From assembly GCA_016875405.1 (NCBI GenBank), contig VGRJ01000002.1, forward strand, positions 1 through 64,000: 64,000 nucleotides of DNA. Direction: 5' to 3'. The position numbers were made by a program, and so were the translations under genes. Below, one piece after another: positions 1 through 64,000 of the stretch. A model generated the notes under the pieces. It ran no database searches, had not been told where the DNA came from, and saw only the letters and a list, made by a program, of their open reading frames with translations. The number at the start of each line of letters is the position of its first letter. The first letter of the stretch is position 1. This stretch comes from Deltaproteobacteria bacterium (GTDB lineage: Bacteria > Myxococcota_A > Polyangia > Polyangiales > Polyangiaceae).

Positions 1-2
1 AA

Positions 3-251
3 TCGATCGGCGTCGAGCGCATCGCGACCGAGGACGCGCCGTCGTTGTTCGAGGCGATCGAGGAGGTCGTCCATCGCGAGGGGAACCACGGCGCCTACTA
101 CGAGGACGTCTACCATCGCCTGCTCGGACGCGGCGGCTGGCGCATGGACGCGCTCGACACGGCGGGCCTGCCGTGGACCGAGATCGACGACGCCGCGGAC
201 CTCGCGCGCGCGAGTCTGGTCGCCGAGGCGATCGCGGAGTCGCGGGCGTGA
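3..251 (+). CDS. Nucleotidyltransferase, C-terminal fragment (5' end outside window)
   Basis: This is the last 82 codons of a gene that enters from the left; the reading frame is open from base 3 to the TGA at 249-251. The visible tail has a Gly/Tyr-rich stretch and ends with TAGLPWTEIDDAADLARA. That pattern (Pro-Trp-x-Glu-Ile-Asp, then Asp-Leu-x-x-Ala) is typical of the C-terminal end of sugar-phosphate or phosphocholine-type cytidylyltransferases, where the acidic residues lie near the metal site. The stop overlaps the GTG of the next gene by 4 nt, so the two are translationally coupled. A CTP-dependent nucleotidyltransferase supplying a CDP-alcohol to the downstream transferase is the natural reading. 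The catalytic N-terminus is not in the window, so the family call rests on a short segment plus context. Confidence 0.6.
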   Translation, partial: SIGVERIATEDAPSLFEAIEEVVHREGNHGAYYEDVYHRLLGRGGWRMDALDTAGLPWTEIDDAADLARASLVAEAIAESRA

Positions 252-1234
252 CCGAGGGCACACGCGACGAGCCTGGCGCGCGCACCTTCCTCGACCGGTG
301 GCGCGCGACCCGCAAGGGCTTCAAGCCCACCGACGTCGAAGAGCCGATCGACTACCACTGGCACCGGCCGCTCGCCGGCCTGCTCGTCGAAGTGCTCCGC
401 GACACCCCGATCACCCCGAACCAGGTGACGATCGCCTCGGGCATCGCGAGCCTCGTCGCCGGCTTGATGATGGGCCTCGCGGGTTGGTACGGCCGCTGGC
501 TCGTGGCGGCGGGTGGCGCGATGCTGCTCGTGTCGATCGTCCTCGACTGCGCCGACGGCCAGCTCGCGCGGATCCGCGGCACCACTTCACCGGTGGGCCG
601 GATCCTCGACGGGCTCGTCGACATCGTCGCGCCGGTATCGGTGATGCACGGGCTCGCCTTCTATCTGGTGCGGCAGGGCTACACCTACGGGACCGTATGG
701 CCGCTCGGCTGGCTCGCCGCGCTGAGCCTCCTCTGGCACGCCGGGGTCTACGACGTGCACAAGAACGTCTACCTCCACGGCTCGAACCCGAACTTCAGCA
801 TCGGCGGCGCGACGCTCGTCACCATCGAGGACATCCGCGGCTACGAGGCGGAGTACCGCGCGCGCGGCGAGCGCTTCTACGCCTTCTTGATGAAAGTGTT
901 CGTGAAGTGGACGCTGCCGCAGCTCGGCGTGATCGAGCCGTGGCTCGCTCCGCAGCGCCGCATCGAGAGCGAAGCCGAGCGTGAGGCGTTTCGCACCATC
1001 TTCAGGCCGCGAATGGCCGCGATGACATGGCTCGGGTTCGGCACGCACCTGTTCTTGCTCACGATCGCCGCGTGGCTCGCGCCGCTCGGAGGGGCGCCGA
1101 TCTGGACCGCCTGGATCGTCATGTTCGGCCCGATGAACCTCGTCTGCGCCTGGATCGCGCTCACCCAGCGCCGCGCGGTCCGCGAGTTCGAAGCGCGCCT
1201 CGTGACGCTACGCGCCGCCTCGAAGGCCGCCTGA
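248..1234 (+). CDS. CDP-alcohol phosphatidyltransferase family membrane protein
   Basis: A 328-aa integral membrane enzyme. Residues ~98-123 carry the complete CDP-alcohol phosphotransferase signature D-x2-DG-x2-AR-x8-G-x3-D-x3-D (DCADGQLARIRG, then GRILDGLVD), whose aspartates bind the metal and the CDP-alcohol. Hydrophobic segments flank it (about residues 58-95, 130-165 and 265-310). The family moves a phosphatidyl or phospho-alcohol group from a CDP-alcohol to an acceptor alcohol at the cytoplasmic membrane. The acceptor cannot be told from sequence. Pairing with an upstream nucleotidyltransferase resembles inositol-phosphate or phosphocholine-type lipid head-group modules. GTG at 248 was chosen because it overlaps the upstream TGA (GTGA) and gives a normal N-terminus; an in-frame start at 173 lies inside the upstream gene. 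The 3' end overlaps the convergent oxidoreductase by 27 nt. Confidence 0.85.
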   Translation: MTEGTRDEPGARTFLDRWRATRKGFKPTDVEEPIDYHWHRPLAGLLVEVLRDTPITPNQVTIASGIASLVAGLMMGLAGWYGRWLVAAGGAMLLVSIVLDCADGQLARIRGTTSPVGRILDGLVDIVAPVSVMHGLAFYLVRQGYTYGTVWPLGWLAALSLLWHAGVYDVHKNVYLHGSNPNFSIGGATLVTIEDIRGYEAEYRARGERFYAFLMKVFVKWTLPQLGVIEPWLAPQRRIESEAEREAFRTIFRPRMAAMTWLGFGTHLFLLTIAAWLAPLGGAPIWTAWIVMFGPMNLVCAWIALTQRRAVREFEARLVTLRAASKAA

Positions 1235-3406
1235 GCTCGCGCCGTCGGCTGGCGTCACGCTCACCGGCACCCCGGAGAGCGCCGCGTTCCCGGTGAGCGC
1301 GTCGACGAGCCGCTCGTCCGTGACGTCGTTGATGCTCTTGCCGGGATGCGCGCTGGCGACCGACAGCTGCATGCCCTCGCGATCGTGACCGAAGCCGTGT
1401 GGCAAGCTCACGACGCCGCGTCGCATGCGGTCGTTCACCTGAAGGGGGACCTCGATCGCGCCCACGCGGGAGCGCAGCGACACGAGCTGACCGTGGGTGA
1501 GGCCACGAGCGCTCGCGTCGTCCGGGTGCATGAGCAGCGTGCAACGATCGCGACCCCGCGCCATTCGCGGGCTGTTGTGGAGCCACGAGTTGTTCGTCCG
1601 CAGCTGCCGCCGCCCGATGAGGACGAGCTCCGTGCCGCCGTCGGGTCGATCGAGCTCGGCCGCGAGGCGCGGAACGTCGGCCGCGAAGCCCGCGGGCGCA
1701 AGGTTCACCTTTCGATTGGGGGTCTCGAGCCGCTCGGGTAGCCGCGGCACGAGCGGCCCAAGATCGACGCCGTGCGGAGCGGAGCGAACCCGCGCGAGCG
1801 TCAGCCCGTCGCGACGCCCGAGGCGCGGACCATGCGGCCCCACGCGCATGCCGAGATCGAGCAGGCCCTCTGGTCCAACGCTGGCGAGGGCGCTTCCCAC
1901 CCACCGCGCGAGGCCACGCGCGGGCCGCTCGAGGACCCCGTCCGCGCGCCGCTCCGCCGCGAGGCGCACCGTGAGCTCGTTCAAGATCTCCCAGTCCGCC
2001 TTGCCATCGGCCGGCGGCTCGAAGCACCGCTCGCTATAGCGCGCGCGGTTGCGGACCGCGAACGTCGCGAGCGCGAGATCGTAATGCGGCTGCTCGAGCT
2101 GCGATACCGGCGGCAGGATCAGGTCCGCGTGCCGCGTCGTCTCGTTGCGGTAGGGGTCGATCGACACCATGAAGTCGAGGCGCTCGAGCGCGGCGTCGAG
2201 GCGCCGCCCGTTCGGCACCGAGAGGACCGGGTTCCCCGCGAGCGTGACGAGCGCACGGATGCGCTCCGCGCCCTCGGTGTCGATCTCCTCGGCGAGGGTC
2301 ACGGCCGGCAGCTCGCCGCCAAACTCGGGCAGCCCGCGCACGCGGCTCCGGTAGCGCCCAAACGAGCCGCGACGCCCGGTGAGCGACGCGAGCTTCGCGA
2401 GGTCGACCGCAGGCGTCGAGAACAGGAGGCCGCCTTCGCGATCGAGGTTCCCCGTCAGAACGACGAGCGCGTACGCGAGCCATGCGGCGAGCCCGGCGAA
2501 TGGACCATGGCAAATCCCGACGCGACCGTAGACGGCGGCACGAGGCGCAGCCGCGAGGTCGCGCGCGAGGCGCTCGATCGTCTCGACCGGGATCCCGGTC
2601 GGCCCCGAGACGCGCTCTGGGGTGAAGGGCTCGACGAGGCGCTCGAGCTCCGCGAGGCCGACCGTGTGCTCGGCGACGCGACCGAGGGCGACGCGCTGCT
2701 CGCGGAAGAGGACCGCCGCGATCGAGGCGAGCAGGAGCGCGTCGGTGCCAGGACGGATCGACACGTGCTCGTGCGCGAGCATCGCCGTCTCGGTCTTGCG
2801 CGGATCGACGACGACGAGCCGCCCCCCGCGCCGCGCGAGCGCGCGCAGCCGATCCTTCATGCCGGGCGCAGACAGGATGCTGCCGTTCGACACGAGCGGG
2901 TTCGCCCCGAGCACCAAGAGGTAGCTCGTGCGATCGATGTCGGGCACCGGCATGAGCACCTGGTTGCCGAACATCCACAGCGCCGCGAGCATGTGCGGCA
3001 GCTGGTCGGTGCTCGTCGCGCTGAAGCGCGCGCGCGTCCCGAGCGCGTCCATGAACGGGATCCCGAACAGCATCGCGCCCAGGTTGTGGGCCATTGGGTT
3101 CCCGAGGTAGAGGGCCACCGCGTCTCGCCCGTACGACCGCTGGATCGCGGCGAGCCGCTCGGCCGCGAAGCCGAGCGCATCCTCCCACGAGAGCGCCTCC
3201 CAGCGGTCACCGACCCGCCGCACGGGCTGCCTCAAGCGGTCCGGGTCCTCGTGCAAATCCTGCAGCGCCACGGCCTTGGGGCAGAGGTAGCCGCGGCTGA
3301 ACGGATCCTCGTCATCGCCGCGGATCGAGGAGACGCGCTTGCCGTCGTGCTCGACGACGATGCCGCACATGGCCTCGCAGAGGTTGCAGGTCCTTCGATG
3401 GAGCAT
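1208..3406 (-). CDS. Molybdopterin-dependent oxidoreductase, FdhF/acetylene hydratase-like, 4Fe-4S
   Basis: A 732-aa protein of the DMSO-reductase superfamily. The N-terminus has the [4Fe-4S] motif Cys-x2-Cys-x3-Cys (TCNLCEAMCG, residues ~7-15) and a fourth Cys in GYLCPK. Next come the molybdopterin-binding Rossmann regions, with typical stretches LVVVDPRKTETA and LVTLAGNPVLSVPN, then a C-terminal molydopterin dinucleotide-binding domain (LVLIGRRQLRTNNSWLHN, later HGFGH). The protein begins directly at the Fe-S domain; I see no Tat signal, so a cytoplasmic location is likely. The region expected to hold the Mo ligand reads SATSTDQLPHM, with no Cys, so the ligand and substrate are unclear. It is monocistronic and divergent from feoA. 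The start is the ATG four codons before the first conserved Arg-Thr-Cys; longer in-frame extensions lack conserved sequence. The substrate is unknown. Confidence 0.88.
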   Translation of the reverse strand: MLHRRTCNLCEAMCGIVVEHDGKRVSSIRGDDEDPFSRGYLCPKAVALQDLHEDPDRLRQPVRRVGDRWEALSWEDALGFAAERLAAIQRSYGRDAVALYLGNPMAHNLGAMLFGIPFMDALGTRARFSATSTDQLPHMLAALWMFGNQVLMPVPDIDRTSYLLVLGANPLVSNGSILSAPGMKDRLRALARRGGRLVVVDPRKTETAMLAHEHVSIRPGTDALLLASIAAVLFREQRVALGRVAEHTVGLAELERLVEPFTPERVSGPTGIPVETIERLARDLAAAPRAAVYGRVGICHGPFAGLAAWLAYALVVLTGNLDREGGLLFSTPAVDLAKLASLTGRRGSFGRYRSRVRGLPEFGGELPAVTLAEEIDTEGAERIRALVTLAGNPVLSVPNGRRLDAALERLDFMVSIDPYRNETTRHADLILPPVSQLEQPHYDLALATFAVRNRARYSERCFEPPADGKADWEILNELTVRLAAERRADGVLERPARGLARWVGSALASVGPEGLLDLGMRVGPHGPRLGRRDGLTLARVRSAPHGVDLGPLVPRLPERLETPNRKVNLAPAGFAADVPRLAAELDRPDGGTELVLIGRRQLRTNNSWLHNSPRMARGRDRCTLLMHPDDASARGLTHGQLVSLRSRVGAIEVPLQVNDRMRRGVVSLPHGFGHDREGMQLSVASAHPGKSINDVTDERLVDALTGNAALSGVPVSVTPADGASSGGLRGGA

Positions 3407-3471
3407 CGCCGCAAGTCGTACGCAACTCCCTCGCGCGCGCCAGTGAGAAAGCGCGGCGCCTTGACGCCTAC

Positions 3472-3486
3472 TGAAAGTGATTGTCG
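3472..3486 (+). promoter_or_regulatory. Fur-box-like sequence upstream of feoA
   Basis: TGAAAGTGATTGTCG matches the 7-1-7 Fur consensus TGATAATNATTATCA at about 10 of 14 informative positions. It sits 10 bp before the proposed feoA ATG and in the feoA/oxidoreductase divergent gap. Iron repression of feoAB through Fur is well established in other bacteria. The match here is imperfect, so this is only a candidate. Confidence 0.35.
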
Positions 3487-3495
3487 ACTTCGGCG

Positions 3496-3804
3496 ATGAG
3501 CGCGAGCGTCCCGTCCACGTTGAGGAGCGACCCGTCCGGCCCGGAGCGCGCCGAGGCCACGCTCGCGGGCGCGCGCCTGTCGGAGCCGTACGTCGTCCTC
3601 GAGGTCGGCGGCGAGCGCGGGTTCCGTCGTCGCCTGATGGAGCTCGGCCTCGTGCCGGGGACCGTCGTGCGCGTCGCCAAGGTCGCACCGCTCGGTGACC
3701 CGCTCGAGCTCGTCGCGCGGGGCTCGAACCTCTCGATCCGAGCGGCGGACGCTGGTGCGGTGCGGGTTCGACGTGTCGGCCCTGACGACGCAGGACCCCA
3801 CTGA
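3496..3804 (+). CDS. feoA: Ferrous iron transport protein FeoA
   Basis: A 102-aa small SH3-like cytoplasmic partner of FeoB. After a ~25-residue N-terminal extension, residues ~27-95 match FeoA: GGERGFRRRLMELGLVPGT, followed by the strand pattern VVRVAKVAPLGDPLEL and ending VRVRRVG. FeoA is needed for FeoB-dependent Fe(II) uptake and probably modulates its GTPase. It lies 3 nt upstream of feoB, which fixes the assignment. The ATG at 3496 was preferred over an in-frame TTG at 3481, because the latter would place the Fur-like box inside the coding region. Neither has a clear Shine-Dalgarno sequence, so the first ~25 residues are uncertain. Confidence 0.85.
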   Translation: MSASVPSTLRSDPSGPERAEATLAGARLSEPYVVLEVGGERGFRRRLMELGLVPGTVVRVAKVAPLGDPLELVARGSNLSIRAADAGAVRVRRVGPDDAGPH

Positions 3805-3807
3805 GCC

Positions 3808-5967
3808 GTGTCGAAACAAGCCTCCTCGGAGCGGATCGCGCTGATCGGCAACCCGAACACCGGGAAGACGACGCTCTTCAACGCGCTCACCGGCTCGCGC
3901 GCGCGCGTCGGAAACTACCCTGGCGTCACCGTCGAGCGACGAACCGGCAAGGTCCGCCTCGCGTCGCATGAGGCCGAGCTCCTTGACTTGCCGGGGACGT
4001 ATTCGCTCACGGCGCGGTCCCCAGAAGAGCAGATCGCGATCCAGGAGGTCCTCGGTGATGGGAGCGACGCGCCCGGCCTCGTCCTTGTCGTCGTCGACGC
4101 GGGCCAGCTCGTCCGCAACGGTTACCTCGTGCTTCAGCTCGCCGAGCTCGAGGTGCCGCTCGTCGTCGCGCTGAACATGATCGACGAGGTCGACTCCCCG
4201 CCCGACCCAAAGGCGCTCGAGGGTGTGTTCGGCGCTCCGGTCGTTCCGCTGGCGGCGAAGTCCGGTCGCGGGCTCGACGACCTGCGCCGCGTGCTCGGCG
4301 AGCAGCTCTCGTTGAAGCCGTCCGCGCGAGCCCCCCGCGTGCGCCCCGCCATCGCCTATCCCGAGCCGCTCCTCGCCGACGCCGCCGCCATCGTCGGAGA
4401 GCTCCCCGCGCGATGGCGAGGGGTGTCGCCGGGTCGTGACGAAGCGCTCGCCCTCTGGGCGCTCGGCAGCGTCGATGAGCACGACGAGCTTCGCGGCCTC
4501 GAGCCTGGGCTCCGGCAGGCCTGCCTCGCGCGCCTCACCTCGCCGGGCCGCGATCACGACGCCGAGATCATCATGAGCCGCTACCGGTTCCTCGATGAAC
4601 GCGTCGCACCCCTCGTGACGAGGGGCGTCGACACGAAGGTCCGCAGGGCGAGCGAGCGCATCGACCGCGTGCTCTTGCACCCGGTGTGGGGGTTCGCGGT
4701 CTTCGTGGCGCTGATGCTCACGGTCTTTCAGTCGCTCTTCAGCTGGTCAGACCCGGCGATCGAGACGATCGAGGCCGCGGTCGCGTGGCTCGGCGGGGCC
4801 CTGTCGGCGCGCTTGCCGGCCGGGGTTCTCACCGACCTCCTCGTCGAGGGCGTGCTCGGTGGGGTTGGCAACGTGATCGTCTTCCTGCCCCAGATTTTGC
4901 TGCTCTTTTTGTTCCTCGGCCTGCTCGAGGACTCTGGCTACATGGCGCGCGCGGCGTACCTGATGGACCGCGTGATGAAGGCGCTCGGCCTCCACGGGCG
5001 CGCCTTCGTCCCGATGCTGAGCGGCTGCGCCTGCGCGATCCCTGCGATCATGGCGACGCGAACCATGGAGCGCGAGCGCGATCGGCTCCTCACCATGCTC
5101 GTCATCCCGCTCATGACGTGCTCGGCGCGGCTGCCGGTCTACACCCTGATCATCGGAGCGCTCTTCCCGCCGACGAAGGTGTTCGGGTTCCTCCCGGTGC
5201 AGGCGCTGCTCATGGTGGCGATGTATCTCTTCTCGACGCTGATGGCGCTCGTCGCGGCCGGCGTGCTCGGGCGCACGGTGGTAAAGGGGCGCCGCGTTCC
5301 GCTGCTGATCGAACTGCCACCGTATCGAATGCCTGCCTGGCGCAACGTGCTGCGCCAGATGGTCGAGCGAGCCGCGTCCTTCTTCAAAGAGGCGGGCACG
5401 ATGATCCTCGCCTGCACGGTGGTGTTGTGGGCGCTCCTCTCGTTTCCGCGGACGGAGCCGCTGGTCCCGCCGCCGGCTTCTCCGCAGGTCGACGCGACGA
5501 GCGCGACGGCACCCAAGGAAGCGGCGACCGAGGCGGAGCCGCGCGCGCAGCGGCTGCAGCAGAGCTACGGGGCGCGGCTCGGCAAGGCGATCGAGCCGGC
5601 CATCGCTCCGCTCGGGTTCGACTGGAAGATCGGGGTCGGGCTCATCGGCGCCTTCGCGGCGCGTGAGGTGTTCGTCTCGACGATGGGCCTCGTTCACGGC
5701 ATCGGCGACGCCAACGAGGGCTCCGAGCCGCTCCGCGCAAAGATGCGAGCCGAATCGCGGGGCGGCGAGCCGGCGTACTCGCCCCTCGTGGGGCTCTCGC
5801 TCATGGTGTTCTTCGCCCTCGCGTGTCAGTGCATGAGCACGCTCGCGGTGGTTCGACGCGAGACGCGCTCGTGGCGTTGGCCTGCCTTTCTGCTCGGGTA
5901 CATGACCACCCTCGCGTGGCTGTCGAGCTTCCTCGTGTTCCAGCTCGGGACGCGCCTCGGTTTCTGA
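3808..5967 (+). CDS. feoB: Ferrous iron transporter FeoB
   Basis: A 719-aa Fe(II) importer of the cytoplasmic membrane. The N-terminal G domain has G1 (GNPNTGKTTLFNALTG), the Fe-type switch sequence RVGNYPGVTVERR, G3 (DLPGTYSL) and G4 (NMID). A helical spacer follows to about residue 290, then a polytopic region (about residues 293-710) containing the two Gate-type repeats, each with a conserved Cys-rich turn (MLSGCACAIPAIMATR; then the C-terminal LACQCMSTLAVVRRE). The length and domain order are normal. A Pro/Ala/Glu-rich loop (about residues 548-580) is a lineage insertion. GTG start 3 nt after feoA; no feoC is visible. The last 16 codons are duplicated at 9454-9506 (see findings). Confidence 0.97.
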   Translation: MSKQASSERIALIGNPNTGKTTLFNALTGSRARVGNYPGVTVERRTGKVRLASHEAELLDLPGTYSLTARSPEEQIAIQEVLGDGSDAPGLVLVVVDAGQLVRNGYLVLQLAELEVPLVVALNMIDEVDSPPDPKALEGVFGAPVVPLAAKSGRGLDDLRRVLGEQLSLKPSARAPRVRPAIAYPEPLLADAAAIVGELPARWRGVSPGRDEALALWALGSVDEHDELRGLEPGLRQACLARLTSPGRDHDAEIIMSRYRFLDERVAPLVTRGVDTKVRRASERIDRVLLHPVWGFAVFVALMLTVFQSLFSWSDPAIETIEAAVAWLGGALSARLPAGVLTDLLVEGVLGGVGNVIVFLPQILLLFLFLGLLEDSGYMARAAYLMDRVMKALGLHGRAFVPMLSGCACAIPAIMATRTMERERDRLLTMLVIPLMTCSARLPVYTLIIGALFPPTKVFGFLPVQALLMVAMYLFSTLMALVAAGVLGRTVVKGRRVPLLIELPPYRMPAWRNVLRQMVERAASFFKEAGTMILACTVVLWALLSFPRTEPLVPPPASPQVDATSATAPKEAATEAEPRAQRLQQSYGARLGKAIEPAIAPLGFDWKIGVGLIGAFAAREVFVSTMGLVHGIGDANEGSEPLRAKMRAESRGGEPAYSPLVGLSLMVFFALACQCMSTLAVVRRETRSWRWPAFLLGYMTTLAWLSSFLVFQLGTRLGF

Positions 5968-5972
5968 CGACG
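5920..5972 (+). repeat. 53-bp direct repeat, copy 1 (3' end of feoB)
   Basis: This 53-bp stretch covers the last codons and stop of feoB and matches 9454-9506 in the same orientation with a single mismatch (T versus C at base 5961). The two copies bracket about 3.5 kb holding the kinase remnant, the Coq4-like gene and the TetR gene. Identity stops sharply at both edges. This suggests duplication during an insertion or recombination event. Confidence 0.9.
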
Positions 5973-6006
5973 GCGGGGCGCGCCTCGGCTTCTGACGACG
6001 GCGGAA
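5951..6006 (+). repeat. Two tandem 28-bp units at the feoB stop
   Basis: The feoB 3' end is followed by an imperfect second copy of itself: the motif CGCGCCTCGG-Y-TTCTGACGACG begins at 5951 and again at 5979, 28 bp apart. The second unit (5979-6000) matches the distant copy at 9485-9506 exactly, including the C where feoB has T. This links the local tandem duplication and the 3.5-kb-distant repeat to one event. Confidence 0.8.
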
Positions 6007-6088
6007 CGCGCGGGCCTCGCGGTCGACGGCGTGGTCTGCCGATGGTTGGTTTCCGAAGTTTCGCAGGGAGCACTCCGGCCGCCGAGGC

Positions 6089-7914
6089 ATGCTCGCGATG
6101 AACGTCGGTCACGAACCCACGGTAGAAGTTCAAGGTCGCATCGGCGAGACGCTCGCCGACCGCTACCTTGTTCGCGAGTGCCTCGGGGCCGGAGGCATGG
6201 GGGTCGTCTTCCGCGTCCTCGACCGGGATCTCGACGAGGAGATGGCGCTGAAGATGCTCCCCTTCGAGCGCGCGTTGAGCCCGGAGGCCACCGCGCGCTT
6301 TCGCCGCGAGGTGAAGCTCGCCCGCAAGGTCACTCACCCGAACGTCGCCCGCACGTACGACCTCGGCCGGCACGGCGACTTGCATTTCCTCACGATGGAG
6401 CTCGCCCCGAGACAATCCTTGCCGAGCGAATGCAGTCCCCGCTCGCGCTCTCAAAAACAGTCCGCATCGCGACCGAGGTCGCTCGCGGCTTCGCGGCGGC
6501 GCACGCCCAGGGGGTCATCCACCGCGACTTGAAGCCCGAGAACGTCATGCTCGCGGGCGAGCGCGTCATCGACCTCGGCGTCGCGCGGATCGAGGGCGAC
6601 GCCGGCGTCGAGCGCGTGCAAACTGGCGGCACGATCGGACTCTCCGGCGAGCCTCGCGCCTCCGGCGGCCGGGTCCGTTTGCGGCTCCGCGTCGCTGACC
6701 GCGCCGGCGCGGTGCTCTGGTCGACGCGCGTCGACGGCGAGCTCGCCGCTCCGTTCGGGCTTGAGGACCGGGTGCTCGCCGAGCTCTTACCGGTCATCCG
6801 TTCCCAGGGGGTCGATCGTCGTGGACCGAGCTCTCCCGAGGTGCGCGAGCGCTGGGAGCGCGCGATGCAGCAGGTGTTCGCGCTCGAGGTCCCGCGTGTG
6901 GCCGACAGCGTCCGCGAGCTTGGGGTCCTCCACGCCGAGGAGCCCGACGATCCTGCGATCACGGCGGGGCTCGCCGCTGGTCTCGGTTAGCTCTGGCTGA
7001 TCATGGCCGGCGCGGCCTCGAAGATCTCTGCGCGGGCGGAAGGTTTTGCGCTCCGGGCGCTCGAGGCAGACCCGAACCTTGCAGACGCGCGCCTCGCGAT
7101 GGTCTGGGTGGCCTTTGTCACCGGCGACGTACGCGCCGGGCTCCGCCGGCTTCGGGAGAGGCTCGAGGGCGCCCCTACGCACGCGCTCGCGCACAGCATC
7201 CTCGAAGGGTGGCTCTGGGAAGCCGGGCGCACCGGGGCGGGGTTCCGACGCTTCGACGTCGCGCATCGCCTCGGCATCGACGCTCACGTGGCTTTCGGTA
7301 TCGAGCTGCGCGTGCGCGCGCTCCACGACCAGTCGGCCGAGCTCGAGCGAATCCTCGCCGGTTCTCGGGGCACGCCGCGCATGGCCTCGCTCGCGCCGAT
7401 CCTCGCCGAGGTGTTCATGTGGCAACCCTCGAGTGCGCTCGCCGCCGAGGCCATCCCGCCGCTTCGAGCCGTGCCGCCCGGGAGCCATTGGGACATGGCG
7501 CTCCCGCTGGTGGAGTCGGTCGCGCGCGGTGAGCGCTCGCCCGAGCAGCTCGCGGTGGTGCGAGGCTTCTTCCAAGGCGTCACTCGCTCGCCGCTGGCCT
7601 CGTGGCACCTCGCCCTGAACGGCAAGAACGGCGCGGCGATGCTGCGGTACTTCGGCGGCGGGGACGACGAGGTGCTCGCGATGGTCGAGCATGCGGCGGC
7701 TCAGACTGCGTGCATCGATCTCGCGTGGTTTGATCGCACGCCGAGCCTCGAGTCCTTGCGCTCGAATGCGCGTTTCACCGCGTCACGGGCCGAGCGTCGC
7801 CGCGCGGGTGGTGACGCTCGGCTTGTGAACCTGCAAGCGCATGCTCGACCTCACGACGAAGCCTTGACGGCGGCGCGCCCGGCGAGAAGCTCGGCGGCGG
7901 AGACGGGAATGTAG
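6089..7914 (+). pseudogene. Decayed Ser/Thr protein kinase - TolB-like - TPR protein
   Basis: Remains of one long eukaryote-like kinase gene. The first frame (from ATG 6089) gives the N-lobe: glycine loop LGAGGMGVVFRV, the VAIK-like Lys (MALKML) and the hinge FLTMELA. A frameshift at about 6404-6412 moves the match to another frame, which carries the catalytic loop HRDLKPENVML. The DFG motif reads DLG, and the rest of the activation loop and C-lobe are missing. Sequence jumps into a segment resembling TolB/adenylate-cyclase-associated domains (GAVLWSTRVDGELAAPF). An in-frame TAG at 6988 then separates this from a TPR-like tail (ALEADPNLADARLAM, later WFDRTPSLESLRSNARF). One frameshift, one internal deletion and one nonsense codon make a functional kinase unlikely. 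The 3' end overlaps the Coq4-like gene on the other strand, so the exact original end is unknown. Confidence 0.8.
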
Positions 7915-8561
7915 CTCCGCACCTCGCCTACCCTGAGGCGACGCCGCAGCTCTTCGACCGGCTCGGCGAGCAGCGCTTCCCACGGGAGTGCGGGCAGCCA
8001 CGCCGCGCCGAGCCCCCGCGCGAAGCCGTCGACGAGCAGCCGACGCGCATCCTCGTCCTCGACTCGCAGGTACGCGACCGATGCGAGCACTCCGAAAGCG
8101 CCGCCACGCGTCTGCGCGAACGAGAACGCGAGCAGCGCCGCTTCGCCCAGCACATCGCCGCCGTAGCCGGTGAGCGCATGCCAGAGATCGTGGGTGTCGC
8201 GCAGGCGCTCGCCGACCCAGCGCTCCTCGTCCGAGAGGTGCTCGCGGCCCCGGTTCCGTCGCCGGTCGGCCTCGACGAGAAAGCCCGAGTCGAGGCGGTC
8301 GCTCTCCATGAAGACAAGGTAAGCGCGGCCGAGCGACCCCTCGGGCAGCCTCGCGAGCGCCTCGCGGTCGTCAAGGCGAGCGCGGATGTCGGGCCGGTCG
8401 GCGAGCAGTCGGGCGCCCGAGGTGGAGCGCGCGAAGGTGCGGACGAGGTGGCGCGAGGTGCCGCCGAGCGAGCCGACCAGTCGGAAGACCTGCTCGGTGT
8501 CGTTCGGGTTCTGGACGAGCGCCGCGACGGCGCGGACGGACTCGATAGGGTTTGGTTTCAT
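7851..8561 (-). CDS. Coq4 family (ubiquinone biosynthesis COQ4-like) protein
   Basis: A 236-aa protein carrying the full Coq4 signature H-D-x2-H-x11-E (HDLWHALTGYGGDVLGE, residues ~132-148), which binds zinc in this family. The preceding LPEGSLGRAYLVFMES is also Coq4-typical. Coq4 organises or takes part in ubiquinone ring modification; bacterial relatives outside ubi operons are of unknown role. There is no quinone gene nearby. The ATG at 8561 was chosen because AAGGAG sits 6 nt upstream; a second in-frame ATG at 8585 would place the promoter -10 directly against it. The gene is divergent from a TetR regulator with an operator-like dyad between them, which suggests inducible expression. It lies inside the repeat-bounded pocket. 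Confidence 0.85.
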   Translation of the reverse strand: MKPNPIESVRAVAALVQNPNDTEQVFRLVGSLGGTSRHLVRTFARSTSGARLLADRPDIRARLDDREALARLPEGSLGRAYLVFMESDRLDSGFLVEADRRRNRGREHLSDEERWVGERLRDTHDLWHALTGYGGDVLGEAALLAFSFAQTRGGAFGVLASVAYLRVEDEDARRLLVDGFARGLGAAWLPALPWEALLAEPVEELRRRLRVGEVRSYIPVSAAELLAGRAAVKASS

Positions 8562-8586
8562 GACGAGCTCCTTACTGACATTCATG

Positions 8587-8614
8587 TAGATAACACTGCC
8601 GACAAGATTGTCAA
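8587..8614 (-). promoter_or_regulatory. Sigma-70-type promoter of the Coq4-like gene
   Basis: On the minus strand: -35 TTGACA (8614-8609, perfect), a 16-bp spacer, and -10 TATCTA (8592-8587). Together with the strong AAGGAG before the 8561 ATG this predicts a short leader. The dyad GACAA-GA-TTGTC overlaps the -35 and spacer, so a repressor bound there would block polymerase. Confidence 0.6.
8601..8612. promoter_or_regulatory. Candidate TetR operator dyad
   Basis: GACAAGATTGTC is a 5-bp perfect inverted repeat (GACAA/TTGTC) with a 2-bp centre. It overlaps the promoter of the Coq4-like gene and lies 31 bp before the TetR ATG. TetR-family repressors normally bind such dyads between themselves and a divergent target. 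Confidence 0.5.
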
Positions 8615-8632
8615 TAGCTCTCCGTGGAGCTA
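8615..8632. promoter_or_regulatory. Second inverted repeat before the TetR gene
   Basis: TAGCTC-TCCGTG-GAGCTA is a perfect 6-bp inverted repeat with a 6-nt centre, ending 11 bp before the regulator's ATG. It could be an autoregulatory operator or a small leader hairpin. Confidence 0.35.
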
Positions 8633-8643
8633 GCCTCTCGCTC

Positions 8644-9357
8644 ATGGGACGAACGACGCGGCCTCCGAGGGTGAGGCGCACGGCCGAGGAGGCGCGCGAA
8701 CGGATCCTCGAGGCCGCGGGCCTTCGGCTCCACGCCGAGGGGCCAGCGGGCCTCCGCTTGCAAGAGATCGCGGCGGACGTGGGGGTCAGCCACCCCACCG
8801 TGCTGCATCACTTCGGGAGCCGCGAGGTGCTCGTCCGCGCGGTGCTCGCGCGCGAGGTCCAGCGCATGGAGGAGGAGCTCGTCGCCGCGGTGCTGGCGCT
8901 GCCGGTCGACGCGAGCGCGCCGGTCGAGGTGCTGCGTCGCGCGATGGACGCCTTCGTTGCCAGCGGCAGCGCGCGGCTCGTCGCCCACCTCGCGCTCGCC
9001 CGCGCGAGTGACCCGACCATCCCGGCGACGCCCCACCTGCGGCGACTCGCCGAGGTCATCCACACACGTCGCGTCGAGCGCGGCGGTGAGGCCCCCTTCG
9101 AGGACACGCTGTTCGCGGTGCTCTCGGTGGCGCTCGCGGTCGTGTCGGACGCGCTCCTAGGCGACGGCCCCTGGGTAGCCATGGGGCTCGGTGTCGCGGC
9201 GCGAGGCCGCTTCCATGACTGGCTGCTCGAGCGGGCGAGCGAGCGAATCGAGGGCGATGCGAATGTATCCCCGCCAGAGGCACGACACCCGTCCCGCCGC
9301 AGTCGGGCCGACGAGAAGAGGGCGCGCTCTCCCAAGGTGACGCGCAAGCGGAGCTGA
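8644..9357 (+). CDS. TetR/AcrR family transcriptional regulator
   Basis: A 237-aa regulator. Residues ~12-60 form a TetR-type DNA-binding domain: AEEARERILEAAGLRLHAEG, then the helix-turn-helix IAADVGVSHPTVLHHFGSRE with the typical HHF recognition ending. The remainder is an all-helical ligand-binding domain, with a basic low-complexity tail after residue ~205. The ATG at 8644 was chosen over upstream in-frame codons that lie in the operator region and carry no family similarity. It is divergent from the Coq4-like gene and is the likely repressor acting on the dyads between them. The ligand is unknown. Confidence 0.9.
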   Translation: MGRTTRPPRVRRTAEEARERILEAAGLRLHAEGPAGLRLQEIAADVGVSHPTVLHHFGSREVLVRAVLAREVQRMEEELVAAVLALPVDASAPVEVLRRAMDAFVASGSARLVAHLALARASDPTIPATPHLRRLAEVIHTRRVERGGEAPFEDTLFAVLSVALAVVSDALLGDGPWVAMGLGVAARGRFHDWLLERASERIEGDANVSPPEARHPSRRSRADEKRARSPKVTRKRS

Positions 9358-9453
9358 TCCCGGGGGCGAAGCGAGCGTCGGGACGCGAAGCCTCTCTCCC
9401 CTGCGACGCGAACCATCGCGGTCGCCGGGACCGGGGCAACGACTTAAAGAGTT

Positions 9454-9506
9454 CTGTCGAGCTTCCTCGTGTTCCAGCTCGGGACGCGCCTCGGCTTCTG
9501 ACGACG
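9454..9506 (+). repeat. 53-bp direct repeat, copy 2 (displaced feoB 3' end)
   Basis: Copy of feoB bases 5920-5972 (52/53 identical) standing alone downstream of the TetR gene, 50 bp before ttcA. It keeps the feoB stop codon, but no feoB sequence precedes it. It marks the right edge of the pocket that interrupts the feoB-ttcA junction. Confidence 0.9.
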
Positions 9507-9556
9507 CGCGATCGGCGCGTCAATCGCTTGGCTTTCGTGGCATGCTCGCGCGCCCG

Positions 9557-10402
9557 ATGGCCGACGCGCTCGCACATCATCTGTCACGTCGAATGGGTCA
9601 GACCTGCAAGCGGCACCAGCTGCTTGCGCCCGGCGATCGCATCCTCGTCGCGCTGAGCGGCGGCAAGGACAGCTACACCATGCTGAAGCTGCTCGATGCA
9701 CTCGTGCCGCGCCTGCCCTTCGCGCTCGAGCTCGTCGCCGTCCACCTCGACCAGGGGCAGCCCGGCTATGACGGGACGCCGCTCGTCAACTGGCTCGAGG
9801 GGCGCGGCGGCGCGTGGGAGGTGCTCCGCGAGGACACGTACTCGGTGGTGATGGACAAGCTCGAGCCGGGCGCGACCTACTGCTCGCTGTGCTCGCGCCT
9901 GAGGCGCGGCGTCCTCTACACCGCGGCCGAGCGCCTCGGCTGCAACAAGATCGCGCTCGGGCACCATCGCGACGATGCGCTCGAGACCTTCCTCATGAAC
10001 CTGTTCTTCAGTGGGAAGCTGCAAGCGATGCCCTCGAAATACCGCACGAATTGCGGTCGTTTCGAGGTGATCCGGCCGCTCATCGAGTGCGAAGAAGCGC
10101 AGATCGCCGAGTACGCACGGGCGGTCGGCTTCCCGATCCTCCCATGCAACCTGTGCGGCTCGCAGGAGGGCCTCCAGCGCGAAGCCATGGCCGACACGCC
10201 GGTGTCGCCTGAGGCCCGATTCCCGAACGTCCGCAGCGTGATGATGAGCGCGCTCGGCAACGTGCGCCCCACCCACCTGCTCGATCTCGAGGTCGCCGAG
10301 GCGTGGGCCGCCCGCCCCGCGCACGTTCGCCCGGACGAGGAGGCGCCACCGCGCAGACCGCACGTCCGTGCGCTACCGGTTCTTGGCTCTGCGGAGGAGT
10401 GA
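9557..10402 (+). CDS. ttcA: tRNA 2-thiocytidine(32) synthetase TtcA
   Basis: A 281-aa PP-loop ATPase that thiolates cytidine-32 of certain tRNAs in the cytoplasm. The PP-loop SGGKDSYTMLKLL lies near residue 34, the first Cys-x2-Cys pair is in YCSLCSRLRRGVLY, and the family-typical LGHHRDDALETFLMNLFFSGK and MPSKYRTNCGRFEVIRPL follow. A later Cys pair (LPCNLCGSQ) completes the iron-sulfur site. The length is typical, with a short acidic/proline tail after residue ~260. Start chosen at ATG 9557; an in-frame ATG at 9542 adds five residues and cannot be excluded, since neither has a strong Shine-Dalgarno. Confidence 0.93.
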   Translation: MADALAHHLSRRMGQTCKRHQLLAPGDRILVALSGGKDSYTMLKLLDALVPRLPFALELVAVHLDQGQPGYDGTPLVNWLEGRGGAWEVLREDTYSVVMDKLEPGATYCSLCSRLRRGVLYTAAERLGCNKIALGHHRDDALETFLMNLFFSGKLQAMPSKYRTNCGRFEVIRPLIECEEAQIAEYARAVGFPILPCNLCGSQEGLQREAMADTPVSPEARFPNVRSVMMSALGNVRPTHLLDLEVAEAWAARPAHVRPDEEAPPRRPHVRALPVLGSAEE

Positions 10403-10484
10403 GCACGACGAGCGCTCGCGAGAGCAAGTCAGCGGCACGCGGGCGCTGTTGCTTCGGCCGACGCGGGCGCCGTATCCTGAAGAC

Positions 10485-11504
10485 ATGCATCGCTTCGTCG
10501 CGACCCTCTGCACGCTCGCGACGCTCTCGCTCGGGGGGACGGCCGTCGCCGACGGCCCCGCTCCAACCCCAGGCTATCCGCCCCCAGGCTATCCGCCCCC
10601 AGGCTATCCGCCCCCAGGCTATCCGCCCCCAGGCTATCCGCAGCCTGCCTCTGCGCCGCCCGGCAATCCGCCCCCCGGCTATCCTCAGCCTGCCTCTGCG
10701 CCGCCCGGCTATCCGCCCCCCGGCTATCCTCAGCCTGCCTCTGCGCCCCCCGGCTATCCGCCGACGCAGAGCTTCGGAGCTTACCCACCTCCGCCTCCTT
10801 ACGGCCCACCGCCTGAGCGAAACACGACCTCCGCGAGACGCACCGCGGTCTTCACGATCGGAGCCGGCCCGACGCTGTTCGCGGAGCTCGGGTCGTCCGG
10901 AGGCGAGAACCTACGCCGACCGGGCGTCGCGCTCGAGTCGACCGGGCGCCTCGCCCTCGGCACGAGCGCCGGCGTCGGGTTGCGGTTCGCGTGGGGCTTC
11001 ACGGAGTTCGAGCGCGCACGGACGTTCTCGGACTTCGGCTACTCGTTGGGGTCGTGGACCACGAAGGCCTACAAGGACGTCTGGGCCTGGTCCGGCAAGA
11101 AGGAGTGGCAGCCTTTTCGCGCCATCGGCGGAGGCTTCGCGTTCGTCGGCCTCGCGTTTCCGTTGCTTGTCGCAGGCTCGGCCTACGCGCTCGCCCCGCT
11201 GTCGACCACGACCTACCTCGAGCTCGACGCCACCGGCTCTTACGAATTTGAGGACGATGGCTCGAGCGGCGTCGTCCCTTACATCGCTGGGGGCCTCGGG
11301 GTCGTGGGGTACCTGCACCCCCGTACTGCGGAGTTCCTCGCCGGGCTCGGTCCGACGAGCAGCATCGGCGCTCGCTTCGGGCGCCTCGACGTCGGGCTCA
11401 GGACGACTTGGATCCCCCCCTACCTCCACCTCGAGACCTCCGACTCGCGAACGAACGTCGTCATCGCCACGTTGAACGTCGGCTTCAATCTCGCGGGCCA
11501 GTGA
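10485..11504 (+). CDS. Secreted/outer-membrane protein with GYPPP repeats
   Basis: A 339-aa exported protein. Residues 1-21 (MHRFVATLCTLATLSLGGTAVA) form a Sec signal peptide with an Ala-x-Ala cleavage site. A proline-rich tract (about residues 29-93) repeats GYPPP and QPASAPP. The remaining ~240 residues alternate short hydrophobic and Gly/aromatic strands, such as TAVFTIGAGPTLFAELG, and end VVIATLNVGFNLAGQ. That pattern and the terminal aromatic/hydrophobic strand fit a small outer-membrane beta-barrel. The start is the ATG directly before the signal peptide; the in-frame extension from 10368 overlaps ttcA and has no homology. The function is unknown. Confidence 0.75.
   Translation: MHRFVATLCTLATLSLGGTAVADGPAPTPGYPPPGYPPPGYPPPGYPPPGYPQPASAPPGNPPPGYPQPASAPPGYPPPGYPQPASAPPGYPPTQSFGAYPPPPPYGPPPERNTTSARRTAVFTIGAGPTLFAELGSSGGENLRRPGVALESTGRLALGTSAGVGLRFAWGFTEFERARTFSDFGYSLGSWTTKAYKDVWAWSGKKEWQPFRAIGGGFAFVGLAFPLLVAGSAYALAPLSTTTYLELDATGSYEFEDDGSSGVVPYIAGGLGVVGYLHPRTAEFLAGLGPTSSIGARFGRLDVGLRTTWIPPYLHLETSDSRTNVVIATLNVGFNLAGQ
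10572..10764 (+). repeat. 15-nt tandem repeats encoding GYPPP
   Basis: GGCTATCCGCCCCCA is repeated head to tail four times and then mixed with a longer unit encoding GYPQPASAPP. The exact nucleotide repetition suggests recent slippage expansion. Copy number is likely variable between strains. Confidence 0.85.
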
Positions 11505-11512
11505 GCCTCATC

Positions 11513-11529
11513 GCCGCGACCCTCGCGGC
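11513..11529 (+). terminator. Hairpin after the GYPPP protein gene
   Basis: GCCGCGA-CCC-TCGCGGC is a perfect 7-bp stem with a 3-nt loop, 9 nt beyond the stop codon. There is no U-tract, so this is a stem-only terminator candidate. Confidence 0.5.
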
Positions 11530-11540
11530 GCTTCGACGAG

Positions 11541-11640
11541 GGGTGCCGAGCCCCGACCCTCAGACGATGCCGAGCGTCGACTCTCGGACGATGCCGAGCG
11601 TCGACCCCACAGACGATGCCGAGCCTCGGCTCTCAGAGGA
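11541..11640 (+). repeat. Imperfect tandem repeats around GACGATGCCGAGC
   Basis: The element GACGATGCCGAGC followed by (G/C)TCG(A/G)C occurs three times with a period of roughly 24-30 bp between the GYPPP gene and the arginase gene, running into the last codons of the latter. No function is recognised. Confidence 0.6.
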
Positions 11641-12553
11641 TGCGATTTCCGAGCACGGAGCCGATGAGTCCGACGGCGAGCTCGGCCGTGCTGTTGCGGT
11701 CGTCGAGGACCGGGTTCACCTCGACGACCTCGATGCTCGTCACGCGGCGCGTATCGGCGAGCATTTCCATGGCGAGGTGAGCCTCGCGGTAGGTAAGACC
11801 ACCGAGCTTCGGCGTTCCTGTGCCCGGCGCGACGCGCGGATCGATCGCGTCGATGTCGAAGCTCACGTGGAGCATGTCCGAGCCGCGCGACACCACGGCG
11901 ATCGCCTCGGCCATGACCGCGGCCATGCCCCGCTTGTCGACGTCCTCCATCGTGAAGCAGCGGATGCGTGACTCGCGGAGCAAGCGCTTCTCGGTGTCGT
12001 CGATGTCGCGAAGCCCGACGAGCGCGAAGTTGTCCGGGCTCACCTTGGGCCCGGGGAATCCAAGCGACGTGAGCGAGTCAGGGCCCTGCCCGAGCAAGCA
12101 CGACACCGGCATGCCGTGGATGTTGCCGCTCGGCGTCGTCTCGGGCGTGTTGATGTCGGCGTGAGCGTCGAACCAAATGACGCCGAGGCGCGGCGGCGTG
12201 ACGCCCGACTTCACTCGCAGGTGGTTCGCGATCCCCGAGATCGTCCCGATGGCGATCGAGTGATCTCCTCCCAGCACGAGCGGGACACCACCCTGGTCGA
12301 GAGCGGACTCGACCTCGCGCGCCACGCTCGCGACCGCGTCGGCGATGAGCGGCAAGAACTTCGCTTTGCTCTCGCCGGGCGGTTGCGTCTCGGGGGCGGG
12401 GATCGAGATGTCCCCCCGATCGCGCACCGCGTGACCGAGCCGCTCGATGGCGGCATGTAGCCCGGCGATGCGCATCGCCGCAGGCCCCATGCCGACGCCG
12501 CGCCGCCCTGCGCCATGATCAAGAGGGACCCCGAGGATGTGGACCGTGCTCAT
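11633..12553 (-). CDS. rocF: Arginase
   Basis: A 306-aa ureohydrolase converting L-arginine to ornithine and urea in the cytoplasm with a dinuclear Mn centre. All metal motifs are present: GGDHSIAIG, FDAHADINTPETTPSGN and SFDIDAIDP, plus EVVEVNP near the C-terminus. The THHHGDS-type loop is typical of arginases rather than agmatinases (NIHGMPVSCLLG). The start was placed at the ATG (12553) with GGAG 9 nt upstream; a GTG two codons earlier is possible. It lies downstream of the RCC1 lipoprotein gene but is separated from it by a strong terminator hairpin, so it is probably its own transcript. Confidence 0.94.
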   Translation of the reverse strand: MSTVHILGVPLDHGAGRRGVGMGPAAMRIAGLHAAIERLGHAVRDRGDISIPAPETQPPGESKAKFLPLIADAVASVAREVESALDQGGVPLVLGGDHSIAIGTISGIANHLRVKSGVTPPRLGVIWFDAHADINTPETTPSGNIHGMPVSCLLGQGPDSLTSLGFPGPKVSPDNFALVGLRDIDDTEKRLLRESRIRCFTMEDVDKRGMAAVMAEAIAVVSRGSDMLHVSFDIDAIDPRVAPGTGTPKLGGLTYREAHLAMEMLADTRRVTSIEVVEVNPVLDDRNSTAELAVGLIGSVLGNRIL

Positions 12554-12641
12554 GCTCACCTGCTCCGGCAGCCCCGACCGGGGCCGCGAAAATCAGCGTG
12601 GCAGAAAGACGACCCGGGAGCCACCGGTACGGGCGGCCCAT

Positions 12642-12667
12642 GGCTCGAGGCTGCGCCACCTCGAGCC
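12642..12667 (-). terminator. Terminator after the RCC1 lipoprotein gene
   Basis: GGCTCGAGG-8 nt-CCTCGAGCC is a perfect 9-bp stem placed 18 nt after the stop of the minus-strand RCC1 gene and before arginase. It is a strong hairpin without a clear U-tract. Confidence 0.6.
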
Positions 12668-12684
12668 TGGGTGAGCGACCGCGC

Positions 12685-15150
12685 TTAGTAAACCGACACC
12701 GCCGGGAGCGCGTCGCCCATCTCACCCAAGCCGTCGCCACGGCTCTGCGTGTCGCCAAGCCCAAGCTGCCCGGCCGCCGAGCCGCCCCAGCACTTGACCG
12801 CGCCGTTGTCGAGCAGCGCGCAGGCGTGCAGGAGGCCGACGGCGAGGCTCTTCGCGGTACGTCCGGTGCCGAGGTCGATGGGGAGGAGCGCGTCGGCCAT
12901 CTCACCGAGCGCGTCGCCGCGCGCCATCGTGTCGCCTTGGCCGAGCTGCCCGGCGGTGTTCCATCCCCAGCATTTCACCTGGTCTCCCTGCACGACCGCG
13001 CATGTGAAGTTGTTTCCGGCGAGGACCAGCTTCCCGTCGAGGCCGAGACCGAGGTCGATCGGCAAGAGGGAGTCGCCCATCTCGTTCGGCCCGTCGCCGC
13101 GTTCCGCGCTGTCGCCTTGCCCGAGCTGACCGAACGCGTTGCTGCCCCAGCACTTCACCGTGCCGTTGCTGAGGAGCGCACACGTGTGGTTGCCGCGCGC
13201 GACGATCGCCTTCGCGGTCTTGCCGACGCCGAGGCTGACGACCGGGAGCGCGTCGCCCATCTCGTTCGCGCCATCGCCGCGGTTCGCCTTGTCGCCGAGT
13301 CCGAGCTGGCCGTCGCCGTTGCCACCCCAACACTTCACCGTGTTGTCGTTCAAGATGGCGCACGAGTGAGCGTCGCCGAGGGCGAGCGCCTTCGCGGTCT
13401 TGCCGGTGCCTAGGGCAACGATGGGCAGCGCCGCCCCCATCTCGTTCGCGTTGTCGCCCCGCGCCGCCACGTCGCCGAGCCCGAGCTGACCGAACGCGTT
13501 GCTGCCCCAGCATTTGACGGTGTCGTCGTTCAGGATCGCGCAGCCGTGATTCTCGCCGGTCGCGAGGAGCTTGACGGTCTTGCCGAGCCCGAGGGCAAGG
13601 GCGAGGAGTTTGTCGCCCATCTCGTTCGCCTCGTCACCGCGCGTGGCGGTGTCGCCCTGCCCGAGCTGTCCGTTCGCGTTGCGCCCCCAACACTTGACGG
13701 AGTTGTCGGTGAGGAGCGCGCAGGTGTGCGAGCCGCCCGCCGCGATCGACGTCGCTCGCTTGCCCGTCCCGAGGTTCACCACCGGGAGGGCGCTGCCCAT
13801 CTCGTTCGGCCCGTCGCCGCGGTTCACGGCGTCGCCTAGGCCAAGCTGACCGGACAGGTTGTCGCCCCAACACTTGACGTTGCCGTCGTTAAGGAGCGCG
13901 CAGGTGTGACCCGACGCGGCGAGCTGAGTGACCTCGAGCGGGACGCAATCCCCGTTCTTGCAGCCAGAGCCCGCGCCGCAGACGTTGCCGCAGCCGCCGC
14001 AGTTCTGGACCGTGTCGAGCCGCGCCTCGCAGCCGTCGACCTTGTTGGCGTTGCAGTCGCCGAAGCTCGCGTTGCACTTGATGTCGCACATCGAGGCCGC
14101 GCAGAACGCCGTCGCGTTCGCCCCCCCGCAGATCTTCCCGCATTGACCGCAGTTCATCGGGTCGGTCGCGAGCTTCGTGCAGGTGTTGTTGCACTTGGTC
14201 GCGCCGCCCGCGCAGTCGAGGGAGCACGCGCCATTCGCGCAGACGAGGCCCGCCGCGCACCCCTTGCCGCACCCGCCGCAGTGCTTCGCGTCGTTCTTCG
14301 TGTTGACGCAAATGTCCTTCATGAAGGCGTCCTGGCACTTCGTCGACTCGCCGGCGCACGCGGTCACGCACTTGCCGTTTTGGCACGCCTGCCCGCTCGC
14401 GCACTTCGTGGAGCAGTCGCCGCAGAAGTCTGGGTCGAGCGACAGATCGGCGCAGACCTCCTGCGCGTCGAGGGTGAGGCACTTCGTCGATCCGCCTACG
14501 CACTCGATGACGCAGGCGCCCGCCTGGCAGCTCTGCCCCTCGGGGCATGCCACGCCGCAGCCGCCGCAGTGCTTCGCGTCGAGCTGCGTATCGACGCACA
14601 CGGCCACCATGTCGGCTGGCGCAGCGCCTCCGCCGCCGCCGGTCCCAGCGCCGCCCACGCCGCCCGCGCCGCCGGCGCCGCCGCCGGCGCCACCGGTCCC
14701 GGGCTCCGCCGGCTTCGGGACCATGCACACGGTCGTGCCGCCGAAGCACTTCACCGCGCACGCACCGAAGACGCACGACTCGTCGGCGCCGCACGCCTTG
14801 TTACAGCCGCCGCAGTGCGCGGGATCCACGTTGGTGTCGATGCAGCGGAGCCCCTGCCCGTCCACCTCGCACTTGGTCGTGCCGCCCGAGCACTGCACCG
14901 CGCAAACCGCCTCACTGCACACCTGCCCGGTCTTGCACTCGTTGCCGCACGCGCCGCAGTGCGCGGGGTCGTAGCGAACGTCGACGCACACCCCGTCGCA
15001 AGACTCTTGCCCCGACGGACACGGTGTCGCGCTCCCGCCGACGCCGACCGAAGACGAGGTCGTCCCGAAAAGGACGTCCGGCGAGCCGCAGGCCGCGAGC
15101 GAGGTGACGCCAAGCGCAACGGCCGAGAAGACGAGACGCCAGTCGAGCAT
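12685..15150 (-). CDS. Lipoprotein with Cys-rich modules and RCC1-like propeller
   Basis: An 821-aa exported lipoprotein. The signal peptide ends in the lipobox Leu-Ala-Ala-Cys (Cys ~24). Residues ~40-400 contain seven Cys-rich modules of the CGGCGxxC type (for example CGACGNEC and CGGCGKGC), common in myxobacterial surface proteins, interrupted by an Ala/Gly/Pro linker (about 155-185). Residues ~405-820 contain seven RCC1/BNR-like repeats of about 60 aa, each with (H)TCALLxDGxVKCWGxN and GQLGxGD. Seven blades imply a complete beta-propeller. The ATG at 15150 has GGAG 8 nt upstream; a GTG three codons earlier lies inside that ribosome site. Probably a surface adhesion or binding protein; the ligand is unknown. 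Confidence 0.85.
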   Translation of the reverse strand: MLDWRLVFSAVALGVTSLAACGSPDVLFGTTSSSVGVGGSATPCPSGQESCDGVCVDVRYDPAHCGACGNECKTGQVCSEAVCAVQCSGGTTKCEVDGQGLRCIDTNVDPAHCGGCNKACGADESCVFGACAVKCFGGTTVCMVPKPAEPGTGGAGGGAGGAGGVGGAGTGGGGGAAPADMVAVCVDTQLDAKHCGGCGVACPEGQSCQAGACVIECVGGSTKCLTLDAQEVCADLSLDPDFCGDCSTKCASGQACQNGKCVTACAGESTKCQDAFMKDICVNTKNDAKHCGGCGKGCAAGLVCANGACSLDCAGGATKCNNTCTKLATDPMNCGQCGKICGGANATAFCAASMCDIKCNASFGDCNANKVDGCEARLDTVQNCGGCGNVCGAGSGCKNGDCVPLEVTQLAASGHTCALLNDGNVKCWGDNLSGQLGLGDAVNRGDGPNEMGSALPVVNLGTGKRATSIAAGGSHTCALLTDNSVKCWGRNANGQLGQGDTATRGDEANEMGDKLLALALGLGKTVKLLATGENHGCAILNDDTVKCWGSNAFGQLGLGDVAARGDNANEMGAALPIVALGTGKTAKALALGDAHSCAILNDNTVKCWGGNGDGQLGLGDKANRGDGANEMGDALPVVSLGVGKTAKAIVARGNHTCALLSNGTVKCWGSNAFGQLGQGDSAERGDGPNEMGDSLLPIDLGLGLDGKLVLAGNNFTCAVVQGDQVKCWGWNTAGQLGQGDTMARGDALGEMADALLPIDLGTGRTAKSLAVGLLHACALLDNGAVKCWGGSAAGQLGLGDTQSRGDGLGEMGDALPAVSVY

Positions 15151-15246
15151 GAGAAGCACTCCAGTGGGGCGAAAGGCGAGTAAGTCGCCCCTTTCTCTCC
15201 TTCGATATCGGCCCTCCCGCGCAAGGTCAAGCGCCAGCGAGCGCCG

Positions 15247-15861
15247 TCAGGCTCGGGTATGGAGGTTCGCGGCGAGCACCGCCGCGGTGAAGCGCGTGCG
15301 CAGGTAGAAGCCCTTCGGGAGCGTCGACAGGATCAGGCCCTCGTCGTCGATCGCTCGGCGTCGTGACCGCGCGTTCGCCGCCTTCGGCCTCACCTGCAAG
15401 TAGCGCCCGACGCGCGCCGAGAGGGACTCAACCCCGCCCGCCCCGATGATCCCCCCGAGCTCCTCCCAGTCGTCGCGCAGCGCCATCTCTTCGAGGCTCG
15501 ACGGAGACCAGAGGAAAGGCGCACCGACACGACGCATCGGCACGGCGATGGCGGGGTCCCCCTCGAACGGCACCCATAGAACCCGGGCGAGCTTGCGTCT
15601 CACGCGCGACGTCTCCCAAGGCACGGCCTCGAGCTCGCCAAGCGGCACCGTGCACACGAAGGTGGACTCGACGGGCCGGCCGTCCTCGGTCACCGGGAGG
15701 CTCTTCAGCTCGACGCCGAGGGCCGTGAAGTCGGGCTCGTCGCGGCTCGAAGCGTCTGCACCGAGCAAGCGCTCGAAGAGCTGACCAACCCAGCCCTTGT
15801 GCCGACGAAGGTCGTGCGGCGGCTCGATGTCCCGCGCGCGGGCGAGCTCTCCCAACGTCAC
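15247..15861 (-). CDS. mutH: DNA mismatch repair endonuclease MutH
   Basis: A sequence-specific (GATC) nicking endonuclease of the MutH/Sau3AI family. The 204 residues from GTG 15861 align end to end with Escherichia coli MutH: KGWVGQLFERLLGADA, then the catalytic D-x6-E-x-K (DFTALGVELK), WETSRVRRKLARVLW and RPKAANA near the C-terminus. The catalytic Asp, Glu and Lys are all retained. Similarity also extends upstream of the GTG for ~24 codons (LLLECASALAGVTLGEL resembles E. coli LLAQAQQLSGYTLGEL). The only start-like codons there are a CTG at 15933 and rarer ones, just after the sdhB stop and in the same frame. No dam, mutS or mutL is in the window. MutH is mainly known from Dam-positive gammaproteobacteria, so transfer is likely. 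Confidence 0.9.
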   Translation of the reverse strand: MTLGELARARDIEPPHDLRRHKGWVGQLFERLLGADASSRDEPDFTALGVELKSLPVTEDGRPVESTFVCTVPLGELEAVPWETSRVRRKLARVLWVPFEGDPAIAVPMRRVGAPFLWSPSSLEEMALRDDWEELGGIIGAGGVESLSARVGRYLQVRPKAANARSRRRAIDDEGLILSTLPKGFYLRTRFTAAVLAANLHTRA

Positions 15862-15942
15862 GCCGGCGAGCGCCGATGCGCACTCGAGGAGCAGCGCTTC
15901 GCTCGCAGGCGTCGGGACGATGGGTGACGCCAGGTCGATCCC

Positions 15943-16715
15943 TCAGCCCCCGGCGGACGCGTTCTTGCTCGCCTCTCGGGAGCGCAAGATGGCGGTCGCG
16001 AGGTCGCGGTTCAGCTCCCCAATGAAATCGGCCGAGATCCCCTTCGGGCACGCCGCCTCGCACTCGAGGTGATTCGTGCACGCCCCGAAGCCCTCGGCGT
16101 CCATCTGCTCGACCATCTTCATCACGCGGAGATCGCGCTCGGGCGCGCCCTGCGGCAGCAGGTTGAGGTGCCGCACCTTCGCGGCCGTGAAGAGCATCGC
16201 GGAGGCGTTCGGGCACGCCGCGACGCAGGCGCCGCAGCCGATGCAGGCGGCGGCGTCCATCGCGCGGTCAGCGATCTCCTTCGCGACGGGGATCGCGTTC
16301 GCGTCGGGGGCCGCGCCCGTCCGAACGGAGATGTAGCCGCCCGCCTGGATGATGCGGTCGAACGAGCCGCGGTCGACGACGAGATCGCGAATCACCGGGA
16401 AGGCACCGGCGCGCCACGGCTCAATCGTGATCTCTTCGCCGTCGGTGAATTTTCGCATGTGCAGCTGGCAGGTCGTCGCGTGCTCCTGCGGACCGTGCGG
16501 GCGGCCGTTCACGACGAGGCTGCACATTCCACAGATGCCCTCGCGGCAGTCATGGTCGAAGGCGACCGGCTCCTTGCCATCGCCGACGAGCTTCTCGTTC
16601 AGCACGTCGAGCATCTCGAGGAAGGACTGGTCGCTCGTGATGCCGTCGATGCTGTAGGACTCGAAGCGGCCCGCGGTCTTCGCGTTGTCTTGCCGCCAGA
16701 CGTTCAGCTTGAACT

Positions 16716-16719
<4 letters not shown>
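15943..16719 (-). CDS. sdhB: Succinate dehydrogenase iron-sulfur subunit SdhB
   Basis: A 258-aa peripheral membrane subunit of complex II passing electrons from SdhA to the quinone site. The [2Fe-2S] ligands lie in [13 protein letters not shown] plus TCQLH (residues ~68-102). The [4Fe-4S] and [3Fe-4S] ligands lie in [13 protein letters not shown] and [14 protein letters not shown] (residues ~157-235). The GTG at 16719 overlaps the sdhA stop by 4 nt and is preceded by GAGGAGC, which fixes the start; in-frame upstream extensions lie inside sdhA. It is the last sdh gene and is followed in the same frame by mutH. Confidence 0.96.
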
Positions 16720-18644
<1,925 letters not shown>

Positions 18645-18722
18645 GGTGGGTTCGCTACTCCTAAGGGCGGGGATATCGGAGGTTTGACTCGTTTCGAGGC
18701 GAAGCGCCAACGGGGCGCGCGA

Positions 18723-19406
18723 TCACTTCACGACGCCGAACAGTACCGCGAGCGGCACCGAGACGAAGCCGACGCAGACGGCCATCGCCACCGCGACGGC
18801 GCTCGAGCGCAGCGCGTCGTTGTAGCGGGAGTGGTTCAGGCCGAGCGACTGAAAGAGACTCCACGCGCCGTGGTAGAGGTGCAGCGACAGCGCCCCCTGC
18901 GCGACCACGTAGATCGCGGTGCACCACGGCACTTTGAAGCTGCTGACGACGTTCTGGTAGACGTTCGGCAGGCCGTTGGCGTCAAGCGACGGCTGGTAGT
19001 GGAGGCCCTTGGTGAAGCCGAGGGTCAAGTGCGCGAGGTGGTAGGCGATGTAGAGCGCGATGGTGATGCCGCTCAGGAACATCGTCTTGGCGGCGTAGTC
19101 CGTCGCGACGTCCTTCTTAACCGCGTAGGCGACCGGCCGGGCGGCGCGGTTCATTCGAACCAGCGAGACCGCCGTGGTGACGTGCGCGACGATCGCAGCG
19201 AGCAGCACCACGCGCGCTCCCCACAGGAGCGCCGGGGTCGAGTGGAGCATGTGCGAGTAGCCATTGATCGCGTCGGGCCCCATGAAAATCTGGAGGTTGC
19301 CGAGCATGTGACCGATGACGAAGCCGAACAGGACGAAGCCCGAGACGGCCATGACCATCTTCTTGCCGATGGTGGTGTTGGTGAGGGACAGCGCCCGCGT
19401 GGTCAT
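18723..19406 (-). CDS. sdhC: Succinate dehydrogenase cytochrome b subunit SdhC
   Basis: A 227-aa integral membrane cytochrome b of the single-subunit (b558) type with five predicted transmembrane helices (starting near residues 14, 58, 110, 160 and 203). Conserved His residues that could ligate two hemes are in IGHMLGNL, AHVTTA, YHLAHLTLG and LHLYHGAWSLFQSLG. It anchors SdhA/B and holds the quinone site. First gene of sdhC-A-B; 78 nt separate it from sdhA. Divergent from the chlorite dismutase family gene across a 131-bp gap that must hold the operon promoter. Confidence 0.93.
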   Translation of the reverse strand: MTTRALSLTNTTIGKKMVMAVSGFVLFGFVIGHMLGNLQIFMGPDAINGYSHMLHSTPALLWGARVVLLAAIVAHVTTAVSLVRMNRAARPVAYAVKKDVATDYAAKTMFLSGITIALYIAYHLAHLTLGFTKGLHYQPSLDANGLPNVYQNVVSSFKVPWCTAIYVVAQGALSLHLYHGAWSLFQSLGLNHSRYNDALRSSAVAVAMAVCVGFVSVPLAVLFGVVK

Positions 19407-19537
19407 GCGGGCGTTTTACTCCCTGAAACGTGCCTTGTCAGCAAATCGGGACGCGCTTTCGGCTGTGCCTCCGGGGGGAGCGGCACCGGCTCCGTCGGCA
19501 AGTGGTTCCCGGGCCCGGTTCGAGGTAAGGCGACGGA

Positions 19538-20329
19538 ATGAGCGACGAAATCTCCCGCGACGAACGCCCCCATGGCCGCCCCCTCCCTGGAACCGAGGGG
19601 CACGGCACCCACTCGGTCGACGTGCTCGAGCGCAGCAGCGTGCCGCGCGACGGCCAGCCGCAGGAGATGAATCGCCGCCTGTTCATGCAGCTCCTCGCCT
19701 TCCGCTGCCCTAGCGACACGGCCCCCCGTGAGCTCGCGAGCGCGCTCGGGGCGGCGCTCGACGCGGCGGGCGCGAGCGCGGTGCTCTACGAAGACGTGAA
19801 CGATCCGCTCGGCCTCGCCCTGCTCAGCTGGAGCGAGGACCCGACCGACTTCGTCGACCGCGTACGGCCCGTCCTCGGGATGTCGGAGTTCCGAACGCTC
19901 ACGTTCCGACCGGAGCTCACCATGCTCGGCCGCACCTATGCGACCGGCTATGAGGACCGCCTCGATTTCTGGCTGCTCGAGAAGCCCGTGAACAACGTCC
20001 GCAACCCCGAGTGGCCCTGGGCAGTGTGGTATCCGCTCCGCCGCACGGGCGCGTTCGCCCGCCTGCCCGGGAAGGACCAGGGGGGCATCCTGCGCGAGCA
20101 CGCCGTGATCGGCCGCGCCTACGGAGAGGCCGAGCTCGCCTACGACGTGCGCCTCGCTTGCCATGGGCTCGACGCCCACGACAACGACTTCGTCATCGGC
20201 CTCATCGGCAAGACCCTGCACCCGCTGTCGCACGTGGTGCAGACCATGCGAAAGACCCGCCAGACCTCGGAGTTCATCGAGCAGATGGGCCCGTTCTTTG
20301 TCGGGCGGCGGATCTGGGCGAGCCGTTGA
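19538..20329 (+). CDS. Chlorite dismutase family heme protein
   Basis: A 263-aa protein of the chlorite dismutase/HemQ superfamily. After a polar N-terminal ~35 residues it has the ferredoxin-like repeats: NRRLFMQLLAFRC, ALLSWSEDPTDFVDRVRPVL, then EWPWAVWYPLRRTGAFARL, RLACHGLDAHDNDFVIGL and the C-terminal SEFIEQMGPFFVGRRIW. This family includes heme peroxidases/decarboxylases such as coproheme decarboxylase; the present branch resembles uncharacterised deltaproteobacterial members rather than true chlorite detoxifiers. No chlorate genes are nearby. ATG preceded by AAGG at good spacing. It is 2 nt upstream of the alpha/beta hydrolase gene, so the two are probably co-transcribed. Confidence 0.85.
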   Translation: MSDEISRDERPHGRPLPGTEGHGTHSVDVLERSSVPRDGQPQEMNRRLFMQLLAFRCPSDTAPRELASALGAALDAAGASAVLYEDVNDPLGLALLSWSEDPTDFVDRVRPVLGMSEFRTLTFRPELTMLGRTYATGYEDRLDFWLLEKPVNNVRNPEWPWAVWYPLRRTGAFARLPGKDQGGILREHAVIGRAYGEAELAYDVRLACHGLDAHDNDFVIGLIGKTLHPLSHVVQTMRKTRQTSEFIEQMGPFFVGRRIWASR

Positions 20330-20331
20330 CC

Positions 20332-21081
20332 ATGGCGGGGGGCCGCGCTCCGCTCGCCACGGCGCTGGCTCTGGCGCTCGCGACCGTCGGGGCGCTCGCT
20401 GCCCGGGCGGCCGCAGCCGACGACGCCACCCCGCCACCCGAGGCCCCGATCGTCACTCTCCGCGTGCCGGGCGACCAGCCGGTCGAGGTAGTCGAAGGGC
20501 CGCCCGACTCGAGCCGCGTGATCGTCTACCTGCACGGGCTGTGCGGCGATCCGCTCGCCTTCCGCAGCTGGAGCAGCGCCGCGGCCCGCTTCGGGACCCT
20601 GATCTCGCTGCGCGGCGACGAGCGCTGCCCGGACGCTCCCGGCCGCATGAAATGGTCGTACAACCACGACCGAACGAACCGCCGGATCAGCGCCGCAATC
20701 AAGCTCATCGACGACGCGCGGAGGGCCCGCGGAGCCGTGCCGCTCGACGGGACGCGGCTCACGGCGATCGGGTACTCGCAGGGGGCGAAGCGGGTCGAGT
20801 GGCTGGCCGGGCGCTTCCCCGAGCGCTTCGTGCGAGTGGCGATGGTCGCCGGCGCCTTCAAGCCCAGCCCATGGCGGCTGTCGCGGCACGCGCGTTTCCT
20901 CATCGTCGGAGGCGCGCTCGACGAGCGGCGGCACCTCGTCGAGGGCCGCGACGAATTGGCTCGCGCCGGGCTCACGGTGCGCTACCTCGAATTGCCGAAG
21001 GCGCGCCACGGCGAATACGGTCCGGAAGGACATGCTGCGATGACAGACGCGCTCGTTTGGCTTTTCAAGAACCTTCCCTAG
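20332..21081 (+). CDS. Exported alpha/beta hydrolase
   Basis: A 249-aa protein with an N-terminal Ala-rich hydrophobic signal (residues ~8-30, Ala-x-Ala region ARAAAADD), so probably periplasmic. The alpha/beta-hydrolase fold is visible as VIVYLHGLCGDP (oxyanion region), the nucleophile elbow GYSQG (Ser ~145), an acid candidate in VGGALDERR and the His in ARHGEYG near the C-terminus. It resembles carboxylesterase/dienelactone-hydrolase-type members. ATG is 2 nt after the upstream stop, which indicates coupling with the chlorite dismutase family gene. The substrate is unknown. Confidence 0.8.
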   Translation: MAGGRAPLATALALALATVGALAARAAAADDATPPPEAPIVTLRVPGDQPVEVVEGPPDSSRVIVYLHGLCGDPLAFRSWSSAAARFGTLISLRGDERCPDAPGRMKWSYNHDRTNRRISAAIKLIDDARRARGAVPLDGTRLTAIGYSQGAKRVEWLAGRFPERFVRVAMVAGAFKPSPWRLSRHARFLIVGGALDERRHLVEGRDELARAGLTVRYLELPKARHGEYGPEGHAAMTDALVWLFKNLP

Positions 21082-21117
21082 CGCTACATCACGGGGCCCC
21101 AGGGAGATTTCCAAGCC

Positions 21118-22038
21118 ATGAGCGACGTTCGCCAGCAGATCGACGAGCTGATTCACCACCACAAGGTCGTCCTCTTCATGAAAGGGACGCGCAGCTTCCC
21201 GCAGTGCGGCTTCTCGGCCCGCGCGATCGAGATCTTCAAGCGCTGCGGCGTGCAGGTGAAAGACGTGAACGTCCTCGCCGATCCGACGATGCGCCAGGGG
21301 ATCAAGGACTACTCCAACTGGCCGACGATCCCGCAGGCCTACATCGCGGGGCAGTTCGTCGGAGGGAGCGACATCCTCCTCGAAATGTACGAGAGCGGCG
21401 AGCTGCAAAAGCTGCTCGGGGTCGAGACGCCTGCCGCTCCGCCCGCGACCGCCCCGCGCCTAACGGTGACCGAGGCGGCGGCGCGTGCCTTCCAGGCGGC
21501 CACACCCGACGCCGGCCCGAACGACGTGCTTCGCCTCGACGTGAGCCCGACCTTCCAGGTGGACCTGTTCTTCGGCCCGACGGTGAAGGACGACTTCGTC
21601 GTCGAGTCGGCGGGGTTGCGCGTCCACGTCGCGCCCGGGGCCGCCGCGCGCGTCGACGGGGTCACCATCGATTTCGTCGAGGGTCCGAACGGCGCGGGCT
21701 TCCGCGTCGACAACCCGAACGAGCCCCCCAAGGTCAAGACGATGACCGTCCGTGAGCTCAAGGCGAAGCTCGATGCGGGCGAGGCGCTCCACCTGTTCGA
21801 CGTGCGGACAGATCGGGAGCGAGCGACCGCCTCGATTGCGGCGGCCCGCCCACTCGACGACAAGGCCCTCGCGGGGCTCGCCAAAGACGCCCCCATCGTC
21901 CTGCACTGCCACCACGGCATGCGCAGTCGGAGCGCTGCCGAGCGGCTGCTCCAGGACGGCTTCCGCAACGTCTACAACCTCACCGGCGGCATCGATGCCT
22001 GGTCCGCCGAGGTCGATCCGAGCGTCCCGCGCTACTGA
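21118..22038 (+). CDS. Monothiol glutaredoxin - A-type-like - rhodanese fusion
   Basis: A 306-aa cytoplasmic fusion of three domains. Residues 1-105 are a Grx4-class monothiol glutaredoxin with active site CGFS (SFPQCGFSARA) and WPTIPQAYIAGQFVGGSDI, a class that carries or transfers [2Fe-2S] clusters. Residues ~115-205 resemble an A-type iron-sulfur carrier (VTIDFVEGPNGAGFRVDNPN) but lack all three cluster cysteines. Residues ~210-306 are a rhodanese with LFDVRTDRER and active-site Cys in CHHGMRS. The combination points to iron-sulfur or sulfur trafficking. It is 36 nt after the hydrolase gene. Confidence 0.88.
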   Translation: MSDVRQQIDELIHHHKVVLFMKGTRSFPQCGFSARAIEIFKRCGVQVKDVNVLADPTMRQGIKDYSNWPTIPQAYIAGQFVGGSDILLEMYESGELQKLLGVETPAAPPATAPRLTVTEAAARAFQAATPDAGPNDVLRLDVSPTFQVDLFFGPTVKDDFVVESAGLRVHVAPGAAARVDGVTIDFVEGPNGAGFRVDNPNEPPKVKTMTVRELKAKLDAGEALHLFDVRTDRERATASIAAARPLDDKALAGLAKDAPIVLHCHHGMRSRSAAERLLQDGFRNVYNLTGGIDAWSAEVDPSVPRY

Positions 22039-22411
22039 AAGCCCGTTCCCGACGGGGCCGCGACCTCGAAGCAGCGCCGGTGTCCGGCCGAACCACGAGG
22101 ACCACGCTTCGGAGGGGGCGAGCGTCCTCGACTCGCGAAAACGACGCGGAGTCGGCTGTCAAGTTTGTTGCAAATAAATTCGCCCGTCGGTGTGAAAAGA
22201 GTTGAGGCATCCGGCGACGCCGATTAGTTCTTGCCCGTTCCGACCCCCAAGTGGTACCAAAACCTACATAGGTGCACACGGAGGTCGGGACGCGACGAGC
22301 GCCTCGCGCCGGTGCTCCGAAGCCCACCTCTCAGAATGATCGGCAGTCCGTAGGGAATCCCCCCGGCCACCGTGGCGTTCGTCCCCCGACAGCCCACACG
22401 ACGGAGACAGC
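22039..22411. other. 373-bp gene-free interval, AT-enriched, with a dyad
   Basis: No ORF with support. The part from about 22140 to 22275 is visibly richer in A/T than its surroundings (for example TTGTTGCAAATAAATTC at 22167). An inverted pair CCGACC (about 22240) and GGTCGG (about 22282) could close a ~50-nt hairpin loop. It probably holds the promoter and leader of the small membrane protein gene and could encode a small RNA; nothing recognisable. Confidence 0.4.
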
Positions 22412-22582
22412 ATGAAGATCGCCCCCTGGTACCTCGCAGCCCTCGCGCCGTTCGCGGCCCTCGGCTACGCCGGCGCGCACCTAGGACACCTCTTCGTGGT
22501 GTTGCTGACCGTGGGGATTTTCATGGGGACGCTCACGATCGGCAAGCTCCCCGCGCTGCAGCAGCCGAAGACCGACCCCTGA
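22412..22582 (+). CDS. Small membrane protein, 56 aa
   Basis: A short ORF beginning at ATG 22412 with a clear GGAG 6 nt upstream (ACGGAGACAGC-ATG) and ending TGA at 22580-22582. The protein starts MKIAPWYLAALAPFAALGYA, continues through a second hydrophobic stretch (HLFVVLLTVGIFMGTLTIG) and ends in a short polar tail (QQPKTDP). This fits one or two membrane-spanning helices. It sits after a long leader. The ribosome site, hydrophobic pattern and sharp end support it as real; the function is unknown. Confidence 0.6.
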   Translation: MKIAPWYLAALAPFAALGYAGAHLGHLFVVLLTVGIFMGTLTIGKLPALQQPKTDP

Positions 22583-22699
22583 CGGAGCGCTCGCCGCCGG
22601 GCGCGCCGCCCCTTCGCCGCGCGCGCCTTCGCCGACGTCCGCGCCCACCGGTCACACACTGGGTGACCGTGCAGCCCTATCGAGGGTAGGCTGAACGGA

Positions 22700-23797
22700 A
22701 TGGCCCCCGTCACCCCGCCGCTCCCTGGCCACGAGGCTCGTCCGATCAAGCGCCTCGGCGACTTCTCGCTCGCGGACCTGAGGGCGGTGTCCTTGATCCT
22801 CCAGGGGGACTCGGTCATCGACTGGCGTCGCCTCGAGCTCGGCTCCGAGGAGGAGGCTCGTCACTTCCTCGCGACGCAGGAGTTCGACCTGGCGCGCCCA
22901 TGGGACGTCCAGCGGATCGACACCATCAAGGCCGCCGCCATCGACTACCTGCGGCGCCACATCGGCTATCCGATCTCCCGTCAGGTGAGCGAGGTCCCGA
23001 CCCTCGAGCTCCTGCGCATCGCCTCGGGCAAGGATGGCCCGCGCCAGCTCACCGCGTGCGTCATCCTGAAGGCGATGCACATCATCCACCACGTCGAGGC
23101 GCGTGAGCTTCAGTACTCGCTCGCGCTCTCCGACCAAGAGCTCTTTCGGCTGATCGAGGAGCGTGTCTACCGGCTGGTCGGCCAGATGCTCGCCGAGGGC
23201 CTGCCGATCACCGAGTTCATGGGGGGTCGCAAGCGCAAGGACTCGATCTACACGAAGCTCCTGTCGAAGCGCGAGGCGCACTCGTCAGCCGTGTACGACA
23301 AGCAGCGCTTTCGGATCGTCACGCGCACGAACGAGGACATCCTCCCGGTGCTGCTCTACCTCACGCACAACCTGTTTCCGTTCAACTACGTGGTGCCGAG
23401 CGAGAGCATCAACACCATCTTCCACTTCCGCTCGTTCTGTGACCAGCACGCGCACCTTCAGGCGCTGGCGCGGCAGCTCGACGTCGGTGACTCCTTCACG
23501 CCGAGCGACAACCGCTTCAGTGCCCAGGATTACCGCACGATTCACTTCGTGGTCGACGTCCCGGTCCGCGTGCCCGAGGCCGTCCTCGCCACGGCCGCCC
23601 CGGAGCAGCGCAAGCTCGGCCCGGTGATCTTCGGCTTGTGCGAGTTCCAGATGGCGGACAGCGAGACCGACGAGGCGAACGAGAAGGGCGACGCGAGCCA
23701 CGACAACTACAAGGAGCGACAGCGCCTCGCGGTGATGCGCCGGCTTGAGCTCGGCCAGCCGCGCCGCCCGCGAAAGAGCCTCCGTCCCCGCGAGTGA
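22700..23797 (+). CDS. Conserved protein with RelA/SpoT-like core (TIGR04552-like)
   Basis: A 365-aa soluble protein. I recognise it as a conserved myxobacterial family, possibly TIGR04552 (from memory, unchecked). The central part resembles a (p)ppGpp synthetase-type nucleotidyltransferase: GGRKRKDSIYTKLLSK (compare the RelA RxKxxxSIxxKM pattern), then a YDKQRFRIVTRTNED strand and a downstream VPSESINTIFHF where RelA proteins have the YI.xPKxNGY region. The catalytic details are not all conserved, so enzymatic activity is not claimed. The C-terminus is basic. ATG 22700; it is convergent with the zinc-ribbon coiled-coil gene (28 bp apart). Confidence 0.7.
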   Translation: MAPVTPPLPGHEARPIKRLGDFSLADLRAVSLILQGDSVIDWRRLELGSEEEARHFLATQEFDLARPWDVQRIDTIKAAAIDYLRRHIGYPISRQVSEVPTLELLRIASGKDGPRQLTACVILKAMHIIHHVEARELQYSLALSDQELFRLIEERVYRLVGQMLAEGLPITEFMGGRKRKDSIYTKLLSKREAHSSAVYDKQRFRIVTRTNEDILPVLLYLTHNLFPFNYVVPSESINTIFHFRSFCDQHAHLQALARQLDVGDSFTPSDNRFSAQDYRTIHFVVDVPVRVPEAVLATAAPEQRKLGPVIFGLCEFQMADSETDEANEKGDASHDNYKERQRLAVMRRLELGQPRRPRKSLRPRE

Positions 23798-23825
23798 CCC
23801 GCGCCGTACGCGCTCGGTGAGGGCG

Positions 23826-25217
23826 TCAGAGCAGCCGCGCGACCAGGACGATGAGCGCGAGCAGAGCAGCCGCGCCGCTCGCGAGCAGGGTCACGCCGCG
23901 TCGGAAAGCCTCGGGGTGATGGGCGACGAGCGCGCGCTCGTGGAGGAGCCGACGTCGAGCCGCGGAGGACAGCGTGGCGTCGAGTGCCTCGAAACGCGTC
24001 ACCTCGTCGACGGTGAGGCGCGGGACCTCGTCGTCGGCGAGCGAGCGCAGGGCCGCCTCGGTCGCATCGAGGCGCGCGTGGTCAGCCGACTGGACGGCCT
24101 GCGAGCCGGCCTGTTCCTCATCGCGAGCCCGACGAGCCAGCGCGCTGCGGCGCGAGTGCACGTTGGCGATGCTGCGCTCCGCCTCGGCGATCCTTCGATC
24201 GACATCGGCGAGCGTCGAGCGACGAGACGCGAGGTTTTGCTCGGCCTCGACGATCTCCTGGGTCGTCCGCGCGCGGGTCGACTCGAGCTCGGTAATCCGG
24301 CGGGCGTGCTCGGGCGGTGCGAAGTCCGACTCGCCTGCAGCCTTGGCCGCGTCCTCGTGCGCGACCGTGAGCTCGCGGCTCAGCCGCGCGAGATCGCCCT
24401 TCAGCCGCGTGACGGTGGCGGTCACGTCCTCGACCCAGACCTGCGCAATGCGGCGCTCGGGGGTCAGCTGCTCACGAGCCGCCTCCCCTGCTCGGAGCTC
24501 CCCGGCGAGCGCCGCGTCGTCGGCGCGGTGCTGCTCTCGCGACCTCGCGAGCGCCTCGCTCGTGCTCTGGACCTGCCCGAACAAGTCGCGCAGCGGTTGG
24601 AGCAGCGCGGCGACCTCCTCGTCGTCGCCGACGCGCGCCTCGAACGACTCGAGGAGGCTCCCCATGTCGCGCTGCGCCGCACGACGCGCGCCCTCGGACT
24701 CGGCTCGCACCTGCTCGACGAGCGCCGCGAGCACCCTCCTTCGTCGCAGCACGCGGATCGCGTACTTGACCGAGGGCAACCACTCGAAGGGCGGGTCGCC
24801 GAACCCGGCGACGAGCCCGACCTCGGCGTCGGTCGGCTCTTTCGTCGGAGCGACCGACGCCGCCTCGGCGCGGCGGGCGCCCGGTTGGCCGCCGGACCGA
24901 CTCGAGGCGGGCGAGGCCGACGAGGGTGCGGGTCGCGACGATGGCGGCGCGGCGCGCTTCGACGGGGGCTCGTCCTCGAGCTCGACGTCGAGGGAACCCA
25001 CGACATCGAGAGCGTCGAGCCCGGGGCCGCCCCCGCTCTGAGGCGGACTGCCCGTCTGCTCGCGCGCCGCCAGAGCTCGGCGCTGGGCAGCGCTGCTCGG
25101 CGCGGCGGGTTCGAGAGCCCGCTCGAGCTCAAACGACGGGGTCGGCGCCGGACCGCAGGTCGGGCACGACGCCTCGGCCACGGGGCGAGCGGTTCCACAA
25201 TTCACACAGCGTCGCAC
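23826..25217 (-). CDS. Zinc-ribbon, coiled-coil, C-terminally anchored protein
   Basis: A 463-aa protein with no recognised family. The first 20 residues form a zinc ribbon (CVNCG-x12-CPTCG). Residues ~25-125 are low-complexity Pro/Ser/Ala with an acidic patch. Residues ~150-430 are long charged helices with heptad-like patterns (for example ITELESTRARTTQEIVEAEQ), so a coiled coil is likely. The last 20 residues are hydrophobic (VTLLASGAAALLALIVLVARLL), a single tail anchor. The topology suggests a cytoplasmic coiled coil tethered to the inner membrane. The ATG at 25217 begins directly at the zinc ribbon. Confidence 0.7.
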   Translation of the reverse strand: MRRCVNCGTARPVAEASCPTCGPAPTPSFELERALEPAAPSSAAQRRALAAREQTGSPPQSGGGPGLDALDVVGSLDVELEDEPPSKRAAPPSSRPAPSSASPASSRSGGQPGARRAEAASVAPTKEPTDAEVGLVAGFGDPPFEWLPSVKYAIRVLRRRRVLAALVEQVRAESEGARRAAQRDMGSLLESFEARVGDDEEVAALLQPLRDLFGQVQSTSEALARSREQHRADDAALAGELRAGEAAREQLTPERRIAQVWVEDVTATVTRLKGDLARLSRELTVAHEDAAKAAGESDFAPPEHARRITELESTRARTTQEIVEAEQNLASRRSTLADVDRRIAEAERSIANVHSRRSALARRARDEEQAGSQAVQSADHARLDATEAALRSLADDEVPRLTVDEVTRFEALDATLSSAARRRLLHERALVAHHPEAFRRGVTLLASGAAALLALIVLVARLL

Positions 25218-25366
25218 GCTCAGGACTTTATCGAATCCACGAGGCTAGGCGCGACCCCTATCGACGACGAGCCGCGGCTCGCGCGCACGCTCCCGTCGCA
25301 CGAATGCTCGTTGACTCGCGAGCGCGACGAGCGTCAGGATTTACGCTCTTTCGAACGGACCATCGA

Positions 25367-25885
25367 ATGCGCCTGCACCGAAACCAGCTCCCCGGGCTCG
25401 CCCGCAACATCGTCAAGGCCCTCGTCGACGCTCGCGACATCGAGCTGCCGGAGGGCGGCCGCGCGCGCGAGGTCGAGCGCGACATCGAGGCGGTGCTGGG
25501 ACACTACCTCGACCAGGCGGACCAAGCGATGTCACGCGCGCGGGAGATCACCCAGCAGCGCGGGCTCCCGCAGGGCGAGTTCGGCCGCATCAAGACCCTC
25601 GCGGCCGAGCAGCTCGGCATCAAGCTCGGGGATGACGCGCTCGACTACGTGCTCGATCAGCTCGTCGAGATGCTGATGCGCTCCTCGAACGTCGATGAAG
25701 TGTACGCCGCCGATCATCAGCTCCGCGTCCGCATGAGGCCGTTCGTGGTCGCGGAGGCCGATCTCGACGGCCAGGTCGAGGCCGAGGTCCGCGGCAAGCT
25801 TAAGCACGTGGCCGAGGGCACCCGCACCTGGGAGATCGAGTACGCGCGCATCAAGGAGGACATCCGGCGACGCCGGGGCGTCTGA
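25367..25885 (+). CDS. DUF507 family protein
   Basis: A 172-aa protein of the DUF507 family, known in deltaproteobacteria and Aquificae but not characterised. It opens MRLHRNQLPGLARNIVKALV and has two similar helical halves of about 85 aa (ERDIEAVLGHYLDQADQA... and EAEVRGKLKHVAEGTRTW...). The ATG at 25367 begins the conserved N-terminus; longer in-frame extensions overlap the divergent gene's start and lack similarity. It is 14 nt upstream of gmk and is probably co-transcribed. Confidence 0.85.
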   Translation: MRLHRNQLPGLARNIVKALVDARDIELPEGGRAREVERDIEAVLGHYLDQADQAMSRAREITQQRGLPQGEFGRIKTLAAEQLGIKLGDDALDYVLDQLVEMLMRSSNVDEVYAADHQLRVRMRPFVVAEADLDGQVEAEVRGKLKHVAEGTRTWEIEYARIKEDIRRRRGV

Positions 25886-25899
25886 CCGAGCGAGGGCAC

Positions 25900-26670
25900 A
25901 TGGCCGACCAGACGAAGCAGGCCGACCAGACGAAGCAGGCCGACCCGACGAAGCAGGCCGACCCGACGAAGCAGGCTGACCCGACGAAGCAGGCCGACCC
26001 GACGAAGCAGGCCGACCCGACGAAGCAGGCCGCCGACGACGTTGAGGGGTTCCTGATGCTGATCGTGTCTTCCCCGTCGGGCGCGGGCAAGACGACGTTG
26101 TGCGCGCGCCTGCGGCATCAGTTCCCCGATCTTCGGTTCAGCGTGTCGCACACGACGCGCAAGCCGCGGCCCAATGAGGTCGACGGCCGCGAGTACCACT
26201 TCGTCGAAGAAGCCGCCTTCGAGCGCATGATCGCCGAGGGGCGCTTCGCGGAGTGGGCTCGGGTCCATGACCGCTACTACGGGACGTCCGTCGACGAGAT
26301 CGAGCGGGCCCGTCGGGACGCGCGCGGGATCATCTTCGACATCGACTTCCAAGGCGCGCGTCAGATCCGCGCAACCATGCCCGAGGCCGTCGGCGTATTC
26401 ATCCTGCCGCCGTCTCACGCGGAGCTCGAGCGGAGGCTGCGCGGCCGCGGCACCGAAGACGAAGAGACGACGGTGCGGCGGCTGGGCAACGCGAAAGGCG
26501 AGATCGCGCACTACGGGCTCTTCGACTATGTGGTCGTCAACGACGAGGTCGACGTGGCCGCGCTGCGCCTTACGTCAATCGTGACCGCGGAGCGATGCCG
26601 TCGCCAGCGGCATGCCCTGCGCTGCGAGCGGCTCCTCCGCGAAATCCAGGGATTCGAACGCACGCCCTGA
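25900..26670 (+). CDS. gmk: Guanylate kinase with N-terminal hexapeptide repeats
   Basis: A 256-aa enzyme; the catalytic part from residue ~53 phosphorylates GMP to GDP. The P-loop is SSPSGAGKTTLC, the GMP-binding region is SVSHTTRKPRPNEVDGREYHF, and the lid is RLRGRGTEDEETTVRRL, all typical. The first ~45 residues are seven repeats of ADxTKQ, absent from normal guanylate kinases (~205 aa). Two starts are possible: ATG 25900 with GAGGG upstream, which includes the repeats, and ATG 26056, which has GAGGGG 6 nt upstream and starts at the normal N-terminus (MLIVSSPSGAGK). I kept the longer form because it is open and has its own ribosome site. Confidence 0.93.
   Translation: MADQTKQADQTKQADPTKQADPTKQADPTKQADPTKQADPTKQAADDVEGFLMLIVSSPSGAGKTTLCARLRHQFPDLRFSVSHTTRKPRPNEVDGREYHFVEEAAFERMIAEGRFAEWARVHDRYYGTSVDEIERARRDARGIIFDIDFQGARQIRATMPEAVGVFILPPSHAELERRLRGRGTEDEETTVRRLGNAKGEIAHYGLFDYVVVNDEVDVAALRLTSIVTAERCRRQRHALRCERLLREIQGFERTP
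25903..26028 (+). repeat. Seven 18-bp tandem repeats (ADQTKQ/ADPTKQ)
   Basis: The unit GCCGACCCGACGAAGCAG is repeated seven times, the first two with CAG in place of CCG and one silent change elsewhere. Near-identical codons show a recent expansion. Because the unit is a multiple of three, copy number can change without losing the gmk frame. Confidence 0.92.
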
Positions 26671-26773
26671 CGCCACAGCCAGACGAGACGTCGTGTCGTG
26701 CGCTGCGCGCTCGCTGCGCTTCGCCCCCACCTCGACGAGTGACAGTCGCACGGAAGTTCGCTAGGAGACGCAC

Positions 26774-27721
26774 GTGGATCCCAAGCCCATCCTGATGGTC
26801 GGGTCGATGGCCTTCGACGACCTCGAGTTCCCCGTCCCGACGCCGGACGCCGGCGGCGCGTTGAAGACGAGCTTCGAGGACGTGGTCGGCGGCTCGGCGA
26901 CTTACGCCTCGCTCGCGGCTTCCGCGTTCGTGCCGGTGCGCGTGGTCGCGGTCGTGGGGCACGACTTTCCCGAGGGTACGCTCGAGACGATGCGAGCGCG
27001 CGGCGTCGACACCGCCGGAGTCGAGCGCGCCGACGGCCTCACCTTCCGCTGGAAGGGTCGCTACCACGCGGACCTCGTCAACCGCGACACGCTCGACACG
27101 CAGCTCAACGTGTTCGCGAACTTCAAGCCGAAGCTCGCGCCGGGCTACGGGACGTCCCCGCTCGTGCTGCTCGGGAACATCCACCCCGCGCTTCAGCTCG
27201 AGGTCCTCGACCAGATGCAGAAGCCCGAGCTCGTCGTCGCCGACACGATGAACTTCTGGATCTCGGGCGAGCCCGAGATCCTCGGTCGCCTGATCGCGCG
27301 CACCGACCTGCTCATCATCAACGACGAGGAGGCTCGCCTGCTGTCGGGGATCCACAACCTCGCCAAGGCTGCGAAGGACATCCTCGCGCGCGGGCCCAAG
27401 TGCCTCATCATCAAGCGGGGCGAGCACGGCTCGCTGTTCTTCGACTCCGAGGGGGTGTTCGCCGCTCCGGCGCTGCTCCTCGAGCACGTCGTCGATCCCA
27501 CCGGCGCCGGGGACTCATTCGCGGGGGGACTGCTCGGCTACCTCGGACGGCACGGGCGCTACGATCACGGGGCGATGCGTCGCGCGATGGTCCACGGGAC
27601 CGCAGCCGCGTCGTTCTGCGTCGAGTCGGTCGGCACGCTCGGCCTTCGCGGACTCAGCCACTCTCACATCACCGAGCGGGTCGAGCGCATCCGCCGGCTC
27701 ACTCACGTAGGAGACACATGA
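26774..27721 (+). CDS. PfkB family carbohydrate kinase
   Basis: A 315-aa ribokinase-type sugar/nucleoside kinase. The N-terminal glycine region (VVGGSATYASLAAS) and the C-terminal ATP/catalytic motif DPTGAGDSFAGGLLGYL (catalytic Asp ~ residue 255) are intact. The middle has LLIINDEEARLL, the NxxE motif of the family. The substrate (ribose, adenosine, fructose phosphate or other) is not decidable. GTG start at 26774 with GGAG 6 nt upstream; the first residues MDPKPILMVGSMAFD match the family start. The stop overlaps the next ATG (ATGA), so it is translationally coupled with the lipoprotein gene. Confidence 0.88.
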   Translation: MDPKPILMVGSMAFDDLEFPVPTPDAGGALKTSFEDVVGGSATYASLAASAFVPVRVVAVVGHDFPEGTLETMRARGVDTAGVERADGLTFRWKGRYHADLVNRDTLDTQLNVFANFKPKLAPGYGTSPLVLLGNIHPALQLEVLDQMQKPELVVADTMNFWISGEPEILGRLIARTDLLIINDEEARLLSGIHNLAKAAKDILARGPKCLIIKRGEHGSLFFDSEGVFAAPALLLEHVVDPTGAGDSFAGGLLGYLGRHGRYDHGAMRRAMVHGTAAASFCVESVGTLGLRGLSHSHITERVERIRRLTHVGDT

Positions 27722-28704
27722 TCATGAAGCACACCCACCTCGGACTTCTGCTCGCGACGACGGTCGCCCTCGGCGCGGCCTGCGGCTCATCCGACGACAC
27801 CGGCAACACGACGTCGACCGCGTCCGGCGGCGAGCTCACCTGCACGCCCACCGACCCGGCCTGCCCCGCCCTCTCGGTGAACAGTGAGTGCCTCGGCCTC
27901 GTCGACAACGCGGGCAAGGATCAGTTCGCGATGCGCCTGTCGCAGCTCGAGGTGACGGCCCCGAAGGCGCTCACCAGCCCGACGGTCCAGAAGGTCGTCG
28001 GCGATGGCGTCTACGTGAACCTCCCCGAGTGCAACGTCGCCGGCCTCGGCACGTTCTCACTCGTCGTCGAGTTCGACCTGAAGAGCGGCAAGCTCAAGGC
28101 GGGCGGCGCCGCTCCAGCGAAGAGCCCTGCGGAGGGCTACTGCTACGTCACGGACAACACCAACGGCGTCGCCCCGATCGAGGTGAACGCGACCTTCGAT
28201 GTTCTGAAGTTCACGACCGACGCGATCCCGAAGGTCGTGCTCCCGGTCTACGTCGACGCGTCGGCAAAGAGCGCGGTGTTCCTCCCGGTCACCGGGGCGA
28301 AGCTCGAAAACGGCACCATCAGCGCGGATCACAACTGCATCGGCTCGTTCAACGACGCTCCGCCGTCGCAAGGTGGGCTCGACCCGCTGAACAACTGCCT
28401 GCCCGAGACCGGCGTCGGCTACTTCAAGAACGACGCGATGCTCACCGGGTCCATCACGATCGAGGAGGCCGACGACGTGAACGTCGACTTGCTGGGGCAG
28501 TCGCTCTGCGTGCTCCTCAGCGGAGACGCGGCGAAGTTCGGTGACACGAGCACGCCGAAGAAGTGCAAGCGCACGGGCGGCAAGATCGACCTCGAGGGCG
28601 ACTGGTGCTCGACGTCGAACAAGGCTGGCGACTGCAAGGATTCATTCCGCCTCGAGGCGCTGCTCGCCGCGAGCTCGGTGAAGGTCCGAACCGACTGCCC
28701 TTGA
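27718..28704 (+). CDS. Lipoprotein of unknown function
   Basis: A 328-aa exported lipoprotein. The signal (MKHTHLGLLLATTVALGAAC) ends in Gly-Ala-Ala-Cys, and the mature protein begins with a Ser/Asp/Thr-rich linker. It has about ten further Cys spread along its length, including the pairs CTPTDPAC and CVLLSG...CKRT, which may form disulfides. The body is beta-rich (NLPECNVAGLGTFSLVVEFDL). No family recognised. ATG 27718 overlaps the pfkB-family stop and has TAGGAG 4 nt upstream; an ATG two codons later is also possible. A strong hairpin follows the gene. Confidence 0.75.
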   Translation: MIMKHTHLGLLLATTVALGAACGSSDDTGNTTSTASGGELTCTPTDPACPALSVNSECLGLVDNAGKDQFAMRLSQLEVTAPKALTSPTVQKVVGDGVYVNLPECNVAGLGTFSLVVEFDLKSGKLKAGGAAPAKSPAEGYCYVTDNTNGVAPIEVNATFDVLKFTTDAIPKVVLPVYVDASAKSAVFLPVTGAKLENGTISADHNCIGSFNDAPPSQGGLDPLNNCLPETGVGYFKNDAMLTGSITIEEADDVNVDLLGQSLCVLLSGDAAKFGDTSTPKKCKRTGGKIDLEGDWCSTSNKAGDCKDSFRLEALLAASSVKVRTDCP

Positions 28705-28763
28705 TCGGGACCTAGCGCGCGTCGCGCCGCCGCGCCTTGGCCCATGCGAGCGCAGCGGCACTC

Positions 28764-28797
28764 GAGCCCGCGGAGCCCGCCGTCGCCCCGCGGGCTC
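28764..28797 (+). terminator. Terminator hairpin after the lipoprotein gene
   Basis: GAGCCCGCGG and CCGCGGGCTC form a perfect 10-bp stem with a 14-nt loop, 60 nt after the stop codon. It ends the PfkB/lipoprotein transcript and separates it from the large downstream gene. Confidence 0.65.
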
Positions 28798-28861
28798 GCG
28801 CTTGTCCATGAGCCGAGTTCTCCCTAGCCCGAGCGGCCCGAGGGCAAGTACAGTTAGCTGG

Positions 28862-31800
28862 ATGTCCTCTCGCAACCGCACGAGTCGCAAGAAACCGGCT
28901 TCCCTTTCGAGCGTCGCCCGCCACGCGGTGCTCGCGCTGCTCTTCATCGTCGCCGCAGGCTGCGGCGGCGGTGGGTGCTCGAGCGGCTGCTCGTGCGCCG
29001 GGATGGCGCCACTGCCCGAAGGCTTCAAGCCCGCGAAGCGCATCGAGAACGCCGCGACCCTTCGCTTGACCGACGCCGGCATCGGCTTCCTCGAGAGCAA
29101 CGTCGGCACGCTCGCGAACAGCCTCCTCGGCGGCGGCTCGCAGAACGGCGTCCTGTCGTTCGAGATCCCGCCGACGAACGGCAGCGCCGGACCCATCAAA
29201 TACGATGTCTGCAAAAACGGCCCACAGCCGAACGGCAACCCGCCCGAGTGCGTCGCAGAGATCGACCTCGGGAACGCGAAGCTCAGCCTCGAGCCGGCCG
29301 CACCGCACAACCTCAAGGTGACGGGGCCGCTGCCGCTACGGCTCCGCAAGCTTCCCCTGAAGATCGAGTACCTCTGCGTACCGGGCCTCGGGTGCGTGAA
29401 GAGCGACATCTACGTGACGCTGACCGGCAACGACGCGTGCAGCGGTGACCAGACGATGAGCGAGCTCGACCTCGACGTCGACATCAACATCTCGATTGAC
29501 GAGAATCAACAGCACTCACGCTACGGCTACTCGAAGGTCGGCGTGAACGTCGGCGTCGACAAGAATCAGCTCCAGGACTCGATCCGGATCTGCGGCGATT
29601 TCAGCGCGGTGCTCTTGAACGGCCTGCTCAGCCTCGCCGGAGACCTGCTGCTCGAGCCGCTCATCGACACCATCAAGGATCAGGTCGATCAGGCGCTCTG
29701 CATCCAAGCGAATCCAAACATCAGCCCCGCTTGTCCCAGCGGCACGCAGGACGTCGGCGGGATTTGCCGCTACGGCACCGACGACAAGGCCGAGTGCGCG
29801 TCGATCGCGCTCGGGACCGAGGGCAAGCTCGACGTCGGCGCGCTGCTCGGCAGCATCAGCCCGGGCGCGAGCGGCAGCTTCGACTTCCTGCTCGCGGCAG
29901 GCGGCCAGGGCCTGCGCAACGACAACTCGGGTCACCACTGGGGCGACCTGAACCCGGTCGCGAACGGCATCACGCTCGGCATGTACGGCGGCACCGAGCC
30001 CACAGCGGTGTCGGGCTGCGTCCCCCTCATCCCGAGCATGCTGCCCACCGGGATCCCGGTCCCCGATGAGGTGCTCGGCAACAGCGTAGGCGAGTGGCCA
30101 ACGGACGGAGCGCCGCACTTCGGCCTCGCGCTCTCGGAGCGCTTCGCCAACTACGCCCTGCACCAAGTCTTCAACTCGGGCGCGCTGTGCCTCGGCATCT
30201 CGGCCGATGCGATCGGCACGCCGGTGACGAGCACGATCCTCGGCCTCGGGCTCGGCGCGAAGTCGCTCACCGAGCTGGGCAAGCAGAAGCAAGCTGCCAG
30301 CGTCGCGTTCCTCCTGCGACCGCAGAAGCCGCCGACGATCGCGTTCGGCAACGGCACCGACATCGAGAAGGACCCCCTGCTCGACATCCAGGTGCCAAGC
30401 ATGGCGATCGACTTCTACGTCTGGTCGCTCGATCGCTTCATCCGCGCCATGACGGTAACGACCGACCTCCAGGTGCCCGCGAATTTGAGCGTCACGCCCG
30501 AGGGGCTCACGCCGGTCATCAAGGCGATCAAGCTCTCGAATACCTCGGTGTCGAACCACGAGCAGCTGCTCCGCGACGATCCCGCTGCGATCGCCGAGGC
30601 GCTCGAGGGCCTCGTCGGCCAGCTCGTCGGCGGCGCGCTTGGCGGCGCCTTGAGCCCGATCGACCTCAACGGCTCGCTCGCGAGCCTCGGCCTCACGCTC
30701 CAGATCCCCGAGAGCATGAACGGCAAGGGTTCGCCCGGCCTCCGCAAGCTCACCAAGGGCACCGATGATTTCCTCGGGATCTTCGCTGCGCTCGGGCTCG
30801 CCACGCCTCCGCCGATGATGAAGTCCTCGACCAAAGCGGACGTGCTCGGCTTCGAGGTCGATCCCGCGGGTCTGCGCCTCGAGACGTGGACGCCGCACAA
30901 CGCGCCGCGTGCGCGCCTCCGGCTCGGCTCTTCGCTCGACGACGGGACCCGCGCCATCGAGTGGCAGCACCGCGTCGACAACGGCCCGTGGCGGCCCTTC
31001 GCGAGCGAGCGTGAGCTCGACCTGCGCGATCCGGTCCTCCGCAACCAGGGCGTCCACAAGATCCAGGTCCGCTCGCGCGTCGTCGGCGAGCCGATGACTC
31101 TCGATCCGGAGCCGGCGCTGATCGAGCTGCGCGTCGACGCGATGCCGCCCGAGGTGCGCGTCGTGCGCGAGGCGAACCGTCACTTCCGCGTCGAGGCCTC
31201 CGACCTCGTCAGCGGCGATGAGGTCGAGGTGCGCGTGCGCCTCGGCATCGGGAGCGACGCCGAGTCCGCCGAGTGGGGCGAGTGGTCGGCTTGGCAGCCC
31301 GTCGCCGAGCTCGCGAGCATCGCCTACGATCAAGCGACGCTGGTCGAGGTCGAGGCGCGCGACGAAGGCGGCAACGTCGGCACCGTCTCGCAGGCGCTGA
31401 TCCGGGGCCAGGCCTCGGGCGCCGCCTCTGGATGTCAGTGCGCGATCGAGCCCGGAGCGCAGGCTCCGACGAACGGCCTCGGCCTCGCGGCGTCTCTGCT
31501 CCTCGCGGGTGCGTTCCTCTTCCGCCGCGGCGCGCTCACGGTGCGACGCGCCTCCCTCCGCATCGCGACCGGCCTCGGCCTCGTGATCGCTGTCGGCAGC
31601 GCGCCGGGATGCTCTTGCAGCGCCGAAGAGACGAAGACCGAGCCGCTCACCGGATGTCGCGCGCGAGGTGATTGCGAGGTCGTGCAGCCGGGCCTCATCG
31701 GTGCGTACAGCTCGGTCGCGGTCGCGGGCGATGGGTCAGTCTGGGTGGCGGGGTACCTCGAGGGGAACTGGGATCCAGACTACGGCTACAGCTACGGCGA

Positions 31801-33028
31801 CCTCGTCGTCGGGCGCGCGAACGACTCAGCGGCCGTCGAGTGGAAGGTCGTCGACGGGACCTCGCCGGACGAGGAGGTCGATCCCGAGGTCTACGACCCG
31901 CAGGGGTTCCGCGGGGGGAAGACGGACAGCGGCGACGACGTCGGGCAGTGGACGAGCATCGCCCTCGACGCAACCGGTGCGCCCGGCGTCGCCTACTACG
32001 ACGCCACGAACCGCGCCCTGAAGTACGCGCACGCGACCACCGACGGCTGGTCGGTCACGACCGTGCAGTCCGGGGCGAGCGGCAGTGACTACGGCACCTA
32101 CGCGAAGCTCGCCTTCCTCAACGGTCGGCCGACCATCGCCTACCACTTCATCGAGGCCGGTAGCGGCGGGGCCGTGAGCGGTGTGCGGCTCGCGACAGGC
32201 AGCGATGCGGCTGGTGGCGCGTGGTCCTTCGAGGACGTCGTCGCCGACAAGAAGACACCCTGCAAACCCGCGCTGTGCGGTGCCGGTCAGCAGTGCCTCG
32301 TCAGCGGCAAGTGCGTCGCGAAGAAGGACGGCTGCGACTCCTGCGGCGCCGGCGCCGAGTGCGTCGACAACGGCATGGGCGGCCAGAGCTGCGAGCCGGT
32401 GCGCGGCGCGTCGGATCTCGTGACCTACCCGAATGAGGTCGGCCTCTACGTCTCGATGGTCGTCGGCAACGACGGCGCGCCCCGCGTCGCCTACTACGAC
32501 CGCACGCGCGGTGACGTGCTGCTCGCCACGAAGAACGGCGCTGCTTGGACGACGCTGGTCGTCGACGGCTCGGACGGGACGAAGGATACGGGCGACAAGG
32601 GGATCGGACTGTCGCTCGCGAGCGACGACAAGGGAGACCTCCACCTCACGTACGTCGACGGGCTGAGCGAGTCGCTCGTGCATCGAAAGGTCCAGGGCGG
32701 GACGACGCTCTCGCCGGTCGAGGTCGTTGACAACGGGCTCGGCGCGAACGACGGTCATCACCTCGTCGGCGACGACTCGAACCTGTTCGTGACGCCGGGA
32801 GGCGAGCTGCGCGTCAGCTATCAGGACGCCACGACCGGGACGCTGGTGCTGGCGACGGGAACGCTTAGCGGCGACAAGTACGACTGGAAGACGCAGGTGA
32901 TCCAGCAGGAAGGCTTCGCCGGCTTCTTCTCGAAGCAGTTCGTCTCGAAGGGCGCCTACCGCATCGCCAACTGGTGGCGCGTCGGCAACCCGCTGCCGAA
33001 GGGCGACGTCCGCTTCGTCGCCCCCTGA
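28862..33028 (+). CDS. Large lipoprotein, apparently two proteins in one frame
   Basis: A 1388-aa protein. A signal segment (VARHAVLALLFIVAAGC) ends in a lipobox, followed by a very Cys/Gly-rich start. Residues ~45-750 are a novel domain with repeated hydrophobic helices, possibly tubular lipid-binding (weak guess). Residues ~760-855 look immunoglobulin-like. At ~857-890 there is a MYXO-CTERM-like module: GCQC, a linker, the helix LGLAASLLLAGAFLF and Arg-Arg. Right after it comes a second lipoprotein signal (LRIATGLGLVIAVGSAPGC, Cys ~917), then a beta-propeller-like region with SVAVAGDGSVWVAG- and GAPRVAYYD-type repeats and a Cys-rich insert near 1150. A GTG at 31541 could start the second half. 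ATG 28862 lies after the upstream terminator and directly before the signal. Confidence 0.75.
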   Translation: MSSRNRTSRKKPASLSSVARHAVLALLFIVAAGCGGGGCSSGCSCAGMAPLPEGFKPAKRIENAATLRLTDAGIGFLESNVGTLANSLLGGGSQNGVLSFEIPPTNGSAGPIKYDVCKNGPQPNGNPPECVAEIDLGNAKLSLEPAAPHNLKVTGPLPLRLRKLPLKIEYLCVPGLGCVKSDIYVTLTGNDACSGDQTMSELDLDVDINISIDENQQHSRYGYSKVGVNVGVDKNQLQDSIRICGDFSAVLLNGLLSLAGDLLLEPLIDTIKDQVDQALCIQANPNISPACPSGTQDVGGICRYGTDDKAECASIALGTEGKLDVGALLGSISPGASGSFDFLLAAGGQGLRNDNSGHHWGDLNPVANGITLGMYGGTEPTAVSGCVPLIPSMLPTGIPVPDEVLGNSVGEWPTDGAPHFGLALSERFANYALHQVFNSGALCLGISADAIGTPVTSTILGLGLGAKSLTELGKQKQAASVAFLLRPQKPPTIAFGNGTDIEKDPLLDIQVPSMAIDFYVWSLDRFIRAMTVTTDLQVPANLSVTPEGLTPVIKAIKLSNTSVSNHEQLLRDDPAAIAEALEGLVGQLVGGALGGALSPIDLNGSLASLGLTLQIPESMNGKGSPGLRKLTKGTDDFLGIFAALGLATPPPMMKSSTKADVLGFEVDPAGLRLETWTPHNAPRARLRLGSSLDDGTRAIEWQHRVDNGPWRPFASERELDLRDPVLRNQGVHKIQVRSRVVGEPMTLDPEPALIELRVDAMPPEVRVVREANRHFRVEASDLVSGDEVEVRVRLGIGSDAESAEWGEWSAWQPVAELASIAYDQATLVEVEARDEGGNVGTVSQALIRGQASGAASGCQCAIEPGAQAPTNGLGLAASLLLAGAFLFRRGALTVRRASLRIATGLGLVIAVGSAPGCSCSAEETKTEPLTGCRARGDCEVVQPGLIGAYSSVAVAGDGSVWVAGYLEGNWDPDYGYSYGDLVVGRANDSAAVEWKVVDGTSPDEEVDPEVYDPQGFRGGKTDSGDDVGQWTSIALDATGAPGVAYYDATNRALKYAHATTDGWSVTTVQSGASGSDYGTYAKLAFLNGRPTIAYHFIEAGSGGAVSGVRLATGSDAAGGAWSFEDVVADKKTPCKPALCGAGQQCLVSGKCVAKKDGCDSCGAGAECVDNGMGGQSCEPVRGASDLVTYPNEVGLYVSMVVGNDGAPRVAYYDRTRGDVLLATKNGAAWTTLVVDGSDGTKDTGDKGIGLSLASDDKGDLHLTYVDGLSESLVHRKVQGGTTLSPVEVVDNGLGANDGHHLVGDDSNLFVTPGGELRVSYQDATTGTLVLATGTLSGDKYDWKTQVIQQEGFAGFFSKQFVSKGAYRIANWWRVGNPLPKGDVRFVAP

Positions 33029-33046
33029 GGCTCGGGGCGCACCTCG

Positions 33047-33072
33047 GGCGCGCGCGATCGCTCGAGCGCGCC
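33047..33072 (+). terminator. Hairpin after the large lipoprotein gene
   Basis: GGCGCGC-12 nt-GCGCGCC is a perfect 7-bp stem 18 nt after the stop codon, with a GCGATCGC palindrome in the loop and no U-run. A candidate terminator. Confidence 0.4.
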
Positions 33073-33121
33073 ACTCACGAAAGTTTGGCCCGACGACGCG
33101 CCTTCCGGTAGCGAGTACGGC

Positions 33122-33367
33122 ATGTCGAAGGTCGAGATGCTGATCGAGCTGCGAAAGATGCTTCACGACGTGTTCGTCGCGCGTGCGACAGGCGCATCGC
33201 ACCCGAAGATGACCCGAGCCCACGGCTACGTGGACGGCTACATGCGGGCGCTGCTCGAGTCCGGCGCCGCGACCAAGGACGAGCTGCTCGCGCTCGTCGC
33301 CGAGGAGCGCGCGGTCGTGAGCGGCCCGGCGACCGAGGCGGTCGAGGTCGACACCGCCGCAGCCTGA
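33122..33367 (+). CDS. Small conserved-type protein, 81 aa
   Basis: An 81-aa soluble protein beginning MSKVEMLIELRKMLHDVFVA with a helix-rich, charged composition, a central HPKMTRAHGYVDGYMRAL stretch, and an acidic/Ala C-terminal tail. No family recognised. ATG 33122 is the only reasonable start. Codon use is like its GC-rich neighbours. It could be a small regulatory or structural protein; no function assigned. Confidence 0.6.
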   Translation: MSKVEMLIELRKMLHDVFVARATGASHPKMTRAHGYVDGYMRALLESGAATKDELLALVAEERAVVSGPATEAVEVDTAAA

Positions 33368-33549
33368 CTCGACGTCAGTAGGCACGAAGCGAGGAGCGCT
33401 GCATCGACGACGCGAGCGCCTCGTTCGGTTTTTGGGGAAATGAGACGAGGCTTGGCCCCGCAGGCGTCTGTTGGCGTGGCCGAAACCATGTGGGAGGCCT
33501 GTCAGGGGCCACTAGATTCACGATGCTTCGCACCCCTTCAGATAGAGTC

Positions 33550-33759
33550 ATGAAGACGAGGACATTGCTCGTCAGCATTCTCGCGACCGTCGGCGGATTT
33601 TCCTCCACCGGCTGCACGCGGTACCAAATCATCCAACAAACCGGCAAGAGCAGCGCCTTCGTCGTCCGAACGAAGTTCGGCAATGCCTCCATCTGGCATT
33701 GTGACGCGACGGCTGGTGACCCGGTTTGCTTCGAGTCGACGAAAGCGCGGCGAAAATGA
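33550..33759 (+). CDS. Small lipoprotein A of a coupled pair
   Basis: A 69-aa exported lipoprotein: MKTRTLLVSILATVGGFSSTGC ends in Ser-Thr-Gly-Cys. The mature part is only ~48 residues, with two Cys separated by 10 (SIWHCDATAGDPVCFES) and a basic end. ATG 33550; in-frame upstream codons precede the signal peptide. Base composition is less GC-rich than the surroundings. The TGA overlaps the next gene's ATG (ATGA), so the two are translated together. Its Trp-x-Cys-x3-Ala-Gly pattern is shared with gene B, which suggests a tandem duplication. Confidence 0.65.
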   Translation: MKTRTLLVSILATVGGFSSTGCTRYQIIQQTGKSSAFVVRTKFGNASIWHCDATAGDPVCFESTKARRK

Positions 33760-34004
33760 GGACGTCCGGTCCCATTCTCGCATTGGTTTTCGCCGCAAGC
33801 GGATGCGCGGCGGTTTCCTCCACGGCTGGGGATGCGGAGGCTCCAAAGACCGATCTCTGGCATGTCGAAGAGACCTGCTTCTTGGGTCTGTGCGGCAACT
33901 CGACCGTTTGGTATTGCACGGCACCCGCAGGGAAGAATCGCGCCGAGTGCGTTCAGGCGAGAGAAGTTCCCGTGCCTCGCACCGGCAGCAGTCAGTTTCG
34001 TTGA
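33756..34004 (+). CDS. Small lipoprotein B of a coupled pair
   Basis: An 82-aa exported lipoprotein beginning MRTSGPILALVFAASGC (lipobox Ala-Ser-Gly-Cys). The mature part has four Cys: ETCFLGLCGNSTVWYC and later AECVQ, with TVWYCTAPAG matching SIWHCDATAG of gene A. It starts 4 nt before the end of gene A. It is probably a periplasmic or outer-membrane protein with disulfides; no family recognised. The shared motif, small size and low-GC pocket suggest a mobile or recently acquired pair. Confidence 0.65.
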   Translation: MRTSGPILALVFAASGCAAVSSTAGDAEAPKTDLWHVEETCFLGLCGNSTVWYCTAPAGKNRAECVQAREVPVPRTGSSQFR

Positions 34005-34449
34005 GCCCGCGAAACATCGCCAGCGCTAGGTGACGCCGCAGCGCTTATCGAGGTCTTCTACGCTCGGCAGCGACGGCACTCGGCCCTGGGCAACATGTGC
34101 CCTGCGCGGTTCGAGCGTACGCCCGCGAAGTAGGCGACGGCGAGTTAGGCAACTTGTTCACTGAACCGGGGCACGCTCATCTTGCCAAGCCGATGGCAGA
34201 CGGTTTGCGCCGGCGGGTGCCCTTAACCCTGGCCCGTCGAGGTTCGTTCGGCTTGAGTCCCATCCCCGTCTCCGCTTTGCCCCAAGCTTCCATCAGACCG
34301 AAGCGGCAACTGCCCCGAGGCACAAGGATTTCGCCGTCATCGATGAGTCCGTCGAGGTCCGCCTCCCTCGCGCTATTGGCAAAAAACTCGTGAGCGCCGG
34401 AACGGCGTATCGTGCGGCAAAGTTCAGAAGCTGGCACGTTGGTGCTCGC
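34005..34449. other. 445-bp interval without a supported gene
   Basis: Lower GC than the flanks. Two overlapping ORFs exist (34097-34393 plus strand and 34177-34437 minus strand, 86 aa), but neither has a ribosome site, signal or family motif. No hairpin, tRNA or repeat was recognised. It may be remnant coding sequence of the same accessory pocket as the small lipoproteins. Confidence 0.4.
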
Positions 34450-35763
34450 TCAGAGCGAGCGGTCGGCGATCGCGCGCAGCACCTCGTCCGCTGCATGCAC
34501 GTCGTCGACCGCTACCGCGATCGGCGCTCCGCGGCGCGGCACGAACACGAGGGAGTGCGCCCCCCCTCGCCCCACCCCAATCCCGGACAGCAAGAAGTCG
34601 AGGGCAAGGCCGACGCCGAAGACGCCGGCGCCGAGCGCCACGAGCGAAGGCGAGCGACTCCACACTCCGTCGCTCGCGAGCGAGACGCCGAGGTAGGTGC
34701 CGAGCGAGAGCGCGCCAAGCCCCGCGTAGAGCCCGAGCCGCGGATACGCAACCTCGCGAGCCGCGGAGGCGAGGTTCGCGAACGGGATCGAGAGCTCGCG
34801 GGTCCGCAGCGTTCGACCGAGCAGCGCGAAGCTCAACGTGACGTAGATCCCGGAACCATCGACCCGCACTTCGGAGCGGCGCTCGCAGCGCAAGAGGACG
34901 TTCGCGCCGAGACGCGCGAGGAAACGCAAGGCAAGCCAACCCGTCACGCCCGCGAGCACCATCCCGATCCCCCCCAACGGACGCGGCGCCCCCTGCCCCA
35001 CCACCTGCGCGCGGCGCGCGTGGAGCGACCGTCGGGTCGGCGCGCGAACCGGCACCTCGCCCTCGCCTGGAGCGGCGCTGTCGTCCTCCTCGCTCGGCTC
35101 GCTCGTGGGCTCATCGTCTTGGTCCGACCCGAGGGCATCGCCGTCGTCGAGCGCGGGCGCGAGGCGCTCCGCGAGATCGCGCAGACCTGGATCGAGCAGC
35201 TCGCCGACCAGCGTCGAGAGCGCCTCGATGGCCGCAGGAGAGGCACTGCGCGCGAGCGCAGCGAGGGCGACGATGGCCTCCGCGCGCGCGTCCCCGGTAC
35301 CTTCGGCGTCGAGCGCTCGGACGCGCCGCCCGATCCCGCGCCAGAGCGGATCGACGTCGCTTGCACCGAGGACCCCGTCGAGCTCGGAGAGCGCGTCGAG
35401 CACGGTCGTCGCCGCGAGCCAGGTGAGCCGTGCGGCGAGCTCGTCGACGCGCGCGACGTCGGCGGCAAGCGCGTCGGCCACCACGTGATCTGCCACGCCA
35501 TGCGCCAAAAGTCGTCGAAGTGCCGCGCGCTCGTGCGCGACGAGCGCGGGGCGGTCGGTCTCGAAGCGTCGGAGGAGCCCCACCACGTCGAGCTCGCCTG
35601 CTTGGCCTTCCAACGCGTCGAGCCCCTGCTCCTTCAAGAGCTCGTCGAGCCCATCGCCGAGCCGCGTCCTGCGCTCGTCTGCGGCCGAGAGCGCGAGGGT
35701 CCTCAGCACGGCGGCGAGCGCCGTGCGGCGAGGGTGATTGGAGATGGCGACCTCGGAGCTCAT
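34450..35763 (-). CDS. Membrane protein of unknown function
   Basis: A 437-aa protein. Residues 1-210 are Ala/Leu/Arg/Asp-rich helices resembling HEAT-like packing (for example EAIVALAALARSASPAAIEAL). An acidic Ser/Glu/Asp linker lies at ~212-240. The C-terminal half has hydrophobic segments (IGMVLAGVTGWLALRFLA; YAGLGALSLGTYLGVSLA; LVALGAGVFGVGLALDFLLSG) that are probably two to four membrane helices, with a polar domain between them. No family recognised. Start ATG 35763 with GAGGCG just upstream. It follows the KRDKAE-repeat protein on the same strand after 58 bp, so the two likely share a transcript. Confidence 0.6.
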   Translation of the reverse strand: MSSEVAISNHPRRTALAAVLRTLALSAADERRTRLGDGLDELLKEQGLDALEGQAGELDVVGLLRRFETDRPALVAHERAALRRLLAHGVADHVVADALAADVARVDELAARLTWLAATTVLDALSELDGVLGASDVDPLWRGIGRRVRALDAEGTGDARAEAIVALAALARSASPAAIEALSTLVGELLDPGLRDLAERLAPALDDGDALGSDQDDEPTSEPSEEDDSAAPGEGEVPVRAPTRRSLHARRAQVVGQGAPRPLGGIGMVLAGVTGWLALRFLARLGANVLLRCERRSEVRVDGSGIYVTLSFALLGRTLRTRELSIPFANLASAAREVAYPRLGLYAGLGALSLGTYLGVSLASDGVWSRSPSLVALGAGVFGVGLALDFLLSGIGVGRGGAHSLVFVPRRGAPIAVAVDDVHAADEVLRAIADRSL

Positions 35764-35821
35764 CCGCCTCGGGAGAGGGTCTTCGACCGGCGACGTGGTG
35801 GGGTCAAGCCCTCGCTCTCGG

Positions 35822-37249
35822 TCACTGTTTCTGGAGCGAGAGGAAGCCGCCGACGAGGTTCAGGATGCGGCGAAGCTGCACGTTCGTGACGACGACCTCT
35901 CCCACGATCTTCCCGTCGCGCGCCTCGAAGGTGGGCTTGTCGAACCAGGGCGCGAGGATCGGCGGATCGCGCACCTCCTCGATGGCCTCGGCCAGCTCGC
36001 GCGACGTCGCCTCGGCCGCAGCGGGGTTCGTATCGGTGGCCTCGAGCTTCAGACTGAGCGCCTCTCCGCTTGGCGTCGCCGTGAGGCGGAGCAGCGCGAT
36101 GCTCTTCGGAAATCGAAGGGGCGTGTGCATGAAGGCGCGCCAAGGAGTGCGCAAGGTGGCCGCGAAGAGCGTCGACCCCGACTTGTTGAAGCGCAAGTCC
36201 TTCGCCTGGCGCAACTGCTCTTCGGCTTCGGCCGGGGCGACGACGACGACGTGTTTGTCGGCCCGCAGCGACACCCGCTGCGCCCCACCTGCGCCGAGCA
36301 CGCCGAGCGGTGCCGGCGTCCGCGTGAGCCATTTTCCTGGGGGATCGCTCGCGGCCATCGCGGTCTCGATCGCGCGCTGCATATGACCGACGCCGACGTT
36401 GTAATCGACGACCGCGACGACGACGCGCGCGCTTTGCATATGCGGGCCGGTCAGCCATACATGATCAAAATCACGTAGCGCGTCGAGGTTCGTACCCCCG
36501 AGGAGCTCGCGCCACTGGGGGATCCTCGCGAGCAAATCGCCAAACAGCGGACCGAGCTCGTGCCGACGGACGACGTCGGTCGCGAGGTAGATCATCACGT
36601 TGGTGGCCTTCGCCTGCACCGCGCCTGGCTGTCCCGCCAGCTTCGTCGCATCTTCGATCGGCGCCGCGGAACGCCCCGCGGGAGTGGCGCTCGACGACGC
36701 GGAGGGTGCGGGCCCTGCGACCGCCTGAGCCGACGCGCTCGACGTAGGGGCCGGTGGCGCCGCCGACGCGCTCGCCGTCGCCGAAGCGCTCGCCAATCGC
36801 TCACGCTCGGCCTTGTCGCGTTTCTCACGCTCGGCCTTGTCGCGTTTCTCACGCTCGGCCTTGTCGCGCTTCTCACGCTCGGCCTTGTCGCGCTTCTCAA
36901 GCTCGGCCTTCTCACGCTCGGCCCTCTGGCGCAGCGCCGTCGCCTCGGCCTCCTCATCGACCTCCGGCTCGACGGGCTCGGGCGCCTGCTCGGCTTGCGG
37001 CGGAGGTGCCTCGTCCTCGAAGCCCATGTCGAGGTCGATGGGAACGACGACCTCCTCCGAGAGCGGCGTTGGAGCCTCCTCCATTCGCAAGAGCCCGCGC
37101 AACCACGGCGGCACGAGCGTCGGCGCGAGCGGCAGGTGCGCGAGCAACGCGACGGCGACCGCCACCCGAAACGCCCGACGAGGCGAGGCCGCGAGACGCC
37201 ACCACCCGTCGACTTTGAGCGCGTCCGGTGTGGACGCCCCGCCGCGCAC
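35822..37249 (-). CDS. Single-span protein with EKRDKAER repeats
   Basis: A 475-aa protein. A membrane helix (about residues 25-45, FRVAVAVALLAHLPLAPTLV) is followed by an acidic/Pro stretch and four ERKRDKA-type octapeptides (about residues 120-158) predicted to form a long charged helix, then an Ala/Ser/Pro linker (to ~195). The rest (about 200-475) is an alpha/beta domain with VMIYLATDVVRRHELGPLF and KHVVVVAPAEAEEQLRQ, of unknown family. The architecture (short cytoplasmic part, one helix, rigid spacer, globular domain) resembles TonB/TolA-like periplasm-spanning proteins, by layout only. The start is the GTG at 37249; the in-frame sequence further upstream overlaps the divergent promoter region. 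Confidence 0.6.
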   Translation of the reverse strand: MRGGASTPDALKVDGWWRLAASPRRAFRVAVAVALLAHLPLAPTLVPPWLRGLLRMEEAPTPLSEEVVVPIDLDMGFEDEAPPPQAEQAPEPVEPEVDEEAEATALRQRAEREKAELEKRDKAEREKRDKAEREKRDKAEREKRDKAERERLASASATASASAAPPAPTSSASAQAVAGPAPSASSSATPAGRSAAPIEDATKLAGQPGAVQAKATNVMIYLATDVVRRHELGPLFGDLLARIPQWRELLGGTNLDALRDFDHVWLTGPHMQSARVVVAVVDYNVGVGHMQRAIETAMAASDPPGKWLTRTPAPLGVLGAGGAQRVSLRADKHVVVVAPAEAEEQLRQAKDLRFNKSGSTLFAATLRTPWRAFMHTPLRFPKSIALLRLTATPSGEALSLKLEATDTNPAAAEATSRELAEAIEEVRDPPILAPWFDKPTFEARDGKIVGEVVVTNVQLRRILNLVGGFLSLQKQ

Positions 37250-37318
37250 ATGCGTCCCAGGCACCACAGCGGACCTTAGCACGAGGCCGAAGTGCGCGAA
37301 CCCAATGGCACTCCTGGC

Positions 37319-37334
37319 TGGCACGGGTTTGGCC
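37319..37334 (+). promoter_or_regulatory. Sigma-54-type promoter before the L,D-transpeptidase
   Basis: TGGCACGGGTTTGGCC has the invariant GG and GC separated by 10 bp (-24/-12) and a full TGGCAC -24 element; the -12 element is TGGC rather than TTGC. It lies 77 bp upstream of the ATG. Myxobacteria use sigma-54 and its activators heavily. No binding site for an activator was recognised. Confidence 0.4.
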
Positions 37335-37410
37335 AGAAACTGGCTCGGAGCGAACGATGCAGCTACTAGAACCAAGCCTTAGCAGGCAAGACGAAGAGGC
37401 AGGGGAATCG

Positions 37411-39498
37411 ATGGCGTCGAAGGAATCGAGCGGCAAGGGGAAGCCGTCGCCGGGAAAAAACCGGCGTGTGAGCTCCCTGAGCGGCATCGATCGCATCGAG
37501 CCGCCCGCGCGGAGCCCCATGCCCTCCGGCTCAGGCAACGCGCGACCGCGCGGAGGTGACGAGCCTCCCGGACCGCCCGCGCCCCGGGGCCGCGGAGCGG
37601 CCGCGACCGTCGTCGGCGCCCTCGTCGGCGTGATCGTCGGCGCCGGCGGGATCGGCGCAGTCTCCTGGGCGAGCGGCTGCGGTGAGCGTGCCGCGAACCA
37701 GGCAGCCGCGTCGGCGACCGCTTCGGCGACGGCGAGCCCCGAGCCCACCGTCGCGCCGACCGCGCTCGCCTCCGCCGAGGTGCCGCCGCCTCCCGACGAC
37801 GCAAACGAGCCCGAGGTCGCCGAGCCCGACGCCCCAAAGGCCCCCGTCGAGGAGAAGCCTTGGTCGGGACCATGGCTCGGCGCAATGGCCCAGGTCACGC
37901 CGGTGTATCCGACGGCGCGCTTCTCGAAGAACCGGCTCGGCTACTTGCGTCGTGGCGCGAAGGTCGCGGTCAACGACAAGCCGATCCACACCGACTCGTG
38001 CAAGCAGGGCTTTTACGCGCTCGTCGATGGCGGCTACGTTTGCGGCAAGTACGCGACCACCAACGTCGAAGACAGCCGCGTGAAGCTCGGCGTGAAGCCC
38101 GCCGATCTCGAGGGCATGATGCCCTACAAGTACGCGTACAACACGGCGCACGGCACCCCGCTCTACGCCCAGGTCCCGTCGCGGGACGACATGCAGCGCT
38201 ACGAGCCCTACCTCAAGGAGCCCGACAAGAAGAAAGGCAAAGACGACACCTCGGACAAGGCAGACAAGGCCGAGAGCAGCGACAAAGCCGACAAGAGCGA
38301 CAGGGCCACGAAGGGCGACCACGGAGCGAAGGGCTCGAAGAGCGCGAAGGCCGAGAAGGCCGAGAAGGCCGAGAAGGCCGAGAAGGCCGAGAAGGCCGAG
38401 AAGGCCGAGAAGGCCGAGAAACCCGACAAGGTGATCGAGAAGGCCGATCAGCCGCGGCCCGACGACCCCGACGCGGTCGACGCTCCGAGCGCGCCGGCGA
38501 AGCCGACGGTGAGCGCGTCCGCGGTGCCCATCGAGGTCCCCGTCCCGTCGGCGTCTCCGATAGAGGCGGCGCCCGAAGAGGACAAGCCATGGTGGCAGCG
38601 CGACACCAAGGACAAGCCCCTCGACATCAAGCTAAGCGACCTCGAAGAGAGCGACGGCACGCTCGCGAAGCGCATGGTGAAGGGCTTCTTCGTCGCGATC
38701 GATCGCGGCTTCTCGTGGAACAACCGGCTCTGGTGGAAGACCACCGATGGGCTCATCGCGCCGAGCGACCGGATGGTGATCCCGAAGACGCCCGACCTGC
38801 GGGGCTTCGACATGCGCGCCGGCGTGAAGCAGGTCGCGTTCGTCCGCGTGAGCCAGGCATCGCGCTACGAACGCCGGAAGGACGGCAAGAGCTTCTCGAA
38901 GAAGGGAAAGGCCGTGCGCTTCACGTCCTTCGCGCTGACCGGTAACACCGAGCTCGAAGCGAAGCAGCGCTACTTCGAGACGTCGGAGGGCTTCTGGCTG
39001 CGTGAGTCCGACATCGCGGTGACCGAGCCCGGGCCACGTCCCGATCGCATCGGGACCGACGAGAAGTGGGTCGACGTGAACCTGACGCGCAAGACCCTCG
39101 TCGCGATGCTGGGCGACAAGCCGATGTACGCGGCGCTCGTCTCGCCCGGAAAATCCTCGCCAAACAAGGACAAGGATCACCGCACGAAGACGGGCATGTA
39201 CCGCATCCGCGAGAAGCACGTCGCGACCACGATGGACGGCGACGGCACCTCGGGTGGCGACCTCCCCTACAGCATCATGGATGTGCCGTACGTCGAGTAC
39301 TACGACGGCTCGTACGCGCTCCACGCGGCGTTCTGGCACAACAACTTCGGACGCGAGCAGAGCCACGGGTGCGTCAACCTCGCGCCGGCCGACGCGAAGT
39401 GGCTGTTCTTCTGGACCGAGCCTGCGCTGCCGAAGGGCTGGCACGGCGTGTGGTCGAGCGAGAAGCGCCCCGGCAGCTGGGTCGTCATTCACGAGTAG
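37411..39498 (+). CDS. L,D-transpeptidase (YkuD) with AEK-repeat region
   Basis: A 695-aa membrane-anchored peptidoglycan crosslinking enzyme. One transmembrane helix (about residues 66-86, TVVGALVGVIVGAGGIGAVS) follows a basic cytoplasmic N-terminus. A Pro/Glu-rich region precedes a domain (~150-260, GPWLGAMAQVTPVYPTAR) and a Lys/Glu/Asp-rich tract (~270-355) with eight AEK triplets. Another domain (~400-560) precedes the YkuD catalytic part, where the signature is HAAFWHNNFGREQSHGCVNL (catalytic Cys ~654). The ATG at 37411 has AGGGGA 4 nt upstream. Divergent from the KRDKAE gene. The combined architecture is unusual for this enzyme family. Confidence 0.85.
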   Translation: MASKESSGKGKPSPGKNRRVSSLSGIDRIEPPARSPMPSGSGNARPRGGDEPPGPPAPRGRGAAATVVGALVGVIVGAGGIGAVSWASGCGERAANQAAASATASATASPEPTVAPTALASAEVPPPPDDANEPEVAEPDAPKAPVEEKPWSGPWLGAMAQVTPVYPTARFSKNRLGYLRRGAKVAVNDKPIHTDSCKQGFYALVDGGYVCGKYATTNVEDSRVKLGVKPADLEGMMPYKYAYNTAHGTPLYAQVPSRDDMQRYEPYLKEPDKKKGKDDTSDKADKAESSDKADKSDRATKGDHGAKGSKSAKAEKAEKAEKAEKAEKAEKAEKAEKPDKVIEKADQPRPDDPDAVDAPSAPAKPTVSASAVPIEVPVPSASPIEAAPEEDKPWWQRDTKDKPLDIKLSDLEESDGTLAKRMVKGFFVAIDRGFSWNNRLWWKTTDGLIAPSDRMVIPKTPDLRGFDMRAGVKQVAFVRVSQASRYERRKDGKSFSKKGKAVRFTSFALTGNTELEAKQRYFETSEGFWLRESDIAVTEPGPRPDRIGTDEKWVDVNLTRKTLVAMLGDKPMYAALVSPGKSSPNKDKDHRTKTGMYRIREKHVATTMDGDGTSGGDLPYSIMDVPYVEYYDGSYALHAAFWHNNFGREQSHGCVNLAPADAKWLFFWTEPALPKGWHGVWSSEKRPGSWVVIHE
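38350..38421 (+). repeat. Eight 9-bp repeats encoding AEK
   Basis: GCCGAGAAG is repeated eight times without change. It encodes a charged helix linker in the L,D-transpeptidase; a slippage-prone, in-frame tract. Confidence 0.9.
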
Positions 39499-39538
39499 CC
39501 TTGACTCCTCCGCGCCCCCGCGAAAAGTCACGGGCGCG

Positions 39539-40537
39539 ATGGATCAGCTGACCGCTCACCTTGACCGAGGTTGGGACCTCGCGCAGGGCGGCGACGCGCG
39601 CGGCGCGATGAGCTCGGCTCGCCGCGCGCTCGAGCTCGCGCCGGACTCGCCCGAGGCCTACAACCTGCTCGGCTACGCCGCCTCGCTCGACGGAGACTGC
39701 GACGAGGCGGTCGAAGCCTACGAGCAAGCTATCGCGCTCGACGATGGCTACGTCGAGGCCATGCTGAACGCGGCCGAGCTCTACGTGCATCCGCTGCGCG
39801 ATTTTGAGCAAGCGCTCGAGCTGTGCGAGCGAGTGCTCGAGCTGTCGGAGTACGACGACGAGATCGTCGACGCCCACCTGCTTCGGTTCGAAGCGTACTG
39901 GGCCATGGGTGACGACGACAACGCGAAGCAGGCGCTCTCGCGACTCGCGCGCGGACCCTATGAGACGGCGGCCCAAAACTTCCTCGTCGGCCGGGCGTGG
40001 GTCGAGCTCGGTGAGCACGAGCGAGCAAAGCCCCTGCTCGCGGCGGCGCTCGAGGCGGACCCGCACAACCCCGAGGCCTGCTACTACGCCGGCGTCCTGG
40101 CCGAGGCGCAAGGCGACCGCGCGCAGGCCAATGCGCACTTCCTTCGCGTTCGTCAGCTTGAGGCCGACGTCGGCCTGCCGTCGTGGTCCCCCGACGAGCG
40201 AGCCTTCATGGCGTTCGTCGAGCGCGCGACCGGCACCCTACCCACCGAGCAACGGGAGCTGCTCCGCAACGCGGAGGTGTTCGTGGTCGACCTCCCCGGT
40301 CCGGAGATGATCGTCGACGGCGTCGACGTCCACGCCCTCGCGATGCTCGACCTGCTCGCGCCGACCCCGCCAGCGAAGGTGGTAAGCGGAGGCCGACTGC
40401 GTGCCTTCGTCTACGCGATCAACGTGATGCGTACCGCCGGCGCGCTCGATCGGGTTGAAGACACCATCCGCGAGGCGCTCGAGCGCGAGCTCGGCCACCT
40501 CGTCGAAGAGCTCGGCGGCCCCTCCGGCACGAACTAA
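39539..40537 (+). CDS. TPR protein with degenerate metallopeptidase domain
   Basis: A 332-aa cytoplasmic protein. Residues 5-215 hold about six TPR units (for example ALELAPDSPEAYNLLGYAAS, ALEADPHNPEACYYAGVLAE). Residues ~225-330 align by eye with the minimal zincin-like metallopeptidase domain of the PF06262 type: TGTLPTEQRELLRNAEVFVV, RAFVYAINVMR, and the end LERELGHLVEELG where active members have HExxH. The first metal-binding His is Arg here (RELGH), so proteolysis is doubtful. ATG 39539; it follows the L,D-transpeptidase by 40 bp. A strong bidirectional hairpin follows. Confidence 0.75.
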   Translation: MDQLTAHLDRGWDLAQGGDARGAMSSARRALELAPDSPEAYNLLGYAASLDGDCDEAVEAYEQAIALDDGYVEAMLNAAELYVHPLRDFEQALELCERVLELSEYDDEIVDAHLLRFEAYWAMGDDDNAKQALSRLARGPYETAAQNFLVGRAWVELGEHERAKPLLAAALEADPHNPEACYYAGVLAEAQGDRAQANAHFLRVRQLEADVGLPSWSPDERAFMAFVERATGTLPTEQRELLRNAEVFVVDLPGPEMIVDGVDVHALAMLDLLAPTPPAKVVSGGRLRAFVYAINVMRTAGALDRVEDTIREALERELGHLVEELGGPSGTN

Positions 40538-40611
40538 TCACTCACTCTCGCCTGCTCGCCTCGACGGGCCCCTCGGGCAACACGCGGCGACTCCCTCGTC
40601 ATGGAATGCGA

Positions 40612-40643
40612 GAGGCGAGCCCGAGCGATCTCGGACCCGCCTC
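40612..40643. terminator. Bidirectional terminator between convergent genes
   Basis: GAGGCG-3 nt-CCGAG-CGAT-CTCGG-3 nt-CGCCTC forms an interrupted stem of 11 pairs with a 4-nt loop, followed by TTT on the plus strand. It lies between the TPR gene and the sigma-like gene, which converge. Confidence 0.6.
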
Positions 40644-40669
40644 TTTCGTCGGGGCAACGAGCGTGAGCC

Positions 40670-41308
40670 TCAGTCGTCGTAGGCCTCGTCCGACGCGTCC
40701 TCGGCGTCCTCCGAGCGCAGCACGGGGAGCCGACGCTTGCCGACGGGACCCTCGTCGACGTAGTCGCGGAGCGCCATCATGTCGCGGAGTGCCTCGAGCT
40801 TCGCGAGGGCGCGAACCTCGACCTGACGGATCCGCTCCCGGGTGAGGTTCATGATCGCGCCGACGTCTTCGAGCGTCGTGCCGCCGCGGTCCGCCACGTC
40901 GAGCGCACAGCTCTCGTTCATCTGCCAGACCTCGAGGTCCGGGAAGTTCAGCTTGATCGCACCGGTGCGCGGCGAGACGTCCAGGTACAGGTGGTACTGG
41001 CACGAGACGAACGGGCACGGCCGCTCGGTGCCAAGGCACTCGGCGCGCGTCTTCGGCTTCTCGTAGTCGTTCTCGGGGTAGAGCATGCGGCCGAGCTCGA
41101 GCTCGCGCTTCGTCATGCGCTTCACGCTAATGGTGCGCGCGCGCACGGCACGCTTGCGTCGCGAGCGCCGCTGCTCACGCGTCACCGCGGTGTCCGCGGT
41201 CTGCACGTTGCGCACGAGGTTGCCCTGAACCGCGAGAGGATCCACCGCCTCCACGTCAAGCACTCCTCCTACCAACGCATCCCTGATCTTGTCCGTGTCC
41301 GTAGCCAT
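40670..41308 (-). CDS. Sigma-70 region-4-like regulator
   Basis: A 212-aa protein whose C-terminal part (about residues 150-190) is a sigma-70 region 4 helix-turn-helix: [29 protein letters not shown], the -35 recognition motif. Upstream there is no region 2, so it is not a complete sigma factor. The middle has a paired Cys ([16 protein letters not shown]) and [19 protein letters not shown]. The N-terminus is basic. It is probably a DNA-binding accessory regulator conserved in deltaproteobacteria. ATG 41308 with GGAGG 6 nt upstream. It is downstream of the MerR-like gene on the same strand. Confidence 0.75.
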
Positions 41309-41490
41309 CGTTGCCTCCCGTTGCCCTTCCAAAGCGCGCACGAAACCCTCGCCGTGCGCGACGCACAGTCGTCCCCCATCGAACCCGCTCGCGCGGGCGT
41401 TGCCTCATGTGTGCGGGCTCGAAAGCCTCGCTCGACTGCCTGTCGTTCGCCGCTCCGTGAGGAGTCGGCTCGTGTCTCGATGTCGGTCCG

Positions 41491-42033
41491 TCAGGACGCG
41501 GCAGCCTCTCCCGTGGCAGCCTCGTCCGGCTCTTGAATCAGGCGCTCCTCGATCTTCTCGAGGCGCGCGAGCAGGTCGTCGGCGAGAGCCCGCGCGCGAG
41601 CGATGTCCGCCTTCACTGCGCGAATCCCCGGAAGGGCCTGCGCCTGGTCGGCCGTGGCGCGCTGATCGACGTTGCGATCGAGCGCGTTGAACACCTTGTC
41701 GAGCGTGGTCTCGAGCTCCTCGATGTCCCCGCGGACAAAGAGGATCTGCTTCTGGATGTCCTCGATCGTGATGTCCTTCTCCATCAGCTCCTTGATGCGG
41801 AGGATCTGGCGAATGACACGGACCGGGTACTTCCCCTTGGAGCCCTGATGCTTGCCCTTGCGACCGACGCGCACGCTGCGCGGCAGCAGCCCGAGCTGCA
41901 CCCACTTCCGGAGGGTTGCCTCCCCGAAGCGCACTTCCTGCGCCTCGAAGAAGGAGAGGAGGTCGGCGGACGTGATGCCCCCCGAGTGGTCGCGTTCGAC
42001 CTGCTCGAGGACGCTCTCGGCTACCTTGCCCAT
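41491..42033 (-). CDS. MerR-like helix-turn-helix regulator
   Basis: A 180-aa DNA-binding protein. Residues ~15-95 form a winged helix of MerR type (FEAQEVRFGEATLRKWVQLG, wing RVGRKGKHQGSKGKY, then RVIRQILRIKELMEKDITIEDIQKQI). The rest (~95-165) is a long amphipathic helix for dimerisation. There is no ligand-binding domain, so it resembles small MerR-like developmental regulators. It precedes the sigma-like gene (182 bp), and a promoter with a perfect palindrome lies upstream. Confidence 0.8.
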   Translation of the reverse strand: MGKVAESVLEQVERDHSGGITSADLLSFFEAQEVRFGEATLRKWVQLGLLPRSVRVGRKGKHQGSKGKYPVRVIRQILRIKELMEKDITIEDIQKQILFVRGDIEELETTLDKVFNALDRNVDQRATADQAQALPGIRAVKADIARARALADDLLARLEKIEERLIQEPDEAATGEAAAS

Positions 42034-42085
42034 CTCGATTCGCCCCTCAGCTGGCCGAAGAATGACCAGCCTTGAAGTGAGGACG

Positions 42086-42115
42086 AATGTATTCCACTCA
42101 ATGGACTCCAGTCAA
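42086..42115 (-). promoter_or_regulatory. Sigma-70-type promoter of the MerR-like gene
   Basis: On the minus strand: -35 TTGACT (42115-42110), an 18-bp spacer, -10 TACATT (42091-42086). Transcription would start near 42079, giving a ~45-nt leader. The region is visibly less GC-rich than its surroundings. Confidence 0.5.
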
Positions 42116-42124
42116 ACGAGACCC

Positions 42125-42140
42125 GCGCAAACTTTTGCGC
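42125..42140. promoter_or_regulatory. Perfect 16-bp palindrome upstream of the -35 box
   Basis: GCGCAAA-CT-TTTGCGC is a perfect 7-bp inverted repeat with a 2-bp centre. It sits 10 bp upstream of the -35 of the MerR-like gene and 163 bp before the divergent hydrolase ATG. It is a likely operator for a dimeric regulator acting in one or both directions. Confidence 0.5.
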
Positions 42141-42302
42141 AGCACCTTGCACGTCCAGCGATTTTGCCGAGGAGCAGCGCTACGCGGACATTAATTGTCC
42201 AAATCGCAACCTTGACCGTGGCGCCACCGGGTGCCCGCGAATTTGACTTCGCGAGCGTACAAGTCCTTGATCTCACTCGTGGTTGAGGAGCCGCTCCGCA
42301 CG

Positions 42303-43124
42303 ATGCGCGACGTGACCGCGCGCGGCGTCCGCATGCGCGTCATCGAGGCGGGCGAGGGCCAGGGGCCGCCCCTCGTCCTCGTGCACGGATTCCTCTCGAC
42401 GCACCTCGAGTTTGACGAGCTGATCGAGCGCCTCGCCCACCATTTCCACGTGATCGTGCCCGATCTCCCTGGCTCGGGGGACAGCGAGAAGCCGAGCCCG
42501 GCGCGCTATGTCTACGGCGTCGAGACCTTCGCAGAGACCGTCGCGGACCTCATCTCTGCGTACGGGATCGGCCGCGCGTTCGTGGCCGGACACGGGCTCG
42601 GCGGAGCGGTCGGCATCACCCTCGCGGCGCTGCACCCCGAGCTCGTGAACCGGCTCGTCTTGGTCGCGCCGCTCTGCTACCCGTTCGCGGCGCGCGCGAT
42701 CTTCCGCGGGCCGCTCATGCCGATCGTCGGCAGCGTCGTCTTCAAGCAGTTCTTTGGGTGGCGTGCGTTCCGCACCTACTTCCGCGAGTGGGTGTATCCG
42801 CCCGAGTTTCCTCTGCCGGAGCAGATCGCCGCCAACTTCGAGGCCTTCAACAGCCCCTCCGGTCGCGAGAGCGCCTACGCTGTTCTCGAGAGCATGCTCG
42901 ACACGCGCCCGACCGTCGCGCGCATCACGCGAATCCGGAGGCCGACGCTTGTCACCTGGGGCCGTGAGGACCGCGTCTTTCCCGCTCACCACGCCCTCAA
43001 GCTCGCGCGCGAGATCCCGGGCGCGCGTCTCGAGTTGTTCGACGCCGGGCACGCGCCGCACGTCGAACGCCCGGACGACTTCGCGCTGGTGCTTCGACAA
43101 TTCTGCGAAGGCAGGCGCGGATGA
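42303..43124 (+). CDS. Alpha/beta hydrolase
   Basis: A 273-aa hydrolase of the epoxide-hydrolase/haloalkane-type alpha/beta fold. The oxyanion motif VLVHGFLSTHLEF, the strand VIVPDLPGSGDSEKP, the nucleophile elbow GHGLGG (where most serine hydrolases have GxSxG, here His), the acid in TWGREDRVFP and the catalytic His in DAGHAPHVERP are visible. The nucleophile position should be checked, because the elbow lacks Ser at the central position. ATG 42303 is the first good start; an earlier GTG at 42231 would add 24 residues. It overlaps the permease gene by 4 nt (ATGA). Confidence 0.82.
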   Translation: MRDVTARGVRMRVIEAGEGQGPPLVLVHGFLSTHLEFDELIERLAHHFHVIVPDLPGSGDSEKPSPARYVYGVETFAETVADLISAYGIGRAFVAGHGLGGAVGITLAALHPELVNRLVLVAPLCYPFAARAIFRGPLMPIVGSVVFKQFFGWRAFRTYFREWVYPPEFPLPEQIAANFEAFNSPSGRESAYAVLESMLDTRPTVARITRIRRPTLVTWGREDRVFPAHHALKLAREIPGARLELFDAGHAPHVERPDDFALVLRQFCEGRRG

Positions 43125-45640
43125 CGAGGGCCGCGCTCGCGTGGCAGCGGTTCCGCGGGAATCGCCCCGCGATGTTCGGCCTCGTGCTTCTCGTCGCGGT
43201 CGTGGCCTTCGCGGTCTTCGTGCCGCTCGCGTGGCCTCACGCCCCGAACACGAGCGACTTCTCTCTGCCGAGCAGCGACGTCGGCGGGCCTCCGCCGCCG
43301 AGCTTCGCTCACCCACTCGGCGCCGACCCGATCTTTCGCGACCTCGTCGCGCGCCTCGCCGCGGGAGCCCAGCTCTCGCTCGGGCTTGCGGCGGTCGCGA
43401 CCCTGCTCGCCGTAACCCTCGGCACCGCCGTCGGGCTCGGGGCCGCGGTCACCGCCGGGACGCGCCTCGCGCTCATCGACCGCATGGTACTCCGCGCGAT
43501 CGACGTCGCCCTCGCCTTCCCCTACCTGCTGCTCGTCACCGCCGTGGGCGTCTCGCTCGACCGCGCGGGCCCGCTCGCGATCGCGGTGACGCTCGGCGCG
43601 ACAGGCTGGGTGGGCCTCGCGAGGCTCGTCCGTGAGAAGGCGGTCTCGCTCTTCGACTCCGAGCATGTGCTCGCGGCGCGCGCGCTCGGGGTCGCGACCC
43701 GGCTCGTCGTGTGGCGCCACGTCTTGCCGGGTCTCCGCGGACTCTTGCTCGTTACGGGGTCTCAATCGCTCGGGCAGATGGTGCTCGCGGAGGCCGTGCT
43801 CGGCTACCTCACCGTCGGCGTCGGCCCGCCACGCTCGAGCCTCGGTCGCATGCTTCAGGAGTCAGAGCACTACCTCGGCGCGCAGCCGATGCTCGTCGCC
43901 GCGCCGGCGCTGGTGATCGTGCTCACCGTGCTCGGGATCGCGCGCGTATCCGATGGACTCGGGGAGGTCCTCGAGCAGCGCGCGCGCTCGTCACCCGCGA
44001 GGTTGCCCGTCGACGCGCTGGTCCTCGGTGGCCTGTTGACTGCGATGCTGGGGCTCTCCGAGCCCGAGCGCCTCGAAGCCCCGCTCGCGACCTCGCCCGT
44101 CACGGACGACACGCTCCGGCTCGCGACCGCCGCGACCCCGGCCGCGCTCGATCCGGCGCTCGCATTCGATGGTGCGACGCTCGCAGTAGACGAGCTCGTC
44201 CACGCGCGGCTCGTCGGTCGAAACGCTCTGGGCGAGCTACGGCCAGAACTCGCAGAGCGCTTCCTCGTCGAGGCCGAAGGCACGCGCGTCCGGGTCGTGT
44301 TGCGCCGCGACCTTCGCTTCCACGACGGCGAGCCGCTCGTCGCCGCCGACGTGAAGCGCTCGATCGAACGCGCGCTGCACCCGAGCACCCCAAGCCCGGG
44401 AGCGAGCTACTTCGAGGCGCTCGTAGGGTTTGAAGCCTATCGCAGTGGCCGAGCGCGCGAGCTCACCGGGATCGAGGTGGTGTCGGAGCTCGAGGTGCTG
44501 TTCAAGCTCGCGAGACGAGACGCGTCCTTCCCAGCCCTGCTCGGCCTCGGCTTCGCGTCGCCGGTGTGCCGCAGCGCGAGCGCCGTCGCGGAGCCTTCGT
44601 CGCCGGCGACGTGCGGCGCAGGTCCGTACCGTCTCGTCGAGCACGATGAAGAGCGGATCGTGCTCGAGCGCTTCGATGCGTTCGTTGGCGAGCGCCGCGG
44701 CCGCGCTCGTAGGCTCGAGTGGCTCGTCGGCGTCCCGGTGAGGACGCAGCGCTATCGCTTCGAGCGCGGGGAGCTCGACCTCCTCACCGAGGCGAGCGGC
44801 ATCGACACGCAGCGCTTCGTCGCCGACCCGCGCTGGTCGTCGCAGGTGACCTGGCTCGAGCAACCCGTCGTCGACGGCATCTTCCTGAACACCCGCGTCG
44901 TGCCCTTCGACGACCCGCACGTCCGTCGCGCCGTCGCGCTCGCCGTCGACGCGTCGGTGCTGCCCCGCCTGAGGCCGAGCCTCACGGCCGCGACGCGGAT
45001 CCTGCCGCCGGGCATCGCTCGACCGACGAACGGTCCGGAACGTGTCACGGACCTCGCCGCGGCGCTTGAGGAGATGCGTATCGCCGGGCACCCGTTCGAT
45101 CCGGAGAGCGGCGTGGGTGGGTATCCGTACACGATCGACTACATCACGGTGCCCTCGAGCCTCGACCAGGCCGTCGCCGAGGTGTACCAGCAGCAGCTCG
45201 CTCGGATCGGGCTGCGCATCCACATCCGCCTTCTCAGCTTCGCGAGCTACCTCGCCGAGCTCTCGCGCCCCGGCGCTTGCGCGATGGGCTGGCGCGCCTG
45301 GCAGCCAGACTTCCCCGATCCCTCCGCGGTGATCGATCCGCTCCTCACCTCCGCTGCGCTCGCGAGCGAGCCGACGCAGAACGTCTCGTTCTATGCAAAC
45401 CCAAAGGTCGACGCGCTCGTCGCCGCCGCGCGCGAGGAGACGGAGCCGTCTCGGCGCCTCGCTCACTACGCCGATGCCGAGAGGCTCCTCGCCGATGATG
45501 CGCCGTGGGTGCCCGTCTACGCGAACCGAAGCCTCGTCGTCAGGCAGCGATGGATCGCGAGCGCACCCGCCGGGAGCGACGGGCGACTCGACCTCACCGC
45601 GATCGGAGCATCGAAGTCCGCAGAGGCTCGCGCGCCGTGA
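43121..45640 (+). CDS. Fused DppC-type permease and peptide-binding protein
   Basis: An 839-aa fusion. Residues ~1-290 are an ABC permease of the DppC/OppC type: N-terminal helix, a periplasmic stretch ending HPLGADPIFRDLVARLAAG, five further helices and the EAA loop (LGVATRLVVWRHVLPGLRG). Residues ~305-325 form a further membrane helix (PVDALVLGGLLTAMLGLSEP). The rest (about 335-839) is an OppA/DppA-type substrate-binding domain: LRLATAATPAALDPALAFDG, VVLRRDLRFHDGEPLVAADV and, late, DDAPWVPVYANRSLVVRQRW. The binding domain is thus tethered to the permease. It is translationally coupled to the hydrolase before it and the DppB-type permease after it. No ATPase subunits are in the window. Confidence 0.88.
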   Translation: MTRAALAWQRFRGNRPAMFGLVLLVAVVAFAVFVPLAWPHAPNTSDFSLPSSDVGGPPPPSFAHPLGADPIFRDLVARLAAGAQLSLGLAAVATLLAVTLGTAVGLGAAVTAGTRLALIDRMVLRAIDVALAFPYLLLVTAVGVSLDRAGPLAIAVTLGATGWVGLARLVREKAVSLFDSEHVLAARALGVATRLVVWRHVLPGLRGLLLVTGSQSLGQMVLAEAVLGYLTVGVGPPRSSLGRMLQESEHYLGAQPMLVAAPALVIVLTVLGIARVSDGLGEVLEQRARSSPARLPVDALVLGGLLTAMLGLSEPERLEAPLATSPVTDDTLRLATAATPAALDPALAFDGATLAVDELVHARLVGRNALGELRPELAERFLVEAEGTRVRVVLRRDLRFHDGEPLVAADVKRSIERALHPSTPSPGASYFEALVGFEAYRSGRARELTGIEVVSELEVLFKLARRDASFPALLGLGFASPVCRSASAVAEPSSPATCGAGPYRLVEHDEERIVLERFDAFVGERRGRARRLEWLVGVPVRTQRYRFERGELDLLTEASGIDTQRFVADPRWSSQVTWLEQPVVDGIFLNTRVVPFDDPHVRRAVALAVDASVLPRLRPSLTAATRILPPGIARPTNGPERVTDLAAALEEMRIAGHPFDPESGVGGYPYTIDYITVPSSLDQAVAEVYQQQLARIGLRIHIRLLSFASYLAELSRPGACAMGWRAWQPDFPDPSAVIDPLLTSAALASEPTQNVSFYANPKVDALVAAAREETEPSRRLAHYADAERLLADDAPWVPVYANRSLVVRQRWIASAPAGSDGRLDLTAIGASKSAEARAP

Positions 45641-46629
45641 AGCCGCTCCTCGCCTTTCTACTGCGTCGACTCGTGTGGTCGCTCACCCTCGTCGTCGGCG
45701 TGGGAAGCCTCGCGTTCTTCGTCACGCGAGCCCTACCGGGCGACCCCGCGCGGCTCATCGTCGGACCACGGGCGAGCGCAGCCGACGTCGAGCGCGCGCG
45801 CGTCCTCCATGGACTCGACCGACCGCTACCGATCCAGTTCGTACGCTATTGGCAGCGGCTCGTGCACCACCCATCAAGCGCGGGCGAGCACAGGAGCTGC
45901 AAGCCGCTCGGACCGATGCACCTCGACCTCGGTACGAGCCACCGGCACCAGAAGAGCGTGGTCGCCGTCCTCGGAGCCCGCGCACCGCGAACCCTCGAGC
46001 TCGCGCTCGCCACGACGCTGGTACAGCTCGTCGTCGGACTCGGGCTCGCGACGCTCGCCGCTCGGCGTCGCGGCAGCGTCATCGACCAAGTCGCAACCGC
46101 GAGCTCGCTCCTCGCGGTCAGCACGCCGACGTTCGTGCTCGGGGTGCTCTTGCAGTACGTCCTCGCGTATCGCCTCGGATGGCTGCCGCTCGACGGCGGT
46201 GGCAGCGACCGCCGGGCGCTCGTCCTGCCAGCGCTGACGCTCGGCCTCTATGGCGCTGCCTTCGTGGTAAGGCTCGCGCGCGAGGAGCTCGGGGCCGCGC
46301 TCGAGAGCGACTACGCCAGCGCTGCAGCGGCCCGCGGAGCGAGCCCTCTCCGCGTGCTCTTCGTCCACGGCTGGAGGAACGCCCTCGGAGCTATGCTGCC
46401 GCTCTTGCTCCTCGAGCTCGGAGCGCTCGTCGGCGGCGCCGTCGTCACCGAGAAGCTCTTCCGCTGGCCGGGGCTCGGGTCGCTCACGGTCGACGCCGTT
46501 CTCTACCGGGACGCGCCGATCGTGTTCGGCGTCGTGATGGTATCGGCTGCGGGCATCGCGGCGGCGTCGTTCGCCCTCGACGTGCTCCGCGTCGCGCTCG
46601 ACCCGAGGCTGCGTCGTCGCGCGACCTGA
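45637..46629 (+). CDS. DppB-type ABC peptide transporter permease
   Basis: A 330-aa integral membrane permease of the DppB/OppB type. It has the usual N-terminal helix (RLVWSLTLVVGVGSLAFFVTR), the conserved ALPGDPARLIVG, about six helices, and the EAA loop (AAARGASPLRVLFVHGWRNAL) with GGAVVTEKLFRWPGLG. It partners the fused permease. The GTG start is fixed by the GTGA overlap with the preceding stop. The loop after helix 1 (HHPSSAGEHRSCKPLG) is longer and polar compared with typical family members. Confidence 0.9.
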   Translation: MKPLLAFLLRRLVWSLTLVVGVGSLAFFVTRALPGDPARLIVGPRASAADVERARVLHGLDRPLPIQFVRYWQRLVHHPSSAGEHRSCKPLGPMHLDLGTSHRHQKSVVAVLGARAPRTLELALATTLVQLVVGLGLATLAARRRGSVIDQVATASSLLAVSTPTFVLGVLLQYVLAYRLGWLPLDGGGSDRRALVLPALTLGLYGAAFVVRLAREELGAALESDYASAAAARGASPLRVLFVHGWRNALGAMLPLLLLELGALVGGAVVTEKLFRWPGLGSLTVDAVLYRDAPIVFGVVMVSAAGIAAASFALDVLRVALDPRLRRRAT

Positions 46630-46650
46630 GCGCCACACCTCGCTCGCGGC

Positions 46651-48879
46651 TCAGCCCTTCTTCTTTTTCTTCGCGACCGGCTTCTTGGGGCTCGGACAAT
46701 AGCCCTTGTACTGCCCTTTCTTGGCGTTCGCCGCGCAGGCCTCGCGAGCCTTGGACGCGTCCGCCGCCTTGCCGATGCTGTCGTAGGCGGTGAAGAGCGC
46801 GAAGTAGCCGTCGGCGTTCTCGGGGTCCTTCTTCACGGCGGCCTTCGCGAAGCGGATCGCCTCGGCGTAGTTGCCGACGTCGAGCTTCTTCATCGCGGCC
46901 TTCAAGGGATCCGGGACGTCGGGCAGATCGCCCTCTCCGTCCGCGAGCGTCGGCGCGGCCGACGGCTCGGGGCTCGCTTCGCTCGACGCGAGCGCGGAGG
47001 CCGACGCCGCAGGCTCGGCAGACGACGAGCTCGTCGGAGCCGCGGAGGCTGGCGCGTTCGTGAGAGCGGTCCCCGACGAGCGACTCGTCGGCGTCGAGGC
47101 CGCGGGCCCGGGTGGCGTCGCACGGACGACCGTGGTCGCGGGAGGCGGCGGTGCATGGCCGCCACCGAGAGACGGGAGGAACGCGGCTGCGAGGCCCACG
47201 GCGCCTAGCAAACCCACGATCCCAAGGACCAGGCGACGGTTCTTGGAGCGCCGGTCGATCTGCTCGTCGGTGAGGTAGACCTCGCCGTCGTCATCGACGT
47301 CGTCCTGCGGCCGACCGTCTTCCGACATCGAGGGGGGAGGATGCGAGAAGAACACGTTGCTCACGCCGCTCTCGCTGAGCGAGTGCGTCGCCTCGTCTTC
47401 GCTCTCCTCGACGGCGACGGGACTCGGGGCCGACGAGTCGCGCGGCGGTGGCTCGCTCGACGTCACGCGCAGCGTCTCGTTGCGGGTCGTGATCGCGACC
47501 TCCGTCGGCGCGACCGGGGGTGCGAGCGGCGAAGGCGAGCGCAGCGAGTCGCGTTCGTCGAGCGCGCCGCCGTCCTTCCCGCGGCGCCCCGACATGCTGC
47601 GCTTGTTCTTGCGCGAAGCCTTCTTGCCACGACGGCTGTCGGGGACCTCCTCCTCGGAGGGCGTGGTGGTCGGTTCGGCCTCGACGGGCTGCGGCGCCTC
47701 GGCCTCGACGGGCTGCGGCGCCTCGGCCTCGTCGAATGGCGAGGCGCTCTCGGTCGTGGCCGACGCATCCGGCACCGGGGATGACTCGGGCTCCTCCTCG
47801 CGCGAGGCTGCTCCTAGGTCGACCGGCGGGGCCTCGGAACGGCCTAGCCGCACCGAGCCGCCTCCCGCCTCCGACGTCGGGCGCAACGTATGACCCGCCG
47901 CCGAGGCTCGGGACAGCGGCACCGGCTGCTCGACGAGATCCTCGGCGCCGATGAGGACACCTTCGTCGTGAAGCTGCATCAGCGTCCGAAGCGTCGAGCG
48001 GTCATCGAAGGGCGAATCGTCGACGATCTCGAAGAGAGTCCGCTTGCCGTCGAAGAGCCGCAGCAAGGCCTCGATCGAGTCGGGGACCTCGTCTGCGAGC
48101 GAGCGCAGCCGCGGAAAATCGACCTCGAGGATGGCCTCGAGCGGCGGCAACGACTCCGCAAGGACGTGGAACTCCTCGGCCTGCCGAAGCCCCGTCTCGA
48201 GCAGCGTCGACGTCTCGAGCTCGACGACCGCGGCCCGCGCGCTCGGCCCGAGCGTCACGTCGTACCGACCCTCTCGCCAGGTGAGCAGGCGGTAGACGGC
48301 CTCTTCGCCGCGGAGCCGTTTTAAGGTGGCGTCGACGATCTCTCCCCGACGAAAGTAGACGGTCGCGGTCGTCGAGTGGGCGCGAAACACGGCCGTTCCG
48401 CTCTGACGACCCTTCGCGACCGACTCGAGCAAGTCGACGACCGGTAGCTCTTCGAGCGTGCCGCTCACGTTCCCCGAGGTCGCAGCCCCGCTGAGACGCT
48501 CGCGCGCTTGCTTCGCGAGCAGGACCCGAACCCGCGCAGACACTTCCTTCACGAAGACCGGCTTCGTCAGGAACTCCTCGATCCCGAGCCGAACGCCGCG
48601 CATGCGGGCCGCGCGCACATCGCCGTCGATCATCAGGACCGTCGGAATGTTCTGCCACTCGTCGTGCTCTTGCATGTGCTCGACGAGCTCGAACCCGTCG
48701 AGTCGAGGGAGCGAGGTCGCGCTCAGCACGAGGTCGAAGGCGCGCGACTCGAGCGCCACGAGGGCGGCCTTCCCGTCCTCGGCCGTGGTCACGGCGTACC
48801 CGTCACCCTCGAGGCTGGCACGGACCAGACGAAGCTGTTTCGGGTCGCTCTCGACGAGCAGGATCTGCTTGGTGCTCAC
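46651..48879 (-). CDS. Pseudo-receiver / PATAN (DUF4388) / TPR-tail protein
   Basis: A 742-aa protein. Residues 1-120 have a response-regulator receiver fold (ILLVESDPKQLRLVRASLEG...EEFLTKPVF), but the phospho-acceptor Asp is Ala (LVLSATSLPRLDG) and one of the acidic pair is Ser, so it cannot be phosphorylated in the usual way. Residues ~140-260 match a DUF4388/PATAN domain (GTLEELPVVDLLESVAKGRQSGTAVF, with YFRRGEIVDATL). A second, similar segment follows to about 330. Then come a long Pro/Ser/Glu/Ala-rich linker, a membrane helix (RRLVLGIVGLLGAVGLAAAF, ~570-590) and a C-terminal TPR-like end (AIRFAKAAVKKDPENADGYF). GTG start at 48879. Likely a membrane-anchored signalling scaffold. Confidence 0.78.
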   Translation of the reverse strand: MSTKQILLVESDPKQLRLVRASLEGDGYAVTTAEDGKAALVALESRAFDLVLSATSLPRLDGFELVEHMQEHDEWQNIPTVLMIDGDVRAARMRGVRLGIEEFLTKPVFVKEVSARVRVLLAKQARERLSGAATSGNVSGTLEELPVVDLLESVAKGRQSGTAVFRAHSTTATVYFRRGEIVDATLKRLRGEEAVYRLLTWREGRYDVTLGPSARAAVVELETSTLLETGLRQAEEFHVLAESLPPLEAILEVDFPRLRSLADEVPDSIEALLRLFDGKRTLFEIVDDSPFDDRSTLRTLMQLHDEGVLIGAEDLVEQPVPLSRASAAGHTLRPTSEAGGGSVRLGRSEAPPVDLGAASREEEPESSPVPDASATTESASPFDEAEAPQPVEAEAPQPVEAEPTTTPSEEEVPDSRRGKKASRKNKRSMSGRRGKDGGALDERDSLRSPSPLAPPVAPTEVAITTRNETLRVTSSEPPPRDSSAPSPVAVEESEDEATHSLSESGVSNVFFSHPPPSMSEDGRPQDDVDDDGEVYLTDEQIDRRSKNRRLVLGIVGLLGAVGLAAAFLPSLGGGHAPPPPATTVVRATPPGPAASTPTSRSSGTALTNAPASAAPTSSSSAEPAASASALASSEASPEPSAAPTLADGEGDLPDVPDPLKAAMKKLDVGNYAEAIRFAKAAVKKDPENADGYFALFTAYDSIGKAADASKAREACAANAKKGQYKGYCPSPKKPVAKKKKKG

Positions 48880-48948
48880 GGGCTCACGCTGGTGGTCGGA
48901 AGGTGTCGACGGGTTCGGGAGTTGCGCTCGGTCACGCCGCGAACGACG

Positions 48949-50343
48949 TCAACCTTGAGGCGCGCCGCCCTGCCCACCGCCGGGCGGGTAACCACCACCG
49001 GGCGCCTGCGGATAGCCCTGCGGCGCTTGCGGATAGCCCTGCGGCGCCTGCGCGTACCCCTGCCCCTGGGGCGGGTAGCCCTGCGGCGCCTGACCATAGC
49101 CCGCCGGAGCCGCGTGGTAGCCCTGAGGCTGGCCCGCTTGAACCTGATTAATTCCGGGCATTTGCGCGCCACAATTCGCGCAGAACTTCGAGCCCGCGGG
49201 GTTCTGCGTTCCGCAGTTCGTGCAGAAGCTGGTGGCCGGCTGAGGCGGCGCGAGCGGCTGTCCGCAGTTCGCGCAGAACTTTCCGCCGCCGACGTTGTTG
49301 AACTGGCAGCTGCCGCAGACTGCGCCGCCCCCCTGAGGAGGAGCGACTCGCTGGTACTGCATGGCGGGCTGGAAGCTCTGCTGGAACATCCCAGCCATGC
49401 CGGCCCCGACCGCCACCTGCGCCCCTAGGTTGGCGATCCCCGCGCCACCGCCGCCGCCCTGGGCCATGCCCTTGCCGGCGTTGATGAGCGCCTCGGACTG
49501 CGCGTAGGCCATGTAGCCGGGCTGCTGCGCCATGTTCACGTAGGCCTGACGCTCGGAGACATCGACGCCGATCTCCATCTGGCGGCGCTTGAGCTCAGCG
49601 GCCTTCTTGCGGGTCTCGACCTCGATGTCCTTCCAGACCTCCATCAAAGAGGCGCGCTCGGCCTCGTCGAGGGTGACCTTGAACTGGGTCAGCTCGACCA
49701 GCTCGAGCCCGACCTCAAGGAGGGCGGAAAGCGGCTGCGCGACCAGCTTCTCCTCCATCTGCTTCTTCAGCGCGCTTAAGTTCAGCACGCTTACACCTTG
49801 CTCGGTGCAGAAGCCCGCGATGAACGCCTCGGCGCCCATCATGAAGCGCTTCGCGACCCACTCGAGGATCTGCGAGTTGTCATCCGGCTGCACCGCCTGT
49901 CCAGTGAGGCCGATGATGAATGCGATCGGGTCGACGACCCGGATCACGAGCTCGCCGAAGAGTCGCGGCTTGCACGGCATGCCGGTGCCGGGATCGATCA
50001 TGCCGTCGAAGCGGCCACCAAACTTCACCGGGTCGTTACGGTTCGGCTGTGTGCGGACGAAGAAGATCTCCGAGAGCAGCACGTTGCCGCCCGTCGCCCC
50101 GTCGATCCAGTTCTTCAGGAACGGGATGTTCGCGCCGTCGATCGTGTGGCGGCCCGCGCCGACGACCCCCGCCATCGTCCCGCCCTTGAAGAAGACCGCG
50201 CCCTCGTCGCTCTTGACGGTGAGCTGCGTGAACATCGGGATCGTGCGGTCAGGCCATTTATAGACGATGAGGTGATGCTTGTCCTCGGGACGAGCGATCA
50301 TCATCTGCTGCACGCCCTGCTTCACGAAATTGAAGATGCCCAT
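48949..50343 (-). CDS. SPFH/virion core-like protein with zinc ribbons
   Basis: A 464-aa protein. Residues ~1-290 match the SPFH/YdjI type of 'virion core' proteins (MGIFNFVKQGVQQM, then DEGAVFFKGGTMAG). Then comes a Gly-rich patch and two double-Cys zinc ribbons (CGSCQFNNVGGGKFCANCG and CTNCGTQNPAGSKFCANCG), then a tail of GYPQAPQ-type repeats (~400-464). SPFH proteins assemble into large membrane-associated oligomers; the ribbons may recruit partners. The ATG at 50343 has GGAGG 6 nt upstream. Divergent from the helical-repeat gene with a promoter between them. Confidence 0.85.
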   Translation of the reverse strand: MGIFNFVKQGVQQMMIARPEDKHHLIVYKWPDRTIPMFTQLTVKSDEGAVFFKGGTMAGVVGAGRHTIDGANIPFLKNWIDGATGGNVLLSEIFFVRTQPNRNDPVKFGGRFDGMIDPGTGMPCKPRLFGELVIRVVDPIAFIIGLTGQAVQPDDNSQILEWVAKRFMMGAEAFIAGFCTEQGVSVLNLSALKKQMEEKLVAQPLSALLEVGLELVELTQFKVTLDEAERASLMEVWKDIEVETRKKAAELKRRQMEIGVDVSERQAYVNMAQQPGYMAYAQSEALINAGKGMAQGGGGGAGIANLGAQVAVGAGMAGMFQQSFQPAMQYQRVAPPQGGGAVCGSCQFNNVGGGKFCANCGQPLAPPQPATSFCTNCGTQNPAGSKFCANCGAQMPGINQVQAGQPQGYHAAPAGYGQAPQGYPPQGQGYAQAPQGYPQAPQGYPQAPGGGYPPGGGQGGAPQG

Positions 50344-50373
50344 CGAGATCCTCCGCGGGTCGGCGCCAGGCGA

Positions 50374-50402
50374 TTGTTACCGGACGCGCGAAGGAAGATA
50401 AT
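50374..50402 (+). promoter_or_regulatory. Sigma-70-type promoter of the helical-repeat gene
   Basis: -35 TTGTTA (50374-50379), a 17-bp spacer and -10 GATAAT (50397-50402), 52 bp before the ATG at 50455. The region is clearly less GC-rich than the coding sequence on either side. Confidence 0.55.
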
Positions 50403-50454
50403 CGTCTACGGCGTCGGTAGCAAACCATCCCTCCGCGCGCCCCGGATTCTCGTC

Positions 50455-51582
50455 ATGGCCATCCCGCCCCTCGACCTCGGCACGCTGCCCGTCCCCGCCC
50501 AGCGCATCGTCGCCCCCGACGCGCAGCCACGCATGAAGCAAATGGCGGCAAAGGGCGTGGTCCCCGGCTTGCGCCCCGAAGCGATCGTGGCCGTGCTGGC
50601 CCTGCTGTCCGAGGATCCCGACGCGGCGATCGCGAGCGAAGCTGCGAACACACTCGCAAACTTACCACCGCCGGTGATAACCGGCGCGCTCGCCGCCGAC
50701 CTCGACCCATGGGTCATCGATCGCATGGCGGGTGCCCAGCGCGAGAACCGCGAGGTGCTCGCGAAGCTCTTCGTGATGCCGCGCATCTCGATCGACACGG
50801 TGGAGACGGCGGCGCGGAGCGGCAGCGAGCCGGTGACCGAGCTCATCGCGACGAACGAGCAGCGTTTGCTCGACCACCCTCAGCTCATCGCCGCGCTCTA
50901 CATGAACAAGGCGACGCGGATGTCGACCGCGGATCGCATCGTCGAGTTAGCGTCGCGCAACGGCGTCACCGTGAGCGGGATCCCCGCGTGGCGCGAGGTC
51001 GTCACGGCGGTGCAGGACGAGCTCATCTGCGAGCCGAGCGACGAGCCGTTGCCGGACGACCAGCTCTTTTACGAGCAGGAGGCGCTCGCCGAGGAGGTCG
51101 CGGCGACGCTCGCGCCCGACGAGGAGATCTTCGTCGAGGTCGAGCCCGGTAAAGAAGAGCTGAACCAGCAAGTGAAGTCGCTGGCGATGAGGCTTGGCGA
51201 GATGAGCGTCTCGCAGCGCGTGCGTCGCGCGATGCTCGGCACGAAGGAGGAACGCATGCTGCTTGTCCGCGAGCAGAACAAGGTCGTCGCCTCGGCCGCG
51301 GCCCGCAGCCCGCTGATGCAGGAGAGCGACATCGCGATGGTCGCGAAGAACCGCAACGTCTCCGAGGAGGTGCTGCGGATCATCGGCGCGTCTCCGATTT
51401 GGCTGAAGAGCTACACCGTGAAGAAGAGCCTCATCGAGAACGCGAAGACGCCGGTCGCCCTCGCCTCCTCGCTGATCCCGCACATGCGCGAGTCCGATCT
51501 GAAGCGCCTCTCGACCGACAAGAACGTGTCGTCGGCGATCCAGCTGGCGGCCAAGCGACACCTGCAGCGCCGCGACAAGTGA
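50455..51582 (+). CDS. Helical-repeat protein of unknown function
   Basis: A 375-aa soluble protein made almost entirely of helices arranged as pairs, reminiscent of HEAT-type repeats: EAIVAVLALLSEDPDAAIAS, then later repeated patterns such as MQESDIAMVAKNRNVSEEVLRIIG and MRESDLKRLSTDKNVSSAIQLAAK. The recurring phrase (N/D)xNVS-x2-(V/I) suggests a ~70-residue repeating unit. An acidic stretch (about residues 185-235) lies in the middle. No signal or membrane segment, so cytoplasmic. ATG 50455 lies 52 bp after a good promoter. The family is recognised only as a myxobacterial-type conserved hypothetical. Confidence 0.65.
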   Translation: MAIPPLDLGTLPVPAQRIVAPDAQPRMKQMAAKGVVPGLRPEAIVAVLALLSEDPDAAIASEAANTLANLPPPVITGALAADLDPWVIDRMAGAQRENREVLAKLFVMPRISIDTVETAARSGSEPVTELIATNEQRLLDHPQLIAALYMNKATRMSTADRIVELASRNGVTVSGIPAWREVVTAVQDELICEPSDEPLPDDQLFYEQEALAEEVAATLAPDEEIFVEVEPGKEELNQQVKSLAMRLGEMSVSQRVRRAMLGTKEERMLLVREQNKVVASAAARSPLMQESDIAMVAKNRNVSEEVLRIIGASPIWLKSYTVKKSLIENAKTPVALASSLIPHMRESDLKRLSTDKNVSSAIQLAAKRHLQRRDK

Positions 51583-51633
51583 GCCTTGGCCTCGCGCGCG
51601 GAGGAGCCGGCGAGGCTCGGCGTCCCGAACCGG

Positions 51634-52482
51634 TCACTCGGCCGCGTCGGTCACCGAGATGCTGACGTCGTTCTTCGGCGGATCGACGATGAACGTGACC
51701 ATGCGCTCCTTCGCCTCGAACTCTTCGCGATAGAGCTGCGCCGAGCGCTTGTAGCGAAACGGACCAAGGCGCACCCGGAACCACGTGCCGCGTCCGGGAA
51801 CGTTCGCCTCCTCGATGTGGGCTTTGTGCGAGCGACGGCGGAGGGCCATCGCGAAGGCCTCGGCCTCCTCGCGGCTCTTGAACGAGCTGACCTGGAGCTG
51901 AAAGCCTCCCGGCCCACCGGCCGGAGCGGCCTCGGACGGGGCCGGCTCGCGCGCGACCTTCTGCGCGACCGACTGCAGCGTGTCGGCGCTGGCGACCAGT
52001 CGCGGGGACTCCGGATGCAACACGTCCTGGGCCGGAAGCGGGACCACCGGGAGGTGGTCCGTCGCGGGAGGCGGCTCGCGCCCGGCGCCCCGCGGCAGGT
52101 CGTCGGGGGTCGCGTTCGCCGAGCCGACGGCGGCCGCGCGCTCCTCGCGCACCGCGGCGAGCGCGGTCGTCTTCTGTTGGTTGTCGGAGAGCAGTTCCGG
52201 GAACGTCACGTCATCCACCTCGAGGGCGGGCTTGGGCCTCTTCTTCGGGGTCGAAGGCGTCGAAGCCACCAGCGCGCCCAGCGGATCGCCGCCCTTCGGG
52301 GCCTCGCTGCTCGGCGACCGCACCAGCATCAACGAGCAGAAGACGATGCAGGCACCGCCAAACGACGCCATCACCATCGCGCCAAGCTTCGACGCCCCGC
52401 GGTGGGGCTCCTCCTCCTGGATTTGATCCAGGTTTCGGACACTCACGGCATCGCTCGAGTCGCGTTCGAACGTGGCTTTCAT
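51634..52482 (-). CDS. SPOR-domain membrane protein
   Basis: A 282-aa single-span protein. A membrane helix at ~35-55 (LGAMVMASFGGACIVFCSLMLV) anchors it in the inner membrane with a short cytoplasmic end. A Pro/Ala-rich periplasmic linker follows. The C-terminal ~80 residues are a SPOR domain (FQLQVSSFKSREEAEAFAMALRRRSHKAHIEEA, then TWFRVRLGPF). SPOR domains bind denuded peptidoglycan at the division site, so a role in cell division or wall remodelling is plausible. ATG 52482 or the one four codons earlier is possible. Divergent from topA. Confidence 0.85.
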   Translation of the reverse strand: MKATFERDSSDAVSVRNLDQIQEEEPHRGASKLGAMVMASFGGACIVFCSLMLVRSPSSEAPKGGDPLGALVASTPSTPKKRPKPALEVDDVTFPELLSDNQQKTTALAAVREERAAAVGSANATPDDLPRGAGREPPPATDHLPVVPLPAQDVLHPESPRLVASADTLQSVAQKVAREPAPSEAAPAGGPGGFQLQVSSFKSREEAEAFAMALRRRSHKAHIEEANVPGRGTWFRVRLGPFRYKRSAQLYREEFEAKERMVTFIVDPPKNDVSISVTDAAE

Positions 52483-52576
52483 CGGGCGCAGCACCTCACG
52501 ATCCTCGAATTACCGAAGCGCGCCTCGTGCGGCCAACTTACGCGCACCTATGCACACATGTAGGGGATGTCCCTGC

Positions 52577-52605
52577 TTGACAGGCCGTGTCTTCGCGCCC
52601 TAAGG
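52577..52605 (+). promoter_or_regulatory. Sigma-70-type promoter of topA
   Basis: -35 TTGACA (perfect, 52577-52582), a 17-bp spacer and a weak -10 CTAAGG (52600-52605), 40 bp before the GTG start of topA. Confidence 0.45.
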
Positions 52606-52645
52606 GAAGCCCCGAACCGCGCTTCCCTCCCTCGAGACCCACCCC

Positions 52646-55405
<2,760 letters not shown>

Positions 55406-55426
55406 CCTCGAGGGAAGCGCGCGCGG

Positions 55427-55451
55427 CCTCGGAGCCGACATCGGTCCGAGG
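55427..55451. terminator. Bidirectional hairpin between topA and the MBL gene
   Basis: CCTCGG...CCGAGG encloses a second stem CCGA-CA-TCGG, giving a nested 10-bp hairpin followed by AAAG. It lies 22 nt past the topA stop and before the end of the convergent metallo-hydrolase gene. Confidence 0.5.
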
Positions 55452-55505
55452 AAAGGCGGCGCGGCCTCGCTGGACGCACAGGCGGCCGCGTGGCTCTCGC
55501 GACAG

Positions 55506-56372
55506 TCAGATCGCGAGCCCGACCACGTCCGACAGGACGTCTTCGACCTGGAAGCGACCACGCGCATCGCGCGCCACTCTCCCGAGGGCCGTGGTCCGGT
55601 CGTGAGTAAAGAACAAGCGACCACGTCGCTCGAGCAGCCCCTCGAGGAGCGCCCGCTTCTCGTCGATCAGCCGTTCGGGATATCGGTCGTAGCCCATCGT
55701 GATCGGCGCGTGCACCCAAGGCACGCCCGGGATGGCGTCGGCGGCGAAGACGATCGGACCGTCGCTCGAGTCGAGCTCGCCGAGCATCAACCCCGGAGTA
55801 TGCCCGTCCGAGAAGTGGTAGCGCACGCCGGGCGTCGCGGCGGCGACACCGTCCGCGCCGACGAGCTCGAGCCTGCCGCTCTCGCGGAGGAGCCGTGGCA
55901 GCTCGGGGATGTACGACGCGCGGTCGCGCTCGTGAGGCGACTCGGCCCGCGCGAAGGCGGCCTCAGAGACGACGAAGCGCGCCCGTGGGAAGAGGAGGCG
56001 AAGCTCGCTTCCCTCCTCGAACGCCATCAGCAACCCGCCGGCGTGATCGAAGTGAAGATGCGAGAGGACGACCGCGTCGATACCCTCGTGGCCAGGCCCC
56101 ACGTGGGCGAGCGCATCGAGCAGTAGGTGGCGAGCGTCCTCGACGCCGAAGCGCTCACGAAGCTGCGGGGCGAAGAACGAGCCGATGCCTGTCTCGAACA
56201 GCGTGAACCTGCCAGCGTCCTCGAGGAGCAGGCAGCGGCACGCGAGCTCGATGCGACCAAGCGCATCGGGCGGAATCCAGCGCTCCCATAGCGCGCGGGG
56301 TGCGTTCCCAAACATCGCGCCGCCGTCGAGCCGCTGGCGGTTGCCTTCGAGGGACCAGATGCGTCGCATCAT
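55506..56372 (-). CDS. MBL-fold metallo-hydrolase
   Basis: A 288-aa metallo-beta-lactamase-fold hydrolase. The metal motif HLHFDHAG (residues ~104-111) is complete. A further His (HFSDGHTPG), an Asp (FAADAIPG) and a late His (FFTHDRT) complete a binuclear site. [19 protein letters not shown] near the N-terminus is typical of a quinolone/glyoxalase-like MBL subgroup common in environmental bacteria. The substrate is unknown. The start codon (56372) is only 10 bp from the divergent moaB start. Confidence 0.88.
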
Positions 56373-56381
56373 CCACGTGGT

Positions 56382-56924
56382 ATGCCACTCTCCGTGCCAG
56401 GAATCGATGACTCGCGCGCCTTCGTGCCTGTGAACCTCGCCGTGGTGACCGTCTCCGATACGCGCACTCCGGAGACCGACACCTCGGGCTCAACCCTCGT
56501 CGAACGCGCGACGAGCGCAGGACACGTCGTGGTCGAGCACGCGATCGTGCCAGACGACGAGGAGCGCTTGGTCGCCACGCTCGAGGCGTACGTCTCCAAT
56601 CCGAAGATCGACGTCGTGCTCGCGACGGGCGGCACCGGAGTCACGGGGCGCGACGTCACACCCGAGGCATTTCGACGCGTGCTCGAGAAGGAGATCCCGG
56701 GGTTTGGGGAGCTCTTCCGCTGGCTCAGCTACGCGAAGATCGGAACCTCCACGATCCAGTCGCGTGCGCTCGCGGGCGTGGCGCGTGGCACGTTCCTGTT
56801 CGCCCTCCCGGGCTCGCCGAGCGCGTGTCGCGACGCTTGGGACGGCATCCTGGTGAGCCAGCTCGATGCCCGATATCGGCCCTGCAATTTCGTCGAGCTG
56901 ATGCCGCGGCTTCGCGAGCGGTGA
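56382..56924 (+). CDS. moaB: Molybdenum cofactor biosynthesis protein MoaB
   Basis: A 180-aa MoaB/MogA-family protein that binds molybdopterin and acts in its adenylylation step. The conserved N-terminus [19 protein letters not shown], the central [17 protein letters not shown] and the C-terminal [16 protein letters not shown] are all present. MoaB-type (rather than MogA-type) is inferred from length and spacing. It could serve the molybdopterin oxidoreductase at the left of the window. ATG 56382; the MBL gene starts 10 bp away in the other direction, so both promoters lie inside coding sequence or are very short. Confidence 0.93.
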
Positions 56925-56931
56925 GGCGCCG

Positions 56932-58281
56932 TCAGCCGCGAGTCGACGCGACGAGCGCCTGGAGCTGAGCGGCCTTCCAGCGGGTCTCGACGAGCTCACG
57001 CTCCGGGTCCGAGTCCGCGACGATCCCGCCGCCGGTGTGGTAGTCGCCGACGAAGCCCCCCCCCGCTCGCCGCTGCAGGACGAGCGTTCGGATGGCCATC
57101 GCGAGGGTGAATCCGCCCTCATGCGACGCGTACCCGAGCGCACCGGTGTAAAGCCCGCGGCGATGCGCTTCGAGCTCGGCGATCACCTCCATCGCGCGGA
57201 TCTTCGGCGCGCCGGTCACGCTCCCACTCGGAAGCATGGCCTCGAGGAGATCGCGGCGAGTCGCGCCCCGACGAAGCTCGGCGGCGAGAAGCGCCTTTCG
57301 ATGATGCACGGTCCGATGCGTGACGACGCTCGCAGGCCTTGCGATCCGCACCGAGCCGAGCGCGGCGACGCGACCCAGATCGCTTCGCTCGACATCGACG
57401 ATCATCGCGAGCTCCGCGAGCTCCTTCGGATCGCAGGCGAGCGCGCTCATCTCGGCGAGGTCTCCTTGCGCGTCGTGTCCACGCGGGCGAGTGCCCTTGA
57501 TCGGCTCGGTGTAGAGCCAAGACGCGCGCCCAGTACCGACGTGCGTCGGTCCTGCGAGCGCGAGCTCGGGCGAGGTCGAGAGCACCTGCACGTCGCCGAA
57601 ATCGAGGGCCGCACCGAAGGCCGGCGTCGCACGTCGAGCCAGGAGCGCGTAGGCCGCGAGCGGCTCGCCCTCGAGCACGACATCGAGCTGGCGCGCGAGG
57701 TTCACTTGGTAGAGATCGCCGGCGAGGATGAGCTCGCGAGCTCGCGCGACGCGGGCCAGGTGGTGCTCGGGTGGGTCGGCGTCGGACACCGTGACTCGCA
57801 GCACCTCGAGCTTCGGAGCCGCGCCTCTCGCCGCATCCGCGAGAATCTGCACGGTCCGCTCGGACTCGCCGATCGCGAGCACCTCACCGTTCTGCGCGTC
57901 GATGCGCAGCACGGCCGGAAAGCGGAGCCAGCGCGTCGCAGCGAGGCGCGGTGCCCCACGACGGTCGGGCCGACGGTAGTCCGCTCGCTCGAGCTCACGG
58001 AACGCCTCGTAAGGCAAGGCCCCAATCCAGCGCGGAGCGTCCGCAAACGCACCCGACAAGGGCGGCGCGTCGGACGTGAACGGATCGAGCTCACTCGACG
58101 CGCGGTCGGGACACGCGGCGACGTACGAGTACGGACCACCGAAGCTCGGCCGCTCTGCAGCGTGCAGGAGGCTCACGCGATCGAGGCCCGCGGCGCGGAG
58201 CGTGCGGGCGAGCCCGATGGGATCGGGCACGACGCGGACGAGCCGAGCGATGAGAGCAGGCACGACGCCGCGTGCTAGCAT
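56932..58281 (-). CDS. pabB: Aminodeoxychorismate synthase component I (PabB-like)
   Basis: A 449-aa chorismate-binding enzyme. The C-terminal ~260 residues form the chorismate-utilising domain: LYQVNLARQLDVVLEG, STSPELALAG, the PabB-type PIKGTRPRG with the Lys that adds to chorismate, ELAMIVDVERSDLGRVA, GSVTGAPKIRAMEVIAELE and GDYHTGGGIVADSDPERE. PIKGT is characteristic of PabB rather than anthranilate synthase (TrpE). No PabA/glutaminase gene adjoins it. ATG 58281 chosen; it is only 10 bp from the divergent lipoprotein start. Confidence 0.85.
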   Translation of the reverse strand: MLARGVVPALIARLVRVVPDPIGLARTLRAAGLDRVSLLHAAERPSFGGPYSYVAACPDRASSELDPFTSDAPPLSGAFADAPRWIGALPYEAFRELERADYRRPDRRGAPRLAATRWLRFPAVLRIDAQNGEVLAIGESERTVQILADAARGAAPKLEVLRVTVSDADPPEHHLARVARARELILAGDLYQVNLARQLDVVLEGEPLAAYALLARRATPAFGAALDFGDVQVLSTSPELALAGPTHVGTGRASWLYTEPIKGTRPRGHDAQGDLAEMSALACDPKELAELAMIVDVERSDLGRVAALGSVRIARPASVVTHRTVHHRKALLAAELRRGATRRDLLEAMLPSGSVTGAPKIRAMEVIAELEAHRRGLYTGALGYASHEGGFTLAMAIRTLVLQRRAGGGFVGDYHTGGGIVADSDPERELVETRWKAAQLQALVASTRG

Positions 58282-58291
58282 GCGTGCGCCC

Positions 58292-59665
58292 ATGCGTCGT
58301 CGGCTCTTCGCCCTCGCCCTCTCGGTCCTCGTGAGCTGCTCGAGCGACCCACGCGCGATCGCGATCGAGGTGACGCTCGGGCACGAAGACGGCGCATTCG
58401 GAGCCGCGCCGCCCGTGACGAGCGTCGTGGTCCGCGCGCTCGCCGCAAACGATGCCATCGTCGCCTCGACCACGAGCGAGCCCGGTGGAACCTTCGACCT
58501 CGGCGAGTTCCCGCTGACGGAGCTCGTCACGATCGAGGTCGAGGGGCGCGACGCGCTCGGCGAGCGACGCGTCCACGGCAGAAGCCTGTCGCTCGTCCTC
58601 GGCGAGCTCGCGAGCGACCTCTTGCCCGTGTTCGCACAGCGCTTGGGGGAGTTCGCGCGGCCCCCTTCGGAGCTCGAGCGTACGCACTTCCGAGGCTCGA
58701 CCGCGGTGCTCGGAGAGCGCTACCTCCTCGTCACCGGAGGCGAGGGTGAGGAACCGGCGCGGGCGACCTTCTACGATCTCGTGTCCCTCGGCCCCGCTTC
58801 CGGCGGGACACTGCCTCGCGTGGCCGAGTCGCTCCTTCCCGCGGCGAGCGGAGCCGCGGTGCTCGTCCTCGGCCCGAAGCCGGACGCACCGGACGGGCCG
58901 CGCGGCGCAACGTGGCTCGACTTCGAGAGCGGGTACGTGACGGATGTCAATCCACCAGAAGGGCTCGCGTCCTTCGACGAGGTCGCCGGCGGTGCGGTCG
59001 TCGCCGGGGCGAACGGCGTCTCGTACGTCGTAGGCGCAACGCGCTCGTCGGCTCCGTCGAGCGCGGTCCTCGTCGTCGCCGCTGATCGAACGCTGTCGGT
59101 GGCGCGGCTCGTGACCGAGCGGCGCGCCGCTGCCGCGTCCTGGCTCGCCGGGCCCGGGCTCATCGTCGCAGGTGGAAGCAGCGCGGGCGCGGGGGTCGAG
59201 ACGCTCGCCCCTGCCGGCACCGCGTTCGCAACGCGGCCGTACCCGCCCGACGCGGTATCGGGCGCGGCTGCCGTCCCGACCGGCAACGCCGACGAGGTGC
59301 TGCTCGTCGGCGGTGTCGACGTGGGTTCACCAGCCGCGACGCGGCGCCTCGCGGCGAACTGCACCTCGAAGTGCGAGCCGACCATCCTCGAGCCAGGTGG
59401 CCTCGGCCTGCCACTCGTTCGCTGCAGCGCGTACGGGGTCGGCCCCGGAAGCGTGTTGGCGGTGTGCGAGGACGCCGTGACCAGAGAGTCTCGGGTGAGC
59501 CGCGTGAAGGACGGCGGAGTCAGCGTCGAGGATATACCGCTCCGAGAGCCACGCCTCGGCGCGACGCCCTTGCCGACGCCGCTCGGTACGCTCGCGTTGC
59601 TCGGTGGTGTCGCGCCCGGCTCGGGGGCCGCGGTGAAGACCATCGAGCTTTGGGCACCGCCCTGA
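58292..59665 (+). CDS. Lipoprotein with propeller-like body
   Basis: A 457-aa lipoprotein. The signal MRRRLFALALSVLVSC ends in Leu-Val-Ser-Cys. A ~110-residue beta-rich domain follows (EVTLGHEDGAFGAAPPVTS). The rest (~130-457) has repeats of about 50-60 residues with Gly-rich turns, such as TAVLGERYLLVTGGEGEEP, GPGLIVAGGSSAGAGVETL and NADEVLLVGGVDVGSP, which resembles a kelch-type beta-propeller. No enzymatic motif. ATG 58292 is directly before the signal; it is 10 bp from the divergent pabB start. Confidence 0.75.
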   Translation: MRRRLFALALSVLVSCSSDPRAIAIEVTLGHEDGAFGAAPPVTSVVVRALAANDAIVASTTSEPGGTFDLGEFPLTELVTIEVEGRDALGERRVHGRSLSLVLGELASDLLPVFAQRLGEFARPPSELERTHFRGSTAVLGERYLLVTGGEGEEPARATFYDLVSLGPASGGTLPRVAESLLPAASGAAVLVLGPKPDAPDGPRGATWLDFESGYVTDVNPPEGLASFDEVAGGAVVAGANGVSYVVGATRSSAPSSAVLVVAADRTLSVARLVTERRAAAASWLAGPGLIVAGGSSAGAGVETLAPAGTAFATRPYPPDAVSGAAAVPTGNADEVLLVGGVDVGSPAATRRLAANCTSKCEPTILEPGGLGLPLVRCSAYGVGPGSVLAVCEDAVTRESRVSRVKDGGVSVEDIPLREPRLGATPLPTPLGTLALLGGVAPGSGAAVKTIELWAPP

Positions 59666-59725
59666 AGAGCTCGCTCGCGGCGCGCTCGGAAGAGGTCATC
59701 CGCGCGCGCGAACGACTCGGAGCGC

Positions 59726-60259
59726 TCAGCCCGAGCCGGTCGTCGAGGAGGAACTGCTCGAGGAGGCACTGCTCGAGGAGGCACTGCTCGAGGAGGCACT
59801 GCTCGAGGAGGCACTGCTCGAGGAGGCACTGCTCGAGGACGCAGGCGGCGGGCGGAGGAAGTCACACGCCTCGAGGGACTCGGTCGCGAGCATCGCCTCG
59901 CAGCCGGTCGTCTTCGTGGCATCAACGCCCGCGGCGAGCTCCGGTGCCGCGACGCAGCTCGAGAGCGGCTCTACCTTGCAAGCCGCCGCCGCTGCGAGCG
60001 CGGCGAGGCACCCGTCGACCTGGGCCGAGTTGGGATCCGCCGCGTCGGCGATGCCGTTGAGGCACTGATCGCGGTAGTAGAGCTTGCACGCCTCGACGTC
60101 GGCGTCCGTCGCGATCGTGACGCCGACGCACCCACGCACGAGCTCGCACTTCTCGAGCTCGATCGCGCGACACGCGTCGATCCCGGTCGCGCCGCTGTCG
60201 CAATGCCAGAGGGGCACCGAGAGGAGCCCGAGGACGAGGACACGCAGCACCCGCGGCAT
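59726..60259 (-). CDS. Lipoprotein with Ser/Ala-repeat tail
   Basis: A 177-aa lipoprotein: the signal MPRVLRVLVLGLLSVPLWHC ends in Leu-Trp-His-Cys. The next ~115 residues contain eight further Cys in a regular spacing (for example CRAIELEKCELVRGC and CKLYYRDQC), probably a disulfide-rich domain. The last ~40 residues are the repeat ASSSS, from a 15-nt DNA repeat. No family recognised. ATG 60259; the gene converges with the lipoprotein at 59665. Confidence 0.7.
   Translation of the reverse strand: MPRVLRVLVLGLLSVPLWHCDSGATGIDACRAIELEKCELVRGCVGVTIATDADVEACKLYYRDQCLNGIADAADPNSAQVDGCLAALAAAAACKVEPLSSCVAAPELAAGVDATKTTGCEAMLATESLEACDFLRPPPASSSSASSSSASSSSASSSSASSSSASSSSSSSTTGSG
59757..59840 (-). 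repeat. 15-nt tandem repeats encoding ASSSS
   Basis: On the plus strand GAGGAGGCACTGCTC is repeated about five times head to tail with little change. It forms the Ser/Ala-rich C-terminal tail of the 177-aa lipoprotein. A slippage-prone, in-frame tract. Confidence 0.85.
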
Positions 60260-60334
60260 GCGAGGCGCTTAACACGCCTCGCGACGACGGTGGAGTTTTT
60301 GACAGCGCGAAGCGCATCGCCGAAGCTCGCGGGA

Positions 60335-61219
60335 GTGACCACTCGTCCCGCGATGATCCTCGCCGCAGGCCACGGGACGCGACTGCGACCGCTAACCGAG
60401 GAGCTCCCGAAGCCGCTGGTCCCGATCGGTGATCGGCCGCTCCTACGCCATGTGGTCGAGGCTCTGCGCGGCGCGGGGTTCGGGCCGCTCGTCGCAAACG
60501 CGCACCACCTCGCGGAGCTGATGGTGGGCGCCGGCCGCGACCTCGACGTCGAGGTCGTCTGCGAGCGCTCGATCCTCGGGACAGGGGGCGGGGTGCGACA
60601 CGCGAGCGAAGCGTTGGGTCGCGGCGACGTGCTGGTCGTGAACGGGGACATCGTCGCCGACACCGACTTCGAGGCCCTCGCTCGGCGCCACGGCGAGTCG
60701 GGCTCGTTCGCGACCCTCGCGGTGACGCGCCGCGGTCCCGCCGGAGCGGGGACCGTCGGCCTCGACGAGCGCGGTGAGGTCGTTCGACTCCGCGGCCAGC
60801 GCTTCGGACATGAGACCGCGGGCGCCGAGTTCGTCGGGACGCAGCTCCTATCGGAGGATGCGCGCGCCGCGCTTCCGCGCGAGGGCTGTCTGGTGGGCGA
60901 CCTGTACCTGCCGGCCTTGCGCCGCGGCTCGCGGCTGCTCGCGGCCGAGGTCGTGTCGCGCTTCGCCGACATCGGGACGCCGGCGAGTTACCTCGCCGAG
61001 AACCTCGCCTGGCTCGAACGGTCCGACCTCGCGTCCTTCGTCGGGGACGAGCTGCCTCGAGAGGTCGAGGCTCACCGCGCGCTCGTCGGAGCGAGGGCGC
61101 GGGTCACCGGCCGAGGCGCGCTCACCGAGGTCGTGGTGTGGCCGGGCGCCTCGGTCGAGGCGCCGCTCGCGCGCGCCGTGGTGACACCGCGACGCGTCCT
61201 CCCGCTCGCAGCGCTTTGA
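60335..61219 (+). CDS. Sugar nucleotidyltransferase with left-handed beta-helix end
   Basis: A 294-aa enzyme of the NDP-sugar pyrophosphorylase family. The N-terminus carries the nucleotide-binding signature MILAAGHGTRLRPLT (after six residues) with ELPKPLVPIGDRPLLRHV, and LVVNGDIVADTDF holds the metal-binding Asp. The C-terminal region (~240-294) has short hexapeptide-like repeats (HRALVGARARVTGRGALTEVVVWPGASV). This architecture is common in mannose-1-phosphate guanylyltransferases and MurNAc-1-phosphate uridylyltransferases; the substrate is not decidable. Start GTG 60335; ATG 60353 six codons later is equally possible and begins exactly at the motif. Confidence 0.85.
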   Translation: MTTRPAMILAAGHGTRLRPLTEELPKPLVPIGDRPLLRHVVEALRGAGFGPLVANAHHLAELMVGAGRDLDVEVVCERSILGTGGGVRHASEALGRGDVLVVNGDIVADTDFEALARRHGESGSFATLAVTRRGPAGAGTVGLDERGEVVRLRGQRFGHETAGAEFVGTQLLSEDARAALPREGCLVGDLYLPALRRGSRLLAAEVVSRFADIGTPASYLAENLAWLERSDLASFVGDELPREVEAHRALVGARARVTGRGALTEVVVWPGASVEAPLARAVVTPRRVLPLAAL

Positions 61220-61258
61220 GCTTTGATGGCGTCGCCTAGCTGGACTACGAGAGGTCGC

Positions 61259-62314
61259 ATGAGGCTGGACATCGAGCGCTTGGCTGCCGCCATGACGGCG
61301 TGCCTCGCCGCCGCCTGCGCGACCGATGCGTCCTCGGGCTTGGCCGGCACGGCGCCGACCGAGGTCACGCTCGAGCCAGAGGTGTTCCTCGACGGCGTCA
61401 CCTGCGGGCCAAGCGGGCTCAGTTCGTACGTGGTGACGCTGCTCGCCTACGACGACGCGACCGACACGACGCCGTTCCTGCTGCCCGCCTCGCGCCCGCT
61501 CCCATGCGCCACGACCTTCGCGATGCGCGACCTCGTGATCGCCGGGAAGCGCTACGGTGCGCTCATCGACGGGTACGAGGAGGACGCCTCGGCGCTCACC
61601 CCATTCGGAGGCAGCTCGAGCGGGAGCCGCACAATGCTCCGCGCAGACGGAACCACAGCTGCCCCTCGCTGGTCGTCGCAGTGCGGCGCCGGCGCGAACG
61701 ACGCGATGCTCGCGGTTTATGGCGCGTCGAACGAGGTGCTCGACTGCGCGCCGCTCGTCGACGCGCAGCCCACCGCTCCCTCGCTCACGCTCGACCCCAT
61801 CGAGCTCGTCGGCGACAACGCCTGCAGCCTCGCGGCAGAGCTCGATCTGAGGCGGCTCTCGGGTTCGCTGGACCTGCCCCCGGTCCTCGCGTGCGATGCG
61901 CCCCCGCTCACGCTGGCGGCGACGTCGGGAGAGCTCGTGCGGCTGTACGTCCGCGTCGCGCGCCCCGATGGCCCGAGCGCCGGGCGCGAGTGCGAGGCGC
62001 TGCCGACGAGCGGCAAGACCGTTGCGCCGAGCTGCACTCCCCTCTCCTACGTCGGCCGCGTGACGCTCGCGCCTCACCTCGTCGGCGCGGCGGCGTGCCC
62101 GGCCGGAGCGTTCTTCGAAGTGGCGGTCGATGGCGCGCCGCTCCCTGGGAGCCGCATCGCGTGCGGGGTGACCGCGCAGCTCGGACCGTTGGCGCCGGGG
62201 CTCGTCGATCTCGCGGTCGCGCTGTTCGACGCCGACGGCAAGCAGCTCTCGGGCGGGCCGAGCTGCAAGGCCGAGGTCGAACCCGGCCGGACCGTAGCCG
62301 CGGCGTGCCTGTGA
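61259..62314 (+). CDS. Lipoprotein of unknown function
   Basis: A 351-aa lipoprotein. The signal RLDIERLAAAMTACLAAAC ends in Leu-Ala-Ala-Ala-Cys. About a dozen Cys are spread through the mature part, in pairs like GPSGLSSY...LPCATTF and CSLAAELDLRR...VLACDAPP, which may form disulfides. The body is beta-rich; no family recognised. ATG 61259 has GAGAGG 4 nt upstream, which decides the start over an in-frame codon at 61223. It is 39 bp after the nucleotidyltransferase and may be co-transcribed with it. Confidence 0.7.
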   Translation: MRLDIERLAAAMTACLAAACATDASSGLAGTAPTEVTLEPEVFLDGVTCGPSGLSSYVVTLLAYDDATDTTPFLLPASRPLPCATTFAMRDLVIAGKRYGALIDGYEEDASALTPFGGSSSGSRTMLRADGTTAAPRWSSQCGAGANDAMLAVYGASNEVLDCAPLVDAQPTAPSLTLDPIELVGDNACSLAAELDLRRLSGSLDLPPVLACDAPPLTLAATSGELVRLYVRVARPDGPSAGRECEALPTSGKTVAPSCTPLSYVGRVTLAPHLVGAAACPAGAFFEVAVDGAPLPGSRIACGVTAQLGPLAPGLVDLAVALFDADGKQLSGGPSCKAEVEPGRTVAAACL

Positions 62315-62333
62315 CGCCACTCGCTGTTCTCGC

Positions 62334-62389
62334 GTCGTCGGCCCCCTCGACGTCGGTTCTCTCGACGTCGGTCCGCGAGCCCCGACGAC
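62334..62389. terminator. Inverted repeat between convergent genes
   Basis: GTCGTCGG (62334) and CCGACGAC (62382) form an 8-bp stem around a 40-nt loop that itself holds two copies of CTCGACGTCGGT with the palindrome CGACGTCG. It lies between the lipoprotein and dehydrogenase gene ends, so it probably terminates both. Confidence 0.4.
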
Positions 62390-62390
62390 C

Positions 62391-64000
62391 TTACGCCTTG
62401 ATCTTCGTCATGTCGGGATCGTAGAGCGGCCGGAGCGACGCGACGGCGGGGTAACGCTTGCCGGCGATGTCGACCTCCCACGCCCCCGAGTCGAGGTACG
62501 CCGCGTCGAGCGCGATGTCGCCCGCGTCGATCATCGCGAGCCCGACGGCTCCGCAGAGGGTGTGTCCATAGGACGCCGCGCGCACGTAGCCGACGGGCTT
62601 GCCGCTCCGCCAGACCGGCTCGGCGTGGTGGAGCAGCGGCGCCGGATCCTTGACCAAGATCTGGAGCAGGCGACGTCGCAGCGGCCCCTCGGCCTTCTTT
62701 GCGAGCACCGCGTCCTTGCCGAGGAAGCCGCCCGGCTTCTTGAGATCGACCGCGAAGCCGAGCCCGGCCTCGAGCACCGAGTCGGTGTTGTCGATGTCGT
62801 GACCATAGTCGCGATAGCCCTTTTCCATGCGGAGCGAAGCGAGCGCCTTCAGGCCCGCGTAACGCATGCCGAGCGGGGCCCCTGCCGCGACGAGCCGGTC
62901 ATGCACGTGCAGCGCCTGCTCGCTCGGGACGTAGAGCTCGTAGCCGAGCTCGCCGAGGTAGGTGATGCGTACGCACAGCACGCGCGCGAAACCGACCGCG
63001 ATCTCGCGCGCCGTACGGAACGGGAACGCTTCGTTCGAGAGGTCGGCGTCGGTCACCGCCTGCAAGACCTCGCGCGAGCGTGGACCCTGCACGTTGATCT
63101 GCGCATAGCCGCTCGTGACGTCGCAGGCGAAGGCGTGCGCGCCGGCGAACGCGCGCTTCAGGTGGGTGGCGACGTGTCGGTGGGCGGTGTCGCTCGCGAC
63201 GACGAAGAAGCGCTCGTCGTCGAGCTTCGTCACGGTGAGGTCGGCCTCGAGCGTCCCCTTCTCGTTCAACCACTGCGTGTAGGTGATGCGTCCGGCCTCG
63301 CCGTCGACGTTGTTCGCCGAGATCCAATTGAGCAAGCGCCCCGCATCGCGCCCCTCGACGTGGAACTTCGCCATGAACGACATGTCCATGAGGATCACGC
63401 CTTCGCGCGTCGCGCGGTGCTCCGCCTGCCAGTTCGGCCACCACGTCATGCGTCCGAACGAGAGCGGCCCCGGGTCAGCGATCTCGCCCCGACCGGCAAA
63501 CCAGTCGGCCCCCTCCCAGCCACTCACGTCCTTGAAGTAGGCTCCCACCGCCGCGAGCCGCTCATGGATCGGCGAGCGCTTCGCGTCGCGCGCCGTGCTC
63601 ATCGACTTCGTCGGGTAATGGCACTGGTACACCATGCCGAGCGACTCGACGGTGCGGGTGCGCCGGTACTCGGGGTTCGACTGGAACGGGTGGAGCCGAT
63701 CCGCGTGCATCGCCGTGACGTCGACGCCAGGCTGACCGTCGACAATCCAGTGCGCGACGACGCGACCAATGCCGCCGCCCGTGAGGATGCCGATTGAGTT
63801 GAGACCCGCGGCGACGAAGTAGTTCTTCACCTCGGCCGACTCACCGACGAGCGGCTTGAGATCGGGCGTAAAGCTCTCCGGTCCGCAGAAGAACTTCTTG
63901 ATGCCGGCCTCGAGCGAGATCGGCACCCGCGCCATCGCTTTCTCGAGGTAAGGCGTCATGCGCTCCCAGTCGGGCGGGATCTCGCCGAACGAGAAGTCCT
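62391..64000 (-). CDS. Sarcosine/dimethylglycine dehydrogenase-like protein (5' end outside window)
   Basis: The last 536 codons of a gene entering from the right; the frame stays open to base 64000. The first visible part (to about 63690) is the end of a DAO-type FAD oxidoreductase (FCGPESFTPDLKPLVGES, GLNSIGILTGGGIGRVVAHW). Then comes the FAO_M linker region and a GcvT/aminomethyltransferase pair that uses folate (SFMAKFHVEGRDAGRLLNWI, NVQGPRSREVLQAV, and GLKALASLRMEKGYRDYGHD). This order is that of dimethylglycine and sarcosine dehydrogenases, which oxidise N-methyl groups and pass the one-carbon unit to tetrahydrofolate. The FAD motif itself is outside the window. Confidence 0.9.
   Translation of the reverse strand, partial: DFSFGEIPPDWERMTPYLEKAMARVPISLEAGIKKFFCGPESFTPDLKPLVGESAEVKNYFVAAGLNSIGILTGGGIGRVVAHWIVDGQPGVDVTAMHADRLHPFQSNPEYRRTRTVESLGMVYQCHYPTKSMSTARDAKRSPIHERLAAVGAYFKDVSGWEGADWFAGRGEIADPGPLSFGRMTWWPNWQAEHRATREGVILMDMSFMAKFHVEGRDAGRLLNWISANNVDGEAGRITYTQWLNEKGTLEADLTVTKLDDERFFVVASDTAHRHVATHLKRAFAGAHAFACDVTSGYAQINVQGPRSREVLQAVTDADLSNEAFPFRTAREIAVGFARVLCVRITYLGELGYELYVPSEQALHVHDRLVAAGAPLGMRYAGLKALASLRMEKGYRDYGHDIDNTDSVLEAGLGFAVDLKKPGGFLGKDAVLAKKAEGPLRRRLLQILVKDPAPLLHHAEPVWRSGKPVGYVRAASYGHTLCGAVGLAMIDAGDIALDAAYLDSGAWEVDIAGKRYPAVASLRPLYDPDMTKIKA

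Follow-up and report, generated by a model that had tools for sequence, protein, structure and literature searches.

The genome analysed here probably encodes a peptide/nickel-family ABC importer in which the substrate-binding protein forms the C-terminal domain of the C-type permease, with a DppD/DppF-type ATPase pair as its motor. The fused gene is the second of a three-gene cassette at 42303-46629 on the forward strand of the window, as we call the whole 64,000-nt stretch of DNA under analysis. The cassette begins with a gene (42303..43124, +) for a 273-aa protein of the alpha/beta-hydrolase fold (Pfam Abhydrolase_1, 5.5e-35; also compared in an alignment of 49 cassette homologues), continues with the 839-aa fusion (43121..45640, +), and ends with a 330-aa permease partner of the DppB/OppB type (45637..46629, +; BPD_transp_1, 1.2e-32; BPD_transp_1_N, 3.5e-13). 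Adjacent genes overlap by 4 nt each, at an ATGA (43121-43124) and at a GTGA (45637-45640) within which the B-type gene starts with GTG. A preliminary description of this DNA had claimed just this order and these overlaps together with the absence of local ATPases, and both points agree with what we found, there being no ATPase gene within the cassette.

The same description had proposed a fusion of a permease with an OppA-type protein across 839 aa, joined by an extra helix, and the anatomy of the protein bears this out. Pfam recognizes OppC_N (residues 5-47, 1.3e-12), BPD_transp_1 (residues 106-289, 3.6e-19), and SBP_bac_5 (residues 372-745, 2.5e-50) within a single frame. The permease half (residues 5-289; 43133..43987, +) retains the coupling-helix region in the alignment, as does the B-type partner. 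In a simple hydropathy scan, as distinct from a topology prediction, the permease part shows six peaks, and an additional one at residues 295-313 (44003..44059, +) is preceded by basic residues. This anchor helix occupies the place at which the separate binding proteins of split relatives carry their lipoprotein signal peptide. Behind it lies the binding domain (about residues 327-812; 44099..45556, +), which belongs to SBP_bac_5 / cluster C by Pfam and by its solved relatives (8upi, 3m8u, and 1dpp). Codon-position GC in the linker (0.73/0.54/0.90) is the same as in the flanking coding parts. The fusion scores under all NCBIfam equivalog cut-offs, and an AlphaFold model built from a shallow alignment of 17 usable sequences adds little (mean pLDDT 57.6, below 50 over the anchor).

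We searched 377 genomes of the phylum and then 108 genomes of Polyangiaceae. A full-length fusion in a single open frame occurs in 26 of the 108 Polyangiaceae genomes, spread over ten genera and including the present one. Identity to the protein described here is 58% in a genome of the same genus and 41-52% in the 24 others. Another family of the same order also has the fusion, in G325, at 35% identity. Three further Polyangiaceae loci are incomplete or different, two being cut by contig ends (G120 and G438) and one being split (G406). This recurrence in independent genomes at 41-58% identity, each time in one open frame, led us to reject an artefact, whether a frame error, a missing stop, or the chance openness of a high-GC frame. 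The fusion is an old and retained trait of one Polyangiaceae clade. The preliminary description had regarded common occurrence of the same fusion as evidence against its reading, and here the outcome is divided. Within the clade the fusion is conserved. Two other phyla were sampled, that of G452 by way of a Methylobacterium locus (398 genomes) and that of G451 by way of a Halanaerobiales locus (299 genomes), and among the matches listed no stop-free one spanned both halves. In that two-phylum search weak matches fell outside the E-value limit, and the rows that did reach across both halves contain stop codons. The best 40 of 3006 plasmid records match as separate genes where annotated, and none of the best 60 PDB matches is a chain covering both halves. 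In total, about 1,200 genomes were sampled for the fusion.

Split relatives indicate how such a protein may have formed. Other Polyangiales mostly have the same cassette in the order hydrolase, C, A, B or C, A, B, with the permease gene (C) and the binding-protein gene (A) as neighbors, and the split-form cassettes inspected contain no ATPase genes either. In these relatives A follows or overlaps C and lies mostly in another frame (+1 relative to C in 25 of 30, +2 in 4 of 30), so that losing a stop codon would not by itself have produced the fusion. In the split locus of G406 (L100), C and A share a frame with one stop between them; this locus falls outside the fused clade and is not its sister. 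In a tree of 57 concatenated C+A sequences, built with a quick method, the 26 fused Polyangiaceae sequences form a single clade (SH-aLRT 100) embedded in split forms. The fused sequence of G325 lies elsewhere, its neighbor being a split form whose binding protein possesses a membrane helix but not the cysteine. By this tree the fusion arose twice, two changes being the fewest that it permits.

The lipid anchor separates the two forms sharply. A cysteine stands at the lipobox position in 28 of 30 split binding proteins vs. none of the 27 fused sequences, as counted by reading the junction sequences; a strict regular expression gave 21 split and 2 fused hits, both of the latter in mid-helix. The anchor helix exceeds the hydropathy threshold in 26 of the 27 fused sequences. 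By these sequence comparisons, a lipid-anchored receptor has been turned into a part of the channel, its signal peptide retained as an extra helix and its anchor cysteine lost. Two unfused cassette binding proteins (L080 and L081, in G374 and G177) also lack the lipobox cysteine, have a long hydrophobic helix, and are probably membrane-anchored; L081 adjoins the independently fused G325 in the tree. Taken together, fused and split cassettes let one trace how a lipid anchor gave way to a membrane anchor, and this in turn to a fusion.

An origin from a signal peptide also raises the prospect that the chain is made as one and then cut behind the anchor helix, by signal peptidase or another protease, to release a free binding protein, in which case the fusion would merely secure co-translation. 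Small residues do follow the helix in several species (e.g., LSGGS, LSGAS). We nonetheless consider cleavage unlikely, because the cysteine required for lipoprotein release is absent from all 27 fused sequences, although that argument does not extend to type I signal peptidase, and because both the stop codon of C and the start codon of A have been removed and kept so across 10 genera. An internal start that would additionally yield a free binding protein was rejected as well, as the fused genes have no common start codon and some have none in the junction.

In the tethered importer that we favor, which is of the DppBCDF/OppBCDF type apart from the position of its binding protein, topology follows from the permease. 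The C-terminal end of permease C in the peptide/nickel family is cytoplasmic. The former lipoprotein signal peptide, left uncleaved, would thus serve as an extra transmembrane helix that leads from this cytoplasmic end to the periplasm, and the binding domain is predicted to reside there permanently, over its own B/C channel. Since B and C differ and would pair as a heterodimer, each transporter would bear one tethered receptor, in keeping with the preliminary claim that a binding protein is fixed to each transporter. Held close at all times by the tether, a loaded receptor would dock on its own channel without diffusion, and other binding proteins would be at a disadvantage. The energy for import would come from ATP hydrolyzed by the DppD/DppF-type pair encoded elsewhere, possibly shared with a second permease pair.

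What the receptor binds can be narrowed to some extent. By sequence, the solved proteins nearest to the binding domain are a peptide binding protein (8upi), heme-binding protein A, the binding protein of a clavulanic-acid cluster, YliB, DppE, and DppA. In Escherichia coli DppA, D436 holds the amino group of the dipeptide (PMC12136057). Its counterpart in the fusion is Asp730 (45308..45310, +), and aspartate occupies this position in 57/57 C+A sequences, making a ligand with an amino group plausible. For the carboxylate-binding arginine of DppA (R383), the 57-sequence alignment has no clear counterpart, and "peptide" therefore stands as the name of the family and not as a demonstrated substrate.

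Having found no ATPase in the cassette, we turn to those in the rest of the genome. The fused protein is the only SBP_bac_5 protein of this genome, and there is likewise a single pair of oligo_HPY ATPases of the DppD/DppF type, on another contig (C20), whose Walker and signature motifs look intact on inspection by eye. The orphan DppD/DppF genes that the preliminary description proposed to look for are thereby located, with no related permease gene in the stretch read around them. A complement of one SBP_bac_5 protein and one oligo_HPY pair is also seen in G196, G325, and G417, the last being one complete 16-Mb contig, and in 20 further Polyangiales genomes the corresponding ATPase pair is again without permease genes nearby. 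By elimination, the orphan pair is the likely motor of the fused importer. Two findings weaken this assignment. The same genome has a second DppB/DppC-type pair without ATPases, and C-type genes like its own are present in the majority of the Polyangiaceae genomes tested. Orphan ATPases were also seen in G378, G036, G111, and G389, where no cassette was found. An exclusive pairing of orphan ATPases and cassette was accordingly rejected as too strong, and an ATPase pair serving both permease pairs would fit best. There is precedent for such an arrangement in MsmK, one ATPase shared by several importers (PMC4519317). The second pair itself lies on contig C130 (L045:6282-8752), adjoined by neither a binding protein nor ATPases, and in its 498-aa B-type protein roughly 200 residues are inserted between the first helix and the permease domain.

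The missing ATPase also invites the view that the fusion acts as a sensor, or is a dead transporter, and imports nothing, for none of the Polyangiales loci inspected encodes an ATPase within the cassette, and the orphan ATPases could serve the C130 permease pair. Against this stand the coupling-helix regions, retained in both permeases, and the amino-group aspartate, conserved in every one of the 57 sequences. Moreover, G325 and G056 (99% complete) keep the cassette and one oligo_HPY pair, with no close C130-type permease found in either, and MsmK illustrates that importers may draw on a common ATPase. We regard the loss of import as very unlikely.

The individual parts of the fused importer are ordinary and their combination is unusual. 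A permease of the OppC/DppC type (OppC_N with BPD_transp_1), an OppB/DppB partner, a cluster C SBP_bac_5 protein (here fused), and oligo_HPY D/F ATPases are all present in the genome, which are the hallmarks of peptide/nickel importers. The DppABCDF and OppABCDF systems of E. coli share the heterodimeric B/C permease with coupling helices, the cluster C protein with its amino-group aspartate, and the oligo_HPY D/F ATPases, but their binding protein is free in the periplasm and their five separate genes form one operon. In Mycobacterium tuberculosis DppABCD and OppABCD the binding protein stays bound to the translocator through the cycle (PMC12136057), yet it is a separate protein outside the permease chain. 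Chains that join receptor and permease are known from the glycine-betaine and amino-acid families (PMC11065425, PMC8025302, PMC11466899). Among these, OpuA (OpuABC) of Lactococcus lactis and GlnPQ have the binding domain C-terminal to the permease in one chain (PMC11065425, PMC8025302), and in OpuA a short linker, together with a hydrophobic anchoring sequence, connects channel and binding domain, much as in the fusion (PMC11065425). These transporters, described from Gram-positive bacteria, nevertheless belong to other families, and their permeases are homodimeric, which gives each transporter two or four binding sites. Their binding proteins are also of a different class from that of the fused importer, whose best-matching families are OppC/DppC and SBP_bac_5 and whose partner is a distinct B-type permease instead of a second copy of the same chain. 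By analogy, the fused importer may work like OpuA, but it is no member of the OpuA/GlnPQ type. In Bacillus subtilis, ArtRQP is predicted to combine binding protein and membrane subunit in one chain, an arrangement described as unique among the type I importers encoded there; ArtRQP lies outside the peptide/nickel family, and for Dpp, Opp, and App of this genome the binding proteins are listed as separate (PMC11466899). Our literature search, whose coverage mostly excluded subscription journals, found no description of a receptor-permease fusion in the peptide/nickel family. The gains and costs of tethering have been studied in OpuA and GlnPQ, which bear two or more receptors per transporter. 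A heterodimeric importer with a single receptor, together with close unfused relatives in Polyangiaceae, would provide a one-receptor case supplied by nature and a comparison of one cassette before and after fusion.

The first cassette gene calls for a different reading from the one initially given. The preliminary description had pointed to an unusual hydrolase elbow, GHGLGG, which is indeed present. Its peculiarity is a glycine at the nucleophile position, so that the G-x-Nu-x-G pattern of active serine hydrolases is lacking. The same description envisaged a system for uptake and processing, in which the hydrolase would cleave the imported substrate. This concerns the first gene only and would be compatible with the tethered importer, and the position of the gene at the head of the cassette, its overlap with the fusion gene, and its presence in nearly all Polyangiaceae cassettes lend it some appeal, as does the triad of which acid and histidine are mostly kept among the 49 cassette homologues. 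The nucleophile, however, is glycine or alanine in 45 of these 49 sequences (the present one included) and serine in just 4, which leaves a processing role highly improbable and the preliminary claim without its catalytic residue. The protein is probably co-expressed with the transporter and probably no working serine hydrolase; it is more likely to be a pseudoenzyme, or a subunit that serves some other function, than an enzyme that processes the substrate. Cassette hydrolases with a serine elbow were seen only at L099 and L101 (G448 and G449), L068, and L071, two of them within the fused clade.

A fuller picture would combine these strands into a one-receptor importer of the peptide family that evolved twice as the signal peptide of a lipoprotein came to serve as a transmembrane tether, shares stand-alone ATPases with the receptor-less pair bearing the B-type insert, and includes the nucleophile-less hydrolase as an accessory subunit. 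We offer this complete combination tentatively, as a possibility that may well fail in one or another of its parts.

Two further genes lie near the cassette. Upstream in the window, 37228-39498 (+) encodes a large protein with central KAE-type repeats and a C-terminal part that by eye resembles an L,D-transpeptidase (SHGCVNL). Convergent to the cassette, 46651-48879 (-) encodes an apparent receiver-domain protein that also has one membrane helix and a long stretch rich in Pro/Ser/Glu, again judged by eye. At the same-genus locus L032, a gene at 13513-15684 that follows the cassette resembles the latter in length and orientation.
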